A DNA stretch of 64,000 nucleotides. Source: an uncultured Candidatus Actinomarina sp. GTDB taxonomy: Bacteria > Actinomycetota > Acidimicrobiia > Actinomarinales > Actinomarinaceae. The first letter of the stretch is position 1. Each line of letters opens with the position of its first letter. Below the pieces are notes generated by a model, which saw nothing but the letters and a program-made list of their open reading frames with translations, was not told the origin of the DNA and ran no database searches. Positions 1 through 64,000 of the stretch are shown piece by piece. The DNA is taken from the NCBI GenBank assembly GCA_902615855.1, contig CACMQN010000002.1, positions 84,054 through 148,053 of the forward strand, written 5' to 3'. The position numbers were made by a program, and so were the translations under genes.

Positions 1-201
1 AGAAAAATCTTGTTTCATAGACATCTGATGTGTTACAAATCCATATTCTTTAAATATCTCTGTTGAGTTCTCACCACCATCTGTAACTGGAAAGAACGAT
101 GATTTGATATTGTTATATTTAAATATCTTTTTTATCTCACCAATAACTTCATCGGATGTAAGTGTTCCAGAAAATTTATCAGCAAATACAGCAATTCTCA
201 T
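1..201 (-). CDS. Glycerate kinase-like protein, N-terminal part (runs off window edge)
   Basis: Reverse complement from 201 reads MRIAVFADKFSGTLTSDEVIGEIKKIFKYNNIKSSFFPVTDGGENSTEIFKEYGF..., resembling the GlxK/GarK N-terminus (DsFKgsls..., P.aDGGEGt). Not in the ORF track because truncated. Confidence 0.7.
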   Translation of the reverse strand, partial: MRIAVFADKFSGTLTSDEVIGEIKKIFKYNNIKSSFFPVTDGGENSTEIFKEYGFVTHQMSMKQDFS

Positions 202-249
202 CTTTTAAGTTTATTTATATATAACTCTTAATAGGAATAAAATAAAATA

Positions 250-1263
250 ATGAATATTGGGTTTCTAACAGATGTTGATGGATACAGGGCTCCGATACAC
301 CCTGAATCTTTTGAGAAATATTCTATGGATCTGCATTTAGAAAAAAATATATTTGATTACCTTAATTATCCAGATTCTCAACAAGAAAATGTAAAGACTA
401 TTTCTAAATTAAGTGATTTAGATGTTATCGCCTGTGTAGAAAATATTGAAAATAAAACAATAAAGGATTTAAAAGAAGGAGCAGTCCTTATTGGCATATT
501 TGATTTCAAAAAGATCGAAGAAATTAAAAAATTAAGACCTGATATCAAGATATTAAGCTTCTTTAAACTTCCTAGGATTTCAAGAGCTCAAAATTTAGAT
601 GCTCTTTCTTCTCAAGCTAACTTGCTTGGATACGCATCAGTTTTAAGAGCTGCAAAAGAGACATCTGATGTAGTACCAATGATGACAACCGCTGCAGGAA
701 ATATTCAACCTTCCAAGGTCCTGATTTTAGGAGTTGGGGTTGCAGGCCTTCAAGCAATTGCAACTGCAAAAAGACTTGGTGCTAGAGTTTGGGCTTTCGA
801 TATTAGAAAAGAAGCGAAGGATCAAGTGGAATCTCTGGGTGCTAAATTTGTAGAAGCCAGCACTGAAGCACAAGACAGTGTTTATGCGCAAGAGGTCTCT
901 GAAGAAGAAAATCAGAAAATTCAAGAAGCATTAAAGAAACAAGTAATTGATAGTGATATTGTTTTAACATTTGCTCAAATACCAGGAAAAAAAGCACCTG
1001 TCTTAATCGAAAAGTCAACTATTGAAAAGATGAAAAAAAATTCTGTGATTATCGATCTAGCAGCCGGTACTGGTGGAAACTGTGAAGGTACTGTGGTGAA
1101 TAAAGTTGTTGAATTAAATGGTGTAAAAATAGTTGGTGAAACAGACATTCTAAATTCCGTAAAACATGCAGCAACAAAGCTTTACTCGGAGAATGTTAGA
1201 AATTTAATCGAACTATACATAGAGAACAGTGATGATGAGATTTTTACAGAGATGAGTTCATAA
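250..1263 (+). CDS. pntA: NAD(P) transhydrogenase subunit alpha part 1
   Basis: AlaDH/PNT motifs (VLILGVGVAGLQAIATAKRLGARVWAFDIR); followed by alpha2 and beta genes. Confidence 0.95.
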   Translation: MNIGFLTDVDGYRAPIHPESFEKYSMDLHLEKNIFDYLNYPDSQQENVKTISKLSDLDVIACVENIENKTIKDLKEGAVLIGIFDFKKIEEIKKLRPDIKILSFFKLPRISRAQNLDALSSQANLLGYASVLRAAKETSDVVPMMTTAAGNIQPSKVLILGVGVAGLQAIATAKRLGARVWAFDIRKEAKDQVESLGAKFVEASTEAQDSVYAQEVSEEENQKIQEALKKQVIDSDIVLTFAQIPGKKAPVLIEKSTIEKMKKNSVIIDLAAGTGGNCEGTVVNKVVELNGVKIVGETDILNSVKHAATKLYSENVRNLIELYIENSDDEIFTEMSS

Positions 1264-1550
1264 TGGAAGCAACTTTCTTACTTACATTGTTAATAACTTT
1301 TCTAGCAAGCTTTATTGGATACGAACTCATATCTAAAATTCCTCAGACACTACACACACCACTTATGTCTGGTTCAAATGCTATTTCTGGAATTACATTA
1401 ATTGCAGCAATTCTGATATACCCAGAAGTAAGAGAATCACAAATACTTCAAATTATCGTTTTAATTGCAATATCATTTGCAACCCTCAATATTGTTGGAG
1501 GGTTTTCAGTAACTGGCCGAATACTAGAAATGTTTAAGAAAAATGATTGA
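1263..1550 (+). CDS. pntA2: NAD(P) transhydrogenase subunit alpha part 2 (membrane)
   Basis: Small membrane protein with HTPLMSGSNAISGI motif; overlaps neighbours by a few nt. Confidence 0.93.
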   Translation: MEATFLLTLLITFLASFIGYELISKIPQTLHTPLMSGSNAISGITLIAAILIYPEVRESQILQIIVLIAISFATLNIVGGFSVTGRILEMFKKND

Positions 1551-2874
1551 AATAATATTATTGATCTCTGCTGTATTGTTTATATTCGCTTTAAAGCTTT
1601 TTGGAAGACCATCAACGGCACATAGAGCAAATTTATTTGCAATGCTAGCTATGGCGTTAGCTGTATTTAGTGCCTTTAACTTTGATTTTTCAAAATATGA
1701 TTCTGCTTTTTACATCACAATTGTTATTTCAGGACTTCTTGGAGTTTTAATATCAAAACGAGTTCAAATGACACAAATGCCTGAACTTGTTGGCTTGTTT
1801 AATGGTTTTGGCGGAGGCGCTTCTGGTGCAATCGCATATGTTGAGTTATCTAATAGCTCCTTACCTTTTAATGATTATTTTGTAGCAATATTTTCAATGG
1901 TTATTGGAATGTTTACTTTTTCAGGAAGTCTTATTGCAGTTATGAAACTCCGTGGAAAATTAAATAACTTTAGTTCAAAATTTGCCAATATATTTTCAGT
2001 ATTTCTACCTGCGATTATCTTAATTCCAGCAGTTTTAGAAATCGACAATTTTGTAATTGAATTTATTATCCTAGTTGCACTAACTACTGGAGTTATTCGA
2101 GTTGCTGTAATTGGTGGTGCAGACATGCCTGTAGTAATTGCTTTTCTCAACTCACTTTCTGGAATAGCAGCCATGTCAGCTGGATTTATTGTAAATAGTA
2201 TTATCTTGATCGTAGCTGGTGCCTTAGTAGGTGCATCTGGAATAATTCTCACGTTGCTCATGTGTGCTGCAATGAATCGTACACTTTTAGATGTTCTTAA
2301 AGGTGGCTTTGGTAATACAACGGTTAATAATGAATATGTAAAAGATCCAATTAGCACCTCTCCAGAAGATGTTGCAATTCAATTAAGCTATGCAGAATCT
2401 GTAATTATTGTTCCTGGATACGGAATGGCAGTTGCACAAGCTCAAGCAGCTGTTAAAGAATTAACAAATACTTTAAAAGATAAAAATATTGAAGTTAAGT
2501 TCGCTATACATCCAGTAGCTGGAAGAATGCCTGGGCATATGAATGTTCTCTTAGCCGAGGTAGACATTGATTATGAAGATATGTTTACTTTAGAAGATAT
2601 AAATTCTGATTTTTCATCAACGGATGTTGTGCTAGTTTTGGGAGCAAACGATGTTGTTAATCCAATGGCTAGAACTGATGAAGATTCTCCAATCTATGGA
2701 ATGCCAATACTGGATGTAGACCTTGCAAGACAAGTAATTGTTATAAAAAGATCTATGTCACCTGGTTACGCAGGTATTGCAAACCCACTATTTATTAACG
2801 ATAATGCAAAGATGCTCTTTACCGATGCAAAAGAAGGTTTAGAAAATATAATCAAATCTTTTGAGCTAGTGTAA
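1543..2874 (+). CDS. pntB: NAD(P) transhydrogenase subunit beta
   Basis: IVPGYGMAVAQAQ, HPVAGRMPGHMNVLLAEV, GANDVVNP motifs. Confidence 0.95.
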   Translation: MIEIILLISAVLFIFALKLFGRPSTAHRANLFAMLAMALAVFSAFNFDFSKYDSAFYITIVISGLLGVLISKRVQMTQMPELVGLFNGFGGGASGAIAYVELSNSSLPFNDYFVAIFSMVIGMFTFSGSLIAVMKLRGKLNNFSSKFANIFSVFLPAIILIPAVLEIDNFVIEFIILVALTTGVIRVAVIGGADMPVVIAFLNSLSGIAAMSAGFIVNSIILIVAGALVGASGIILTLLMCAAMNRTLLDVLKGGFGNTTVNNEYVKDPISTSPEDVAIQLSYAESVIIVPGYGMAVAQAQAAVKELTNTLKDKNIEVKFAIHPVAGRMPGHMNVLLAEVDIDYEDMFTLEDINSDFSSTDVVLVLGANDVVNPMARTDEDSPIYGMPILDVDLARQVIVIKRSMSPGYAGIANPLFINDNAKMLFTDAKEGLENIIKSFELV

Positions 2875-2895
2875 TAAATTACTATAAATGAGATT

Positions 2896-3462
2896 ATGAA
2901 AACCCATACCAAAACATCTAAGTTTATACACTGGACATTTTCTTTGTTATATGCCTATGGAATATTTAAACAAGTAGAAGAATTAGATCAATTGAATAAT
3001 CCGTCAATACTCATGGTTGAAATTGTCTTTGCTGGAATATTTTTGGGGATTGTTTTTATTAGATATTTTTATATGAAAGATGTTGATACTTTGTTAGGTG
3101 CCAAAGTTGAAATACCAAAAGGACATTTATTCATTGCTAAAACAATCCATAGGCTTGTTTATTTAACTTTAATTTTATTGCCAACTACAGGTTTGATTAT
3201 TGCTGCTTTATTTGCATACAGCCTTCCTGGCATTAACTTTGCGGTTGCAATTCATGAGTTTTCAGCATTCCTCAGTTATGCATTGATCGGCATACATATA
3301 GTTGCTTCCATTTATTCACGATTGAAAGGCGAGGGGGTATGGGACGCTATGGTTCCAATATGGAAAGAGAAAGAAAAAATAGATTCTGAAATTTTATCTA
3401 ATTTAGAAACGATTGAAAATAAAGTTTATAAAAAAACAGAAGAAATCTTCAAGATAAAATAA
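2896..3462 (+). CDS. Cytochrome b561-like membrane protein
   Basis: Four TM-like segments with spaced His (KFIHW, TIHRLVY, AIHEFSAF, GIHIVAS). Confidence 0.65.
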   Translation: MKTHTKTSKFIHWTFSLLYAYGIFKQVEELDQLNNPSILMVEIVFAGIFLGIVFIRYFYMKDVDTLLGAKVEIPKGHLFIAKTIHRLVYLTLILLPTTGLIIAALFAYSLPGINFAVAIHEFSAFLSYALIGIHIVASIYSRLKGEGVWDAMVPIWKEKEKIDSEILSNLETIENKVYKKTEEIFKIK

Positions 3463-3463
3463 T

Positions 3464-3979
3464 TTACTTTAAAGATTTAGCAAGATTTAGTACTTCATGC
3501 ATAGTATTTACGATTTCTTCTGGTTTGTAATATTTTATAAATAATATTTTCCTGGAATTTACAACAGTATCAGACACTCTTAATCTTCTTAGAGTTTTTT
3601 GTGCCTCTTCAACTTTAGAGTCATTTCTTTCTATAAATAATTCTGTGAGATGCTCGTCATCACCGTCAATTTCACCTTTCCAATTTATTTTGATACCCAT
3701 ATCTAAGCTTCGAGGAAAAAATGCATAGAAAGAAACATACGTTGTTGAGGAACGACCATGACTTCTTGTAAAAACTTCTATTTCACATCTATAACCATCT
3801 ATCTCTCCAAATATTTTTTTCTTTCTAAAGATGTTTCCTGGAATATCAATCTGGAAATTCAAAACTTCTGATGCTTTTTCCAATGCTTTATTTATTTTTT
3901 TATTTAACGTAACAATCAACCATATTATTGGCGCTAATACGACTGCAATCACAGTAATTATTGATAGGATATCTTCCAC
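3464..3979 (-). CDS. Hypothetical membrane-anchored protein
   Basis: Intact ORF with N-terminal TM; 5 nt downstream of the GAPDH-like gene. Confidence 0.6.
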   Translation of the reverse strand: MEDILSIITVIAVVLAPIIWLIVTLNKKINKALEKASEVLNFQIDIPGNIFRKKKIFGEIDGYRCEIEVFTRSHGRSSTTYVSFYAFFPRSLDMGIKINWKGEIDGDDEHLTELFIERNDSKVEEAQKTLRRLRVSDTVVNSRKILFIKYYKPEEIVNTMHEVLNLAKSLK

Positions 3980-3984
3980 GACTA

Positions 3985-5028
3985 TTAAATGTTTTTGAAT
4001 ATGTATTTATCGAATACACTCATTTTATCAATCCAGCTATCCTTATAAAAATAATTTACTGATGCTGCAACAGAGGATAATAATGCATTTCCATCTTGGG
4101 GAGTAAAACAGTACCCTGTTAAGTTGTTATTTTTTACATGTAGAGATTCCTTTGCAATAATTCCATGTGATAAAAGTCTTCCATGATAACCATGATCTCT
4201 ACCAAATGAAAAAACTTTATTTGAGGAGAGTTTCTCAGTGGACATTAAAAATTCACTATTTTCTAAGTCATCTGAAATATTTTCTAGATCAATATTTTCT
4301 TCAAATGATAAATTAAACCATAAAGTGTGCATGTATTGAGTTGGTAATTTGATTGCTGAAGAAAATAGATTTAAATCTTTTCCTTCTTGTTGAAATAATT
4401 CAAAAACATCTCTTGCATGATGAGTTCCAAATTCCTGATTGTCATGTTTTGTAATTGTTGGAGAAGGTGAAAATGAATCATTTTGGGAGACATCGTTAGC
4501 TCTTCTTAAACAGACAAAACGTCCTTCTTTTAGATCCCTACTCTTATCTAGGGAAAATGTTTTTATTATGGAGGCAATATTGTGAGTATTACAAGATGCT
4601 ATAAGATATTTATTCTGTTCATTATTCAAAGAATCATTATTTATGCCCCATGCAAAGAAAGGACCAAATCTATGTTCTGACCCCTGTGCCATAAATCTTT
4701 TTTCACCATTTAGTTTTGAATATATTTCCTCCCAGTTTTTATTACCAGCTGGGGTACAGTCTATAATTACTTGGCTTTCTTCATAACTTTTTTCAACATC
4801 CTCGACAATAAATCCCATAGATTTAAAATCTTTTATTACATCATTGGTGGTTACAAGATTTGCACCCTTTCGAATTAAAGCTTCAACTTTCCCCTGTTCA
4901 TCAGTCAGAGGGGTTCTCTTAAAGAAGTTGACGTTATCAATACCTAGCTCTTCTTTATGCTGAGCAAGAAGGCCAATTAGTGGCTCGCCAATTGTTCCTG
5001 TACCAACGATTAATATATTTTTCATCAC
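3985..5028 (-). CDS. Archaeal-type (type II) glyceraldehyde-3-phosphate dehydrogenase-like protein
   Basis: GTGTIG N-terminus, VIIDCTPAG, MAQGSEHR, SCNTHN (catalytic Cys position), LRRANDVSQ, THHARDV, LPTQYMH align in order with archaeal GAPDH motifs. Confidence 0.75.
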   Translation of the reverse strand: MMKNILIVGTGTIGEPLIGLLAQHKEELGIDNVNFFKRTPLTDEQGKVEALIRKGANLVTTNDVIKDFKSMGFIVEDVEKSYEESQVIIDCTPAGNKNWEEIYSKLNGEKRFMAQGSEHRFGPFFAWGINNDSLNNEQNKYLIASCNTHNIASIIKTFSLDKSRDLKEGRFVCLRRANDVSQNDSFSPSPTITKHDNQEFGTHHARDVFELFQQEGKDLNLFSSAIKLPTQYMHTLWFNLSFEENIDLENISDDLENSEFLMSTEKLSSNKVFSFGRDHGYHGRLLSHGIIAKESLHVKNNNLTGYCFTPQDGNALLSSVAASVNYFYKDSWIDKMSVFDKYIFKNI

Positions 5029-5055
5029 TATATTAAGATAAGAATATCAAACCTC

Positions 5056-7701
5056 ATGAATAAAAAACTTATTTATCAATTTTCCTCCACCAAAACTGAA
5101 GGTGACAGATCTATGCTGGATTTACTTGGAGGTAAAGGAGCAAATTTAGCAGAGATGTCAACTCTTGGGATTAATGTTCCTCCAGGGTTTACAGTAACAA
5201 CAGAGGTTTGCAATTATTTTATAGAGAACAAATCTTTTCCAGATAAATTTGATAAAGAATTAGAAAAAGCACTCACTAATTTAGAAAAAATAACAAAAAA
5301 GAAATTTAATGATGATAAAACACCTCTCTTACTTTCTGTTAGATCGGGAGGAAAAGTATCAATGCCAGGAATGATGGATTCTATTTTAAATATTGGAATT
5401 AATGACAAAAATGTGGACGCTTTAGCATCTAATTTTAATGATGAAAGATTTGCTCTTGATTCATATCGTCGCTTAATTCAAATGTATGGAAATGTTGTAC
5501 TAGAAATTGATATGGACAGGTTTGAAGCCATTATTGATAATAAAAAAAGGATCGACGGAGTTGAAAAAGATAATGATTTTGATTCCGAACAATTGAGTTG
5601 GATAATTGATGCTTTTAAAACCACTGTTGAAAGATTTGCAGGAAACCCTTTTCCGCAAGATCCTGTTATTCAACTCAAAGGGGCTATTGAGGCAGTATTT
5701 AAAAGCTGGCTAAACAAACGAGCTGTTACTTATCGAAAAATTAATAATATACCCAACAATTGGGGTACTGGGACAACTGTTCAATCTATGGTTTTTGGAA
5801 ATTTAAATGAATCTTCAGGAACGGGTGTTGCTTTTACGAGGTTTCCGTCTACAGGAAAAAACAAATTGTATGGGGAGTATTTAATGAATGCTCAAGGAGA
5901 AGATGTAGTTGCAGGAATAAGAACACCCTATCCGATAGGAAAACACGAAAAGAACACTCAACCTTCTCTTGAGGAAGTAAACCCAGCTCTATTTAATGAA
6001 ATAAAACTTATTGGAGGTAAATTAGAAAGACACTATAAAGATGCTCAAGATATTGAGTTTACGATTGAAGATGGAGAATTGTTTATTCTTCAAACTAGAA
6101 ACGCAAAAAGAACAGCCCAAGCGAGTGTAAAAATTGCAGTTGATATGCATAATGAAAAAATAATAAGTAAACAAGAAGCAATCAATATGATTGATGCAGA
6201 TCAGATTACTTCAGTTCTCCACCCCCAGCTTGTTGACTCAACTAGTAAAAAATTGTTTGAAAAAGGTTTAAATGCCTCACCTGGAGCTGCTGTAGGTGAA
6301 ATAGTTTTTGACCCAGAAAAAGCGGAGATCGAAGCGGCAAGGGGAAAGAAAATCATTTTAGTAAGAGATGAAACAAGTCCAGAGGACATAAGTGGAATGT
6401 TCGCATCAGTAGGAATATTGACAACAAAAGGTGGCATGACAAGCCATGCTGCGGTTGTTGCAAGAGGAATGGGCAAACCTTGCATAGTTGGAGCAGAAAA
6501 TCTCAAAATTGATAAAGATGATAGAAAAATATCAAATGGTCAAACAACTGTTGAAGAAGGTGATTTAATTTCATTAGATGGTTCTACTGGTGAGATTTTT
6601 CTTGGGGAAGTTGAGCTAGAGTCTGCAAAATTGACAGATGAATTTAATACTTTGATGGCATGGTGTGATGATTTTAAAAAACTTTCAATTAGAGCAAATG
6701 CAGAAACAATAAATGATACAGCTAGATCTTTAGAGTTCGGTGCTGATGGAATTGGTTTATGCAGAACAGAACATATGTTTTTTGAAGGTGAAAGAATACT
6801 TCCTATGAGAGAGATGATTATGGCAAACAATAAGCAAGGTAGAAAAAGAGCATTAAATAAAATTATTGATTTTCAGATAAATGATTTTGTTGAAATATTT
6901 AAGCTTTTAAAAGATAAACCTATAACTGTTCGGTTACTTGATCCACCAATGCATGAATTTTTACCAAAAAGTGATATTGAAATTACTGAGTTAGCAAGTT
7001 CTTTAAGAGTTTCATCAGCATATGCCACTGAAGTTTTATCGAAGATTAGTGAAAGTAACCCAATGTTAGGTCACCGAGGTGTACGCTTAGGTTTAAGTTA
7101 TCCAGAAATTTATAAAATGCAAGTTGAGGCAATTTTTAAAGCTAGTTATCAAATTTATCAAAAAGAAAAGATCATTATTAAACCAGAAATAATGATTCCT
7201 TTAATAATGAATGCAAGTGAATTTACAAAAATGAAAAAAATTATAACTAAAAAAATTGAAAGCTTGAAGAAAGAATCAGACTTCAATTTTGATTACCTGT
7301 TAGGAACTATGATTGAGTTACCGAGTGCTGCCTTGAATTCATCGAAAATTGGAGAATATGCAGATTTCTTTTCCTATGGAACAAATGATTTGACTCAAAC
7401 AACCCTTGGTTTATCAAGAGATGACGCATCTAAATTTTTAAATGAATATGTTGAAAAAAATATTTTTGATGTTGATCCTTTTGTTTCAATTGATGAAAAT
7501 ACTGTTGGAAAATTAGTTGCTTCATCAGTTGCTGATGGAAGAAAAATAAATAAAAATATCAAAATAGGCGTTTGTGGTGAACACGCTGGTGACCCAAAAT
7601 CAATCAAATTTTTAAACACATTAGATATTGATTATATTTCTTGCTCCCCATTTAGAATTCCAACGGCTCGATTAGCTGCTGCACAAGCAGAACTATCTTA
7701 G
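5056..7701 (+). CDS. ppdK: Pyruvate, phosphate dikinase
   Basis: GGKGANLAEM, GGMTSHAAVVARGMGKPCIVG, FGADGIGLCRTEHMFF, GVCGEHAGDP motifs. Confidence 0.97.
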   Translation: MNKKLIYQFSSTKTEGDRSMLDLLGGKGANLAEMSTLGINVPPGFTVTTEVCNYFIENKSFPDKFDKELEKALTNLEKITKKKFNDDKTPLLLSVRSGGKVSMPGMMDSILNIGINDKNVDALASNFNDERFALDSYRRLIQMYGNVVLEIDMDRFEAIIDNKKRIDGVEKDNDFDSEQLSWIIDAFKTTVERFAGNPFPQDPVIQLKGAIEAVFKSWLNKRAVTYRKINNIPNNWGTGTTVQSMVFGNLNESSGTGVAFTRFPSTGKNKLYGEYLMNAQGEDVVAGIRTPYPIGKHEKNTQPSLEEVNPALFNEIKLIGGKLERHYKDAQDIEFTIEDGELFILQTRNAKRTAQASVKIAVDMHNEKIISKQEAINMIDADQITSVLHPQLVDSTSKKLFEKGLNASPGAAVGEIVFDPEKAEIEAARGKKIILVRDETSPEDISGMFASVGILTTKGGMTSHAAVVARGMGKPCIVGAENLKIDKDDRKISNGQTTVEEGDLISLDGSTGEIFLGEVELESAKLTDEFNTLMAWCDDFKKLSIRANAETINDTARSLEFGADGIGLCRTEHMFFEGERILPMREMIMANNKQGRKRALNKIIDFQINDFVEIFKLLKDKPITVRLLDPPMHEFLPKSDIEITELASSLRVSSAYATEVLSKISESNPMLGHRGVRLGLSYPEIYKMQVEAIFKASYQIYQKEKIIIKPEIMIPLIMNASEFTKMKKIITKKIESLKKESDFNFDYLLGTMIELPSAALNSSKIGEYADFFSYGTNDLTQTTLGLSRDDASKFLNEYVEKNIFDVDPFVSIDENTVGKLVASSVADGRKINKNIKIGVCGEHAGDPKSIKFLNTLDIDYISCSPFRIPTARLAAAQAELS

Positions 7702-7747
7702 TTTTTTTTGATTACAAACAAGATTTTCTTAGGATATAATTGCATCT

Positions 7748-8143
7748 ATGAGTTATAAAATAATAAATAAAGTCGATCCTATTATTTACCTTGCATTATC
7801 TGTTGTTGGATTTATTGTTCCAGAACTTATTTACAAACTGAATCTTTTAAATCCTGATGCAGTTTTATCGTCAACAGAAGCCGATATTGTAAGAGCCAAT
7901 GGTGTCGGAGTAACATTCGCAGCCCTGTTAATTCTTTTACTTGGCAGTGATGAGGAAAATGCAAGACAGGTAAATATCGTACGATATATAGGCGGTTTAC
8001 TTTTAATTGGATTTGCTGTATTTACTGAATTTAATGGATTCTTTATATTTGGAGTTTCAGAAATCGCTATTGCTTTGTATACAGGTAGACAATTAAGACC
8101 ATCGTCAGGTAGCGAGAGTTACACTCCAAACGTTGAAGAATAA
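7748..8143 (+). CDS. Hypothetical membrane protein
   Basis: Intact hydrophobic ORF with a TATAAT box 7 nt upstream of the ATG. Confidence 0.6.
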   Translation: MSYKIINKVDPIIYLALSVVGFIVPELIYKLNLLNPDAVLSSTEADIVRANGVGVTFAALLILLLGSDEENARQVNIVRYIGGLLLIGFAVFTEFNGFFIFGVSEIAIALYTGRQLRPSSGSESYTPNVEE

Positions 8144-8185
8144 AAGAAATATTCGAAGTTAAAAATCAGCAATTAGTATTGTTAT

Positions 8186-8965
8186 ATGATTTTAAAAGAT
8201 AAAACGTTACTAATTACTGGAATCTTAACTGATAAGAGTATCGCTTTTGCCACAGCAAAAATTGCAATAGATAACGGAGCAAAAATAATTGCTACAGGTT
8301 TTGGTGATGGACTTCGGATAACTGAACGTGCTATTAAAAGACTTGATGATGAAATTGATGTATTAGAGATGGATATTGAAAATACTGTTCAAGTACAAGA
8401 AGTAGTAAATGAAATCAAAGATAAATACACAAGCATAGATGGTGCTCTTCATTCAATTGCATTTTCCCCAACTGAGGCAATGGGTGGTAATTTTTTAAAT
8501 ACAAATGTTGAAGATGCAATTAAATCCTTTGAGGTTTCAGCTTTTTCACTAAAAACTTTAACTAATGAATTTTTACCAATATTGAAAGAAGGAGCATCGA
8601 TAGTAGCAGTCGATTTTGACAACTCTCAGGCATGGCCGGGTTATGACTGGCAGGGTGTTGCAAAATCATCATTGCAATCAATTATTAGATATCTTGCATA
8701 TTATGTTGGTAAAAACAAGGTTAGGGTAAATGCGGTTGCCTCTGGACCTCTTTCAACAACAGCAGCAAAAAATATTCCTGGATTTTCAGCGATGAATGAG
8801 GAATGGAATGAAAGAGCACCTTTGGGTTGGGATACAAAAAATGCTGAACCAGTTGCTAAAGCCATTAATTTCTTACTTTCAGATTATTCTGAAGCCATAA
8901 CTGGTGAGATAATCCATGTTGATGGTGGAGCTCATGCTATTGGTGGCTCTATGTTGCCTGAATAA
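8186..8965 (+). CDS. fabI: Enoyl-ACP reductase (FabI/InhA-like)
   Basis: ITGILTDKSIAFATAK..., HSIAFSP, C-terminal ITGEIIHVDGGAHAIGG. Confidence 0.9.
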   Translation: MILKDKTLLITGILTDKSIAFATAKIAIDNGAKIIATGFGDGLRITERAIKRLDDEIDVLEMDIENTVQVQEVVNEIKDKYTSIDGALHSIAFSPTEAMGGNFLNTNVEDAIKSFEVSAFSLKTLTNEFLPILKEGASIVAVDFDNSQAWPGYDWQGVAKSSLQSIIRYLAYYVGKNKVRVNAVASGPLSTTAAKNIPGFSAMNEEWNERAPLGWDTKNAEPVAKAINFLLSDYSEAITGEIIHVDGGAHAIGGSMLPE

Positions 8966-8968
8966 TTT

Positions 8969-10207
8969 TTATTGTTTACTGAATATCAAAACAGCATTAT
9001 GACCACCAAAACCAAATGAATTAGACATTACGTGGTCTATATTTTTATCTACAGAATGATTAGCTGTATAATTTAAATCACAATCCTCATCTGAGTCATT
9101 TAGATTTATCGTTGGTGGTATTTGATTATTTTTCATTGCTAGTAATGATGCCATTGCTTCAAAAGCTCCGCCACCCCCAAGTAAATGTCCTGTCATTGAT
9201 TTGGTAGAAGATATGTTAACTTCATATGCGTAGTCATTCATAAGTGATTTAATCGCAAGTGTTTCGTTTAAATCATTAGCTGGGGTTGATGTTCCGTGTG
9301 CGTTGATATAGTCAATCTTTTTGTTACTTATATCAGCGTTTGAGATTGCCTTTTCCATTGCTCTTAAAGCACCAACTCCACCCTCTGAAGGAGCAGTTAT
9401 ATGATATGCATCTGTTGAGGATCCATATCCAGAAATATATCCATATACTTCTGCATCCCTATCTTTTGCTGAACTTTCACTTTCGAGTATTAAAACTGTA
9501 GATCCTTCTGCCATTACAAATCCATCTCTGTTTTTATCAAATGGTTTACATGCCTTTTGAGGCTCATCATTCTGTTTTGAAAGTGCTTTTATTTGTGCAA
9601 AAGCTCCGATTGTCATTGAAGTTGTACCAGATTCTGTTCCTCCAACAAGAACTTTGTCGACAATGTTTTGTTCAATCATCCTCTTAGCTTCTCCAATTGC
9701 ATTTGCAGAAGCTGCGCAAGCAGTTGTAATCGTTAACGAAGGACCTTGTATTCCGTATTTAATTGCAACTTGACCTGTACTTGAATTGGGCATTAACTGT
9801 GTAATAGCAAGAGGACTTATTCTTGTTGAACCTCTTTCATCGTAAACTCTAACAGCATCTTCCGTTGCTCCTATTCCACCAATGCCAGTTCCAAATACAA
9901 TACCAAAATCTTCACCAAGAGGTTTACTTAAGTCAAATCCAGCATCTTGAATTGCCTCCTCTGCAGCAAAAATAGATAAATGGCCAGACCTATCAAGCTT
10001 TCTTGCGTTTTGTTTTCCCATATATTCATTTGCATCGAAATTTTTAACTTCTCCTGCAAATGTCACAGGTAAATCTGAAGTATCAAATAAAGTAATATAA
10101 TCAACTCCAGATACTCCACCAACTAAATTTTTCCATGTATCAGATACATTATTTCCAAGTGGATTTATAGTCCCCAAACCTGTTACAACTACTCGTTGTT
10201 TAGTCAT
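8969..10207 (-). CDS. fabF: Beta-ketoacyl-ACP synthase II
   Basis: ITTACAASANAIGEA active-site Cys, NAHGTSTPANDLNE, STKSMTGHLLGGGGAFE. Confidence 0.96.
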   Translation of the reverse strand: MTKQRVVVTGLGTINPLGNNVSDTWKNLVGGVSGVDYITLFDTSDLPVTFAGEVKNFDANEYMGKQNARKLDRSGHLSIFAAEEAIQDAGFDLSKPLGEDFGIVFGTGIGGIGATEDAVRVYDERGSTRISPLAITQLMPNSSTGQVAIKYGIQGPSLTITTACAASANAIGEAKRMIEQNIVDKVLVGGTESGTTSMTIGAFAQIKALSKQNDEPQKACKPFDKNRDGFVMAEGSTVLILESESSAKDRDAEVYGYISGYGSSTDAYHITAPSEGGVGALRAMEKAISNADISNKKIDYINAHGTSTPANDLNETLAIKSLMNDYAYEVNISSTKSMTGHLLGGGGAFEAMASLLAMKNNQIPPTINLNDSDEDCDLNYTANHSVDKNIDHVMSNSFGFGGHNAVLIFSKQ

Positions 10208-10210
10208 GGT

Positions 10211-10462
10211 TTAGAGTTTTGAATGTAAAAGGTTTACAGCTTGACCAACTGTTCCGACATCTGTGAGTTCTTCGTCGTCAATTTCAATCTCAAACTCATC
10301 TTCAAATGCCATTACAACTTCAACTATACCTAGTGAGTCAATTTCTAGATCCTCTTCTAATTTTGCATCCATATTGATTTTTTCAGAATCGATACCTAAT
10401 TCTTCTTCAAAAAGGGTTTTTACCTTTTCAAAAACTTCATTTACTTCCATATTTACTCCCAC
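10211..10462 (-). CDS. acpP: Acyl carrier protein
   Basis: Acidic small protein with EIDSLGIVEVVMAFEDEFEIEI. Confidence 0.95.
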   Translation of the reverse strand: MGVNMEVNEVFEKVKTLFEEELGIDSEKINMDAKLEEDLEIDSLGIVEVVMAFEDEFEIEIDDEELTDVGTVGQAVNLLHSKL

Positions 10463-11190
10463 TAAGTCGTAAGTCCACCATCTATTGGTATTACTTGCCC
10501 TGTTATATATTCTGACTCATCTTTGCATAAAAAAGATACCATATTTGCAATATCTTCCGGCATACCCATGCGTTTTATTGAAAGTTGTTCTATAATATTT
10601 TCTTTATTTTCATCATTAATAAATGATGTCATGTCTGTTTCTATATATCCTGGGGCTATGACATTAGACGTAATTTTTCTGCTACCTACTTCTTTACTAA
10701 TTGATTTTGATAACCCAATCAAACCTGCCTTTGACGCAGCATAATTTGCTTGGCCTTGATTACCAGATATTCCCACAACAGAAGATATAAAAATTAACCT
10801 TCCCCATTTGTTTTTAATCATTTTTTTTATGGCTCTTTGAGTTGTATAGAAATTGCCAGTTAGGTTTGTTTGAATAACATCATTCCACTCATCATCCTTC
10901 ATTCTTGGTAATATATTGTCTTTTGTAATACCTGCATTATTTACCAAAATATCAACATTTTTGTATGTTTTTTCTATTAAGTTAAACGCCTCATCAACTG
11001 AATTTCTATCTGCAATATTTAATTGAACAGCAAGACTTTCACCACCTAATTTTTTTATTTCTTCTACGACTTCATCAGCCTTATCTTTAGAATTTGAGAA
11101 TCCCACAATAACTTGATAATTTTTTCCAAGCTCCAAGGCTATAGATTTTCCAATACCTCTTGAGGCACCTGTTACAAAAACTGTTTTCAT
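10462..11190 (-). CDS. fabG: 3-oxoacyl-ACP reductase
   Basis: SDR: TGASRGIG, NNAGITKDN, YAASKAG, ITGQVIPIDGG. Confidence 0.94.
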   Translation of the reverse strand: MKTVFVTGASRGIGKSIALELGKNYQVIVGFSNSKDKADEVVEEIKKLGGESLAVQLNIADRNSVDEAFNLIEKTYKNVDILVNNAGITKDNILPRMKDDEWNDVIQTNLTGNFYTTQRAIKKMIKNKWGRLIFISSVVGISGNQGQANYAASKAGLIGLSKSISKEVGSRKITSNVIAPGYIETDMTSFINDENKENIIEQLSIKRMGMPEDIANMVSFLCKDESEYITGQVIPIDGGLTT

Positions 11191-12281
11191 ATTTTGTCTA
11201 ATTTGTCTGGAACTTGATACTCAATAGCTCTTTTAATTGTGTCGGTTGCAGTTCCGTCAAAATCTGGAAGTTTTGCATCTGATTTGTTTATTGGAGTTAC
11301 ACGATCTCCTAACCGAACCGCACAAGCTCCCCATGCAAGACCAGCTCCCACAGCTGTAAAGACTGCAATTTCCCCACCTTTTATCTCACCTTCTTCAAGA
11401 GCATCTACAAATGCTGTTGGTATAGACGCTGCAGAAGTATTTCCGTATCGATGAACTTTTTTAATAGTAGTTGCATTAGGAAGTCCAAGTTTTTTTTCGA
11501 GAGCTTCAACTATCCTAATATTTGCTTGATGTGGAATAAAAATGTCTACATCTTCTTTTGACAACCCTGATTTTTCTATAGCTTCTGCTGATGCTTGTGC
11601 CATTGCTCTAACACCAGATTTAAATATTTCCTGTCCATCAAAAGTCCAACGCACTCTAGCTGCTTCGTCAGGATTAAACCTATCCATTGCTGAACCAAAA
11701 TTAGGAATTTCTAAGATTTCTAAATTGTCCGAACTTAAGCCATTTGAAAAAGAATATATTTCACCATCTGATTCATTTTTACTTTCTTCAATAACCACTG
11801 CACCTGCACCATCACCAAAAAGCACAGCGGTGTTTCTATCAGACCAATCAAGCAACCAAGTAATATGCTCTGCCCCTATTACCAAAGCTCTTTTATAAAG
11901 ATTACTTTCAACGAATGCTTTTCCTTGCTCAAGTGCATACAGAAAACCTGCACAAGCAGCATTTACGTCATAGACAGAAGCATTTACAGCACCAAGTTTT
12001 TTTTGAACGTGAGCTGCTGCAGAGGGAACAATGCTATCTGGAGTACATGTAGCTAAGATTACAACATCAATGTCTTTTGGATTTAAACCTGCACAGGCTA
12101 TTGCATGTTTACCAGCAATTTCAGCCATATCTGATGTGTTTACATGGCTAAATCTTCGTTCCTTTACACCTGTTCTTTGTTGAATCCACTCATCAGAAGT
12201 ATCAACAAATTTTGATAAATCATCGTTAGTCATAATGTTATCGGGCGTGCATTTACCCCATCCTGTTATTGCTGATTTCAA
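11187..12281 (-). CDS. fabH: Beta-ketoacyl-ACP synthase III
   Basis: TSDEWIQQRTGVKERR, DVNAACAGFLYAL, FIPHQANIRI, RYGNTSAASIP. Confidence 0.95.
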   Translation of the reverse strand: MKSAITGWGKCTPDNIMTNDDLSKFVDTSDEWIQQRTGVKERRFSHVNTSDMAEIAGKHAIACAGLNPKDIDVVILATCTPDSIVPSAAAHVQKKLGAVNASVYDVNAACAGFLYALEQGKAFVESNLYKRALVIGAEHITWLLDWSDRNTAVLFGDGAGAVVIEESKNESDGEIYSFSNGLSSDNLEILEIPNFGSAMDRFNPDEAARVRWTFDGQEIFKSGVRAMAQASAEAIEKSGLSKEDVDIFIPHQANIRIVEALEKKLGLPNATTIKKVHRYGNTSAASIPTAFVDALEEGEIKGGEIAVFTAVGAGLAWGACAVRLGDRVTPINKSDAKLPDFDGTATDTIKRAIEYQVPDKLDKI

Positions 12282-12290
12282 AATTTCCCC

Positions 12291-13196
12291 TTACTTTGAT
12301 GATTCTAAAGAGTTTATTACCTTTAAATCCTTATATGATATAGACTTTCGGACCATTCCTGCAGTTACATTTCCAGGGCCGATATGACACCATAAATCTG
12401 GATCTATATCATTGTTTACGAACTCAATTTGTTGGTTAAACAAAACTGAATTATCTATTTGATTCACAAGATTTTCTTTCAAAGTTGATACTTCAACTTT
12501 TTTTGCATCAACGTTCATATATACAGGAATCTTTCCTTCAGAGATATCAATTGAATTTAAAGTATCCTCAAGTGGTTTTTTTGCAGAGCTTACAATTTCA
12601 GTATGAAATGCTCCTGCTACTTCGAGTGGAATTACTCTTTTTGCGCTAAGTGCTTTTGGGTTAGACTTTAAGTAGTTCATGTCATCAATGTATGAACTAA
12701 TTACTATTTGTGAAGGATCATTAAAGTTTGATATCCATATTTGGATTCCTTGATTATTTAATTTTTCTATTTCTTTAATTGTTGTTTCCAAATCACTTGT
12801 TAAAACAGCTGCCATAGTTGTATTGGAATTTTCTACAGCTTTATGCATCTCCTCGCCTCTTACTGCTATTACTTTTAATGCATCTTTATAATCTAAATAT
12901 CCTGATAGACATAAAGCTGTATATTCCCCAAGAGAATGGCCGATAAGCGCAGCAGGTTTGCCTAAATTATTAATTGCCTCAATTCCGTAACAATAAGAGA
13001 CTGTGAAAATATAAGGTTGAGCAATATTTGTTTTTTTAATTATCTCAGGATCTTCCGAATTTATAATATCTTTTAGGCTCCATCCCAAAGTTTCTTCGAA
13101 AGTATTTATTAATAGATCGTCATACGTTTCAAGCAGCTCACTACCCATTCCTATTTCTTGAGAGCCTTGACCTGGAAACATTCCAACCCACTGCAT
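12291..13196 (-). CDS. fabD: Malonyl-CoA:ACP transacylase
   Basis: FPGQGSQEIGMG, GHSLGEYTAL, AFHTEIV. Confidence 0.93.
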   Translation of the reverse strand: MQWVGMFPGQGSQEIGMGSELLETYDDLLINTFEETLGWSLKDIINSEDPEIIKKTNIAQPYIFTVSYCYGIEAINNLGKPAALIGHSLGEYTALCLSGYLDYKDALKVIAVRGEEMHKAVENSNTTMAAVLTSDLETTIKEIEKLNNQGIQIWISNFNDPSQIVISSYIDDMNYLKSNPKALSAKRVIPLEVAGAFHTEIVSSAKKPLEDTLNSIDISEGKIPVYMNVDAKKVEVSTLKENLVNQIDNSVLFNQQIEFVNNDIDPDLWCHIGPGNVTAGMVRKSISYKDLKVINSLESSK

Positions 13197-13198
13197 GA

Positions 13199-13576
13199 TT
13201 AATTGTCCTTTTCTGAGATAGCAAATGCTATTGCATTTTCATTCTCATGTGAAAGTGATATATGAATATTTGTAATATTTTTTTCTTTTACAGTAGCTGA
13301 TGCTCTACCAAAGGTGTTAATTGTTGGCTTACCTCCACCCGTAACTTCTATATCTTTCCAACTTATTTCTCTCCATCCTTTCCCTAAAGATTTCATTACA
13401 GCTTCTTTTGCTGCAAACCTTACCCCTAGCCTTTTTGATGGATCTGAAAATCTTTTTGCATATTTAATTTCTTGTTCAGTAAAACATCTTTTCAAGAATT
13501 TATCTTCAGATTTGTTCAATAATCTTTTTACTCTTTTGAGATCAACTTGGTCTACCCCAATACCATAAATACTCAT
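13199..13576 (-). CDS. acpS: Holo-ACP synthase
   Basis: GIGVDQVDLKRV, RFAAKEAVMKSLG, ISLSHENENAIAFA. Confidence 0.93.
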   Translation of the reverse strand: MSIYGIGVDQVDLKRVKRLLNKSEDKFLKRCFTEQEIKYAKRFSDPSKRLGVRFAAKEAVMKSLGKGWREISWKDIEVTGGGKPTINTFGRASATVKEKNITNIHISLSHENENAIAFAISEKDN

Positions 13577-13578
13577 AT

Positions 13579-15267
13579 CTATCCTATTTCAACCAATATA
13601 TCGCCCTTATTTACAGGCTGTCCTTTTTTTATATTAAATTCCTTGATAACTCCACCAATTGGTGCAGTAACAACATTTTCCATTTTCATAGCTTCTAAAA
13701 CAAACAAGGAATCTCCTTTTTTTACTTTTTTCCCTTTCTTTGTCATCGTATCCATAATTGTTCCTTGCATATCTGCTTTGATAATCCCGGGATTTCTTAT
13801 ATTTCCAGTTAGATCCATACCAATTTTTTTAGGTCTTTGGGGTGCCAGTGATTGACTTTCATTATCGTCAAGAGAAATATTAACCTTACTTGGTCTATCA
13901 CTAATTATTTCTTCTTCAGAAATATCTTTAATTTTAAAATTTTCTTCCAAAAATTTAACATGTATCTGACTTTCTTTAAATTCTTTTGTAGATATCACTT
14001 GTGAAAGTAAAGAAATTGTCGTTGGTATCCCACCAATTATGTACTCATCTAAGCATCGTTTTCCTTTAGAGATAGCTTCTTCTCTAGACACTCCCCAAAC
14101 AATTAATTTAGAAATTAGATTGTCATAAAAATGTGATATTGATGTACCAGTTTTTACCCACCCATCAACCCTTACACCATTGCCCATTGGTTCTCTGTAT
14201 TCGGTAATTATTCCAGGTGTAGGTAAAAAGTTATTGGCAGGGTCTTCTGCGTTTATCCTAAACTCTATGCTGTGCCCTCTTGCTTCTGTTTCAAAATCTT
14301 CTAAAGAATTACCAAGCGCAATTTTTATTTGTTCTTTAACTAGATCAATTCCATATCTCATTTCTGTTACCGTATGCTCAACTTGCAATCTTGTATTCAT
14401 TTCTAAAAAATAAAAGTTTTCATCATTATCAGCTAAAAATTCTACTGTACCTGCATTAACGTAATTTGACGACTTAGCAATCATGAGTGTTGCTTTTTTT
14501 AACTCTTCTTTTCCAAATTCAGACAACCATACGGGAGGACTTTCTTCTATTAGTTTTTGGTTCCTTCTTTGCAATGAACAATCTCTTTCACCGAGATAAA
14601 CATGATTTCCATATTTATCACTTAATATTTGAGTTTCAACATGTCTCGCTGGTTTTATAAATTTTTCAACATAAATTTGATCTGATCCAAAATATGCTTC
14701 GCTTTCACGTTTTACAATCTCATAATTTTGATTTAATTCTTCCTCATTATTTACAATTCTTAAACCTTTTCCTCCACCTCCATGAGCTGCTTTTAGCGCA
14801 ACTGGGTAGCCAAAGGTAGAGGCATCTTTTAATGCTTCTCTTTTTGTTCTGGATGGTTTCAATTGACCAGGGACAGGCACTAAACCAGCTTTAGAAATTA
14901 ATTTTCTTGATTCAATTTTGTCTCCCATAGATTTGATTGTTTCTGGATTTGGACCTATCCAAATCACATCTTTCTTTTGAACTGCTTTTGCAAAATCAGC
15001 ATTTTCGGCCAGAAAACCATACCCTGGATGAACCAAGTCTGCTTTTGTCTCAATTACAGCTTTCATTAAATTTTTTAAGTTTCTGTAGCTATCAGCAGGA
15101 AGTGATCCTCCTAAATAAAATGACTCATCAGCACGTTTTACATGCAAAGAATCAGCATCAATATCTGAATAAACAGCAATTGCGTGCATGTCCATTTCTT
15201 TGACCGATCTGATTATTCTTAATGCAATCTCACCACGATTTGCAATTAGTACTCTTTTTTTAGTCAT
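13579..15267 (-). CDS. Acyl-CoA carboxylase alpha subunit (biotin carboxylase + BCCP)
   Basis: ANRGEIALRIIR, GGGGKGLRIV, EMNTRLQVEHTVTE, biotinyl site VLEAMKMENVV. Confidence 0.95.
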   Translation of the reverse strand: MTKKRVLIANRGEIALRIIRSVKEMDMHAIAVYSDIDADSLHVKRADESFYLGGSLPADSYRNLKNLMKAVIETKADLVHPGYGFLAENADFAKAVQKKDVIWIGPNPETIKSMGDKIESRKLISKAGLVPVPGQLKPSRTKREALKDASTFGYPVALKAAHGGGGKGLRIVNNEEELNQNYEIVKRESEAYFGSDQIYVEKFIKPARHVETQILSDKYGNHVYLGERDCSLQRRNQKLIEESPPVWLSEFGKEELKKATLMIAKSSNYVNAGTVEFLADNDENFYFLEMNTRLQVEHTVTEMRYGIDLVKEQIKIALGNSLEDFETEARGHSIEFRINAEDPANNFLPTPGIITEYREPMGNGVRVDGWVKTGTSISHFYDNLISKLIVWGVSREEAISKGKRCLDEYIIGGIPTTISLLSQVISTKEFKESQIHVKFLEENFKIKDISEEEIISDRPSKVNISLDDNESQSLAPQRPKKIGMDLTGNIRNPGIIKADMQGTIMDTMTKKGKKVKKGDSLFVLEAMKMENVVTAPIGGVIKEFNIKKGQPVNKGDILVEIG

Positions 15268-15273
15268 AAAAAT

Positions 15274-15813
15274 TTATTTTAACTTTTGAGCAATTCCAAT
15301 TGCTAAACTTGCTTTAATTAAATCTCCAATAATAAATGGAACAACACCAATACTGATAGCTTCAACTATGGAAATGTTTAATGTAATCATCAAACCCAGA
15401 ACTCCACATATATAAATTGCTAGAGTTCCAGTAGCTATACCCACGGTTGGTTTTTGTGACATATTTCCAATTATTTGTGCAGCAATAAAAAAACCAATTA
15501 TATAACCAATTGTTGGACTTTTTAATATAGCTAAGCCAGCAACACTTCCTGAGAAAAAAGGAAAACCTGCAAGACCTGTAAATAAATATAAAATCATACT
15601 GAACGAACCAAACCTACTTCCAAGAAGTAAGCCTGATAAAATAACAACAAAAGTCTGCGCTGTTATAGGTACTGGAGTAAATGGTAGTTCAAATCTTATC
15701 TGTGCACTAAGTGCAGTTAAAATCGCAAAACCAAAAGATAAAAATAAGTTTCTTGTCAATGAGCCTTTTTCAACCCAAGCTATTGATATATTTTTAGAGG
15801 GGAATGTTTCCAT
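15274..15813 (-). CDS. bioY: BioY biotin transporter S-component
   Basis: FTPVPITAQTFVVILSGLLLGSRFG... conserved BioY segment; hydrophobic; lies between carboxylase genes. Confidence 0.9.
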   Translation of the reverse strand: METFPSKNISIAWVEKGSLTRNLFLSFGFAILTALSAQIRFELPFTPVPITAQTFVVILSGLLLGSRFGSFSMILYLFTGLAGFPFFSGSVAGLAILKSPTIGYIIGFFIAAQIIGNMSQKPTVGIATGTLAIYICGVLGLMITLNISIVEAISIGVVPFIIGDLIKASLAIGIAQKLK

Positions 15814-17281
15814 GTTTGTCTCCTACATTTGTTTTATTTACAAGCTCTTTAAATGCTTCAGTAACAACTTTTCTAGTTTCACTTGGTTTTATTATTTTAT
15901 CTACTAATCCAAGTTTTGCCGCAATGTCAGGATTACTGAAGTTTTCATTGTATTCATCTACAAATTTTTGTTTTAGTTCTTCAGGGTTATCACTATCATT
16001 TAATTCTTTTCGATTAATTATATCTACTGCACCCTCTGCACCCATTACAGCAATTTCTGCAGTAGGCCATGCGAAAAGTTTGTCTGCTCCTATACCCATC
16101 GAATCCATAACTATATAAGCCCCACCATATGCCTTACGTATTACTACACAGACTCTTGGGACAGTAGCTTCAGAGTATGCATATAAAAGTTTTGCCCCAC
16201 TCCGAATAATTCCTCCATGTTCTTGCTCTACTCCTGGTAAAAATCCAGGCACATCTACGAGAGTTAGTAGAGGTATGTTAAATGCATCACAAAATCTTAC
16301 GAATCTTGACGCTTTTATGGATGAATTTATATCTAAAACTCCAGCAAGTTCCATTGGTTGATTAGCGATCACTCCAACTGTATTTCCGTTTATTCTTACA
16401 AATGAAGTGATGATATTTGGGGCATAGTTTGCATGAATTGGATACTGCTCTCCATCATCGACAATGTTATTAATAATCTCGTTCATATCATATGGCTGAT
16501 TTCTATGTTCTGGTATTAAGGACTCTAAAGAATCAACATTTCTTGATGGATCATCTTCCGTGATAAAATTTGGTGGCTTCTGATCTGATGATTGTGGAAA
16601 AAAACTAAGAAGGTATCTAACTTCTTCAAAAGCTTGTTCCTCTGTTTCGCAAACTTGATGACTCACTCCTGATCGAGTCCCATGTGCTTCAACACCACCA
16701 AGTTCTTCATAGGTTACTTCTTCTCCTGTAACAGTTTTTACTACATTAGGACCGGTTACATAAAGTTGACCAATATCTTTTACTTGGAATATGAAATCAG
16801 TTAGTGCTGGACTATAAACTGCTCCGCCAGCTGATGGACCTACAATTACAGATATTTGTGGAATTTTTCCAGAAGCTTCGACATTTTTTTTGAATATTTG
16901 TGCATAACCATATAAAGAAGAGATTCCTTCTTGAATCCTTGCTCCACCTGAATCTTTAATTCCTATTACTGGAGCTTTTGCTTCAAGAGCAAGGTCCATT
17001 ATTCTTAAAATTTTCTTAGCAACTATTTCGCCAAGGCTTCCACCCATGACAGAAAAATCTTCAGAGAAAACATAAACAGGCCTTCCATGAATTGTCCCAG
17101 ATCCAGTAACTACAGCTTCACCATCAGGATTTTGTTCTGATACAACATTTTGATCAATTTCAGAAAAGGAACCTTCATCTAAAACTAAATTAATCCTTTC
17201 ATAGGCGGTTAATTTTCCTTTTGGATGCTGAATTTTTTTTGCTTTTTCATTGCGTACGTCAGCTAAATTTTCTTCCAACAT
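15794..17281 (-). CDS. Acyl-CoA carboxylase carboxyltransferase (beta) subunit
   Basis: SGGARIQEGISSLYGYAQIF, DVPGFLPGVEQEHGGIIRSGAKLLYAYSEATVP; start chosen at internal ATG (MLEENLADVR) because the 17380 start adds a non-homologous N-terminus overlapping birA. Confidence 0.94.
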   Translation of the reverse strand: MLEENLADVRNEKAKKIQHPKGKLTAYERINLVLDEGSFSEIDQNVVSEQNPDGEAVVTGSGTIHGRPVYVFSEDFSVMGGSLGEIVAKKILRIMDLALEAKAPVIGIKDSGGARIQEGISSLYGYAQIFKKNVEASGKIPQISVIVGPSAGGAVYSPALTDFIFQVKDIGQLYVTGPNVVKTVTGEEVTYEELGGVEAHGTRSGVSHQVCETEEQAFEEVRYLLSFFPQSSDQKPPNFITEDDPSRNVDSLESLIPEHRNQPYDMNEIINNIVDDGEQYPIHANYAPNIITSFVRINGNTVGVIANQPMELAGVLDINSSIKASRFVRFCDAFNIPLLTLVDVPGFLPGVEQEHGGIIRSGAKLLYAYSEATVPRVCVVIRKAYGGAYIVMDSMGIGADKLFAWPTAEIAVMGAEGAVDIINRKELNDSDNPEELKQKFVDEYNENFSNPDIAAKLGLVDKIIKPSETRKVVTEAFKELVNKTNVGDKHGNIPL

Positions 17282-17345
17282 GCCCAACTTTCTTATTATT
17301 ATTAATCTATATATTTGACCTATGTATTTGTAAAGAAGTAACACT

Positions 17346-18002
17346 ATGAAATCTATTTTTTTTGATGAAATTGATAACACTCAAGACTTTGCTATAAAAG
17401 AATTTAAAGAAGAGCCACTTTTGATAGCAAGTAAAGCACAGACATCTGGTCGTGGTACTAATCAAAATAAGTGGAAAAATGCTGATCAAAGTTTGGCAAC
17501 TTCATTAGTTTTTAATAAACAAATTGTTAATTTTACTAAAACACTTATCCCACTGTTGGCTGGCTACTCATATGTTTCCATAATTAAAAATCAAAATCTA
17601 AAATTAAAATGGCCTAACGACATAATTTTTAATAATGACAAAGTTGGTGGAGTCCTTGTGGAAGAAAGCAATGATCTTATTTGCATTGGTTTAGGAATAA
17701 ATTATTTTTGGAAAAATCCCTCTATACCAGGAGCTAGTGGAATATACGAGGAAAAACAAGATAATCAAAAAATTTTTCAAGATGCTGAGGAATGGGGAAG
17801 AACAATCTTAAATTATATAATGAATGAGAATTTTAGTCTGAAAAGCTATACATCAAAACTCACTACTTTAGGGAAGCTTGTTGAATATCCTGAAGGTAGA
17901 GGTTGGGCTAAAGATATAAATTCGGATGGATCATTAATTATAAAAACACCATCAGGTGAACTATTAAATTTAACGTCTCCCTTAATAAGTGAAATAATAT
18001 AG
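17346..18002 (+). CDS. birA: Biotin--[acetyl-CoA-carboxylase] ligase (no HTH domain)
   Basis: QTSGRGTNQNKW, LKWPNDIIFNNDKVGGVLVE. Confidence 0.92.
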   Translation: MKSIFFDEIDNTQDFAIKEFKEEPLLIASKAQTSGRGTNQNKWKNADQSLATSLVFNKQIVNFTKTLIPLLAGYSYVSIIKNQNLKLKWPNDIIFNNDKVGGVLVEESNDLICIGLGINYFWKNPSIPGASGIYEEKQDNQKIFQDAEEWGRTILNYIMNENFSLKSYTSKLTTLGKLVEYPEGRGWAKDINSDGSLIIKTPSGELLNLTSPLISEII

Positions 18003-18027
18003 TTATCATTAATTCTTGAGAGGTTAA

Positions 18028-20121
18028 ATGAAACAGTTAGTTGTTGAAATAAATAATCCCGAACCAATATTATGGGAGACTCCAATTCCAAAGCCTGGTC
18101 CAGGGGAGATACTTATTAAAAATCATTATTCAGTTGTCTCAACTGGAACTGAAATAGCAGCAATTGAATCTGCTAATAAGTCTGTAACTGATAAATTACA
18201 AAATTCATCAAACATTGAGAAAGGTATTGAACTTCTTGAAAAAGAAGGAGTGAGAGCTGTTTGGAATGCTATATTCCCAAAAAATATATTGCCTATTCAA
18301 CTTGGTTATAGTTCATGTGGAAAAGTTGCAGAAATTGGAGAAAACGTAAAAAATTTTCATGTTGGTGACATGGTTGTTTCCAACGGTAATCATGCAGAAT
18401 ATGTTGTAGTAAATCAAAACTTATGTTCAAGGATTCCTGAAGACACAAATGAAAAAGAAGCAGCTTATACAGTCTTAGGTAGTATAGCTCTACATGGTCT
18501 ACGATTATCAGAAACTTCACTTGGATCAAGAATTGTTGTTGTAGGTTTGGGCATAGTTGGACAATTAGTATGCAGGTTAGGAGAAGCACAAGGATCAGAA
18601 GTCTTTGGTATTGATCCTGACGAAAGTAGAAGGGGAGATAGTAAAAACTTTTTTTCTACAATTAATGATCTACCCGTAGACGAAGTAGATTCGATAATTA
18701 TCACAGCTGCTTCTGACAGCAATGAACCAATTGAAGCTGCAACAAAAATTGCAAGGAATAAAGCAAAAATTGTTGTTATTGGAGATATTCCTTTAAATAT
18801 TTCAAGAAATGAGTTTTACTACAAAGAACTAGAGTTAGTTGTCTCAAAATCATATGGACCTGGAAGATATGATAAGCAGTATGAAGTTCTAGGAAATGAT
18901 TATCCAATTGAGTATGTCAGATGGACTGAAAATAGAAATTTTGAAGCTTTCTTAAAACTTTTATCTCAGGGTCAGATTACTGTTCAAGACTTAATTACTG
19001 AGGAAATTGATTTTTCTGAATCTTCTGAGATATACAATTCCTTTAATTCTGATCAAAGACCTTTGTCAGTGTTGCTCAGATATAATTTAAAAGCTGAACC
19101 AAAAATTCAATTTGAAAAAAATGATATTACTTCTGAAAACAACCAAAAAATTAAAATTGGAATAATTGGAGCAGGAAACTTTGCCTCAACAACAATTATT
19201 CCTTTATTGAAGGAATTAAGAAGGTCTTGTCAGATTTTAGGAGTTTCATCATCAGGAGGATTAAGTTCTGAAGTCCTTGCGAAAAATTTTAAAATCAAGA
19301 ATAAATACTCCACAGAAGACGAAATATTTGAATCAGATGAAATAGATGCTGTATTTATTCTTACTCAACATTTCAATCATGCTGATTTAGTTATCAAAGG
19401 AATAAACTCTGGTAAAGCTGTTTATGTAGAGAAACCATTGGCAATTGAAGTTGATTCAATAACAAAAATTGAAGAGGCTATGTACAATGCTGAAGATCCA
19501 AAAATTTTTCTTGGTTTTAATAGAAGATTTAGTGAAGCATCTAATTTTATAAAGGAAAAATTAAATAATTCACCTGCAAATGCGATAAATTTTAGGTTTA
19601 GTGTTCCAAAATTAGACAAAGACCACTGGACCAATATAAAGGAGATAGGTGGGGGAAGAATAGTTGGTGAAGCCATCCATGCAATTGACTTAGGTACATA
19701 TTTTTTTGACTCTCTACCACAAAGCATATCTTCCTACAGTCCAATAAACAAAGAAACTGATGAAGTTTATGACAATCAAGTCTTTATAAATATCAATTAC
19801 GCAAACGGCTCACATGCATCAGTACAATATTTTTCAGACACAAATTACAATTTATCTAAAGAAAGGCTAGAGATTCACGGAAGTGATAATTCATTTATTG
19901 TCGAAGATTTTCAACTTATGAGATATTTAATCGGATCAGATGATAAGAGCAAAGTATTCTCTGACGGTAAAGGTCATAAACAAGCTATTGAAACCTTTAT
20001 TAGTTATGTTAAAAATGAAATACCAAATCCATTTACATGGTTAGAAATTAAATCAGTATCAATTGCTGGTATATATGCTCAAAATTATCTAAATTCTGGA
20101 TCCCAAAAAAGTATTTTTTAA
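18028..20121 (+). CDS. Bi-domain oxidoreductase: zinc-type alcohol dehydrogenase fused to Gfo/Idh/MocA dehydrogenase
   Basis: N-half MDR fold (PKPGPGEILIKNHYSVVSTGTE, VVGLGIVGQLVCRL); C-half KIGIIGAGNFASTTIIPLL and VEKPLA. Confidence 0.9.
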   Translation: MKQLVVEINNPEPILWETPIPKPGPGEILIKNHYSVVSTGTEIAAIESANKSVTDKLQNSSNIEKGIELLEKEGVRAVWNAIFPKNILPIQLGYSSCGKVAEIGENVKNFHVGDMVVSNGNHAEYVVVNQNLCSRIPEDTNEKEAAYTVLGSIALHGLRLSETSLGSRIVVVGLGIVGQLVCRLGEAQGSEVFGIDPDESRRGDSKNFFSTINDLPVDEVDSIIITAASDSNEPIEAATKIARNKAKIVVIGDIPLNISRNEFYYKELELVVSKSYGPGRYDKQYEVLGNDYPIEYVRWTENRNFEAFLKLLSQGQITVQDLITEEIDFSESSEIYNSFNSDQRPLSVLLRYNLKAEPKIQFEKNDITSENNQKIKIGIIGAGNFASTTIIPLLKELRRSCQILGVSSSGGLSSEVLAKNFKIKNKYSTEDEIFESDEIDAVFILTQHFNHADLVIKGINSGKAVYVEKPLAIEVDSITKIEEAMYNAEDPKIFLGFNRRFSEASNFIKEKLNNSPANAINFRFSVPKLDKDHWTNIKEIGGGRIVGEAIHAIDLGTYFFDSLPQSISSYSPINKETDEVYDNQVFININYANGSHASVQYFSDTNYNLSKERLEIHGSDNSFIVEDFQLMRYLIGSDDKSKVFSDGKGHKQAIETFISYVKNEIPNPFTWLEIKSVSIAGIYAQNYLNSGSQKSIF

Positions 20122-20189
20122 AATTAGCAAACTAAAAAATTAACAACGTTACTGTTACTTTGTCGTAAAGATATTACAAAAGGAAATAC

Positions 20190-20387
20190 ATGCCAAAAGG
20201 TAAAGTTAAATGGTTTAATAAAACTAAAGGTTATGGTTTTATTGAACCTGAAGAAGGCGACAAAGACGTCTTTGTTCATATTTCTGCAGTAAAGAATTCA
20301 GGAATGGAAGATCTTGAAGAAGGTCAAGAGCTTGAATTTGAAATTGTAGAAAATAACGGTAAAACTTCAGCAGAAAATTTAAAGTAA
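20190..20387 (+). CDS. cspA: Cold-shock protein
   Basis: [30 protein letters not shown]. Confidence 0.96.
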
Positions 20388-20395
20388 AACTCTAG

Positions 20396-20468
20396 CGGCC
20401 ACGGCAGGATTCGAACCTGCGACACCAGGTTTAGGAAACCTGTGCTCTATCCCCTGAGCTACGCGGCC
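20396..20468 (-). tRNA. tRNA-Arg (anticodon CCT)
   Basis: Acceptor GGCCGCG/CGTGGCC, anticodon arm CAGGT-TTCCTAA-ACCTG, T-arm GCAGG-TTCGAAT-CCTGC; CCA not encoded. Confidence 0.95.
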
Positions 20469-20521
20469 ATAAAAAATAGGTTAAACTAATTTCATAAATA
20501 ACTATATACAAAAGGATTAAG

Positions 20522-21493
20522 TTGCTTGCAGTTAACGTTAATAACATAAAAAAAACTTTTGTTACAAAGCAAGAAACAGTTGAGGCTGTAAAAGATGTTA
20601 GTTTCCAAGTAGAGCAAGGTGAAATATTCGGATTACTTGGTCCAAATGGTGCAGGTAAATCTACAACAATTTTGATGCTTACAACATTATTAAGTGTTAC
20701 AAGTGGAAAAGCCTCTATATTGGGTCTAGATATTACAACAAAAGATAAAGAGGTTAGAGAAAAAATTGGGGTAGCTCTTCAAGATACAGGCATAGATAAT
20801 TTGTTAACAGGAAAAGAATTATTTTTTACAACATGCAGACTTTGGGGATATTCAAAAAAAGACTCTGAAAAGAGAACTTTAGAACTTCTGGAACTCGTTG
20901 GCTTAACAGAAGCCGCTGATAGACGAGTTAAAACTTATTCTGGGGGAATGAAAAGGAGACTTGATCTTGGTTTAAGCCTTGTTCATTCTCCAGAAATTCT
21001 TTTTTTAGATGAACCAACAACAGGATTAGACCCAGGTTCTAGGCGAGTTCTCTGGGAAGAAATAAAAAGACTTCGTGATAATGGAGTGACAATTATTCTT
21101 ACAACACAATATCTCGAAGAAGCTGATGAGTTAGCAGATCGTTTAGCAATTATAGATGAAGGTCTTGTTGTAGCTGAGGGAACTTCAGATGAATTAAAAG
21201 CAAGCATTGGTGGTGATGTGATTACCTTTTCTTTTGAAAATGATTTAGATTTAAAAAATGCAAAAAATGTTTTATATGATGCAATTGAAGATAAAGGCCA
21301 ATTAAGAATTACAGTCGAAGATGGTGCAGCAAAAATTCCAAGTTTTATAAATGACTTAAATAAAAATGGGATAATCGTTAGTTCAGTTTCAGCAAGCAAA
21401 CCAACTTTAGATGATGTTTTTCTTGAGGTGACAGGATATAGGCTTGAAGGATCAGCTGGAACTGATTCATCAAATGAATTGGAAGTAAAGTAA
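20522..21493 (+). CDS. ABC transporter ATP-binding protein (DrrA/daunorubicin-resistance type)
   Basis: GPNGAGKST, YSGGMKRRLDLGLSLVHSPEILFLDEPTTGLDP; TTG start. Confidence 0.93.
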   Translation: MLAVNVNNIKKTFVTKQETVEAVKDVSFQVEQGEIFGLLGPNGAGKSTTILMLTTLLSVTSGKASILGLDITTKDKEVREKIGVALQDTGIDNLLTGKELFFTTCRLWGYSKKDSEKRTLELLELVGLTEAADRRVKTYSGGMKRRLDLGLSLVHSPEILFLDEPTTGLDPGSRRVLWEEIKRLRDNGVTIILTTQYLEEADELADRLAIIDEGLVVAEGTSDELKASIGGDVITFSFENDLDLKNAKNVLYDAIEDKGQLRITVEDGAAKIPSFINDLNKNGIIVSSVSASKPTLDDVFLEVTGYRLEGSAGTDSSNELEVK

Positions 21494-22290
21494 TGGAATC
21501 AAATAGATCTTTTTTTGTACAACTACAAGTCTTAACAAAAAGAATGGTTTTACGAGTAGTAAGAAGACCTCTTGCAGAATTGCCTAATTTAATTATTTCA
21601 GCATTTTTCTTATTTGTATATGACGGTGCTCTTGGAGGAGTTTTTGGAGGATCTGCAAGTGGAACGCCCTTTGATTTTGCAAATGGAAATTTCATAAATT
21701 TTATTCTCCCAGTATCAATAGTCTCTGCTTCTTTAAGTGGTGCTGCCTCCGGTATATATTTAGTAGAAGATATTGAATCAGGTGTCTTTAAACGTTATCA
21801 AAGTATGCCAATCTCTAGATGGGCTATAATTTTGGCTCCTATGAATGTTGGAGCTTTAAGAGTTTTATTACAAGCAGGATTGATTTTATTAATAGGAAAA
21901 TTTATAGGAGCCAATCCCGAAGTTGGTAATGTGGGATTTTTCATTGTCCTATCACTCGCTTTTATTTGGGGGATGGGTTTTGCTGGTTATTCTGTTGCTG
22001 CTGGAGTAAAGTCAGGATCATCTCAGGGCGCACAGGCAGCTACTTTTTTATTTTTCCCTGCAATATTCTTAGCCCCTACTTTTGTACCTAGAGAACAATT
22101 GAAAGGATGGCTAGAAACTGCGGCAGCCTACAACCCTACAACTTACGTAATTGAAGGAATGAGATCTGTAATGGTTCAAGGTTGGGAACTTGATACATTA
22201 TTTAGAGGCTATCTATCTGCAACTTCATTTGCAGTGATAACCCTCACTCTTGCAGTTATATCAGCAAGAAAAGCAACAGAAAAAGCATAA
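21493..22290 (+). CDS. ABC transporter permease (ABC-2 type)
   Basis: Overlaps the ATPase gene; hydrophobic, FLFFPAIFLAPTFVPREQLKGWL motif typical of DrrB-like permeases. Confidence 0.9.
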   Translation: MESNRSFFVQLQVLTKRMVLRVVRRPLAELPNLIISAFFLFVYDGALGGVFGGSASGTPFDFANGNFINFILPVSIVSASLSGAASGIYLVEDIESGVFKRYQSMPISRWAIILAPMNVGALRVLLQAGLILLIGKFIGANPEVGNVGFFIVLSLAFIWGMGFAGYSVAAGVKSGSSQGAQAATFLFFPAIFLAPTFVPREQLKGWLETAAAYNPTTYVIEGMRSVMVQGWELDTLFRGYLSATSFAVITLTLAVISARKATEKA

Positions 22291-22345
22291 ATACTTTTTA
22301 TATAGAAAATAAAATTAACTACTCTATATAATTCTTAAGGAAATT

Positions 22346-23035
22346 ATGGAAATTACATTAGAAGCAACAAATAGAGAAAAAACAGGATCTGGAGAGTCAA
22401 GAAGATTACGCTCTACAGGATTCATTCCAGCTGTGATGTACGGTCTTGGAACAGAGCCACAGTCATTATTATTAAATTCAAGAGAATTTAATAACGCACT
22501 TAAAACTGAAGCAGGATCAAATGTTATCTTAAATGTCACCGTAGGAAAAGATTCATTCCCAGCTCTTGCAAGAGAAATTCAACGCCATGCCTTTAAAGAT
22601 GAGATCGTCCATGTTGATTTAGTAAGAATTGATTTATCTCAAACTGTTGAAGCAGACGTACAAGTTAACTTCATTGGAACTCCACTTGGAGTCAAAGAAG
22701 AAGGTGGTGTCGTTCAAACAGTCAATAATACGATTTCAATTACAGCACTTCCTACAAATATTCCATCATCATTGGATGTAGATATTTCACCATTAAATGT
22801 TGGAGACAATGTAACAGTAACAGATATTCAATTACCTGAGGGAGTAGCGTTGGCCTCAGAAGATGACGATTCAATCCTTGTAACAATAACAATTCCTCGA
22901 GCTGTTATTGAGGAAGAGGAAGTAATTGATGAGGAACTTGAAGGCGAAGAGGGTGAAGAAGATGCTGGAGAAGGCGATGAAGACTCTGAAGAAAGTTCAG
23001 ATGATGCAGAACCAGCAGAAGAAAGTGGAGAATAA
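22346..23035 (+). CDS. rplY: 50S ribosomal protein L25 (Ctc form) with long acidic C-terminal tail
   Basis: GSGESRRLRSTGFIPAVMYG; VHVDLVRID; tail EEEEVIDEELEGEEGEEDAGEGDEDSEESSDDAEPAEE. Confidence 0.95.
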   Translation: MEITLEATNREKTGSGESRRLRSTGFIPAVMYGLGTEPQSLLLNSREFNNALKTEAGSNVILNVTVGKDSFPALAREIQRHAFKDEIVHVDLVRIDLSQTVEADVQVNFIGTPLGVKEEGGVVQTVNNTISITALPTNIPSSLDVDISPLNVGDNVTVTDIQLPEGVALASEDDDSILVTITIPRAVIEEEEVIDEELEGEEGEEDAGEGDEDSEESSDDAEPAEESGE

Positions 23036-23621
23036 ATCTAACTTTGTTTTAGTTGGACTTTGGAATCCTCAACCAAAATACATCAATACTCGACATAATA
23101 TTGGTGCTGATATTCTCTTCTCTTATTGTCAAAAAAAGAATTTAGAATTTGAATTAGATAGTTTAGGAAATTTTCAGTCAACTAAATTTGAATTTGAAAA
23201 TAAATCAGTAAATCTATTAATCCCTATGACCTCAATGAACAAATCAGGGCAAGGTTTAAAAGCTTTTCTAATGAGTACCGGAATAAAAGATTATGAATTA
23301 GTTGTAGTACACGATGATATTGATTTAGCATTTGGTAGATTTCGTATTAAAAAGGGAAGTTCAGACGGTGGTCATAATGGTATTAAGTCGATCGATTTAT
23401 CTTTAGGTCATAACAATTATTGGAGGTTTAAAATTGGTCTTGGAAGACCACCCTCATCTTTAGATCCTGCAGAATTTGTTCTATCAAAGTTTAATAATGA
23501 TGAGGATGAAGAAGTTGAGTTTATAATTGAGGACAGCATGGAAATTATTGATACATTTTTAAAAAACTCAGAAAATGGAATAAAAAAAGCATCTGAGCGA
23601 AGAATAATTGATGTGATTTAA
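23025..23621 (+). CDS. pth: Peptidyl-tRNA hydrolase
   Basis: VGLWNPQPKYINTRHNIGAD, VVHDDIDLAFGRFRIKKGSSDGGHNGIKSI; in-frame GTG at 23025 fits homology better than the track start 22926. Confidence 0.92.
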   Translation: MENKSNFVLVGLWNPQPKYINTRHNIGADILFSYCQKKNLEFELDSLGNFQSTKFEFENKSVNLLIPMTSMNKSGQGLKAFLMSTGIKDYELVVVHDDIDLAFGRFRIKKGSSDGGHNGIKSIDLSLGHNNYWRFKIGLGRPPSSLDPAEFVLSKFNNDEDEEVEFIIEDSMEIIDTFLKNSENGIKKASERRIIDVI

Positions 23622-24169
23622 TGAAAAAATATATACCTGATTTACTAGCAATCTTTCGTATAGCTTCATCACCTCTAATTTTATTTCTTATTTTGGAAGA
23701 TGGATCAAGCGAAGGTCTGATGTTATTACCTGCAATAATTGCTTTTATTGCTGCTTGGACAGACTTTTTTGATGGTAGGTTAGCTAGAAAATGGAATGTA
23801 TCTTCAAAAGTTGGTGCATTTTTAGATACGATTGCAGATAAAATCTTCATAACATTTATTTTTGTTGGCTTTACATACATTGATAGAGTAAGTATTTGGG
23901 TGACAGTTCTTTTAATTGTTAGAGAGTTTGTGATTACTGGATTAAGAGGCCTTGCCGGAAATGATGGGATAATGATCCCACCAAGTAAATTTGGAAAAGC
24001 AAAAGCAAGTCTTCAATTTTGGGCTGTTGGTTTCGTAATGATGGACTTTCCTTTATCAATTTTAAGCTTGACCATTGCAGAATTATTTGTGATGCATGCT
24101 TTGATATTCTCATATATTTCTGGCTACCAATATATTGTTTCGTACTTTAAATCTAAGAATGAAATATAA
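23621..24169 (+). CDS. pgsA: CDP-diacylglycerol--glycerol-3-phosphate 3-phosphatidyltransferase
   Basis: CDP-alcohol phosphotransferase motif (DFFDGRLARKWNVSSKVGAFLDTIADK). Confidence 0.92.
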   Translation: MKKYIPDLLAIFRIASSPLILFLILEDGSSEGLMLLPAIIAFIAAWTDFFDGRLARKWNVSSKVGAFLDTIADKIFITFIFVGFTYIDRVSIWVTVLLIVREFVITGLRGLAGNDGIMIPPSKFGKAKASLQFWAVGFVMMDFPLSILSLTIAELFVMHALIFSYISGYQYIVSYFKSKNEI

Positions 24170-25154
24170 AAATATATTCCTTACTGGCTCTACAGGAATT
24201 TTAGGAAAGCCATTATTAAGGAAGCTTGTAAATGAAGGGCATACTGTTTACGCATTATCTAGAAATAAAATACATCATGATTTTCTAAACTCCAATAAGG
24301 CAAAAATCATAAATGGTGATTTAATTAGTGACGACATTTATGAACAACTTAAAGACAAGTCTATCGAAGCAATATTCCATGTTGCTGGTATTAATAAAAA
24401 ATGTCAGAAAGATTCTTCAAGTATGTTTAGGACAAACATTGAAGGTACAAAACAAATGTTGGAATTAGGTAATAGATTAAGTATTGAAAAGTTTGTATAC
24501 ACTTCCTCTGCAACAACCCTTGGTGAGCAAAAGGGAACTATTGGAAATGAGGATTCAATACACAGAGGAACATTTTTATCTGAATATGAAGAATCAAAAT
24601 ATTTGGCAGAACAAGTCGCCTTCGCCTTTAGTAAAGAGTTTGAATTCGTGTCTATCAATCCGTCTTCTGTTCAAGGACCAGGAAGAAATTCTGGAACTGC
24701 AAAAATTTTAATATCAACATTAAATAAAAAATTTCCTCCATTAATTAAAAGTACTATATCCGTTGTTGATATTGATGATTGTACAGAAGGACATTACCTA
24801 GGTTTAATGAAGGGAAAGAATAATGAAAGATATGTACTTAATAGTTTTAGATTAGATATTGAGACACTAATTCAAAATCTAAAGTTGATTACAAATTGGG
24901 ATGGTTCTCCAATATATATCTCAAAACAATTTCTTACTGGATTAGGTCCACTTTTTGATATTTTTGGAAAATTCACTTCCCTAGGGGGAGTTATATGTGG
25001 AGAAACAATTAGAGTTCTCACCCATGGACATTTATATGATGGTCAGAAAGCTAAAAGAGAACTTGGTTTGAGCTACACCTCAATTGAAGATTTTATTTCC
25101 AAAACTATTTCTTGGTTAAACACTGAAAAATTAACAAAATTAGATATCAATTAA
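24159..25154 (+). CDS. NAD-dependent epimerase/dehydratase (extended SDR)
   Basis: FLTGSTGILGKPLLRKL, YTSSATTLG, YEESKYLAEQ; internal ATG start preferred. Confidence 0.85.
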   Translation: MKYKNIFLTGSTGILGKPLLRKLVNEGHTVYALSRNKIHHDFLNSNKAKIINGDLISDDIYEQLKDKSIEAIFHVAGINKKCQKDSSSMFRTNIEGTKQMLELGNRLSIEKFVYTSSATTLGEQKGTIGNEDSIHRGTFLSEYEESKYLAEQVAFAFSKEFEFVSINPSSVQGPGRNSGTAKILISTLNKKFPPLIKSTISVVDIDDCTEGHYLGLMKGKNNERYVLNSFRLDIETLIQNLKLITNWDGSPIYISKQFLTGLGPLFDIFGKFTSLGGVICGETIRVLTHGHLYDGQKAKRELGLSYTSIEDFISKTISWLNTEKLTKLDIN

Positions 25155-25155
25155 T

Positions 25156-25896
25156 ATGAACGATTTCAATAATCTGCTTGATATAGTTTCACAATTAAGA
25201 AAAGAATGTCCATGGGACAAAGAGCAAACACATGAAAGCTTGGCAAAGCATCTGATTGAGGAATCATACGAATTGTTAGATACCTTAACTAATTTAAATG
25301 ATTCAACTGAATCACTTAATAACTTTAAAGATGAGTTAGGAGATCTTTTACTCCAAATACTTTTACATTCAGAAATTGCCTCTGAAAATAATTATTTTTC
25401 GATAATTGAAGTGATAAATTCTTTACAAAAAAAATTAATACAACGTCACCCCCATGTTTTTGACAAAAAAAACTTGAATTCATCTGATGAAGTTGAAAAA
25501 CAATGGGAGGAAATTAAAAAAGAAGGTAATGATTCTATATTTGATGATATCAATACGAAACTTCCTCCATTAAATACAGCATTTAAAGTACAACGAAAAG
25601 CAAAGACCCTTAATTTAAGCTACAAAAATTATGATGAGGCTTTGGATGATTTGATTTCCGAAATAAATGAACTTAAAGAAGCAACAACCTTAGAAGATAG
25701 AAAGTCAGAACTTGGCGATGTATATTTTTCACTAATTAATGTTTCTAGATATTTAGAGGCTGATCCTGAAATTGAGTTAAAAAAATCTATTCAAACTTTT
25801 ATAAACAGGGCAAAATATGTTGAAAAACATATGCATAAAGAAACAGATATTAGTGCTCTTTGGCAAGAAGCTAAGAAAAATCAAATAGATTCGTAA
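25156..25896 (+). CDS. mazG: Nucleoside triphosphate pyrophosphohydrolase
   Basis: CPWDKEQTHESLAKHLIEESYELLD, DELGDLLLQILLHSEIA. Confidence 0.95.
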   Translation: MNDFNNLLDIVSQLRKECPWDKEQTHESLAKHLIEESYELLDTLTNLNDSTESLNNFKDELGDLLLQILLHSEIASENNYFSIIEVINSLQKKLIQRHPHVFDKKNLNSSDEVEKQWEEIKKEGNDSIFDDINTKLPPLNTAFKVQRKAKTLNLSYKNYDEALDDLISEINELKEATTLEDRKSELGDVYFSLINVSRYLEADPEIELKKSIQTFINRAKYVEKHMHKETDISALWQEAKKNQIDS

Positions 25897-25933
25897 AGAT
25901 TATTTTTTCTGTTAGATTTTAAATAACAGGGTT

Positions 25934-27208
25934 ATGAATAAAAAAATTAAAGACATCAATGCTCGCTTTATATTAGATTCAAGAGCAAACCCAACTATTG
26001 AAGTTGAAGTAACGACAGGTGACAATACTAAAGGCCGTGCTGCAGTTCCATCTGGAGCTTCAACTGGAGCGCTTGAGGCTCATGAGTTGAGAGATAGCGA
26101 TTCATCTTTTAATGGTATGGGAGTAAATAAAGCTATTGAAAATGTTAAATCAACAATTTCAGATTCTTTAATAGGTATGGATGTAACTGATCAAAGAAGT
26201 ATTGATAGTAAATTAATCGAATTAGATGGAACTGATAACAAAAATAATCTTGGTGCAAATTCAATCCTAGCTGTGTCTATGGCATCAATGAGAGCAAGTG
26301 CTAATCAACAAAACAAACAACTTTTTGAACTATTTCCAAATATTTATGGTCAACCATCTTTACCTATTCCTTTTATGAATATTCTTAATGGAGGTGCACA
26401 CGCTGACAACTCTGTTGATATTCAAGAGTTTATGATTGTTCCATTTGGCTTTGAAACTTTTGATACCGCCTTGAGAGCAGGTGTCGAGATATATCATGTA
26501 CTTAAAAAAAGACTTAAATCAAACAAGCTTTCAACCAATGTTGGTGATGAGGGAGGGTTTGCTCCAAACTTTAATTCTTCAACAGAGATCCTAGACGAAA
26601 TTATGCAATCCATTTCTGAAGCTGGATACGACCCAGGTGTAAATGTCTCGTTAGCTCTAGATGTAGCTGCTTCGGAATTTTTTAAAGATGGCTTTTATGA
26701 GATTGAGGGTAATAAACTCAATAGGCAAGAAATGGCAGATTATTTGATTAATTTAACAACAAATTATCCGATTATATCAATTGAAGATGGACTGGCAGAG
26801 GATGATTGGAATGGATGGAAATATCTAACAGAAAAAGTAGGAGACACAACCCAGCTTGTTGGTGACGACTTATTTGTAACTCAAGAAAAAATATTACAGA
26901 AAGGAGTCGAAGAAAATTGTGCAAATTCAATTTTAGTTAAGGTAAATCAAGTTGGTAGCGTAAGTGAAACTATAAAAACGATGACACTCGCCAAAGAAAG
27001 CCACTATACCTCACTCGTATCCCATAGATCAGGTGAGACAGAAGATACATTTATAAGTCATTTATGTGTGGGTACCTCAAGTGGACAAATAAAAACAGGA
27101 GCACCTGCAAGATCAGAAAGAACAGCAAAGTACAATGAGCTACTCCGGATTGGAGAAAAAATAGGTTTTGAACAATTTAATATTCAAAGCTTTGGGCGTA
27201 CTCAATGA
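25934..27208 (+). CDS. eno: Enolase
   Basis: ARFILDSRANPTIEVEV, AAVPSGASTG, SHRSGETEDTFI. Confidence 0.98.
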   Translation: MNKKIKDINARFILDSRANPTIEVEVTTGDNTKGRAAVPSGASTGALEAHELRDSDSSFNGMGVNKAIENVKSTISDSLIGMDVTDQRSIDSKLIELDGTDNKNNLGANSILAVSMASMRASANQQNKQLFELFPNIYGQPSLPIPFMNILNGGAHADNSVDIQEFMIVPFGFETFDTALRAGVEIYHVLKKRLKSNKLSTNVGDEGGFAPNFNSSTEILDEIMQSISEAGYDPGVNVSLALDVAASEFFKDGFYEIEGNKLNRQEMADYLINLTTNYPIISIEDGLAEDDWNGWKYLTEKVGDTTQLVGDDLFVTQEKILQKGVEENCANSILVKVNQVGSVSETIKTMTLAKESHYTSLVSHRSGETEDTFISHLCVGTSSGQIKTGAPARSERTAKYNELLRIGEKIGFEQFNIQSFGRTQ

Positions 27209-27582
27209 TCAGGCAAAATTTATTTTCAAAAATAATGTTTTTAATCACTTCGTTTATTTTTGTATTCTTTATTTTTGATACATGGGAGTTAAGTTTAAGA
27301 GATTATCAATCACTACAATCACAGCTTGAAGCAAGACAAGAACACGCAAATGATTTAAGAAATGAAATTACTTTTATTCAACAAAAAATCGATGATCTTG
27401 AAGATCCAGAGAAGTTAGATGTTATATTGCGACAACATGGATACGGCCTTCCAGGAGAGGATATATATATATTTAAAGTGCCAGAACCTGTGACACCTTT
27501 GGAAGAAACTCTTCAAAAAGAAAGATCTAAGGGCCTTTTAGAATATGTGGTGGAGTTTATTGTCGGAACAAATAGTGACTAG
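27205..27582 (+). CDS. Septum formation initiator (FtsB/DivIC)
   Basis: Short protein with one N-terminal TM plus coiled coil, in the eno-divIC-DUF501-ppx context. Confidence 0.85.
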   Translation: MIRQNLFSKIMFLITSFIFVFFIFDTWELSLRDYQSLQSQLEARQEHANDLRNEITFIQQKIDDLEDPEKLDVILRQHGYGLPGEDIYIFKVPEPVTPLEETLQKERSKGLLEYVVEFIVGTNSD

Positions 27583-28090
27583 TGAAAAACAAATTGTTGA
27601 AATACAACTAAATAGAAATTTAAGAAGTGAAATTAAAGTAGCTGTCAAGTGTCATTTTGATCTTCCCATCGTAGTTGATGTCCCAAAAAACCTTGATGAT
27701 GGAACGCCATTTCCAACTATGTTTTGGCTCACATGCCCAATGTATATAAAAAAAGTTAGTACTTTAGAGTCTCACGGAATGGTCAAAGAGTTGGACAACC
27801 AACTTAATAGCAATAAGAAGCTCAGAAAATTGTGGTCAAAGAGACAAAAAAGTTATGAAAATGAAAGAAATAGAAAGTATCAAAGTGTAAAAAACACAGT
27901 ATCTCCAATTGGAGGTGTTGGAGGTACTGTAAATTCTATAAAATGTTTACATTCTCATTTAGCAGACGAATTAGTAACCGGAAAAAATATTGTAGGACAA
28001 ATAGTTTTAGAGAATGTTGGAGGTTGCAATTGTAAAGAACCTTGTGTGTTTGAGGGAAGTAAGAATGATAACTGGCGATCTGAATGGTAG
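27575..28090 (+). CDS. DUF501 family protein
   Basis: PFPTMFWLTCPMYIKKVSTLESHG, CLHSHLADELVTGKNIVG; GTG start at 27575 plausible (track start 27545). Confidence 0.85.
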   Translation: MTSEKQIVEIQLNRNLRSEIKVAVKCHFDLPIVVDVPKNLDDGTPFPTMFWLTCPMYIKKVSTLESHGMVKELDNQLNSNKKLRKLWSKRQKSYENERNRKYQSVKNTVSPIGGVGGTVNSIKCLHSHLADELVTGKNIVGQIVLENVGGCNCKEPCVFEGSKNDNWRSEW

Positions 28091-28980
28091 AAATTGGTGC
28101 AATTGACTGTGGTTCAAATTCAACAAGATTGCTCATATCTACAGTTGAAAATGGAAAGTTAGACAATCTACATAAAGAGCATCATGTTACGAGATTGAGT
28201 GACAACATTGATAGAACAGGTACGATTTCAAACGATTCAAAAAAAAGATTTTTTAAAGTACTTAGAAAATATATAAGAAAAATTGAAGAATATAAAGTAC
28301 AACAAGTTTTTTGTATCGGAACTGCAGTATTTAGAAATTCTAAGAATTCGGATGATGTTATAGATGAGGTAAAAAAAAGGTTTAATTTAGAAATTAAGAT
28401 GATTTCTGGAGAAGAGGAAGGGTTACTCACAACTTTAGGAGTACAGTCATCTTTTGAAAATTTAGAAAATTATTTGATAGTAGATATTGGAGGCCAAAGT
28501 ACAGAACTTATTACAGATATTGATCATAAGTTAGATATTCAATCTGAGAATATTGGAGTCGTATCGATGAGTGAAAATTACTTTAATGAAAATCCTATCA
28601 ATATTGACAAAGAGGAAACTGCAACAAATTTTTTAAATGATATTTTTCATTATAAAGATTATGGACATAGACAGTTAATTGGTGTCTCTGGAACTTTTAC
28701 ATCTCTTGGTTCTATATATTTAAATCAAAAAATTTATGATGAAAATGAGATTGATAAAATAATAATTTCTTATGACTCTGTTGAGAATATATATGAAAAA
28801 TTAAAAACATTGTCAGTACCACAAATAATAAGTACATATCCAAGTCTTGATCCAAAAAGAGCAGTGACTATAACTTCTGGATTATTTCTAGTAAAAAACT
28901 TGTTAAAAAAATATAAAATTACCCAACTAAAAGTTTCAAAAAGTGATATTTTAGAAGGGCTTATTCTAAAATATTTTTAG
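28084..28980 (+). CDS. ppx: Ppx/GppA exopolyphosphatase family protein
   Basis: GAIDCGSNSTRLLI, FCIGTAVFRNSKN, ISGEEEGLLTTLG, LIVDIGGQSTEL. Confidence 0.93.
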   Translation: MVEIGAIDCGSNSTRLLISTVENGKLDNLHKEHHVTRLSDNIDRTGTISNDSKKRFFKVLRKYIRKIEEYKVQQVFCIGTAVFRNSKNSDDVIDEVKKRFNLEIKMISGEEEGLLTTLGVQSSFENLENYLIVDIGGQSTELITDIDHKLDIQSENIGVVSMSENYFNENPINIDKEETATNFLNDIFHYKDYGHRQLIGVSGTFTSLGSIYLNQKIYDENEIDKIIISYDSVENIYEKLKTLSVPQIISTYPSLDPKRAVTITSGLFLVKNLLKKYKITQLKVSKSDILEGLILKYF

Positions 28981-28987
28981 TTTGGCT

Positions 28988-29071
28988 GCCCGGGTGGCGG
29001 AATTGGTAGACGCGACGGACTTAAAATCCGTTATTCGAAAGGATGTGGGGGTTCGAGTCCCCCCTCGGGCA
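28988..29071 (+). tRNA. tRNA-Leu (anticodon TAA)
   Basis: Class II tRNA: GCCCGGG acceptor, anticodon arm ACGGA-CTTAAAA-TCCGT, variable arm, T-arm GGGGG-TTCGAGT-CCCCC. Confidence 0.96.
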
Positions 29072-29223
29072 CTTTTTATACATAATATGAATAAAAAAAT
29101 CAACTTAAATTAAAAAAGTTTCGACTTAATAATAGAATTTTTGGATAAATTAAATATTCTAAATATTGGCTAAAAGTTATCCTAATTTTTAGCATACGTA
29201 CGTATAAATAAGGGAGATAAATA

Positions 29224-30543
29224 ATGAGAAAGTCTATTTTTGGACTGTCTCTTCTTGCCTTAGCTTTAATCGCTGCAGCTTGTGGTGGAGGAAGCTTAGA
29301 GGGAGAAGAGGTTCTTGTATTTGGTGCCCCAGCAACTGACGGACCTGACGGAAAAGCTATTCAGGAAGTCTTCGATGATTTCACCGAAGAAACTGGAATT
29401 ATAGCTACTTACGTTGGATCAGAGAACTTCGAATCAGAAGTTCAAGTTCAACTTGAATCAGGAGATGTTCCTGACATTATCTACTGGCCTCAGCCAGGTG
29501 GTGTAGTTGATGCAGCTGAAAGAGGATTACTTACTCCTCTTACAGATTTAGGCATTGACTTAGATGAATATGAAGCACGTTACTCACCATATCTTGTGAG
29601 TCTAGGTACAGTTGACGGAGTTGCTTATGGAGGCGCTAACGCAGTTAACCTTAAGAGTATTGTTTGGTATCAACCAGCAGAATTTGAAAAAAGAGGATAT
29701 GAAATTCCAGAGACATGGGATGAAATGATAGCTCTTGCAGATCAAATTGTTGCTGAAGGTATGAATCCATTCTGTTTTGGAATGTATTCAAACGGTGCTA
29801 CAGGTTGGCTCGCAACTGACTGGATGGAAGATGTAATGCTTCGAACTGGTGGTGGAACTACAACATATGATCAATGGGTAAATCATGAAATACCATTTAA
29901 TGATCCAGCTGTTAAGCTCGCCGCTGAGTACTTGAGTCAGATTATGCATACACCTGACTACGTTGTTGGTGGAGTAGATGCAATTGTTTCTACAGCCTTC
30001 GGAAGCGCACAGGACCCAATGTTTGAAAAAGATGCAAATGGCAACCCAGGTTGCTTTATGCATAGACAAGCTTCATTCATTGTTGGTTACTGGCCTGAAG
30101 CCGCACAACCAGGAGCAGGAACAGAAACTACTGTATTCCCGTTCCCAGTAATAGATCCAAGCCTTCCAAAAGCTGCGCTTGGTGGTGGTGACATGTTCGC
30201 CGCTACAAATGATAGAGAAGCAACCGCTGCTCTCTTTCAATATCTATTACTTGATGATGAAGCATGGACACCTGTTGCAACAAACAGGAATGGACATGGA
30301 TCAACACGTATCACCGCAAACGTAAATTTCGATACTTCATTGTATGAACTAGAAATTACACGTGTTTTAGGTGCTACAATTAACGCTGCCTTAAGTGAAA
30401 ATGCATTCAGATTTGATGCATCAGACTTAATGCCAGTTGAAGTTGGTCAAGGTACTTTCTGGTCAGAAATGACAGAATTAGCAACTAATGGTCCAGGTTA
30501 TATTGATACTGCATTAAGCAATATCGAAAATTCTTGGCCGTAA
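29224..30543 (+). CDS. Sugar ABC transporter substrate-binding lipoprotein (alpha-glucoside/AglE-like)
   Basis: Lipoprotein signal MRKSIFGLSLLALALIAAACGGG; followed by two permeases. Confidence 0.88.
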   Translation: MRKSIFGLSLLALALIAAACGGGSLEGEEVLVFGAPATDGPDGKAIQEVFDDFTEETGIIATYVGSENFESEVQVQLESGDVPDIIYWPQPGGVVDAAERGLLTPLTDLGIDLDEYEARYSPYLVSLGTVDGVAYGGANAVNLKSIVWYQPAEFEKRGYEIPETWDEMIALADQIVAEGMNPFCFGMYSNGATGWLATDWMEDVMLRTGGGTTTYDQWVNHEIPFNDPAVKLAAEYLSQIMHTPDYVVGGVDAIVSTAFGSAQDPMFEKDANGNPGCFMHRQASFIVGYWPEAAQPGAGTETTVFPFPVIDPSLPKAALGGGDMFAATNDREATAALFQYLLLDDEAWTPVATNRNGHGSTRITANVNFDTSLYELEITRVLGATINAALSENAFRFDASDLMPVEVGQGTFWSEMTELATNGPGYIDTALSNIENSWP

Positions 30544-30563
30544 ACCAAATTAAAAATTAAGAT

Positions 30564-30588
30564 TATAGCCACCTTAAAGGTGGCTATA
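30564..30588. promoter_or_regulatory. Intercistronic hairpin TATAGCCACCTT-A-AAGGTGGCTATA
   Basis: Perfect 12-bp inverted repeat 21 nt after the SBP stop codon, no T-tract. Confidence 0.8.
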
Positions 30589-30648
30589 CTCTTTGAAGCG
30601 AAAAAATAATCCGTTTAAAATGGTAAGAAATACTTTGAGGGGTTAAAT

Positions 30649-31881
30649 ATTAAAGACAACAAACTTTTTAACGTTGGGATAAGAGTAATTTCTCTAGGAG
30701 TATTTCCACTTTTTTGGTTTTTATCTCAAGCAATTTTATTTAGAGAACTTAGTAGAACTTTACCAAGACCTGTTCTTGTAATACTTGCAATTATTATTGG
30801 CTCAACTTTCATATTCTTGCTTTACTTGGGAATGAATAAATTGATTAATTTTGCACCTGAGCGATATCATGAAGGACTTTATGGTGCAATGTTTGTTGGG
30901 CCGGCAATATTTCTTCTTGGATTATTTTTACTATATCCAGCAATCAGAACTATTTATTTAAGCTTCTTTGATAAAAGAGGCAACAATTTTATTGGATTAG
31001 AAAATTATGTATGGTCTTTTTCAGATCGATTAATGTTAATTACAATTCGCAATCAAATAATCTGGCTTGTTGGTGTTGTTACCTTAGTAATTTTGTTTGG
31101 ATTAGTTGTGGGATACATTTCTGATAGATTAAAAAGAGGAGAAGCTTTCTTTAAATCAGTAATATTTATGCCTATGGCTATATCTGCAGTTGGTTCAAGT
31201 GCTATATTTAAATTCATTTATGAGTACCGGCCGCCACCTTTAACACAAATAGGTCTTATTAACGGTATAAGAGTAGGTATTGGTAACGATGTAAATGGAA
31301 ATGAATGTGGAAACAATGTAATTTTAAACGATGGTTCAAAGTTAGATTATGTTAACGATGGTTGCTTAAGGCCAATTGGCTGGATACAACAAAGAGACTT
31401 GACTAACCTGCCATCTTTTGAAAATATATCTAGTGGAGACTTCTTTTTAAATTTATTTGTTAACTTTCCTATCAACACCGTACTTTTAATGCTTGTAATG
31501 GTTTGGATGTTTACAGGATTTGCGATGGTAGTTTTCTCTGCAGCAATAAAAGCTATTCCTACTGAAATTACTGAAGCTGGACAAATAGATGGGGCATCAG
31601 AAGGAAAAATATTTATGTCTATAGTCATCCCATACCTTAAAACAACTATTTTGGTCGTTGCTACTTACATGACAGTTTCAGTTCTAAAAGCTTTTGATAT
31701 TATATATGTAACTACGAGAGGTGATTTCGAAACTAACTTATTAGCAGTTAAGATGTTAGACGAATTTGCAAAATTTCTTAACCAAGGTAGATCAGCTGCA
31801 GTAGCAGTAATAATTTTTATAAGCGTCATACCAATTATTATTTTGAATCTAATAAGAAACAGGAGTGAGGCTAAATCATGA
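30649..31881 (+). CDS. Sugar ABC transporter permease (AglF/MalF-like), N-terminally extended vs ORF track
   Basis: Binding-protein-dependent permease; EITEAGQIDGASEGKIFMSIVIPYL EAA loop. Open frame upstream of 30817 encodes two further TM segments; SD-like GAGGGG precedes ATT at 30649. Confidence 0.8.
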   Translation: MKDNKLFNVGIRVISLGVFPLFWFLSQAILFRELSRTLPRPVLVILAIIIGSTFIFLLYLGMNKLINFAPERYHEGLYGAMFVGPAIFLLGLFLLYPAIRTIYLSFFDKRGNNFIGLENYVWSFSDRLMLITIRNQIIWLVGVVTLVILFGLVVGYISDRLKRGEAFFKSVIFMPMAISAVGSSAIFKFIYEYRPPPLTQIGLINGIRVGIGNDVNGNECGNNVILNDGSKLDYVNDGCLRPIGWIQQRDLTNLPSFENISSGDFFLNLFVNFPINTVLLMLVMVWMFTGFAMVVFSAAIKAIPTEITEAGQIDGASEGKIFMSIVIPYLKTTILVVATYMTVSVLKAFDIIYVTTRGDFETNLLAVKMLDEFAKFLNQGRSAAVAVIIFISVIPIIILNLIRNRSEAKS

Positions 31882-32777
31882 ATTCACAAGTACAAAAATG
31901 GTATGATAAACCAATTTCAAAAATAATTCTTGTAACCATAGCGTTAACCTGGGTGCTACCTTATTTCGGATTTGTACTTAGTTCATTTAGACCTGGTGAC
32001 TCAATAAAAAGAACTTCATGGTGGAATTCTGTAGTCACAGGAGATTTTATCAGAGAATTTACTTTTGAAAATTATACGGAAATACTTTTTGCAGAAAATT
32101 TGAGTAGGTCATTTTTTAATTCATTTGCAGTTACTATTCCTTCTACAATTATTCCAATTACTATTGCAGCATTTGCAGCATATGCATTTGCTTTTATCGA
32201 TTTTAAGGGAAAAGATATAGCTTTTTTATTTGTAGTTGCAATGATGATTGTTCCTCTTCAAATGTCGTTAATACCATTAATTAAGTTATTTAGTAAAGGT
32301 GCAGTACTATTTGGCGTCACTGTAATTCCTGAACTGAGTATTAACGGAACTTTCGTTGCAGTTTGGTTCGCTCATACGGGTTTTGGATTACCGTTAGCGA
32401 CATTTTTATTGAGAGATTTTATGATGGGACTACCAAAAAGTGTGATTGAATCCGCAAAAATCGACGGTGCATCTCATCTAACTACTTTTTTTCGATTAGC
32501 GTTACCTTTGTCAGTTGCTGGTATTGCAGCTTTTGCAACTTTTCAGTTTTTATGGGTTTATAATGATTTCCTTGTAGCGAATGTGTTTTTAGGTATTCGA
32601 CCTCAAAATATGGTTGTCACATCACATGTAGCACAATTGGCAGTTGGAGCTTACGGTGAAGCATGGCATTTAAGAACATCGGGTGCCGTAATTTCTATGA
32701 TTGTACCTTTAATTGTATTTTTTAGCTTGCAAAGATTTTTTATTCGAGGACTTATTGGAGGAGCAGTAAAGGGTTGA
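31878..32777 (+). CDS. Sugar ABC transporter permease (AglG/MalG-like)
   Basis: EAA loop ESAKIDGASHLTTFFRLALPLSVAGIAAFA. Confidence 0.92.
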   Translation: MNSQVQKWYDKPISKIILVTIALTWVLPYFGFVLSSFRPGDSIKRTSWWNSVVTGDFIREFTFENYTEILFAENLSRSFFNSFAVTIPSTIIPITIAAFAAYAFAFIDFKGKDIAFLFVVAMMIVPLQMSLIPLIKLFSKGAVLFGVTVIPELSINGTFVAVWFAHTGFGLPLATFLLRDFMMGLPKSVIESAKIDGASHLTTFFRLALPLSVAGIAAFATFQFLWVYNDFLVANVFLGIRPQNMVVTSHVAQLAVGAYGEAWHLRTSGAVISMIVPLIVFFSLQRFFIRGLIGGAVKG

Positions 32778-33364
32778 AACCCATAAAAATTACATTATTG
32801 ATTTTTGTATTTTCATTTTGCTCACTCATTCAAACCTATAATTACGAATTCAACATCGAAGATGACCCTAATATTTTTGATGGAAGATTATTAATTAATA
32901 CAACTGAAAGCTCTTTCTCTAATGACACAATAAATTTAGACATTCAACTATTTCCAAATAGTCCTGATGTAATTGAGTATTATATTTTAACTTTTGATAT
33001 GAAGTTTAGAGAAGACTATGAGAGTGATTTTGATGGAGTTTGCATTGGTCCAACTTGGGAGAGAAATAAACCTGGTGAGTTAAAAATAATATTAACTAAA
33101 GAGAATAATTTTAAGTCAAGAATTGATGGGGACCTTCAAGAAGAGTCACTAAGAGATGGATGTAATAACTACATATATTATTTAAGATATTTTGAAGCAG
33201 TTCTGTCGAATGATAAGAAAATATTATATGGGGTAGCAACAGATTATGCAGAACTTTATCCAGATGCACCTAATTACTGGTTGCTAAATAAAAATAATGA
33301 AATTGAAAAAATTGGGTCTACTAACATAAAAAAATATAGTTTAAATTTTGAGTTGAGCAAATAA
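32774..33364 (+). CDS. Hypothetical secreted protein in sugar ABC operon
   Basis: Signal-peptide-like N-terminus; overlaps upstream permease by 4 nt. Confidence 0.6.
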   Translation: MKPIKITLLIFVFSFCSLIQTYNYEFNIEDDPNIFDGRLLINTTESSFSNDTINLDIQLFPNSPDVIEYYILTFDMKFREDYESDFDGVCIGPTWERNKPGELKIILTKENNFKSRIDGDLQEESLRDGCNNYIYYLRYFEAVLSNDKKILYGVATDYAELYPDAPNYWLLNKNNEIEKIGSTNIKKYSLNFELSK

Positions 33365-34258
33365 ATGAAAATTGGTATTGATTGGGGTGGAACAAAAATC
33401 GAGGGTATTTCTATTGACCCTATGAATGGGACAGAATTAAATAGAATTCGTGTTGACTCTCCTAAAGAGAATTACGAAGAAATTGTCTCAAAGGTTATCG
33501 AAGTAATTAAAGAACTATCAAAAGATTCTAAAAATTTTACAGTTGGTATTGGTATGCCTGGATCAATTCATCCTGAAACAAATCTTGTTCAAGTATCAAA
33601 TACTAAAGCCCTTGAAGGTAAACCAGTAAAATCAGATATTGAAACAAAGCTAGGATATGAAATAAAGATAGCCAACGATGCTGATTGTTTAGCATTATCA
33701 GAGGCTGTGGATGGAGCAGGCAAAGATTACAAAAGTGTTTTTGCAGTAATTCTTGGCACTGGGGTAGGTGCAGGTTATTCCTACGATAAAAAAATAATAG
33801 TTGGTCCAAACAAGCTCACTGGAGAGTGGGGCCAGAACCCTATACCTGGACCAATGGATGAATACGAAAAAAGTGTAAAAAGACATTGCGGAAGAGTTGG
33901 AGCAATTGAAGTGTTTTTATCTGGCCCTGGTCTAGAAAATTATTACGAGTATAAAACTAAATCAAAAATCCCATCTAGAGAAATAGTTTCTCTCTATCAA
34001 AAAAAAGATTCAGTTGCAGGAGAAGTAATGAATGTTTATTTTGAAAGAATTGCGAGATCATTTAGTTCGTTTGTAAACATTTTAGATCCAGATATTATTG
34101 TCTGCGGAGGTGGTATGTCTGAAATTGGTGGAATTTATGATGAAGTTCCTAAGAGAATAATTCCATATATTGCCTCAAATTTTTTCCTAACACCAATTGT
34201 GAAAGCAGCTCACGGCTCTTCAAGCGGTGTTAGAGGAGCAGCGCATTTATGGAATTAA
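33365..34258 (+). CDS. ROK family sugar kinase
   Basis: GIDWGGTKIEGI, GIGMPGSIHP, GTGVGAGYSYDKKII; HCGRVGAIEVFLSGPGLE. Confidence 0.9.
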   Translation: MKIGIDWGGTKIEGISIDPMNGTELNRIRVDSPKENYEEIVSKVIEVIKELSKDSKNFTVGIGMPGSIHPETNLVQVSNTKALEGKPVKSDIETKLGYEIKIANDADCLALSEAVDGAGKDYKSVFAVILGTGVGAGYSYDKKIIVGPNKLTGEWGQNPIPGPMDEYEKSVKRHCGRVGAIEVFLSGPGLENYYEYKTKSKIPSREIVSLYQKKDSVAGEVMNVYFERIARSFSSFVNILDPDIIVCGGGMSEIGGIYDEVPKRIIPYIASNFFLTPIVKAAHGSSSGVRGAAHLWN

Positions 34259-34399
34259 TAGTAAAGAATTTATTTATCCAATTTTAATTCTTACAGCTAC
34301 AGTCAATTTATGTAATAGATATATCCAAACAGCTTCTTAATTTCTATATTTTTCAAAAACGATTATTAAAAAAAGAAATTAGATAATAAAAAATATTTT

Positions 34400-35575
34400 T
34401 TATAAAGCATCTCCAGTTTCAGGATCAAAGAAATGAAGTTTTGATGGGTCAATTTTAAGTTCTATTTCTTCTCCCTCGATAACTGTTGAGTTTGGATTTA
34501 TTCTTGCAATAAATTTTGTATTGTCTCCTAAAACAGAAATATCCTCACCTTCATCAGCTAAGATTTCCTCAATTGCTTCAGTTTGAACAGGATTTATATC
34601 TTTATAAAAATGAATATATGAATCGGAACCAAGTTGTTCTAAAAGAGAAACACTTACCTTAATACTTGCTGAATACTCGCTTGTATTTGCATAGTTTCCA
34701 TCTTCAAAAGCTTCTGGCCTAATACCCATTACAATTTCTTTGTTTTCATAGGATTTTAATTTTTCTAACTTATCACCTTTATAATCAATTTGATCATTTC
34801 CAAAGTTAAGATTAATTAAGTTCTTCTTCACTCCTACATTTGCATAAACAAAGTTCATAGAAGGACTACCAATAAATCCTGCTACAAAAATATTCTTAGG
34901 ATTTAGATAAATCTCTCTTGGAGTATCAATTTGTTGCAACTCACCTTTTCTAATCACTGCAACTCTATCACCCATAGTCATTGCTTCAACTTGGTCATGA
35001 GTAACATATAAAGTTGTTGTTTGTAATTGTGTGTGAAGCTGTCCCAATTCTGCTCTCATTTGTACTCTCAATTTTGCATCTAAGTTTGAAAGTGGTTCAT
35101 CCATGAGGAACGCTTGAGGATTTCTAACAATAGCTCTACCCATTGCCACCCTTTGTCTCTGTCCACCTGATAAAGCTTTTGGTTTTCTGTCTAATAACTC
35201 ACTTATCTCAAGTGTCTTAGCTGCATCTTTAACTTTTTGATCTATTTCGTCTTTTGGTAATTTCCTTAGTTTTAGAGAAAAAGCCATATTGTCAAAAACT
35301 GACATGTGTGGATACAGCGCATAATTTTGAAAAACCATAGCTATATCACGATCTTTTGGAGCTACATCGTTGACAGTTTTGTCGCCAATTGAAATTTCAC
35401 CTTCAGTTATATCCTCAAGACCTGCAACCATTCTAAGTAGAGTAGTTTTACCACAACCAGAAGGCCCAACAAGAACTACAAACTCTCCATCATTTATAGT
35501 GATATTTACATCTTCCAGTGCTCTTGTGCCATTCGGGTAAATTTTCCCGGCAGATTTGATATCAATTGCTCCCAT
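34400..35575 (-). CDS. Sugar ABC transporter ATP-binding protein (MalK/UgpC/MsmX-type)
   Basis: GPSGCGKTTLLRMVAGLE, LSGGQRQRVAMGRAIVRNPQAFLMDEPLSNLDAKLR, C-terminal TOBE region. Confidence 0.93.
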   Translation of the reverse strand: MGAIDIKSAGKIYPNGTRALEDVNITINDGEFVVLVGPSGCGKTTLLRMVAGLEDITEGEISIGDKTVNDVAPKDRDIAMVFQNYALYPHMSVFDNMAFSLKLRKLPKDEIDQKVKDAAKTLEISELLDRKPKALSGGQRQRVAMGRAIVRNPQAFLMDEPLSNLDAKLRVQMRAELGQLHTQLQTTTLYVTHDQVEAMTMGDRVAVIRKGELQQIDTPREIYLNPKNIFVAGFIGSPSMNFVYANVGVKKNLINLNFGNDQIDYKGDKLEKLKSYENKEIVMGIRPEAFEDGNYANTSEYSASIKVSVSLLEQLGSDSYIHFYKDINPVQTEAIEEILADEGEDISVLGDNTKFIARINPNSTVIEGEEIELKIDPSKLHFFDPETGDAL

Positions 35576-35638
35576 ACAAAAGTAATTTTAACCATATAAT
35601 TTTCAATTTAAAAATGAATTCAATCTTATAATATTTTT

Positions 35639-37114
35639 ATGATTGAAGTGCCAATAAATAGAATAACAACACTTAATGATGATCAACCAAATATGGATGC
35701 TCCTTATGTTCTTTATTGGATGATTGCATTCAGAAGAGTAAATTATAACTTTTCTCTCCAACGTGCAATTGAATGGGCAAACAAACTCTCAAAACCTTTA
35801 CTTATTTTTGAACCTATGACAATTGATTATCCGATGGCAAGCATTAGATTTCACAAATTTGCTATTGAAGGGATGCAAGATATTCAAAAACAAACTGAAA
35901 AATCTAAAGCCTTTTATTTTCCTTATGTTGAAGAAAAAAAAGGGGCTGCTGACAAATTATTAACTGAGTTAGCAAAAAACGCTGCAGTTGTAATTACGGA
36001 TGATTATCCAACTTATTTTGTTCCTCAAATGACAGCAGAAGCAAAGGGGAGTATTCAAACAACATATGAATTGGTTGATTCAAATGGCTTACTTCCAATA
36101 AGAATTGCAGAAAAAGAATATGTACGTGCTCATGATTTTAGAAGATTCATGCACAAAAATATTGAAGACTTTTTAGTTGAAGTCCCTGAGAAAAGTCCTC
36201 TTGAATATCTAAATTTAAAGTTTGATGAAAAATTATTAGAACCAATTTTCAAGAAATATGAACTTGTTGATTTTAATAAAGTTAACACTCGAGACTTTTT
36301 AAATAACTTAAATGTTGATAAATCTGTAGAGATTAGTGATGTTATTGGTGGATATAATGCAGCCAAATCAAGATTGGATCTTTTTGCAAAAAAAGGATTT
36401 AATGATTACTCAAAACTAAGAAGTCATCCTTCAGAAGATGCAAGTAGCCAACTTTCACCATATTTTCATTTTGGACACATTTCAACGTATGAAGTCTTTG
36501 AAAAAATAATTAGTAATGAGTCCTGGTCAGTTGAGAATATCGATCCAAATTTTGTAGGTCGTAGAGAAGGATGGTGGGGTGGATCTGCTAATCTTGAAAG
36601 TTTTTTTGATGAGCTAATCACTTGGAGAGAGCTTGGATATCATACCTGTGTAAAACGAGCAAACTATGACCAATATCAATCTTTACCAGACTGGGCAATT
36701 AAAACACTAGATGATCATGCCAATGATGAAAGAGAATATATCTATGACTTATCAGAATTTACAAACGCTAATACACATGATGAAATTTGGAACGCAGCTC
36801 AAAATCAGTTAAAAACTGAAGGTAGAATTCATAATTATTTAAGAATGTTGTGGGGTAAGAAAATTCTTGAATGGACGCCTAATCCACAAATTGCACTTTC
36901 CTATTTGATAGATTTAAATGATCGTTTTGCCTTAGACGGAAGAGATCCAAATTCATACTCAGGAGTATTTTGGATATTAGGAAGATATGACAGAGCATGG
37001 GGTCCAGAGAGGCCAATTTATGGAAAAATTAGGTATATGACCTCAAAATCTACAGCGACAAAGTTTAATTTGAAACCATATTTAGAAAAATGGTCTGTCG
37101 GATCCACTGTTTAA
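35639..37114 (+). CDS. Deoxyribodipyrimidine photolyase, class II-like
   Basis: YVLYWMIAFRRVNYNFSLQRAIEWA, LRMLWGKKILEWT, LDGRDPNSYSGVFWILGRYDRAWG..GKIRYM. Confidence 0.88.
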   Translation: MIEVPINRITTLNDDQPNMDAPYVLYWMIAFRRVNYNFSLQRAIEWANKLSKPLLIFEPMTIDYPMASIRFHKFAIEGMQDIQKQTEKSKAFYFPYVEEKKGAADKLLTELAKNAAVVITDDYPTYFVPQMTAEAKGSIQTTYELVDSNGLLPIRIAEKEYVRAHDFRRFMHKNIEDFLVEVPEKSPLEYLNLKFDEKLLEPIFKKYELVDFNKVNTRDFLNNLNVDKSVEISDVIGGYNAAKSRLDLFAKKGFNDYSKLRSHPSEDASSQLSPYFHFGHISTYEVFEKIISNESWSVENIDPNFVGRREGWWGGSANLESFFDELITWRELGYHTCVKRANYDQYQSLPDWAIKTLDDHANDEREYIYDLSEFTNANTHDEIWNAAQNQLKTEGRIHNYLRMLWGKKILEWTPNPQIALSYLIDLNDRFALDGRDPNSYSGVFWILGRYDRAWGPERPIYGKIRYMTSKSTATKFNLKPYLEKWSVGSTV

Positions 37115-37200
37115 TTACTATTTTTTAAAAATAAAGTTACAAAATTTATTAAAAAATTTTCAAATTATTTTAATAATTTCACAAGAATGGTACATTTGTG

Positions 37201-37217
37201 ATGTGAACGTTTCACAT
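37201..37217. promoter_or_regulatory. Inverted repeat ATGTGAA-CGT-TTCACAT upstream of the rhodopsin RBS
   Basis: Perfect 7-bp arms, 26 nt upstream of rhodopsin ATG. Confidence 0.5.
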
Positions 37218-37243
37218 TAAAGAAAAAAAGGAGTACTTCTAAA

Positions 37244-37906
37244 ATGGAAGAACTAACATACCGACTTTTCATGGTGGCAACTGTGGGAATGCTTGCAGGA
37301 ACAGTATTTTTACTTGCTTCATCAAGAGAAGTTAAACCAGAACACAGACGTGGTGTTTATATTTCAGCACTTGTCTGTGGTATTGCATGGTATCACTATC
37401 AAAAGATGGGTGCATCTTGGGAAAGTGGAGCATACGATACAGGGTTAAGATACGTTGACTGGGTCTTAACTGTTCCTTTGATGTTCGTCGAAGTCCTTGC
37501 AGTTACAAGAAAGGGTGCCGCATACAATGAGGCAGTCCGTAACTGGGGAATTGCAGCAACAGTAATGATTGGTGCAGGATACTACGGTGAAACATCAGCA
37601 GCAGGAAGCAACGAATATTGGACAGGTTTCGTAATTGCTATGGCAACTTACGTCTGGCTAATGAGAAATCTTCAAGCTGAAGGAGAAGGTCTTAAAGGTG
37701 ATGAAGCAGCAGCTTTTGAAAATATTAAGAACCTAATCCTTGTAGGTTGGATAATTTATCCTTTGGGATACATTGCACCTGTAGTAGGAGACTTTGATGC
37801 TATTAGAGAAGTTCTATACACAGTCGCTGACATAATTAATAAGGTCGGACTTGGTGTACTAGTACTACAAATGGCTCGAGTTAAGTCAGGAGAAAAAGTT
37901 TCGTAA
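37244..37906 (+). CDS. Proton-pumping microbial rhodopsin (marine actinobacterial type)
   Basis: RYVDWVLTVPLMFVEV helix C (D97/T101/E108 equivalents), ADIINKVGLGVLVLQMAR helix G Schiff-base Lys; SD AAGGAG. Confidence 0.95.
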   Translation: MEELTYRLFMVATVGMLAGTVFLLASSREVKPEHRRGVYISALVCGIAWYHYQKMGASWESGAYDTGLRYVDWVLTVPLMFVEVLAVTRKGAAYNEAVRNWGIAATVMIGAGYYGETSAAGSNEYWTGFVIAMATYVWLMRNLQAEGEGLKGDEAAAFENIKNLILVGWIIYPLGYIAPVVGDFDAIREVLYTVADIINKVGLGVLVLQMARVKSGEKVS

Positions 37907-37925
37907 CTTTTTCGAATAAAATTTT

Positions 37926-37959
37926 AATGATAGGCGACAAATGTCGCCTATCATTTTTT
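37926..37959 (+). terminator. Rho-independent terminator after rhodopsin
   Basis: AATGATAGGCGAC-AAAT-GTCGCCTATCATT followed by TTTT. Confidence 0.92.
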
Positions 37960-37977
37960 GTAGGTTAAAATTTCAAT

Positions 37978-38496
37978 ATGGATCTCATAATTTTATTTAA
38001 TACTTTTTTTGGATTCCTTACTTTCATTGCGTGGGCGTCTACAATTGCAATGCTTTATCTTTATTTTTCAAAAAAAACTTTTAGTAAATTAATAACTGAT
38101 CAATTTTTAAACTTTGCTATTTCAGTTGCGGTTTTTAGCTCAATTGGAAGTATTGTATATTCTGAAGTGGTTGGTTTTATACCATGTAGATTCTGCTGGT
38201 ATCAAAGATACTTAATGTATCCAATAGCAATTGCATTAATAATCTCATTATTTAAAAGGCCTTTTTTTAGAGTTGGTTATATAAGTATCATCGGTGTAGC
38301 TATTAGTGCATATCATATTTTTCTCCAAAACGGTGGGGGTGGAGGAGGAACTTGTGCAGTTGACGTTCCATGTGACATGAAATACGTCGATATTTTTGGT
38401 TTTATAAGTATTCCAGTAATGGCAGGGACTGGATTTTTAACGATATTTGTCGCTTTGTTGTATTATGATTTTTCAAGGAAGGAATTAGTTGAATAA
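37978..38496 (+). CDS. Disulfide bond formation protein DsbB/BdbC-like
   Basis: PCRFCWYQRYLMYP (CxxC) and CAVDVPC second Cys pair, four TM. Confidence 0.9.
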   Translation: MDLIILFNTFFGFLTFIAWASTIAMLYLYFSKKTFSKLITDQFLNFAISVAVFSSIGSIVYSEVVGFIPCRFCWYQRYLMYPIAIALIISLFKRPFFRVGYISIIGVAISAYHIFLQNGGGGGGTCAVDVPCDMKYVDIFGFISIPVMAGTGFLTIFVALLYYDFSRKELVE

Positions 38497-39091
38497 AAAC
38501 TTTATTATCGCTGGTGCTGTAATTTTGGTGTTAGGCCTCGCAATCGCCATAGGCGTTACCCTAAGTTCTGAACCTGTTGCTGCTGGATTACCAGAAGGTG
38601 AAACCACTGTAACTGGAGATTTACTTCCAGAATTTTCTGGAGAAAATGATGACAACATAGCTTTGGGCCTTGCTGCTCCTATATTTTCTGCTCCGAATGA
38701 AAACTCTGAGATAGTAACTTTAGAAAAAAATGGTAATGCAAAAGCTTTATTATTCCTTGCACACTGGTGTGGATATTGTCAAAAAGAAGTGCCAATTGTA
38801 CAGCGCGTTATTAATACAATAGGCGTTCCCGATGGTGTAGAAGTTATTGCAATAGCAACATCCATTGATCGGGGAAGAGAAAACTATCCGCCACAAAAAT
38901 GGTTAGATGAAGAGGGATGGAGCGAGACACAACTTTATGATCTAGATAAAGAAATTGGTAGTGCTTACGGCCTAAATGCATTTCCCTATTGGGTATTTTT
39001 AGATAAAGACTTAAATGTAATCGCAAGAAGGACAGGAAATCTTCCAGAGGAGACAGTAGGCGGTCTTTTACTTCAACTAGCAAATCAATAA
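38489..39091 (+). CDS. Thioredoxin-like (TlpA/ResA-type) membrane-anchored protein
   Basis: N-terminal TM; LAHWCGYCQKEVP; overlaps dsbB by 8 nt; TTG start. Confidence 0.88.
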   Translation: MNKNFIIAGAVILVLGLAIAIGVTLSSEPVAAGLPEGETTVTGDLLPEFSGENDDNIALGLAAPIFSAPNENSEIVTLEKNGNAKALLFLAHWCGYCQKEVPIVQRVINTIGVPDGVEVIAIATSIDRGRENYPPQKWLDEEGWSETQLYDLDKEIGSAYGLNAFPYWVFLDKDLNVIARRTGNLPEETVGGLLLQLANQ

Positions 39092-39189
39092 ATTTTTCTT
39101 ATTTCTATGTTTAATTTTGATGATTTGATTTGGCTCAACAACGATAATTGATGAGGCTGTCCAATCATAATCCACTTATGATATGGAAG

Positions 39190-39819
39190 TTAATGTTGCT
39201 TTGTAAATTCTGCTAGATATACAAAATCAAATAAGCCAATTCTTTTAATAGTAAGATTTGCGTAATTATTTTTAGACAAATGAACTTCAGGTTGAGGATA
39301 AAAATCAAGAGACTTATATAAAAACCTATATTCCTTAAAGTTCGATGTTATGAGACCAACAAAGTGCAACAAAATATATGTCCCAATTTTATGAATAAGT
39401 CTTAACAAAGTATTTTTTGGTCTTGTCATATCTAACAATATAAACTTACCTCCAGGCTTGAGTACTCGATAGACTTCACTCATGGCTTTTTCTGTATCAT
39501 CAACATTTCTCCATACGAAACAACATAAAACATTATCAAATGAATTTTCATTAAAAGGTAGCTCTTCAACTTTGCCGACAACTTTCTTCTCAAAGTTATT
39601 TAATGAGAGCATTTGCTCATCAGGATCAAGTGCTGTTACATCAAAATTTTTAAGGTCGTAATATGAAGCTCCAGTTCCACTTCCCAGATCAAGAACATTT
39701 CCAGGGTTTAATTTTGCAGCAGCTTGTTTTCGCCATGATTTATCAAAACCTAATGTAGTTAATGAATTTATAAAGTCGTAAAATTTATGAATATTAGAAA
39801 AATTTGCTGATTCGTTCAA
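39190..39819 (-). CDS. Class I SAM methyltransferase, ubiE/menG-type
   Basis: NVLDLGSGTGA, VWRNVDDTEKAMSEVYRVLKPGGKFILLDMTRP; adjacent to UbiA-domain gene. Confidence 0.8.
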   Translation of the reverse strand: MNESANFSNIHKFYDFINSLTTLGFDKSWRKQAAAKLNPGNVLDLGSGTGASYYDLKNFDVTALDPDEQMLSLNNFEKKVVGKVEELPFNENSFDNVLCCFVWRNVDDTEKAMSEVYRVLKPGGKFILLDMTRPKNTLLRLIHKIGTYILLHFVGLITSNFKEYRFLYKSLDFYPQPEVHLSKNNYANLTIKRIGLFDFVYLAEFTKQH

Positions 39820-41337
39820 TTAGATGAAATAAGCAACAGCAAGAAGTATTCCTGTTAAAAAATGAATTCCAATAGTTGATACATTTACAAGAAGGAGTTC
39901 ATAGGGCACTTTTTGACGATCTGCTTCAGGATCGTTCCATTTAAGCATCCAATCATCCGCCATTTTGAATGCTTTCCATACTAACCCCAATGGAATTAGT
40001 GCTATGAATGCATAAACTGTTCCAAAATCAGTAAAGAAACTTAAAATACCTATCAACGCCACAGAGGCAAAAGCCTCAATCATAAATTGTTTGTAAAGGG
40101 ATAGAGGCTTTTCTAACCTCATCCAGCCATCATTAACAGCTGTTCGAACAACCCAAGTGTTCTTACCAACAGCAGCATCAGAAGGGGCGTCTTGGAATTG
40201 ATTTATCCAAACGATAAGCATTACTAACAATGCAATTGGTACTGATGCAATTGAAGCTTCTGCCCAGTTCCAAAGAGACAAATCATTATTATGTATTGGT
40301 GCAGTAAGAACATAATGTGCACCCATTACCATTACAGGGCCAAAACCTAAAGCTATTGCGATTTCTCCAAAACCCTTATATCCAAGCCTTATGGGATCAC
40401 CCGTATACCCTAGTGCTAAAAAGGTTCCAATTATTCCAGTCCAAAGAATTGGTGTGTTGCCAAAAACAAAACCACTAATTTGTTGGTTAATATATAAGCC
40501 AATAATAACTGTTCCAATAATACTCACCAATGCAGTTAGAAGTACTTGCCCAGGAGTCATTAAACCAACCTGAATTACTCTACTTCCTCCATTAAAAGGA
40601 CTTGCGACTTTATTTATCTCATCAGCATTTGAAGTATGATCAAAATAATCATTTGATGCATTTGTTGCTATCTGTGCAAGACAGGCACCACCTAACACAA
40701 GCCAAAACATATTCCATGACCACGCACTGTTTAAATTTTCTGATTTTAGATCACTCCATGCCACTGACGCACCAATCAATATTGGTGCAATAGTAGCTGT
40801 TAGAAAGGGGGCTCTAACAGTACGTAGCCACAGTCCAACTCTTTTTAACGCTAATTTAAAAGCGAACTTCACAGCCGAAGTTCTATTAGCTGGATATGTT
40901 TTCCACTCAAATTGCTCTTCCTGATAAAAGTCGACATATTTTACAGTTGTTGGTTTGATTCTGTAATAACCAACAACATCATTTTTCTTTAAAAATTCAT
41001 CTTCCATATATTCTTTAAAAGCTTCAGTAGTTGAGAGAACCATTTCATAAGCTTTTTCTTTTTCATCCTCATCTTTGATTTTGTAACATTCTCCATCTAT
41101 TTGTAAACCCCTAATGCCTTCTTGTCCTTTTGGCCATATGACAACATGAACTCTTGGATTTAGACGGATTTGTTCAGCTTTTCTTGTTGGATTAAATGTG
41201 AAGAATACAAGATCTTCTCCATCCCGAGCATAGAAAACTGAAGCACCAGATGAGTTTCCACCAACACTTGTCGCTATAAACATTCTGTCAGCGGAATCTA
41301 AAACATCTTCAATTTTTTTATCTAATACATCGTTCAT
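39820..41337 (-). CDS. Fusion: PNPOx-like flavin/F420 split-barrel domain + UbiA/MenA prenyltransferase
   Basis: N-term MFIATSVGG...RVHVVIW...; C-term UbiA motifs NDYFDHTSNADEINK and a second D-rich motif NQFQDAPSDAAVGK; ATG at 41337 chosen. Confidence 0.88.
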   Translation of the reverse strand: MNDVLDKKIEDVLDSADRMFIATSVGGNSSGASVFYARDGEDLVFFTFNPTRKAEQIRLNPRVHVVIWPKGQEGIRGLQIDGECYKIKDEDEKEKAYEMVLSTTEAFKEYMEDEFLKKNDVVGYYRIKPTTVKYVDFYQEEQFEWKTYPANRTSAVKFAFKLALKRVGLWLRTVRAPFLTATIAPILIGASVAWSDLKSENLNSAWSWNMFWLVLGGACLAQIATNASNDYFDHTSNADEINKVASPFNGGSRVIQVGLMTPGQVLLTALVSIIGTVIIGLYINQQISGFVFGNTPILWTGIIGTFLALGYTGDPIRLGYKGFGEIAIALGFGPVMVMGAHYVLTAPIHNNDLSLWNWAEASIASVPIALLVMLIVWINQFQDAPSDAAVGKNTWVVRTAVNDGWMRLEKPLSLYKQFMIEAFASVALIGILSFFTDFGTVYAFIALIPLGLVWKAFKMADDWMLKWNDPEADRQKVPYELLLVNVSTIGIHFLTGILLAVAYFI

Positions 41338-41417
41338 TAATTTGAACTCTAATATGCTTGTGAAATAATACACAAAGTCCTTAGTGTTTATTTCTTAGGC
41401 ATTTATTATTAAAAAGT

Positions 41418-43172
41418 ATGTTTGATGTCTTCAAAACCGCTGAATTTAAAAGAGCTCTTACCTTTTATGTTCAGGAAGTAAAAAATAATCGTAAACACTT
41501 TTTAATTTCAATGTCGTCTGCGGTGATTTGGTGTTTCCTTGTTGTTTTGCATCCTTATCTAATAAAAAGAATTGTTGATGATGGTATTGTTGCTAATAAT
41601 CGCCAAATAATTGTTGTCTTCATATCTTTTCTTATTGTTATTGGTTATATAAGAGCAGCTTCAATAGGCATAAGAAGGTACTTTAGTATGTCTGTTTCAT
41701 TCAATGTTGAAGCAGAGATTCGAAATAGCATCTTTGGTCATATGCAAAAACTTGCATTTAAATACCATGATAAAGTGCCAACAGGTGAATTAATGGCAAG
41801 GGCATCAAGTGATGCATCACAAGTAAGGCTTGCTTTTGCAATTGCACCATTGGCAACCGCTAATGTTTTTCTTCTTCTTATACTTAGCATTACTCTTGTA
41901 TCGATAAGTTTTACTCTAGGAGTTATTGTTCTATTATCAATTCCGCTAGTTCTCTGGCTAGCTGGCATTTTTGCATCAAAGGCAATGGAAATCTCGCTAA
42001 GGGTAAAAGAGGCTGAAGCAGAGATGACCACTGAAGTTGAGGAACAATTAGGTGGTATCAGAGTTGTAAAAGCTTTTGGAAATGAAAATGAAGCATCAGA
42101 AAAAGTAGAAAGCTCAATAGGAAAAATTTATGATACCTCTATTGATTTTTTACATTTAAGAACAAGATTTGTTCCTATGTTTGAACTGATACCAATGATT
42201 ATCACTTTGGTTGTCCTTTTGCTTGGAGGTTACCTAGCATTAAATGATTTAATCACATTAGGTGACTTTATAGCTTTCACCCAGTACGTTATATTATTAA
42301 TTTGGCCACTCAGAATAACAGCATGGTTCTTATCAGAAATTCCTTCAAGTGTTTCAGCTGGAAATAGAATCTTACAGTTGCTGGATGAACAACCTACAAT
42401 TTTTGATAATGAAAAGTTAGAGTCTTTTCCCGACAATGGAAACGGAAGTATTGAATTTGAAAATGTGAAGTTTAGTTATGGCAACGAAAATATTTTTAGA
42501 GATCTTAGTTTTAAGGTTAGTGGTCAAAAAACAATTGCTATTGTTGGTGCAACTGGATCAGGAAAATCAACATTAGCATATTTACTTCCAAGGCTATACG
42601 ATATAGATTCCGGAAATATAAAAATCGATGGAGTAGATATTACAAATATTAAATTAGAAGAGCTAAGGAATAATGTCAGTTTAGCTTTCGAGGAAAGTTT
42701 CTTATTTTCAAATTCAGCCAAAGATAATATTGCTATCGGTTCAATTGAAGCATCTCAAGAGAAAGTTGAAGAAGCTGCAATAATTGCAAAAGCACACGAA
42801 TTTATATCACAATTACCGGAGACATATGAAACTAAAGTTGGTGAACGTGGCTATGGATTATCTGGCGGACAGCGTCAAAGAATTGCACTTGCACGAGCAA
42901 TCGTAAGAAATCCAAAAATATTAATTCTCGACGATGCACTTTCTGCGGTTGATGCCTCAACTGAAGAAGAGATTAGGAATGAATTAAAAAATGTTATGAA
43001 CAAAATGACAACTTTAATTATTACTAATAGGGTTCCAACTATTGAATTATGTGATGAGGTTTTATTTATAGAGGATGGAAGGATTAAAGCTCAAGGAAAA
43101 CATGAAGAAATTCTTGAGGATGTAGCTTCTTATAGGAATTTATTCTTAGAAGAACAGAAAGTGCAGAATTAA
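41418..43172 (+). CDS. ABC exporter half-transporter with degenerate NBD
   Basis: TM domain + NBD; Walker A GATGSGKST; LSGGQRQ; Walker B ILDDALSAVD (D for E); H-loop ITNR (N for H). Confidence 0.93.
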   Translation: MFDVFKTAEFKRALTFYVQEVKNNRKHFLISMSSAVIWCFLVVLHPYLIKRIVDDGIVANNRQIIVVFISFLIVIGYIRAASIGIRRYFSMSVSFNVEAEIRNSIFGHMQKLAFKYHDKVPTGELMARASSDASQVRLAFAIAPLATANVFLLLILSITLVSISFTLGVIVLLSIPLVLWLAGIFASKAMEISLRVKEAEAEMTTEVEEQLGGIRVVKAFGNENEASEKVESSIGKIYDTSIDFLHLRTRFVPMFELIPMIITLVVLLLGGYLALNDLITLGDFIAFTQYVILLIWPLRITAWFLSEIPSSVSAGNRILQLLDEQPTIFDNEKLESFPDNGNGSIEFENVKFSYGNENIFRDLSFKVSGQKTIAIVGATGSGKSTLAYLLPRLYDIDSGNIKIDGVDITNIKLEELRNNVSLAFEESFLFSNSAKDNIAIGSIEASQEKVEEAAIIAKAHEFISQLPETYETKVGERGYGLSGGQRQRIALARAIVRNPKILILDDALSAVDASTEEEIRNELKNVMNKMTTLIITNRVPTIELCDEVLFIEDGRIKAQGKHEEILEDVASYRNLFLEEQKVQN

Positions 43173-43173
43173 G

Positions 43174-44901
43174 TTGAAAGATAAAACTTTTTCAAGATCC
43201 ATGAAATTGGTCCCAGAGGTAATCAATAAGTTTCTTATTAGCTCATTAATTGCTCTATTAGCAACAGGATTAAGAATGGTGGGACCTAATCTAATATCAA
43301 ATGGAATAGATGATGGCGTTTTAAAATCTGACTACAACTATGTTCTTCAGCAATCTTTATTTTATTTAATTACATTAGTTTTTCTCTATTTTGTCACCAG
43401 TCAGGCGTTGCTTTCAATAGGTATGGTTGGAGAGACCTATGTTCGTAGAGTGAGAGAAAAATTATTTAGACATATGTCTTCACTTGATATTAACTATTTT
43501 GAAAAAAATAAAACTGGAGTATTAGTTGCTCGACTTACCTCAGATATGCAGAGTTTAAATGAATTTGCGAGAGAAGGCGCAAGTAGTGTGATAACAGCAC
43601 TGTTGACAATATTTGGTGCTGTTGTAGCTGTCTTTTTAGTAGATGTCCAACTATCCATACTTGCTTTTGTAATCATGCCGATATTGGCAATAGCAACTAA
43701 AATTTTCAGAAATTATGCTGACACAACTTATTGGGAGGTAAGAGAGTGGATAGGACAAGTTCTATCATCTCTTCAGGAAGGTATTTCTGGTGTCAGAGTG
43801 ATACAAGCATATACCGATGAAGATACTCAAATAAAAAGATTTAAAAAAGTCAATAAAGAACATTTCAATGCAAACATGAGATCAGCAAGAAACATTGCAG
43901 TTTATTTTCCATTTTTGGAATTTACAAGAGTGTCATCGATAGCAACAGTCTTATGGTTTGGCTCTCAGAGAATATCTGAAGGAACTCTTTCCGTTGGAGA
44001 ATTGGTTGCGCTTCTATTTTATTTAAACTATTTTTTTGATCCTCTCATACAATTGTCATTTAATTACGATACATTAAGATCAGCGGGATCCTCAATGAAG
44101 AAAGTTTTCTCAATTCTTGATGAAAAGCCTAATTTGAGCAAAAAAGGTGAAGAGTTTCCTGACGATGATTTAGAGCAGACAGTTGAATTTGATAATGTAT
44201 CTTTTTCATATGGAAGAGAAAATGTCTTGCATGGCGTTTCATTTTCAATAAATAAAGGAGACAAGATTGCTATTGTCGGAGAAACAGGAGCGGGTAAAAG
44301 CACTATTGCAAAATTAATTTTAAGATTTTATCTTCCTACAAATGGCAGTATGAAATATTTTGGTGTCGATTCTAACGAGGTTGATGAAGATTGGGTCAGA
44401 GAAAATGTTGCATTTGTTCCACAAGAAAGCTTCTTGTTCAGGGGAACAATTCGGGAAAATCTCATGTATTCAAAACCTGATTTGGAATCTTTGGAAGAGG
44501 AATTATCTTCAATCGGTGTTCTTGATTGGTTTGATAGATATGAAAACAAGCTTGATCAAGAGGTTGGAGAAAGAGGGGGAAATATTTCAGCAGGGGAAAG
44601 ACAATTTGTAGCTCTTTTAAGAGCTGTATTAGCAAAACGAAAAATTATTGTTTTTGACGAGGCAACAGCCAACTTAGACATTGAATCTGAGTCATCAATT
44701 TTAGATGCTACTGAAAAGCTTTTGGCTTTTCAAACTTCCATAGTTATTGCTCACAGGCTCGAAACAGTTCTAAATGCTGAAAAAATAATGGTGATGGAAA
44801 ATGGAAATTTGATTGGTTTTGACAGCCACAACAATCTGTTAAAAAATAATCAGACCTATAAAGACCTTTTTTCTGCTTGGAACTTAGTTAACGATCTTTA
44901 A
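43174..44901 (+). CDS. ABC exporter half-transporter with canonical Walker B/H-loop
   Basis: GETGAGKST; signature ISAGERQ; VFDEATANLD; IAHRLET. Confidence 0.93.
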   Translation: MKDKTFSRSMKLVPEVINKFLISSLIALLATGLRMVGPNLISNGIDDGVLKSDYNYVLQQSLFYLITLVFLYFVTSQALLSIGMVGETYVRRVREKLFRHMSSLDINYFEKNKTGVLVARLTSDMQSLNEFAREGASSVITALLTIFGAVVAVFLVDVQLSILAFVIMPILAIATKIFRNYADTTYWEVREWIGQVLSSLQEGISGVRVIQAYTDEDTQIKRFKKVNKEHFNANMRSARNIAVYFPFLEFTRVSSIATVLWFGSQRISEGTLSVGELVALLFYLNYFFDPLIQLSFNYDTLRSAGSSMKKVFSILDEKPNLSKKGEEFPDDDLEQTVEFDNVSFSYGRENVLHGVSFSINKGDKIAIVGETGAGKSTIAKLILRFYLPTNGSMKYFGVDSNEVDEDWVRENVAFVPQESFLFRGTIRENLMYSKPDLESLEEELSSIGVLDWFDRYENKLDQEVGERGGNISAGERQFVALLRAVLAKRKIIVFDEATANLDIESESSILDATEKLLAFQTSIVIAHRLETVLNAEKIMVMENGNLIGFDSHNNLLKNNQTYKDLFSAWNLVNDL

Positions 44902-45718
44902 TTCTTTTGTTAGCCAAATCACAATACTCTTTATTTATTTCGTAACCGACATACTTTCTATTTGAATTTAAAGCGGCTAAAGCTGTTGTTCCACTTCCCA
45001 TAAATGGATCCAGTATTAATTCATCCTTATAAGAATATAAATTTATAAATTTATCAACTAGTTCTTCAGGAAAAGGTGCTGGATGGCCAATTTTTTTTGC
45101 CTTTGCTGGAAGAATATTCCATATTGAAAGTGTTGAATCCATAAATTCTTCTTTATCAATCGTAGATACACCCTCTTTATTTCTATTAAATGACTCTTTT
45201 GAAAATACCAAACAGTATTCATGTAGATCCCTAATCACTGGGTTTGATGCAGATAACCAACTGCCCCATGCAAAGTTTGCATTGGCACCTTTAGATTTTT
45301 GCCATATTATTTCACCCCTCATAATGAATCCTATGTTAGTCAACATGTCCGTAAATTTATTTGAGAAAGGTATATAAGGCTTCCTTCCTAAATTTGCTAC
45401 ATTAACAACTAGACGACCTCCTGATTCCGTAACTCTGTAAACTTCTTGAAAACATGATTCCATTAACTTCCAATATTTTTTGTCATCAAGATCAAGGTCA
45501 CTTAACTTACCAACATTGTATGGAGGGGAAGTAACCGTTAAAGAAACACAATTATCAATTAGCTCACTCATATGTTCGGCGCTTTTATTAAATATTTTAT
45601 TTTTTAACTTTGATACATTGTTCTCTGATTGTGTTTCAAAGTTAGTCTCAGTTTGAAATTTTGAAACAAATCCTTTTCTTGAACCTGATCCATCTTTATA
45701 AACTGATTCTTTTGACAT
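44888..45718 (-). CDS. Beta-class DNA methyltransferase (N4-cytosine or N6-adenine)
   Basis: Motif IV VTSPPYN in the N-terminal half and motif I DPFMGSGTTALAAL at the C-terminus. Confidence 0.9.
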   Translation of the reverse strand: MSKESVYKDGSGSRKGFVSKFQTETNFETQSENNVSKLKNKIFNKSAEHMSELIDNCVSLTVTSPPYNVGKLSDLDLDDKKYWKLMESCFQEVYRVTESGGRLVVNVANLGRKPYIPFSNKFTDMLTNIGFIMRGEIIWQKSKGANANFAWGSWLSASNPVIRDLHEYCLVFSKESFNRNKEGVSTIDKEEFMDSTLSIWNILPAKAKKIGHPAPFPEELVDKFINLYSYKDELILDPFMGSGTTALAALNSNRKYVGYEINKEYCDLANKRIKDR

Positions 45719-45724
45719 GATCTA

Positions 45725-46162
45725 TTATCTTATTTCCTTTAAACCAAATTCTATTTCTTCTTTACTTTCTAACTCCAAGATTTCTTCAGATAAATTTTCA
45801 TAATTTTTATGTTGCAAATAGGCCAAGTTACTTATTTTTAAAATTTCATCAGTAGGTGCACTTTCTGAAACCCATAAAATTCTTTTTAAGGTACTTTCTT
45901 TAATTGCACTTAAAAAAACATTTCTAAGATCCGATTTGATATCTTCAAAAAATACGCCGCAAAATGCACCGTGTGAAGCTGTTGAGATGTGAGTATCATC
46001 TAAAATATCACCTATTGCTTTTTTTCCAGGAATAGATTTATTAAATGTTTCTTCTAATTGATCAGATAAAAACACCCTTAAATCACCATTTTGCAAGGAT
46101 AGTTTTTCAACAATTTCTTTTTCAGAACTATTTGATGGATTTACACATATAACAGGCATCAA
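45725..46162 (-). CDS. Hypothetical protein upstream of DNA methyltransferase
   Basis: Intact 145-aa ORF, 6 nt upstream of the MTase ATG, same strand. Confidence 0.6.
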   Translation of the reverse strand: MMPVICVNPSNSSEKEIVEKLSLQNGDLRVFLSDQLEETFNKSIPGKKAIGDILDDTHISTASHGAFCGVFFEDIKSDLRNVFLSAIKESTLKRILWVSESAPTDEILKISNLAYLQHKNYENLSEEILELESKEEIEFGLKEIR

Positions 46163-46240
46163 TTAAAGTTTAATTAATAATAAGAGAAATCTATATTCAT
46201 TGCTCTTATTATTGAAACGAGACTTAACTAGAATTAAATT

Positions 46241-47650
46241 ATGACTGACGTAGATATAGATATTGGTAAATACTCTTTGGGGTGGTCTGACCCTGAAAAG
46301 AATGTTTTTAAACCTGAAAAAGGATTGAATGAAGACATTATTAGAAAAATGTCTGAGATTAAAGAAGAGCCAGAATGGATGCTCGATTTTAGATTAAAAG
46401 CATATAAAAGATTTCTAGATAAACCTATGCCTGAATGGGTAGCTAAAGATAAACTAAATAAATTAGATTTCGATGATATTTATTACTACATCAAACCTAC
46501 TGAAAATCAGGCAGATTCATGGGATGAAGTACCTGAAGAGATCAAACAAACATATGAAAAATTAGGTATTCCTGAAGCAGAAAGAAGCTACCTTGCAGGA
46601 GTTACAGCACAATACGAAAGTGAAGTTGTTTATCACAAAAATCGTGAAGATCTTGAGAAATTAGGTGTTTTATTTTGTGACATGGACACTGCTGTCAGAG
46701 AATATCCTGAACTTGTTAAAGAATATTTTGGAACAGTTATTCCTCCTGGAGACAATAAATTTGCAGCATTAAATTCTGCAGTATGGTCTGGTGGATCTTT
46801 TATTTATGTACCAAAAGGCGTTCATGTTGAAGATCCTTTGCAGGCATATTTCAGAATCAATGCTGAGAATATGGGCCAATTTGAAAGAACCTTAATTCTT
46901 GTTGATGAGGGAGCATCAGTTCATTATATAGAAGGATGTTCAGCACCTGTTTACACAACTGATTCATTGCACTCAGCAGTGGTCGAAATTGTAGTAAAGG
47001 CATCTGGTACTTGCAGATATACAACAATCCAAAACTGGTCAAATGATGTTTATAACTTAGTGACAAAAAGAGCACAAGCATATGGCAATGCAACAATGGA
47101 ATGGATCGATGCAAACCTTGGTTCAGGATTAACAGTAAAATATCCATCTGTATACTTGATGGAGCCAGGAGCTCATGGTGAGGTTTTGTCAGTCGCATTT
47201 GCAAATAGCGGTCAACATCAGGACACAGGTGCAAAGATGGTGCATCTTGCTCCTGATACTACTTCCTTGATTACTTCAAAATCTATTTCAAAAGGTGGTG
47301 GAAGAGGAGCCTATAGAGGTTTAGTAAGAGTAGAGGATGGTTCTGAAACAGCAAAAAGTTTTGTGAGATGTGATGCATTGATTTTAGATGATGAATCTAG
47401 ATCAGATACGTACCCTTATATGGAGATTGAAGAATCTTCAGCAGAAATTGGGCATGAAGCTACAGTCTCAAAAGTTGGTGAAGATCAGCTTTTTTACTTG
47501 ATGAGTCGTGGGCTTTCCGAAGAAGAGGCAACTTCAATGATTGTTGCTGGCTTTGTCGAAGAATTTACAAAAACACTTCCAATGGAATATGCAATGGAAT
47601 TTAACAAATTAATCGAACTCAATATGATTGAGGCCGGTGCTGTAGGTTAA
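46241..47650 (+). CDS. sufB: Fe-S cluster assembly protein SufB
   Basis: [40 protein letters not shown]. Confidence 0.96.
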
Positions 47651-47666
47651 TTGCATAGGAAGTAAT

Positions 47667-48836
47667 TTGAACACAAAATTAGTTGAAAAAAATCTTGGAA
47701 AAATAACATCTAAAGATTTTTCTGATATATCTGTAAAAAATGAAGACTGGAAATACACCGGAAAAAATGTGTATTCAGTTAATGAATTCGAAGTTGGTAA
47801 ACCTGTAAATATTGAGAAAAATGAGACATTTAACATTGATACAAATTGTCACGAATTCGTTGTTAATGTTGAAGAAGAAAAAATAGAAGTCATAGACATA
47901 GCAAAAATAGAGAAACCAATTATTGACGAATCAATTAAAAGACCATTAGATAAATTTTTAGTTGAACAATTTGAGAAATTGACTGGTGGATTTCAACTTA
48001 ATGTTAAAGATGACTTTAGTCAGTACTATTCAGTAAATTTTCAAAATGAGGAAACAGCAGTCCCATATCTAGGTGTAAATGTAGCAAAAAATAAATCAGG
48101 TAAGCTCCTATTAAATTTTGGTGATTTGGTAAATGGCAATATATTTCCTGCAATAGAATTATTTCTAGAACAGAATGCAACTCTAGAATTAATTATCAAT
48201 GTAACATCAAAAAATGACATAAGTATTGTCAATAATCTTTACGCCAAACTTCTAAATGATGCAAATCTATCTGTTCATATGGTTAGTACTGGTGGCTTGT
48301 TTTCTAGGTCAAGATTAGATGTTGATTTATATGGCAATGGTTCCGGATTTGAAATTGATGGCGTATATTTTGGAGAGAATGCTCAGATACATGATACAAG
48401 GGTATTTGTGAATCACTTAGGCAAAAGCACAACATCAAATATGATTACTAAAGGTGTATTAGGTGATGAAAGTTCTTCTATATTTACAGGAACTATACAT
48501 ATTGCTGAGGGAGCTGTTAAAACAGAATCGCAGCAAGAAAATAGAAACATAATTCTAACTGAAAAAGCATCAGCGCAATCTGTTCCAAACTTGGAGATTC
48601 TTTGTGATGACGTTATTTGTGGACATGGTTCATCAGTTGGGCCAATTGATGAAACTCTATATCACTATGTTATGTCTAGAGGCATAAATAAAGAAGATGC
48701 TGAAAAATTATTAATTAAAGGTTTCTTTAATGAAGTAATCAATGAGGATGCTTGGGAAATTATTCATGATGAAGTTGCAGATACTTTAGCTAAAAAGTAT
48801 GAAAATATACTAGGAAGAAAATCAGATGAAAGTTAA
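47667..48836 (+). CDS. sufD: Fe-S cluster assembly protein SufD
   Basis: SufBD fold; CDDVICGHGSSVGPIDETLYHYVMSRGI. Confidence 0.92.
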   Translation: MNTKLVEKNLGKITSKDFSDISVKNEDWKYTGKNVYSVNEFEVGKPVNIEKNETFNIDTNCHEFVVNVEEEKIEVIDIAKIEKPIIDESIKRPLDKFLVEQFEKLTGGFQLNVKDDFSQYYSVNFQNEETAVPYLGVNVAKNKSGKLLLNFGDLVNGNIFPAIELFLEQNATLELIINVTSKNDISIVNNLYAKLLNDANLSVHMVSTGGLFSRSRLDVDLYGNGSGFEIDGVYFGENAQIHDTRVFVNHLGKSTTSNMITKGVLGDESSSIFTGTIHIAEGAVKTESQQENRNIILTEKASAQSVPNLEILCDDVICGHGSSVGPIDETLYHYVMSRGINKEDAEKLLIKGFFNEVINEDAWEIIHDEVADTLAKKYENILGRKSDES

Positions 48837-49140
48837 AACCATAAACACATCAGAGGTAAATGAAAATTCTGTAAAAGTTGTAAGTATTGATGATAAAGAC
48901 ATAGCAATTTTTAATGTTGAAGGTGAATACTTTGCCATAGACGATATGTGTTCTCACGCAGAAGCATCACTTGCTGAAGGAGAAGTATTTGATTGTAAAA
49001 TTGAATGTCCATTGCACGGAGCAGAATTTGATTTAAAAACAGGAGAGGCTGTAACTTTACCTGCAACTAAACCAGTTGCTACATATGAAATTACTGTCGA
49101 AGATGAAGTTATTTATTTAGAAATGGAAGACAATGCTTAA
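48826..49140 (+). CDS. Rieske-type [2Fe-2S] ferredoxin (suf-operon)
   Basis: CSHAEASL...CPLHGAEFDLKTGEA. Confidence 0.93.
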   Translation: MKVKTINTSEVNENSVKVVSIDDKDIAIFNVEGEYFAIDDMCSHAEASLAEGEVFDCKIECPLHGAEFDLKTGEAVTLPATKPVATYEITVEDEVIYLEMEDNA

Positions 49141-49834
49141 AATAGAAAACCTAAAAGCCTCAATTGGTGATGTTGAAATTCTAAAGGGGATTAATTTAGA
49201 GATAAGCAGTGGAGAACTCCATGCAGTCATGGGGCCAAATGGCTCAGGAAAATCAACTCTTTGTCATGTACTTATGGGTAATACCGATTATGAAAAAGAA
49301 GGTAAGGTAACACTTAATGGAGATGACGTATTATCAATTCCACAGTTTGAAAGAGCAGAAAAAGGAATTTTTCAATCATTTCAATATCCCGTAGGTTTAC
49401 CAGGTGTTACGTTAAAAGAATTAATAGAATCGTTCCTAGAAAATGTAGATGAAGATGAGTTAATTGAAACATCTAAAAGGTTTAACTTAGAAGAATTCTT
49501 AGATCGCGATGTAAATGTAGATTTATCAGGTGGAGAGAAAAAAAGATCAGAATTATTTCAATTATCATTGATGAAGCCATCTTTAGCCCTTCTTGATGAA
49601 ATAGACTCAGGTTTAGATATTGATGCAATTAAATCTGTTGCATCTTTGATTAACGAAAATAGAGATGAAAAAACAACTTATATATTAGTTACTCACTACA
49701 GCAGAATACTGAAATATCTTGATGTTGATAAAGTCCACATTGTTGTTAACGGTAAAATCGTTAAATCAGGTTCAAATGAATTGATTGAAGAAGTCGATTC
49801 TGGTGGATACACTCAATATCAGGAAGAAAATTGA
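49133..49834 (+). CDS. sufC: Fe-S assembly ATPase SufC (copy 1)
   Basis: GPNGSGKSTL, FQSFQYPVGLPGV, LSGGEKKRSE, LLDEIDSGLDID. Confidence 0.93.
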   Translation: MLKIENLKASIGDVEILKGINLEISSGELHAVMGPNGSGKSTLCHVLMGNTDYEKEGKVTLNGDDVLSIPQFERAEKGIFQSFQYPVGLPGVTLKELIESFLENVDEDELIETSKRFNLEEFLDRDVNVDLSGGEKKRSELFQLSLMKPSLALLDEIDSGLDIDAIKSVASLINENRDEKTTYILVTHYSRILKYLDVDKVHIVVNGKIVKSGSNELIEEVDSGGYTQYQEEN

Positions 49835-51201
49835 ATAAAAAAGAAACAAGAATAGAAAAAGACTCAATGGGTGAATTTGAAGTACCTATTGATGCTATGT
49901 ATGGTGCTTCAACTGCTAGAGCAATTGAGAATTTTCCAATTTCAGAACTAAAGTTCTCTCGATCATTTATAAGAGCACTTGGTGAAATTAAAAAAGCTTG
50001 TGCAATAGTAAATCAAGATAATAAATTATTAGATAAAAAAATAGCAACTGCAATTATTGATGGTGCTGAAGAAGTAATCTCAGGTAATCATGACAAGGAT
50101 TTTGCAGTTGATATTTTCCAAACTGGATCAGGCACTTCTACAAATATGAATGCTAATGAAATCATTGCAAAAATAGCATCTGATAAAACTGGTGAATCAA
50201 TACATCCAAACGACCATGTAAATATGAGTCAATCATCAAATGATGTAATTCCAACAGCAACAAATGTTGCTGCTGTAATAGATGTTACTGAAGGGCTCAT
50301 TCCTGAATTAGATAATCTTATTTCATTACTTAATGAAAAGGCAAAACAGTGGGAGGAAGTCTATAAAAACGGAAGAACTCATTTAATGGATGCTACACCT
50401 GTTAGTTTAGGTCAAGAATTTTCTGGATATGCTGACCTTATTGATGAAAGAATGGGTGACATTAAAGCCTCTTTAGATAATGTCCAGAAATTAGCAATTG
50501 GAGGTACCGCTGTCGGTACTGGAATAAATGCTCCTGATAATTTTGGGGCTGATGTTGCAAGCGAACTTCAATCATCAATAGGAATACCCTTTAAAGAAGT
50601 AGAAAATCATTTCACAAGACAAGGATCAAGAGAAGAAGTGGTTCATTTATCAAGTGCTTTGAAGGCACTTGCAGTATCGCTTTTTAAGATTGCAAATGAC
50701 ATTAGATGGATGGGTAGTGGACCAGTGTCTGGATTGGGAGATTTGAAAATTCCTGCTTTACAACCAGGATCATCAATAATGCCTGGAAAAGTAAATCCAG
50801 TAATACCTGAAATGATGATGCAGGTATCCGCTCAAGTTATTGGAAATGATACAACCATTACGTTTTCATCAGCCAATGGAAATTTTGAGCTAAATACAAT
50901 GCTTCCTGTAATGGCTCACAACCTACTTGAAAGCATTGCTTTACTCACTACTGGAGTAAATGTGTTTGGGAATAAGCTGATAAAAGACCTTGAAGCAAAT
51001 ACTGAGAAGTTAAATGAAGATACTCAAAAAAACTCAATCCTAGTTACAGCACTTGTACCAAAGCTTGGATATGATGTAGCTGCTGAGGTAGCTAAACAAG
51101 CTATGGAAAATGGATTAACAATAAAAGAAGTATTGCTTAGTAAAGAATTAATGCCAGAGGGTGATATTGATGATCTTTTGGATATAGAGAAGCTTATCTA
51201 A
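49831..51201 (+). CDS. fumC: Class II fumarate hydratase
   Basis: FQTGSGTSTNMNANEI, QPGSSIMPGKVNPVIPE; TTG start. Confidence 0.95.
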   Translation: MNKKETRIEKDSMGEFEVPIDAMYGASTARAIENFPISELKFSRSFIRALGEIKKACAIVNQDNKLLDKKIATAIIDGAEEVISGNHDKDFAVDIFQTGSGTSTNMNANEIIAKIASDKTGESIHPNDHVNMSQSSNDVIPTATNVAAVIDVTEGLIPELDNLISLLNEKAKQWEEVYKNGRTHLMDATPVSLGQEFSGYADLIDERMGDIKASLDNVQKLAIGGTAVGTGINAPDNFGADVASELQSSIGIPFKEVENHFTRQGSREEVVHLSSALKALAVSLFKIANDIRWMGSGPVSGLGDLKIPALQPGSSIMPGKVNPVIPEMMMQVSAQVIGNDTTITFSSANGNFELNTMLPVMAHNLLESIALLTTGVNVFGNKLIKDLEANTEKLNEDTQKNSILVTALVPKLGYDVAAEVAKQAMENGLTIKEVLLSKELMPEGDIDDLLDIEKLI

Positions 51202-51632
51202 TGGTCAATAAAATCGCTATTGCTTCCGATCATGCAGGTTTTGAATTAAAACAATTGTTAATAGAATCTTTATCTTCCGATCTTGAAATTGAAGACTTAG
51301 GAACTGATAGTTTGGAACCTTGTGATTTTCCAGATTATGCAACGAAAGTATCTGATTTTGTCTTGGATAATGAGGGTACAAAGGGAGTTTTAATCTGTGG
51401 GACAGGTGTTGGCATGTCTATTGCAGCAAATAAAGTAAAAGGTATCAGAGCCTCTAATGTCACCAATGTAAAAACCGCTGTTCAATCTGTTGAGCATAAT
51501 GATGTAAATGTTCTATGTCTGGGTTCGGAAAATCTAGATATTGAGGCTGCTCAAGAAATAACTGAGTCATTTTTAAATTCCTCTTTTTTAAACGAGGAAA
51601 AATACATAAATAGAATTAATAAACTTAGCTAA
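51201..51632 (+). CDS. rpiB: Ribose-5-phosphate isomerase B
   Basis: IASDHAGFELK, GVLICGTGVGMSIAANKVKGIRAS. Confidence 0.94.
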   Translation: MVNKIAIASDHAGFELKQLLIESLSSDLEIEDLGTDSLEPCDFPDYATKVSDFVLDNEGTKGVLICGTGVGMSIAANKVKGIRASNVTNVKTAVQSVEHNDVNVLCLGSENLDIEAAQEITESFLNSSFLNEEKYINRINKLS

Positions 51633-52493
51633 TTAAGGTATAAATTTGTTTTTACCTTCAAAAACCTTTGTTCCATTTATATAGCTATAGTATTTTCTAC
51701 ATTCACAGGCTAAATATTCTATATCGATTGGATTAAAAGCTCGTTTTGCTTCAGGCCAGTATGTTTTTTGTAGTTCAATCATTTTTTCACCAACTTCTTG
51801 GTGGGAACTTAAACCAAGATGATTTTGTAATCTATCCAGATAAGCAACAGCACCTATCCCTGTAGGAACCTCACTTTCAATTGGAATAATATCAGGTCTG
51901 AACCAAGCTATATCAATAACTGCCATGAATATTGGAAAATCATTTTGCATTTGAAATTCATTATTTATGTTGTTAGTTGCAGTAATTACACTATTGTTTG
52001 ATGATTCAAGAATATCTAGTATAGAATCTTTAACCTCGTAAAATAATCTAGTTGCAGCATCAATTCTTGAGTATTGTTTACCTCTCCATGTAACTGGTTC
52101 AACTGGATATGCAGTTTCATTACACCATGGATCAATACTTTCTAATTTATTTTTTAAGTCATCAGGATCATCTAAATTTTCGGGCGTTAACGTATCTAAA
52201 ACTTCTTGTCTATTACACCATCTTGCAAAAAATACAGCGTTAATTAGTTTTGATGGATTTTCATCTAAATTACCCGCAAATTTAATAATTGATTTACTAA
52301 CTCGATCATCTTCTCTAAAGACATTCAAGAACCTTCCATTTTGAAAAATTTCATCAGTGCTCCATGGAAAATCTTCACCATTTTCTCTTGAAATTCTTAT
52401 ATTTTCTCGTTCTTTACAGAAATCAAAAAAACTTTTTACCGGATTTTCAATAATGAGTCCATCCAGTGCTGTTGCATATTTATTTTCAATCAT
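51633..52493 (-). CDS. Protein resembling 5-hmdU DNA kinase helical-domain / alpha-glutamyl-putrescinyl-thymine pyrophosphorylase (HMUDK_hel/aGPT-Pplase) family
   Basis: FFDFCKERENIRISRENGEDFPWSTDEIFQNGRFLNVFREDDRVSK; C-terminal IEYLACECRKY. ATG at 52493 avoids a 47-nt overlap with the permease. Confidence 0.65.
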   Translation of the reverse strand: MIENKYATALDGLIIENPVKSFFDFCKERENIRISRENGEDFPWSTDEIFQNGRFLNVFREDDRVSKSIIKFAGNLDENPSKLINAVFFARWCNRQEVLDTLTPENLDDPDDLKNKLESIDPWCNETAYPVEPVTWRGKQYSRIDAATRLFYEVKDSILDILESSNNSVITATNNINNEFQMQNDFPIFMAVIDIAWFRPDIIPIESEVPTGIGAVAYLDRLQNHLGLSSHQEVGEKMIELQKTYWPEAKRAFNPIDIEYLACECRKYYSYINGTKVFEGKNKFIP

Positions 52494-52509
52494 TTTTTCT
52501 ATTTTTAAT

Positions 52510-53433
52510 TTATCTATTTTCTCTAAAAAAAGGTATTCCAATATTTTTTGGAGCACCAGTTCTTCCGCCTTTATATATTGTTAAAATTACCAGAATAAAA
52601 ATTGTAATTATGTATGGAGTAATTTTTACAATATAAGGATTTAAATCAAATCCATATGTTTGTAAACGAGGTACAAGTGCTTCCAAGAAACCAAAAAGTA
52701 GAGCTCCTAGTGCTGTTCTATATGGCTTCCACCCTCCAAATATTACTAATGCTAAAGCTATCCACCCCCTTCCAGACGTCATGTTATCTGTCCAATATGG
52801 AACATAACTAAGAGTTAAATAAACGCCAGATAATCCTGCAAAAGCACCTCCAATACACGTTGCAATAAATTGAGTTCTATTTACCTTTAATCCCATAGAA
52901 TCCGCTGCTTTGGAGTCTTCTCCAACTGCTTGGAGTCTCCGTCCAAATAAGGTATTTTGGAGCAGATAAGAAACTGATATCATCAGTATTAATGCAATAT
53001 AAAAAACTATATTTTGACTCATAAGAACTTCAATAAAATTTGATGGTTCATTGTTATTTGATAAACTTTCAATTTTAACATTTAATTTTTTTCCTCTATA
53101 TTCTTTACCCATCAAAGAAGAAAGTGCCAATCCTAAAATAGTCAGAATTAGTCCTGATACAGTTTGATCCTGCTTCAATAAAACAGTAACGAGAGCATGA
53201 ATAGAAGCAAAGGCAGCAGATGACAAGATTCCTACAATTATTGCAAGATATATATTTTCTGTATTAATTGCAGTCATAAATCCTGAAACAGCCCCTATAG
53301 CTATCATTCCTTCAACACCAAGATTAAGAATTCCAGACTTTTCTGTAATCAATTCACCCAAGGCTGCAATAAACAGTAATGTTGCAGCTTGTAAGGTTGC
53401 ATTTAATAGACCAATTAGTTGAATATCAAGCAT
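52510..53433 (-). CDS. Nucleoside-type ABC transporter permease (NupQ/YufQ-like)
   Basis: EKSGILNLGVEGMIAIGA, IALALVIFGGWKPYRTALGALLFGF. Confidence 0.92.
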   Translation of the reverse strand: MLDIQLIGLLNATLQAATLLFIAALGELITEKSGILNLGVEGMIAIGAVSGFMTAINTENIYLAIIVGILSSAAFASIHALVTVLLKQDQTVSGLILTILGLALSSLMGKEYRGKKLNVKIESLSNNNEPSNFIEVLMSQNIVFYIALILMISVSYLLQNTLFGRRLQAVGEDSKAADSMGLKVNRTQFIATCIGGAFAGLSGVYLTLSYVPYWTDNMTSGRGWIALALVIFGGWKPYRTALGALLFGFLEALVPRLQTYGFDLNPYIVKITPYIITIFILVILTIYKGGRTGAPKNIGIPFFRENR

Positions 53434-54484
53434 TTTCTTTTCTTTTTATTTCGTAATTAAAGAAAAATTGTGAGATCAATGCCCCCATTAAAGTTGATGC
53501 TTGTATGATATCAGCAATGTAGGTACTTACTCCAACTGTTTGTATGACTGAACCACCTATTGAGAGGGCACCGAATAAGCAACCGACTAAAAATATTCCA
53601 ATAGGCCTCATTCCCGTGATAGCAGCGACAATTATTGCAGTGTAACCAAAACCTTGGGAAATTCCTGTTGATAATCTGTGTGTTTGACCTAAAAGCTCAA
53701 TTCCTCCAGCTAATCCAGCAAATCCACCTCCAATTAACATGGCAATGAATGCTTTTTGTTTTGCATTTATGCCTGCATATATAGCAGTCAATTCTGAACC
53801 ACCTGCGATTCTCAACTCATATCCAAATATTGATTTATTTTTTAGATAAAAAGCAATAACTGTAAATGTAATACAAACAATAAAACCAAAACTTAATTTT
53901 CCAAATATCGTTGGTAAATAGACCTCTTCCCCAATATATTCTGCAGCCGGAAAATTTAGAGATCCTGGATCTTTCCACGGGCCATTTATTAGATATATAG
54001 TTATACCTATTGCAATATAATTTGTAAGCAAAGTTGTAATTATTTCATTAACACCAAAAAAAACTTTTGTAATGGCTGGTATGAGTATACAAATTGCTCC
54101 ACCGACAAATCCTGAAATTAATAAAACAAATATCAACATCGTTGAGTTTGTAACTTGAGTATTTATATAAATATAGTTAACTGCTATTGCTCCAAAAAAA
54201 ATTTGACCTTCTGCCCCTATGTTCCAAAACTTTACAGAATTAATTATCGATATACCTAACCCCGCCAAAATTAAAGGAACCGCTTTATTGAGAGAAGATG
54301 TAAAGCTATTTACGCTACCCAAAGACAATCTAAACATTAATGAAAATGTCTCCAATGGATTTTTTTCTTGAATAATTAAAATAATTGTTCCAATCATTAA
54401 CGCTATTACAAACCCAATTAAAAACGAATAAAAAGTACTTAGTTCGCTAACATTCTGTTTTTTGGAAAGAAAGAAATTACCCAT
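53426..54484 (-). CDS. Nucleoside-type ABC transporter permease (NupP/YufP-like)
   Basis: FWNIGAEGQIFFGA, GVNEIITTLLTNYIA, INAKQKAFIAMLIGGGFAGLAGG. Confidence 0.92.
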   Translation of the reverse strand: MGNFFLSKKQNVSELSTFYSFLIGFVIALMIGTIILIIQEKNPLETFSLMFRLSLGSVNSFTSSLNKAVPLILAGLGISIINSVKFWNIGAEGQIFFGAIAVNYIYINTQVTNSTMLIFVLLISGFVGGAICILIPAITKVFFGVNEIITTLLTNYIAIGITIYLINGPWKDPGSLNFPAAEYIGEEVYLPTIFGKLSFGFIVCITFTVIAFYLKNKSIFGYELRIAGGSELTAIYAGINAKQKAFIAMLIGGGFAGLAGGIELLGQTHRLSTGISQGFGYTAIIVAAITGMRPIGIFLVGCLFGALSIGGSVIQTVGVSTYIADIIQASTLMGALISQFFFNYEIKRKENA

Positions 54485-55973
54485 TTATACCAGCCATTGC
54501 CAAGCCAACTTTTGATATATCCATTTCACCTGTTTCAAAAGATTGAATTATTTTCCCTTCAAAGATTACTAATAATCTGTTACTTAATTTGAATAGCTCA
54601 TCAAGATCTTCGGATATGAGGAGTATGGCTGTGCCATTATTTCTTTGTTCAACAAGCAATTGGTGTATTTTATCAACTGAATTTACATCTAATCCTCTTG
54701 TTGGCTGAGATGCCAAAATCACTTCAGGATTTATTGTCAATTCTCGACCCATTAGCAACTTTTGCATATTTCCTCCAGAAAGTGTTGAAATTTCTGCTTT
54801 AGGATTTCCGGATTTTATTGAGAACTTATCTACCAGATTATTTAGGTATTTATTTGTTTTGGATTTTGATAAGTGTAATGCTGTCTTGGTTTTGAAATAC
54901 TCTCTTACCACTGAATTATCGATTACTGATACACCTGGAGCTAAACCGACGCCCAATCTGTTTTCAGGTATATATGCAAAGTTTAATTTTTTTCTTGATT
55001 TTACACCTTCACCAGTGACGTCTTCATTTTTTATTAATACTTTTCCTTCGTAAATTTTATTAATACCACTTATAAGATTTGCTAACTCAACTTGACCATT
55101 ACCTGAAACTCCAGCAATTCCCAAAATTTCACCACCTTGTATTTCAAAATTAATATCTTCTAATATTTTTATGTTTGTCATCGGATCTTTCAAACTTACA
55201 TTTTCTACTTTTAGTTTTATTTCTGAACGAATATTATCTTTTTTAACTGTATATGTAGTAGCTTCTCCCATCATCATCTCCACTAATTCCTTTGTGGAAG
55301 TAGATTTTGAGTCTATAAATTTTGATACCATTTCTCCATTTTTCATCACAAACAATGCCTCAGTAAATTCTTTGATTTCTTTCAATTTATGAGTGATTAT
55401 TACAATCGTTTTCTCATCTTCAATAGCTAATTTTTGTAACGCAATTTTTAATTGCTCAGTTTCTTGAGGTGTTAGAACTGCAGTAGGTTCATCAAGTAAC
55501 ATAATGTCACTGTTGTTAAATATAAGTTTCATTATCTCAATTTTTTGTTTTTCACCAACAGACAGATCAGCGATGATTCTTTTTTTATCTGTGTTTAGAG
55601 AAAAAATATCTGAATATTTTTTGTAAGCATCATCAAAGTTTTTATTGAATATATTTGCTTTAGACAATTTTAGATTATCTTCAATTGTGAATGAATCAAT
55701 TAATCTAAATTCCTGATGAACCATACCAATTCCAAGTGAATATGCAATTTCAGGTGTTAATTTATTTATTTTTCGACTATGTATATTGATAGTTCCGCGA
55801 TCTGGTTGGTAAAGACCAGAAATAATGTTCATTAATGATGTTTTTCCTGCTCCATTTTCTCCTAGAAGACCATGAATAGTGCCTTTTCTAAGATAGAAAT
55901 CAACGTTGTTTAGCGCTTTGGTTTCACCAAAACTTTTGGAAATATTTCGTAGCTCTAAAATATTTTCATTCAT
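54477..55973 (-). CDS. Nucleoside-type ABC transporter ATP-binding protein (tandem NBDs; NupO/YufO-like)
   Basis: GENGAGKTSLMNIISGLYQPDRGTI; second NBD GVSGNGQ...LSGGNMQKLLMGREL. Confidence 0.94.
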   Translation of the reverse strand: MNENILELRNISKSFGETKALNNVDFYLRKGTIHGLLGENGAGKTSLMNIISGLYQPDRGTINIHSRKINKLTPEIAYSLGIGMVHQEFRLIDSFTIEDNLKLSKANIFNKNFDDAYKKYSDIFSLNTDKKRIIADLSVGEKQKIEIMKLIFNNSDIMLLDEPTAVLTPQETEQLKIALQKLAIEDEKTIVIITHKLKEIKEFTEALFVMKNGEMVSKFIDSKSTSTKELVEMMMGEATTYTVKKDNIRSEIKLKVENVSLKDPMTNIKILEDINFEIQGGEILGIAGVSGNGQVELANLISGINKIYEGKVLIKNEDVTGEGVKSRKKLNFAYIPENRLGVGLAPGVSVIDNSVVREYFKTKTALHLSKSKTNKYLNNLVDKFSIKSGNPKAEISTLSGGNMQKLLMGRELTINPEVILASQPTRGLDVNSVDKIHQLLVEQRNNGTAILLISEDLDELFKLSNRLLVIFEGKIIQSFETGEMDISKVGLAMAGING

Positions 55974-56012
55974 AAAAAAAATTACAGCACCTCAAATTTG
56001 AGGTGCTGTAAT
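55974..56012 (-). terminator. Intercistronic terminator-like hairpin between bmpA-like and ATPase genes
   Basis: 32-nt perfect palindrome ATTACAGCACCTCAAA/TTTGAGGTGCTGTAAT (55981-56012); on the minus strand followed by T7 and immediately by the ATG. Confidence 0.88.
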
Positions 56013-56020
56013 ATATACAC

Positions 56021-57049
56021 TTAATCTAACGTACCGATGACATTATCGATAAAATAGGACATTCCTAGAAGGTCACCATCTGATAATCCTTCAAATATAT
56101 CAAAATCACCATTTGTAATCTCATCTTTTCTTTCTTGTATCAACATTGTTGCATACATAGGTACATCACTTGATACCTCGAATAGATCAACAACGTCAGC
56201 TGATAAACCTGCCCAATATGGAGTTGTAGTAAATTCATCATTTAATATGGAATTGACTAAATCTGTATATAATGGTCCCCAGTTCCAAACCGGTGCTGTC
56301 ACAAATGCATTGGGTGCTGCTTCTTTTCCGTAACCAGTATGATAACCAATCCATTTAGCTCCAGCAGCTTCTGCAGCAATACCTGTAGATGCTGAATCTT
56401 GGTGTTGTGTAAGTACATCAGCACCAGTTTCTAATAGAGCATTTGCAGCTTGCGTTTCTTCTTCAGGACCAAACCAAGTATTAGTCCACACAACTTCTAC
56501 TGTGGCGTCTGGATTGACTTCCTTTACTCCTGTTGCAAAGGCATTAATACCTCTAATGACTTCAGGAATTGGAAACGCAGCAACGTAACCAATTTTGTTA
56601 GACTCTGTTATTGCTCCTGCAGCTAATCCAGAAAGATATCTTGGCTCATATATCTTGCCAAAATAATTTGTATAGTTTGAATCATTTGATTTATACCCAG
56701 AACAATGTAAGAAAATGACATCTGGATATTCAAGTGCCATTTCTTCCATGATATCAAGATAGCCAAAAGTTGTTCCAAAGATAATATTGTACCCTTGTTC
56801 AATATAAGCTTCTGCTACTGTTCTAAATTCAGTTGCATCAGGTGGAACATCCTCTGTATATGCTGTCTCGATACCTGTTTGTTCTACAAGATATTGACGA
56901 CCTTCGTCATGAGCTTGTGTCCATCCACCATCATTTGGTGATCCAAGATAAACAAAAGCGGCTTTGTAATCATCTACGGATGCGGCTCCACCGCATGCCA
57001 TAGTAAGAATACTGATAATAAGTAGGCCTACTGCCCAACTTCTACGCAC
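56021..57049 (-). CDS. BMP family (purine nucleoside-binding) lipoprotein
   Basis: Lipoprotein signal ending LTMACGG; GSPNDGGWTQAHDEGRQYL, IIFGTTFGYLDIMEEMA. Confidence 0.92.
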   Translation of the reverse strand: MRRSWAVGLLIISILTMACGGAASVDDYKAAFVYLGSPNDGGWTQAHDEGRQYLVEQTGIETAYTEDVPPDATEFRTVAEAYIEQGYNIIFGTTFGYLDIMEEMALEYPDVIFLHCSGYKSNDSNYTNYFGKIYEPRYLSGLAAGAITESNKIGYVAAFPIPEVIRGINAFATGVKEVNPDATVEVVWTNTWFGPEEETQAANALLETGADVLTQHQDSASTGIAAEAAGAKWIGYHTGYGKEAAPNAFVTAPVWNWGPLYTDLVNSILNDEFTTTPYWAGLSADVVDLFEVSSDVPMYATMLIQERKDEITNGDFDIFEGLSDGDLLGMSYFIDNVIGTLD

Positions 57050-57157
57050 CCTTACCTCCTTTATAATTGCCTTTCGTAAAAAAACTATTATAACAAATTT
57101 ATTAATTATTTATCTACTTGTAGAAAATAGATTTGTTAAAATGAGCACTTATTATTT

Positions 57158-57610
57158 ATGAAAAAACTTTTTTATTCTTGGGATGAACAGTTTGAAGATA
57201 CAAACAAAATTTGCAGTCTTCTTAAAAGTGATGATTTCATTCCAGATGTTGTAGTTGGAATAAGCAGAGGTGGTTTAATTCCAGGTGTAATGATTTCTCA
57301 TAAACTTGATATTCCATTCAAACCAGTACATGCATCAACAAGAGATTTTCCACATTGGGAGAATTATTTACCTAAACCAAAAGATCAAAAAGTTTTAATC
57401 GTAGATGATATCTGTGATAGTGGTGTCACTTTTGAAAAGTTATCAGAGTATATTAAAGATAATATCAATCATGAATGTGATGTAAGATTCGTCTCCCTCT
57501 GGTGGAATAATGAATGTGATTTCAAACCTCATTACTTTATACGTGATTTAGCAAAAGATTCAGAAGAGGTCTGGATTGATTTTCCCCATGAATCTTGGTG
57601 GGAAAGATAA
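57158..57610 (+). CDS. Phosphoribosyltransferase (xanthine/hypoxanthine PRT-like)
   Basis: VVGISRGGLIPGVMISHKLDIPF; PRPP motif VLIVDDICDSGVTFEKL. Confidence 0.88.
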   Translation: MKKLFYSWDEQFEDTNKICSLLKSDDFIPDVVVGISRGGLIPGVMISHKLDIPFKPVHASTRDFPHWENYLPKPKDQKVLIVDDICDSGVTFEKLSEYIKDNINHECDVRFVSLWWNNECDFKPHYFIRDLAKDSEEVWIDFPHESWWER

Positions 57611-57611
57611 C

Positions 57612-58025
57612 TCAAGCTATCAAATTTTTAGCATATTCCTTTATTGTTTTCAGCATACTGTAAGCGCCATTTCTTCTGGCTGGACTCAATATTACACCAA
57701 GTTCAAATTCTTCCATTAAATCAATTTCAGATGTAACTATGTCTTCAGCTTTTTCATCTGAGTATATTGACGCAATTAAGGTCACCAACCCTTTTGAGAT
57801 AAGAGCATCTGAATCGCTATTAAAAAAAAGTTTTTCATTTTTTTCTTCAGGAACAAGCCAAACTTGGCTTTGACAACCATTTACTTTAAAGTTATCGAGT
57901 CGTAGTTCTGGAGGAAATGAATTATTCTCTTTAGCTTTTTCAATTAAATATTGATATTTTTCCTGATCATTTGGGAAAATATCAAGTATTTTTTTATATT
58001 CATCAACTTTTTCTCTTATAGACAT
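57612..58025 (-). CDS. sufE: Cysteine desulfuration protein SufE
   Basis: VNGCQSQVWL and LSPARRNGAYSMLKTI. Confidence 0.9.
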   Translation of the reverse strand: MSIREKVDEYKKILDIFPNDQEKYQYLIEKAKENNSFPPELRLDNFKVNGCQSQVWLVPEEKNEKLFFNSDSDALISKGLVTLIASIYSDEKAEDIVTSEIDLMEEFELGVILSPARRNGAYSMLKTIKEYAKNLIA

Positions 58026-58027
58026 TT

Positions 58028-59251
58028 TTACCTCAACATTTCGACGCTAGATATGATTGCTGACTTTAATGTATCTATATCTTCTTTGTCGTTATAAATG
58101 TAGGCTGTAGATCTAATTGTTGCATCAATACCTAATTTTCTGTGAAACGGTTGAACACAATGATGGCCTGCTCTTACAGCAACTCCATGTGTATCTAGCA
58201 TCACCGAGAGGTCTGTTGCGTGAACACCGTCAACATACATACCAAAAGTACATCCTGCAATATCTTGTTCGGAATGTATCACATTAACACCATCAATGTC
58301 CAATAGAACTTTCCTACCGTATTCACGCAATTCATCAGAATGCTTTTCAACCTCAGACATACCCAAATTTCCTAAATAATCTACGGCTGCTCCAAGACCG
58401 ATTGCTTCTACATATGGTGGAGTTCCTGCTTCGAATTTATGAGGAACGGGTGCCCAAGTTGCTTTATCATAATGGACTTCTTCAATCATATCTCCGCCGC
58501 CATAAACTGGATCAAGAGAATTTAATAATTCTTTTTTGCCCCAAACAACACCAATACCAGTTGGGCCTAGCATTTTATGTCCCGAGAATACCAAGAAATC
58601 AATTCCTAAATCCTGAACATCAACTTTTCTGTGAGGTACTAATTGAGCACCATCAATAATTAGTAAAGAATCGGAATTTGATCTAACTAAATTATTTATT
58701 TCTTTAATATCAGGTAGCATTCCAGAAAGATTAGATTCACCAACAATTGAAACGACTTTTGTTTTTGATGAAAGCTTTGAGGATAAATCATCAAGATCAA
58801 GTGAAAAGTCATCATTGACTTTTACATAATTAATGTTTAACTTGTATTTTTCAGCAACCATTTGCCAAGGGATAATATTTGCATGGTGTTCAATCTCCGA
58901 TAAGATTATTTCATCACCTTCACCCATTAATTTATTTGCTATTGAATTAGCTAAAAAATTAAGCGCTTCAGTTGTTCCTTTAGTAAAAATTATCTCATCT
59001 GAATCAGATGCATTTAAGAAAGATTGAAGCTTATTCCTAACAGATTCATATTCTTGGGTAGTCTCTGATGAGAGTACATAAGTTCCTCTATGAACATTTG
59101 CGTTATTAAATTTGTAAATATCATTCATCTTATCTATCACAGAGTTAGGTTTTTGTGAGGTTGCACCTGAGTCTAAGTAAGTTAATTTGTTTCCATTGAT
59201 ATTTCTTTCAAATATTGGAAAGTCTTTTTTTATTTCTGAAAATTTGCTCAT
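58028..59251 (-). CDS. sufS: Cysteine desulfurase SufS
   Basis: YLDSGATSQKP, FTKGTTEALNFLANS, FSGHKMLGPTGIGVVWGK, VRAGHHCVQP. Confidence 0.95.
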   Translation of the reverse strand: MSKFSEIKKDFPIFERNINGNKLTYLDSGATSQKPNSVIDKMNDIYKFNNANVHRGTYVLSSETTQEYESVRNKLQSFLNASDSDEIIFTKGTTEALNFLANSIANKLMGEGDEIILSEIEHHANIIPWQMVAEKYKLNINYVKVNDDFSLDLDDLSSKLSSKTKVVSIVGESNLSGMLPDIKEINNLVRSNSDSLLIIDGAQLVPHRKVDVQDLGIDFLVFSGHKMLGPTGIGVVWGKKELLNSLDPVYGGGDMIEEVHYDKATWAPVPHKFEAGTPPYVEAIGLGAAVDYLGNLGMSEVEKHSDELREYGRKVLLDIDGVNVIHSEQDIAGCTFGMYVDGVHATDLSVMLDTHGVAVRAGHHCVQPFHRKLGIDATIRSTAYIYNDKEDIDTLKSAIISSVEMLR

Positions 59252-59973
59252 AGGTATGATTCGTACCCTTCTTTTTCAAGTTTTTCAGATAATTCTACAC
59301 CACCAGTTTCTACAATATTCCCATTCACAAATACATGAACATAGTCTGGTTTAACATATTCCAATAATCTCTGATAATGGGTAACGACCAAATAAGCACG
59401 ATCAGGAGTTCTTAAATTACTTATTCCTTCTCCTACTATTCTTAAACCATCAACGTCAAGACCTGAATCAGTTTCATCTAAAATTGCAAGTTTGGGATTT
59501 AGTACTGCAAGTTGTAGAATTTCATTTCTTTTTCTCTCTCCACCTGAAAAACCATCGTTTAAGTATCTATCAACAAAATCTGGTGAAAGACCTAAATCTT
59601 TCATTGCCTCAGCAACTTTTAACCTGAGCTCTACTGTTGTGTATTCAGTTTCTTCAATATTTGTAAGGGCAGTTTTTAACATGTTAACTATCGTTACTCC
59701 AGGTATTGATTCCGGATATTGAAAAGCAAGAAACATCCCTTTTTTTGCTCTATTGTCTACTGGTTCTTCAGTTACATCCTCTCCACTGAACGTAATTTTT
59801 CCATCTGTTATTTCATAGACTGGGTTACCCATTAAAACATTAGCAAGAGTTGATTTTCCTGAGCCATTAGGTCCCATGATTGCATGGACTTCACCAGGGT
59901 TTATTTCTAGATTGACTCCATTTATAATTGGAGTTGATTCGACAGACGCATGTAAATTTTCAATTTTTAACAC
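59248..59973 (-). CDS. sufC: Fe-S assembly ATPase SufC (copy 2)
   Basis: GPNGSGKSTLANVLMG, FLAFQYPESIPGV, FSGGERKRNEILQ, LDETDSGLDVD; GTG start. Confidence 0.94.
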   Translation of the reverse strand: MLKIENLHASVESTPIINGVNLEINPGEVHAIMGPNGSGKSTLANVLMGNPVYEITDGKITFSGEDVTEEPVDNRAKKGMFLAFQYPESIPGVTIVNMLKTALTNIEETEYTTVELRLKVAEAMKDLGLSPDFVDRYLNDGFSGGERKRNEILQLAVLNPKLAILDETDSGLDVDGLRIVGEGISNLRTPDRAYLVVTHYQRLLEYVKPDYVHVFVNGNIVETGGVELSEKLEKEGYESYL

Positions 59974-60048
59974 ATAATCATTTTAATTCTATAAAAAAAC
60001 AAACGACATTTGATTAGTCAAATTTGAAAACAAAATTAGAATAAGGGA

Positions 60049-61170
60049 ATGCAATTCAGCCTTACAGAACTTCAAAATGAAATTAGAGAAAATGCTCAAA
60101 AGCTTCTTTCTGAAAAAGTTGATTTACTTGAGTTAATTAAAAAAGTTGACGATAACACAAGAATTGACAATGAGTTATGGCAGCTTATAAGTGAACAAGG
60201 TTGGCTGGGTTTAGATGTTCTTGAGGAGGATGGAGGACTAGGTTTTTCAAAAGTTGACTCATCCATACTTTCAGAAGTATTTGGATATTACATGCCCATA
60301 GTTCCTATTTTTAGTTCAGGTGTTGTATTCAAACAACTACTTTTACATTCTCCTTCTGAACTAAAAAATAAAATTCTTCCTGAAATAGTTTCAGGCTCAA
60401 AGATTGGGTCTTTTGGCATTTATGAAAATGACAGATATGAGATAAATGATGAAAATATTTCAACAGTAGCTGAAAATAATGAAAATAGATACATACTTAA
60501 TGGCAAAAAAAGTTATGTGATGTTTGGTGATACTTCTGATTATTTTGCTATTCTTGCTAAATCTGAAGATGGATTCAAATTCATAATGGTAGATAAAGAT
60601 AGCCCTGGAGTAACAATTTCTGAAACAACATCTTTAGATCAAACAAGACCAATGGCTGAGATAACACTTGAGAATGTGGAGGTTGGTAATGAAAACTTTA
60701 TGTTCGACATTCACGAAGATAATAATATATGGAACAAGGTAAAGCATATATCCATCTCTTTTCTTGCTATGGAGCAAGTTGGGGGAGCACAAGCTTGTTT
60801 AGATATGTCTACTAAATATGCAAAAGAGAGAATTCAATTTGGAAGACCAATTGGATCTTTTCAAGCAATACAGCATATGTGTGCAGATATGCTTCTTCAA
60901 ATCGAAAGTGCAAAATCTATTGCCTACAGTTCTGTAAGAGTTGACTCTGACGATATTGTTGAATTAGAAATGAGTTCTTCAATGGCAAAAGCTTATTGTT
61001 CTGATGTATTCAATAAAGTATCAGGAGATAACATTCAAGTTCATGGTGGAATTGGGTTTACTTGGGAGCATCCAGCACATCTTTATTTTAAAAAAGCTAA
61101 ATCTGATTCGCTTATTTTTGGAACTGCCAAATCTGCTCGAAATGATGTATCCAGACTTTTAAGTTTATAA
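60049..61170 (+). CDS. Acyl-CoA dehydrogenase
   Basis: YAKERIQFGRPIGSFQAIQHMCADM, HGGIGFTWEHPAHLYFKKA. Confidence 0.92.
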   Translation: MQFSLTELQNEIRENAQKLLSEKVDLLELIKKVDDNTRIDNELWQLISEQGWLGLDVLEEDGGLGFSKVDSSILSEVFGYYMPIVPIFSSGVVFKQLLLHSPSELKNKILPEIVSGSKIGSFGIYENDRYEINDENISTVAENNENRYILNGKKSYVMFGDTSDYFAILAKSEDGFKFIMVDKDSPGVTISETTSLDQTRPMAEITLENVEVGNENFMFDIHEDNNIWNKVKHISISFLAMEQVGGAQACLDMSTKYAKERIQFGRPIGSFQAIQHMCADMLLQIESAKSIAYSSVRVDSDDIVELEMSSSMAKAYCSDVFNKVSGDNIQVHGGIGFTWEHPAHLYFKKAKSDSLIFGTAKSARNDVSRLLSL

Positions 61171-61171
61171 A

Positions 61172-61378
61172 TTGCCAAGACTTCCAAAATTCGAAAGTTA
61201 CAGATTTATAGGATATAGAAAAAATATGAAAGTTTATGATTGTGACAATCCTGATCATTTTAAAGCACTAGAACAACTTGAAGAAGAAAAAGAACTTGTA
61301 AAAAACAATCAATTACAATCTTTTGCTCCAGATTCTTTAGAGGAGGCAAAGAATAGAAGTTTTAAACCTTTTAAATAA
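61172..61378 (+). CDS. Small hypothetical protein (68 aa)
   Basis: TTG-start ORF immediately after the acyl-CoA dehydrogenase stop; RFIGYRKNMKVYDCDNPDHF. Confidence 0.6.
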   Translation: MPRLPKFESYRFIGYRKNMKVYDCDNPDHFKALEQLEEEKELVKNNQLQSFAPDSLEEAKNRSFKPFK

Positions 61379-62327
61379 GGCTCCAAGTATTTACCTCTGA
61401 AACTTTTTGTTTTATTTTCCCCTGTGACTCAATATATTTAAGGTGTGCCATGGTTTCTTGAAAAGCTAGACGAAGGTTCATTGAATCAAGTGGACGCGAA
61501 AATAATTTTTTCGTAACTTCCCATCCCGTAAGTTCATCATCTTTTAAAATATTAATTATTTTCTCAGACCTCTTTTCATGGTGGAGAAGTATTTGCTCAA
61601 CCCTATTTTGTGGATTATCTATCATTTCAAAATGACCAGGTGCAATTTTTGTATGTTCAAAGGACTTCATTTTATTTAGTGAGTCGACATAATGATTTAA
61701 CATACTTGTTTCTTCATCATGAATAGGAATGAAAGGTGTAATTCTTGGAAGTATGTGATCACCAGAAAAGATAATTTTACTTGATGGATCATAAATTGAT
61801 ATTTCTGAAATATCATGTCCTGGTGTAAAAATTACTTCTAGATTTCGACTTATATCTTTTATTTTCCCTTCTTTTAATAAAACATCGGGGGTGGTTAGCT
61901 TGCCAGTAGTTGATGGAGTTGTAATTGAGTTAAGATCTTTTACAAATTCTTTTGGAGCACCTTGTTTTTTTGCAAACTCACTAATTAATCGAAATCGATC
62001 AGTCCAATCATTATATTTGGGAATAAACTCTTCAGAATTTTCATAAAGTCCAAATTTCAATCCTTCCTCTCTCAAAACTCCAGAAAGACCGATGTGGTCT
62101 GAATGCATGTGTGTACCAATCAATAAATTTATATCTGAAAAATCAATGTTTAAGTTTTGTAGATTTATTTTTAGTTCATCAAAATACTCATCTCCATTTA
62201 CTCCACAATCAATCATGATGAAGCCTTCATCATCCTCAATTAAATAAATGTTTACAAAACCTGGAGGAGCCCATGGAAGTTTTAAAGGAAAATGTAATAT
62301 GCCGTGACCAAGATTAAACCTTTTCAA
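61371..62327 (-). CDS. MBL-fold metallohydrolase
   Basis: THMHSDHIG motif, GHDISE, FSGDHILP; TTG start. Confidence 0.9.
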   Translation of the reverse strand: MKRFNLGHGILHFPLKLPWAPPGFVNIYLIEDDEGFIMIDCGVNGDEYFDELKINLQNLNIDFSDINLLIGTHMHSDHIGLSGVLREEGLKFGLYENSEEFIPKYNDWTDRFRLISEFAKKQGAPKEFVKDLNSITTPSTTGKLTTPDVLLKEGKIKDISRNLEVIFTPGHDISEISIYDPSSKIIFSGDHILPRITPFIPIHDEETSMLNHYVDSLNKMKSFEHTKIAPGHFEMIDNPQNRVEQILLHHEKRSEKIINILKDDELTGWEVTKKLFSRPLDSMNLRLAFQETMAHLKYIESQGKIKQKVSEVNTWSLI

Positions 62328-62328
62328 T

Positions 62329-62415
62329 TTAGTTAGTCATCACCCAAACACCAAATGCAACAACAATAATTATCGCTGTAATCAGGGAAGCAATTATTAG
62401 ATGTCTAGTTTGCAT
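62329..62415 (-). CDS. 28-aa single-TM small ORF: MQTRHLIIASLITAIIIVVAFGVWVMTN
   Basis: Not in ORF track; TAAAAT box exactly 6 nt upstream of ATG; stop 1 nt before the TTG start of the MBL gene. Confidence 0.5.
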   Translation of the reverse strand: MQTRHLIIASLITAIIIVVAFGVWVMTN

Positions 62416-62579
62416 AAAAGTATTTTATCTCATTAATGAGTTATCTTGAGTTGGAGGATGCCATCTTTTAGGTTAGATTTAATAGTGAAAATAACTTTGA
62501 TCGCCATGTTCAGGGAACCCCTAGATATGGTGTAGTTATTATCTCGATTTGATAGAAACCCTATCTTGAAAGAGGTAAT

Positions 62580-63944
62580 TTGAAAAAAATAACAATTATT
62601 GGCGGGGGACCAGCTGGATACGCAGCTGCACTATACGCTCACAACTTTAATCTTGAAGTAACACTTGTAGAGTCTGATGTCTTAGGTGGAACATGCCTAA
62701 ACCGTGGTTGCATACCTGCAAAATATTGGCTCCATGTTGCAGAGTTAAACCATGAAATTTCAACATCAGAAAATTATGGAATAAATATTGATGGGAAATC
62801 AATAGATTGGAATAAAACATCACTCAAAAGGATTGAAGTAGTAGAAAAACTTGTATCTGGCATAAAAATGCTTTTAAAAAGTAAGAATGTAAATGTCATA
62901 GAAGGATGGGGCTCTATTGAAAGTCAGTCTTCAGTTTTAATACAAAAATCAGATGGAACTAGCGAAAAAATTGATTCCGATTATATTATTCTTGCAACTG
63001 GATCTAAACCAAGAAATCTTCCAAATATTGAACCAGATGAAGACTTCATTATCACATCAGATACTGCACTGAACTGGGAACAGCCACCAAAAAAAGTTTG
63101 TATCGTTGGTGCTGGTGCGATTGGTTGTGAATTTGCAAGTCTGTTAAATGATCTTGAATCAGAAGTGACAGTTGTTGAATTAGCTAAAGAGATACTTCCT
63201 GGTTTGGATAAGAGAACATCAGGCGAACTAAGAAAGCAACTAACCAAGCGAGGAGTTGAGTTTAAGCTAAATACATCAATTGATGGAATAGATGATAAGA
63301 CTGTTAATTTTTCAGATGGTGAAAAGAAAGAATTCGATGCAGTATTAATTGCCGTTGGCAGAGCTCCATTAACTGAAAACATTGGATTAGATAACGTAAA
63401 TATTGCTTCAGAAAATGGTTTTATAAATGTAGATTTAGACACCTTTGAAACATCTGTTGCTAATATTTTTGCACTTGGGGATATTGTGAACAATACACCA
63501 CAATTAGCTCATGCAGCTTTTGCCGAAGCAATATCAGCGATTACATACATTGCTTCTGGTGAAAAAAAGCCATTAGATTATAAAGCAATACCATATGTTG
63601 TCTATACAAGGCCAGAATTGGCAGAAATTGGTCTTAATGCCGAAAAAGCTAAATTAGAAAATATTGAAATTGAACAATCTCAGCATAGCTTTGCTGGTGT
63701 AGGAAGAGCAATGATTACAGAGCAAAACCAAGGATTAGTAAAAGTTTATGCAGAAAAAGAGGGGCCTATAGTAGGTGCAAGTGTTTGTGGTCCTTCTGCT
63801 GGAGAAATGATACATGAAATAATGTATATGGTTGGATGGGAGGCTCTACCAGAAGAGGCAGCAGAGTTTATTCATGCTCATCCAACATTAAGCGAGGCAG
63901 TAGGAGAATCATTACTTGGTTTGACTGGGAAAGGATTGCATTAG
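62580..63944 (+). CDS. lpdA: Dihydrolipoyl dehydrogenase
   Basis: GGTCLNRGCIPAKYWLH, GAGAIGCEFASLL, HAHPTLSEAVGES; TTG start. Confidence 0.94.
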   Translation: MKKITIIGGGPAGYAAALYAHNFNLEVTLVESDVLGGTCLNRGCIPAKYWLHVAELNHEISTSENYGINIDGKSIDWNKTSLKRIEVVEKLVSGIKMLLKSKNVNVIEGWGSIESQSSVLIQKSDGTSEKIDSDYIILATGSKPRNLPNIEPDEDFIITSDTALNWEQPPKKVCIVGAGAIGCEFASLLNDLESEVTVVELAKEILPGLDKRTSGELRKQLTKRGVEFKLNTSIDGIDDKTVNFSDGEKKEFDAVLIAVGRAPLTENIGLDNVNIASENGFINVDLDTFETSVANIFALGDIVNNTPQLAHAAFAEAISAITYIASGEKKPLDYKAIPYVVYTRPELAEIGLNAEKAKLENIEIEQSQHSFAGVGRAMITEQNQGLVKVYAEKEGPIVGASVCGPSAGEMIHEIMYMVGWEALPEEAAEFIHAHPTLSEAVGESLLGLTGKGLH

Positions 63945-64000
63945 TGAAAGTAGAAAAAATAGTAAGAAAAGGATATTCATCAACTCTCTCAAGTGAACAA
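63944..64000 (+). CDS. Start of a downstream gene truncated by the window edge (product not assignable)
   Basis: GTG start overlapping the lpdA stop; open frame VKVEKIVRKGYSSTLSSEQ. Confidence 0.4.
   Translation, partial: MKVEKIVRKGYSSTLSSEQ

Follow-up and report, generated by a model that had tools for sequence, protein, structure and literature searches.

The helical domain of the 5-hmdU DNA kinases (HMUDK) and the amino acid:DNA transferases belong to one superfamily, which has been described mostly from defence clusters and from phages with hypermodified thymine. In the phage pathway, the 5-hmdU DNA kinase phosphorylates 5-hmdU in DNA and further modification then takes place (PMC6449724); our statements on this chemistry draw on a second study (PMC6457204) as well. 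Here we describe a chromosomal relative of these enzymes (H) from an uncultured Candidatus Actinomarina species. Its gene lies in a stretch of 64,000 nucleotides, which was analysed as a whole and is called the window. The corresponding genome measures 1.07 Mb (82.8% complete) and its order-level relatives are Candidatus Actinomarina genomes.

A sequence-only reading of the window had described H as the last gene of a nucleoside importer operon. The length and end positions of the protein, its conserved motif block and its C-terminal IEYLACECRKY were all exact in this description, and the order of the genes on the same strand as well as the divergent phosphoribosyltransferase (PRTase) gene were found as claimed (Table 1). 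The distance between the permease gene and H had been given as 17 nt and had to be corrected to 16 nt. The absence of a phage context from the window was confirmed. Inspecting another part of the window by eye, we noted a frame resembling photolyases/cryptochromes (35639-37114), which is directly followed by a short, rhodopsin-like one (37244-37906).

Table 1. Features of the window in the neighbourhood of H
Feature	Position	Strand	Remarks
rpiB	51201..51632	+	convergent with H; marks the opposite border of the syntenic region
H, HMUDK_hel-type protein, stand-alone	51633..52493	-	286 aa, kinase domain absent
Permease-H junction, 16 nt	52494..52509	-	deletion point; relatives hold the entire pyr operon here, from pyrR to pyrE
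Importer permease, BPD_transp_2	52510..53433	-	Pfam domain
Importer permease, BPD_transp_2	53426..54484	-	Pfam domain
Importer ATPase, two ABC_tran domains	54477..55973	-	Pfam domain
BMP/PnrA-like substrate-binding lipoprotein	56021..57049	-	pocket W43 T94 F95 E163 W192 H216 D218, like adenine-bound 3s99 and guanine-bound AtzT
Small PRTase, divergent from the lipoprotein gene	57158..57610	+	Pribosyltran E 3e-14

Family membership and predicted fold of H

H is a sole-domain protein, and a P-loop kinase was found neither fused to it (Pfam domain search) nor adjacent to it (neighbour search). The only Pfam match was HMUDK_hel (PF18723; E 3.6e-19, 69.6 bits vs. a cut-off of 25, residues 19-269), and phrog_2396 of the PHROG collection matched H as well (E 7e-22). 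Searches of NCBIfam and PADLOC gave no match, and aGPT-Pplase models were absent from the Pfam matches even to E 10. An alignment was then built from 33 proteins of the H type and 10 canonical helical domains. HMUDK_hel was matched in all 43 members of this alignment, and 18 columns were invariant over the 43 sequences (F55, N57, R60, D63, F89, N94, P130, F186, D194, V209, G212, G214, R251, D257, C263, E264, K267, Y268). Profile-profile comparison of the H group with the canonical group over 238 columns yielded 96.8% (E 2.4e-10). The region of the canonical (R)KHxNHL motif is missing or replaced in H, and thus its substrate recognition may differ from that of the canonical domains. Judged by its sequence, H is a true but divergent HMUDK_hel member.

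For the AlphaFold2 model of H, a pLDDT of 95.1 and a pTM of 0.90 were obtained. When this model was compared by Foldseek with models of phage proteins, the probability was 1.00 for each of the matches named here. The E-values were 1.4e-6 for the 5-hmdU DNA kinase of SP10 and 9e-6 for the PhiW-14 protein, whereas Pplase1 (2e-3) and the amino acid:DNA transferase (0.02) were matched more weakly; the RSL1 model was matched as well (range of the whole set 1e-6 to 2e-2). The structure model of the canonical domain was mediocre (pLDDT 71.6) and the fold searches were run without it. The structure prediction that had been suggested for H thus links it to the phage HMUDK, Pplase1 and amino acid:DNA transferase models. 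Of the earlier assignment to the HMUDK/aGPT group, the superfamily part is borne out by PF18723, the alignment, the fold and the profile-profile comparison, but the aGPT-Pplase profile itself was not recovered. Among solved structures, sequence comparison gave no relative for the H profile and a single insignificant one for the H sequence, and Foldseek gave no significant match in the PDB. The best PDB fold matches were several chains of DUF2419 queuine-salvage enzymes (E 0.26-1.9, probability at most 0.35). A relation of H to the Q_salvage/Qng1 proteins at the profile level was looked for and rejected (hhalign probability 0.1%), and the fold match was non-significant.

Genomic contexts, locus history and distribution

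We counted the contexts of H over the 35 Actinomarinales genomes carrying it. Direct adjacency of importer and H was seen in three of them (the window genome, G038 and G016). A pyr operon ends with H in 14 genomes; in its fullest form, contig permitting, this operon reads importer permease-pyrR-pyrB-pyrC-carA-carB-pyrF-pyrD-like-pyrE-like-H. In the cases read, H starts 1-4 nt past the stop codon of the pyrE-like gene, and this spacing suggests that the two genes are probably translationally coupled. In 18 genomes H follows umuC, with umuD divergent alongside and the start codons of umuD and umuC a few bases apart or overlapping. In the ten umuC-type genomes that were examined for it, the importer-pyr operon lies beside rpiB, ends in pyrE and does not contain H. 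Here, pyrE and rpiB converge within a few bases, and no H remnants were found at this site, where the gap leaves no space for them. In turn, umuC is present without adjacent H in genomes of the other two types. A tree of the flanking genes (short search, one long-branch row) gave one change of the H site and loss of the pyr operon on three branches. The umuC link is limited to one clade and may be incidental.

The window genome carries neither an aspartate/ornithine carbamoyltransferase domain (ATCase) nor carB, and carB is also missing from G038 and G016. In G016, a remnant of the pyrE 3'-end, GACTAAAGCTATTTGGTAAATG, was found between permease and H (compare GATAAAAGCTATTTGGCAAATG in G012). 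The missing genes and this scar indicate that the arrangement in the window is a deletion product, and the adjacency of importer and H results from loss of the intervening pyr operon. Since it occurs in three independent assemblies, it is not an assembly error. The three genomes are probably pyrimidine auxotrophs; their completeness (78-89%) leaves doubt, but the locus itself is contiguous. The genes kept together with the importer are those of the pyr operon, and also the divergent PRTase gene wherever it is visible. The conserved linkage of H to the importer that had been suspected did not hold, and outside the order we found neither an importer nor a pyr link and no neighbour of H that recurs beyond close relatives.

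Several side observations were made at these loci. For G024, G031 and other Actinomarinales we found no full-length carB match; losses of the pyr operon may outnumber the three cases examined. Such repeated loss would contrast with the view that auxotrophies in Actinomarinales are ancestral, which was put forward for amino acids (PMC7771536). The protein in the pyrE slot (L062:9128-9514 and orthologues) comprises about 118-129 aa and gave a weak phosphoribosyltransferase match (E 0.006) and none in NCBIfam; it is either an orotate PRTase of unusually small size or some other enzyme. In G008, an insert of about 7.8 kb (L069:10424-18206) separates H from rpiB. It consists mostly of orphan ORFs, includes one 593-aa AAA/Zot/HerA-like ATPase and resembles a small virus or integrated element.

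Among solved structures, the BMP lipoprotein is most closely related to 3s99 (E 6e-61), in which adenine is modelled, and to AtzT (E 1e-56), which has guanine bound; for thymine, cytosine and uracil, only weak binding to AtzT was reported (PMC6834077). At the AtzT ligand positions the window lipoprotein carries W T F E W H D, which is the pattern of 3s99 except for T instead of S, and the same seven residues were found in ten relatives with all positions readable. A purine nucleobase appears to be the better guess for the ligand, and it would suit the divergent PRTase, whose best NCBIfam relative is a xanthine PRTase below the cut-off. As the closest solved relatives bind the purine bases adenine and guanine, the designation as nucleoside importer in the sequence-only reading is itself not established.

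H is a conserved core gene of Actinomarinales. It is present as a single copy in 35 of 42 genomes of the order, including all eight that are at least 90% complete, and dN/dS values of 0.095-0.187 for close pairs indicate purifying selection. Relatives sharing 51-66% identity were found in Marinimicrobia, Myxococcota/Deltaproteobacteria, Planctomycetota, Verrucomicrobia/Kiritimatiellae, one member of the Chloroflexi and other MAGs. The distribution is patchy in the Marinimicrobia phylum (40 of 245 genomes, one copy broken) and in the Verrucomicrobia phylum (matches in 11 of 390 genomes, six of them full-length H type). The broken copy of the former phylum contains many stops (G719:C2:64603-65437), and a fragment was seen in the latter (G1036:C1:2247410-2247613); these copies indicate that H can be lost. 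In the H gene tree, Marinimicrobia-labelled sequences are intermixed with those of Actinomarinales. This pattern makes transfer of H between marine lineages likely, with mis-binning of MAGs as the alternative. Viral distribution was assessed in an annotated phage set, which contained only weak H relatives, in 16 Pseudomonas phages, one Stenotrophomonas phage and one unassigned phage. Taken together, we hold the statements on family membership and locus history with high confidence.

Partner genes and candidate functions

A genuine HMUDK is recognised by the Thymidylate_kin model through its kinase half (E 2.8e-15). This model matched in 39 Actinomarinales genomes, each of which contains exactly one such gene, presumably tmk. 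We searched 1.43 Mb of sequence around 114 H loci, some of which represent the same genome twice, and found no TS-like, Nmad2, MazG_C, TIR or HMUDK-kinase relatives. Thymidylate_kin was thus searched genome-wide, and TS-like genes in the vicinity of H. In contrast, most of eleven loci that hold a canonical HMUDK_hel gene in the same class have one or more neighbours of these five kinds. In loci from other genomes of this class (L031-L040), thymidylate synthase-like, MazG_C, Nmad2 and ThsB_TIR genes accompany the canonical HMUDK_hel genes, and some include a TS-like protein of 276-312 aa that is barely or not recognised by Pfam. These are candidate modification or defence clusters. The known chemistry of the superfamily needs a phosphorylated base, and since a kinase was not found in the searches described above, the chemistry of H may have changed.

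H represents a chromosomal, stand-alone branch of the HMUDK-helical/amino acid:DNA transferase superfamily that became fixed in Actinomarinales. In the reading that we favour, its pocket would, as in the phage relatives, hold a 5-substituted pyrimidine (5-hydroxymethyl-U, for example, or another thymine derivative), with DNA as the most likely carrier, and H would either transfer something to this base or remove or resolve it. Such a reaction would constitute a housekeeping step of DNA modification or DNA repair, and we give this reading somewhat less than an even chance. RNA or free nucleotides are possible substrates, too. H persists apart from the importer, the pyr operon and a 5-hmdU kinase, and so depends neither on import nor on de novo pyrimidine synthesis or a dedicated kinase. 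The stricter version, in which these free-living, streamlined marine bacteria carry H as a thymine-modifying or thymine-repair core enzyme of their chromosome, appears doubtful. It would mean that the cell's own DNA is modified at some thymines, or is freed of oxidised thymine by a mechanism undescribed in bacteria.

The position of H at the end of the pyr operon can also be read as its function. H would then be an enzyme of the free pyrimidine nucleotide or nucleobase pool that is co-regulated by PyrR and deals with salvaged or damaged (hydroxymethylated) pyrimidines. The final position of H in the 14 genomes, its tight spacing behind the pyrE-like gene in the cases read, the PyrR gene heading the operon and the persistence of H beside the importer after pyr loss are consistent with this idea. 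However, the umuC-type genomes keep their pyr operon without H, and links to pyr or importer genes are lacking outside the order, so that we consider such a function unlikely. The sequence-only reading had suggested that H may process modified nucleosides taken up by the importer. Such a system, with the PRTase taking part, would fit the adjacency to the importer in three genomes, but this adjacency is secondary to the pyr deletion, the umuC-type genomes keep importer and PRTase with no H at the site, and the pocket of the binding protein is of the purine-base type. Thus, a role in import is highly improbable.

Two further explanations were considered. H might excise a modified base as an N-glycosylase-like protein, either a DNA glycosylase or a nucleotide glycosidase of the Qng1 type. 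The recurrence of the DUF2419 enzyme among the best PDB fold matches, a VPTGIGA turn that on inspection resembles a helix-hairpin-helix loop, and the location next to umuC in 18 genomes point in this direction, but the E-values and probabilities of the fold matches and the negative Q_salvage comparison make this function improbable. For a defence function against phages with hypermodified thymine, it can be argued that a 5-hmdU DNA kinase domain has been validated in defence (PMC13092281) and that canonical HMUDK_hel genes of the same class occur beside ThsB_TIR, Nmad2, thymidylate synthase and MazG_C genes. Yet H is a single-copy, conserved gene under purifying selection, PADLOC does not recognise it, and none of the defence models tested matched its neighbours; we regard this function as very unlikely.

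Comparison with described systems

The fold and the family of H are already known. The key primary papers apart, we did not find in the literature a chromosomal, kinase-free branch that is a core gene throughout an order and lies outside modification and defence clusters. That genomes of around 1 Mb keep such a stand-alone core gene speaks for an as yet unassigned housekeeping function. As H is small and its predicted fold is confident, it allows the activity of the domain to be studied apart from the kinase. In addition, the locus illustrates the origin of a misleading operon, since repeated loss of the pyr operon has placed an unrelated gene beside an importer.

With the HMUDK helical domain (PF18723, e.g. 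Bacillus phage SP10), H shares the fold and the elements RFxNxFRxxD, F..N, P, D, VxxGxGA, R, D and CExxKY, but it differs by the lack of the P-loop kinase, by the replaced KHxNHL region and by the absence of TS, MazG_C and Nmad2 neighbours. The amino acid:DNA transferases and alpha-glutamyl- or putrescinyl-thymine pyrophosphorylases of PhiW-14 and related phages resemble H in predicted fold and in being stand-alone domains, whereas H is a chromosomal core gene for which no source of a phosphorylated base was found. With the queuine-salvage enzyme DUF2419 (Qng1), the likeness is limited to the top but non-significant fold match, without a profile relation. Finally, the 5-hmdU kinase/thymidylate synthase defence systems found by DefensePredictor (PMC13092281) have only the related domain name in common with H, which lies outside defence-like clusters and is conserved throughout its order.
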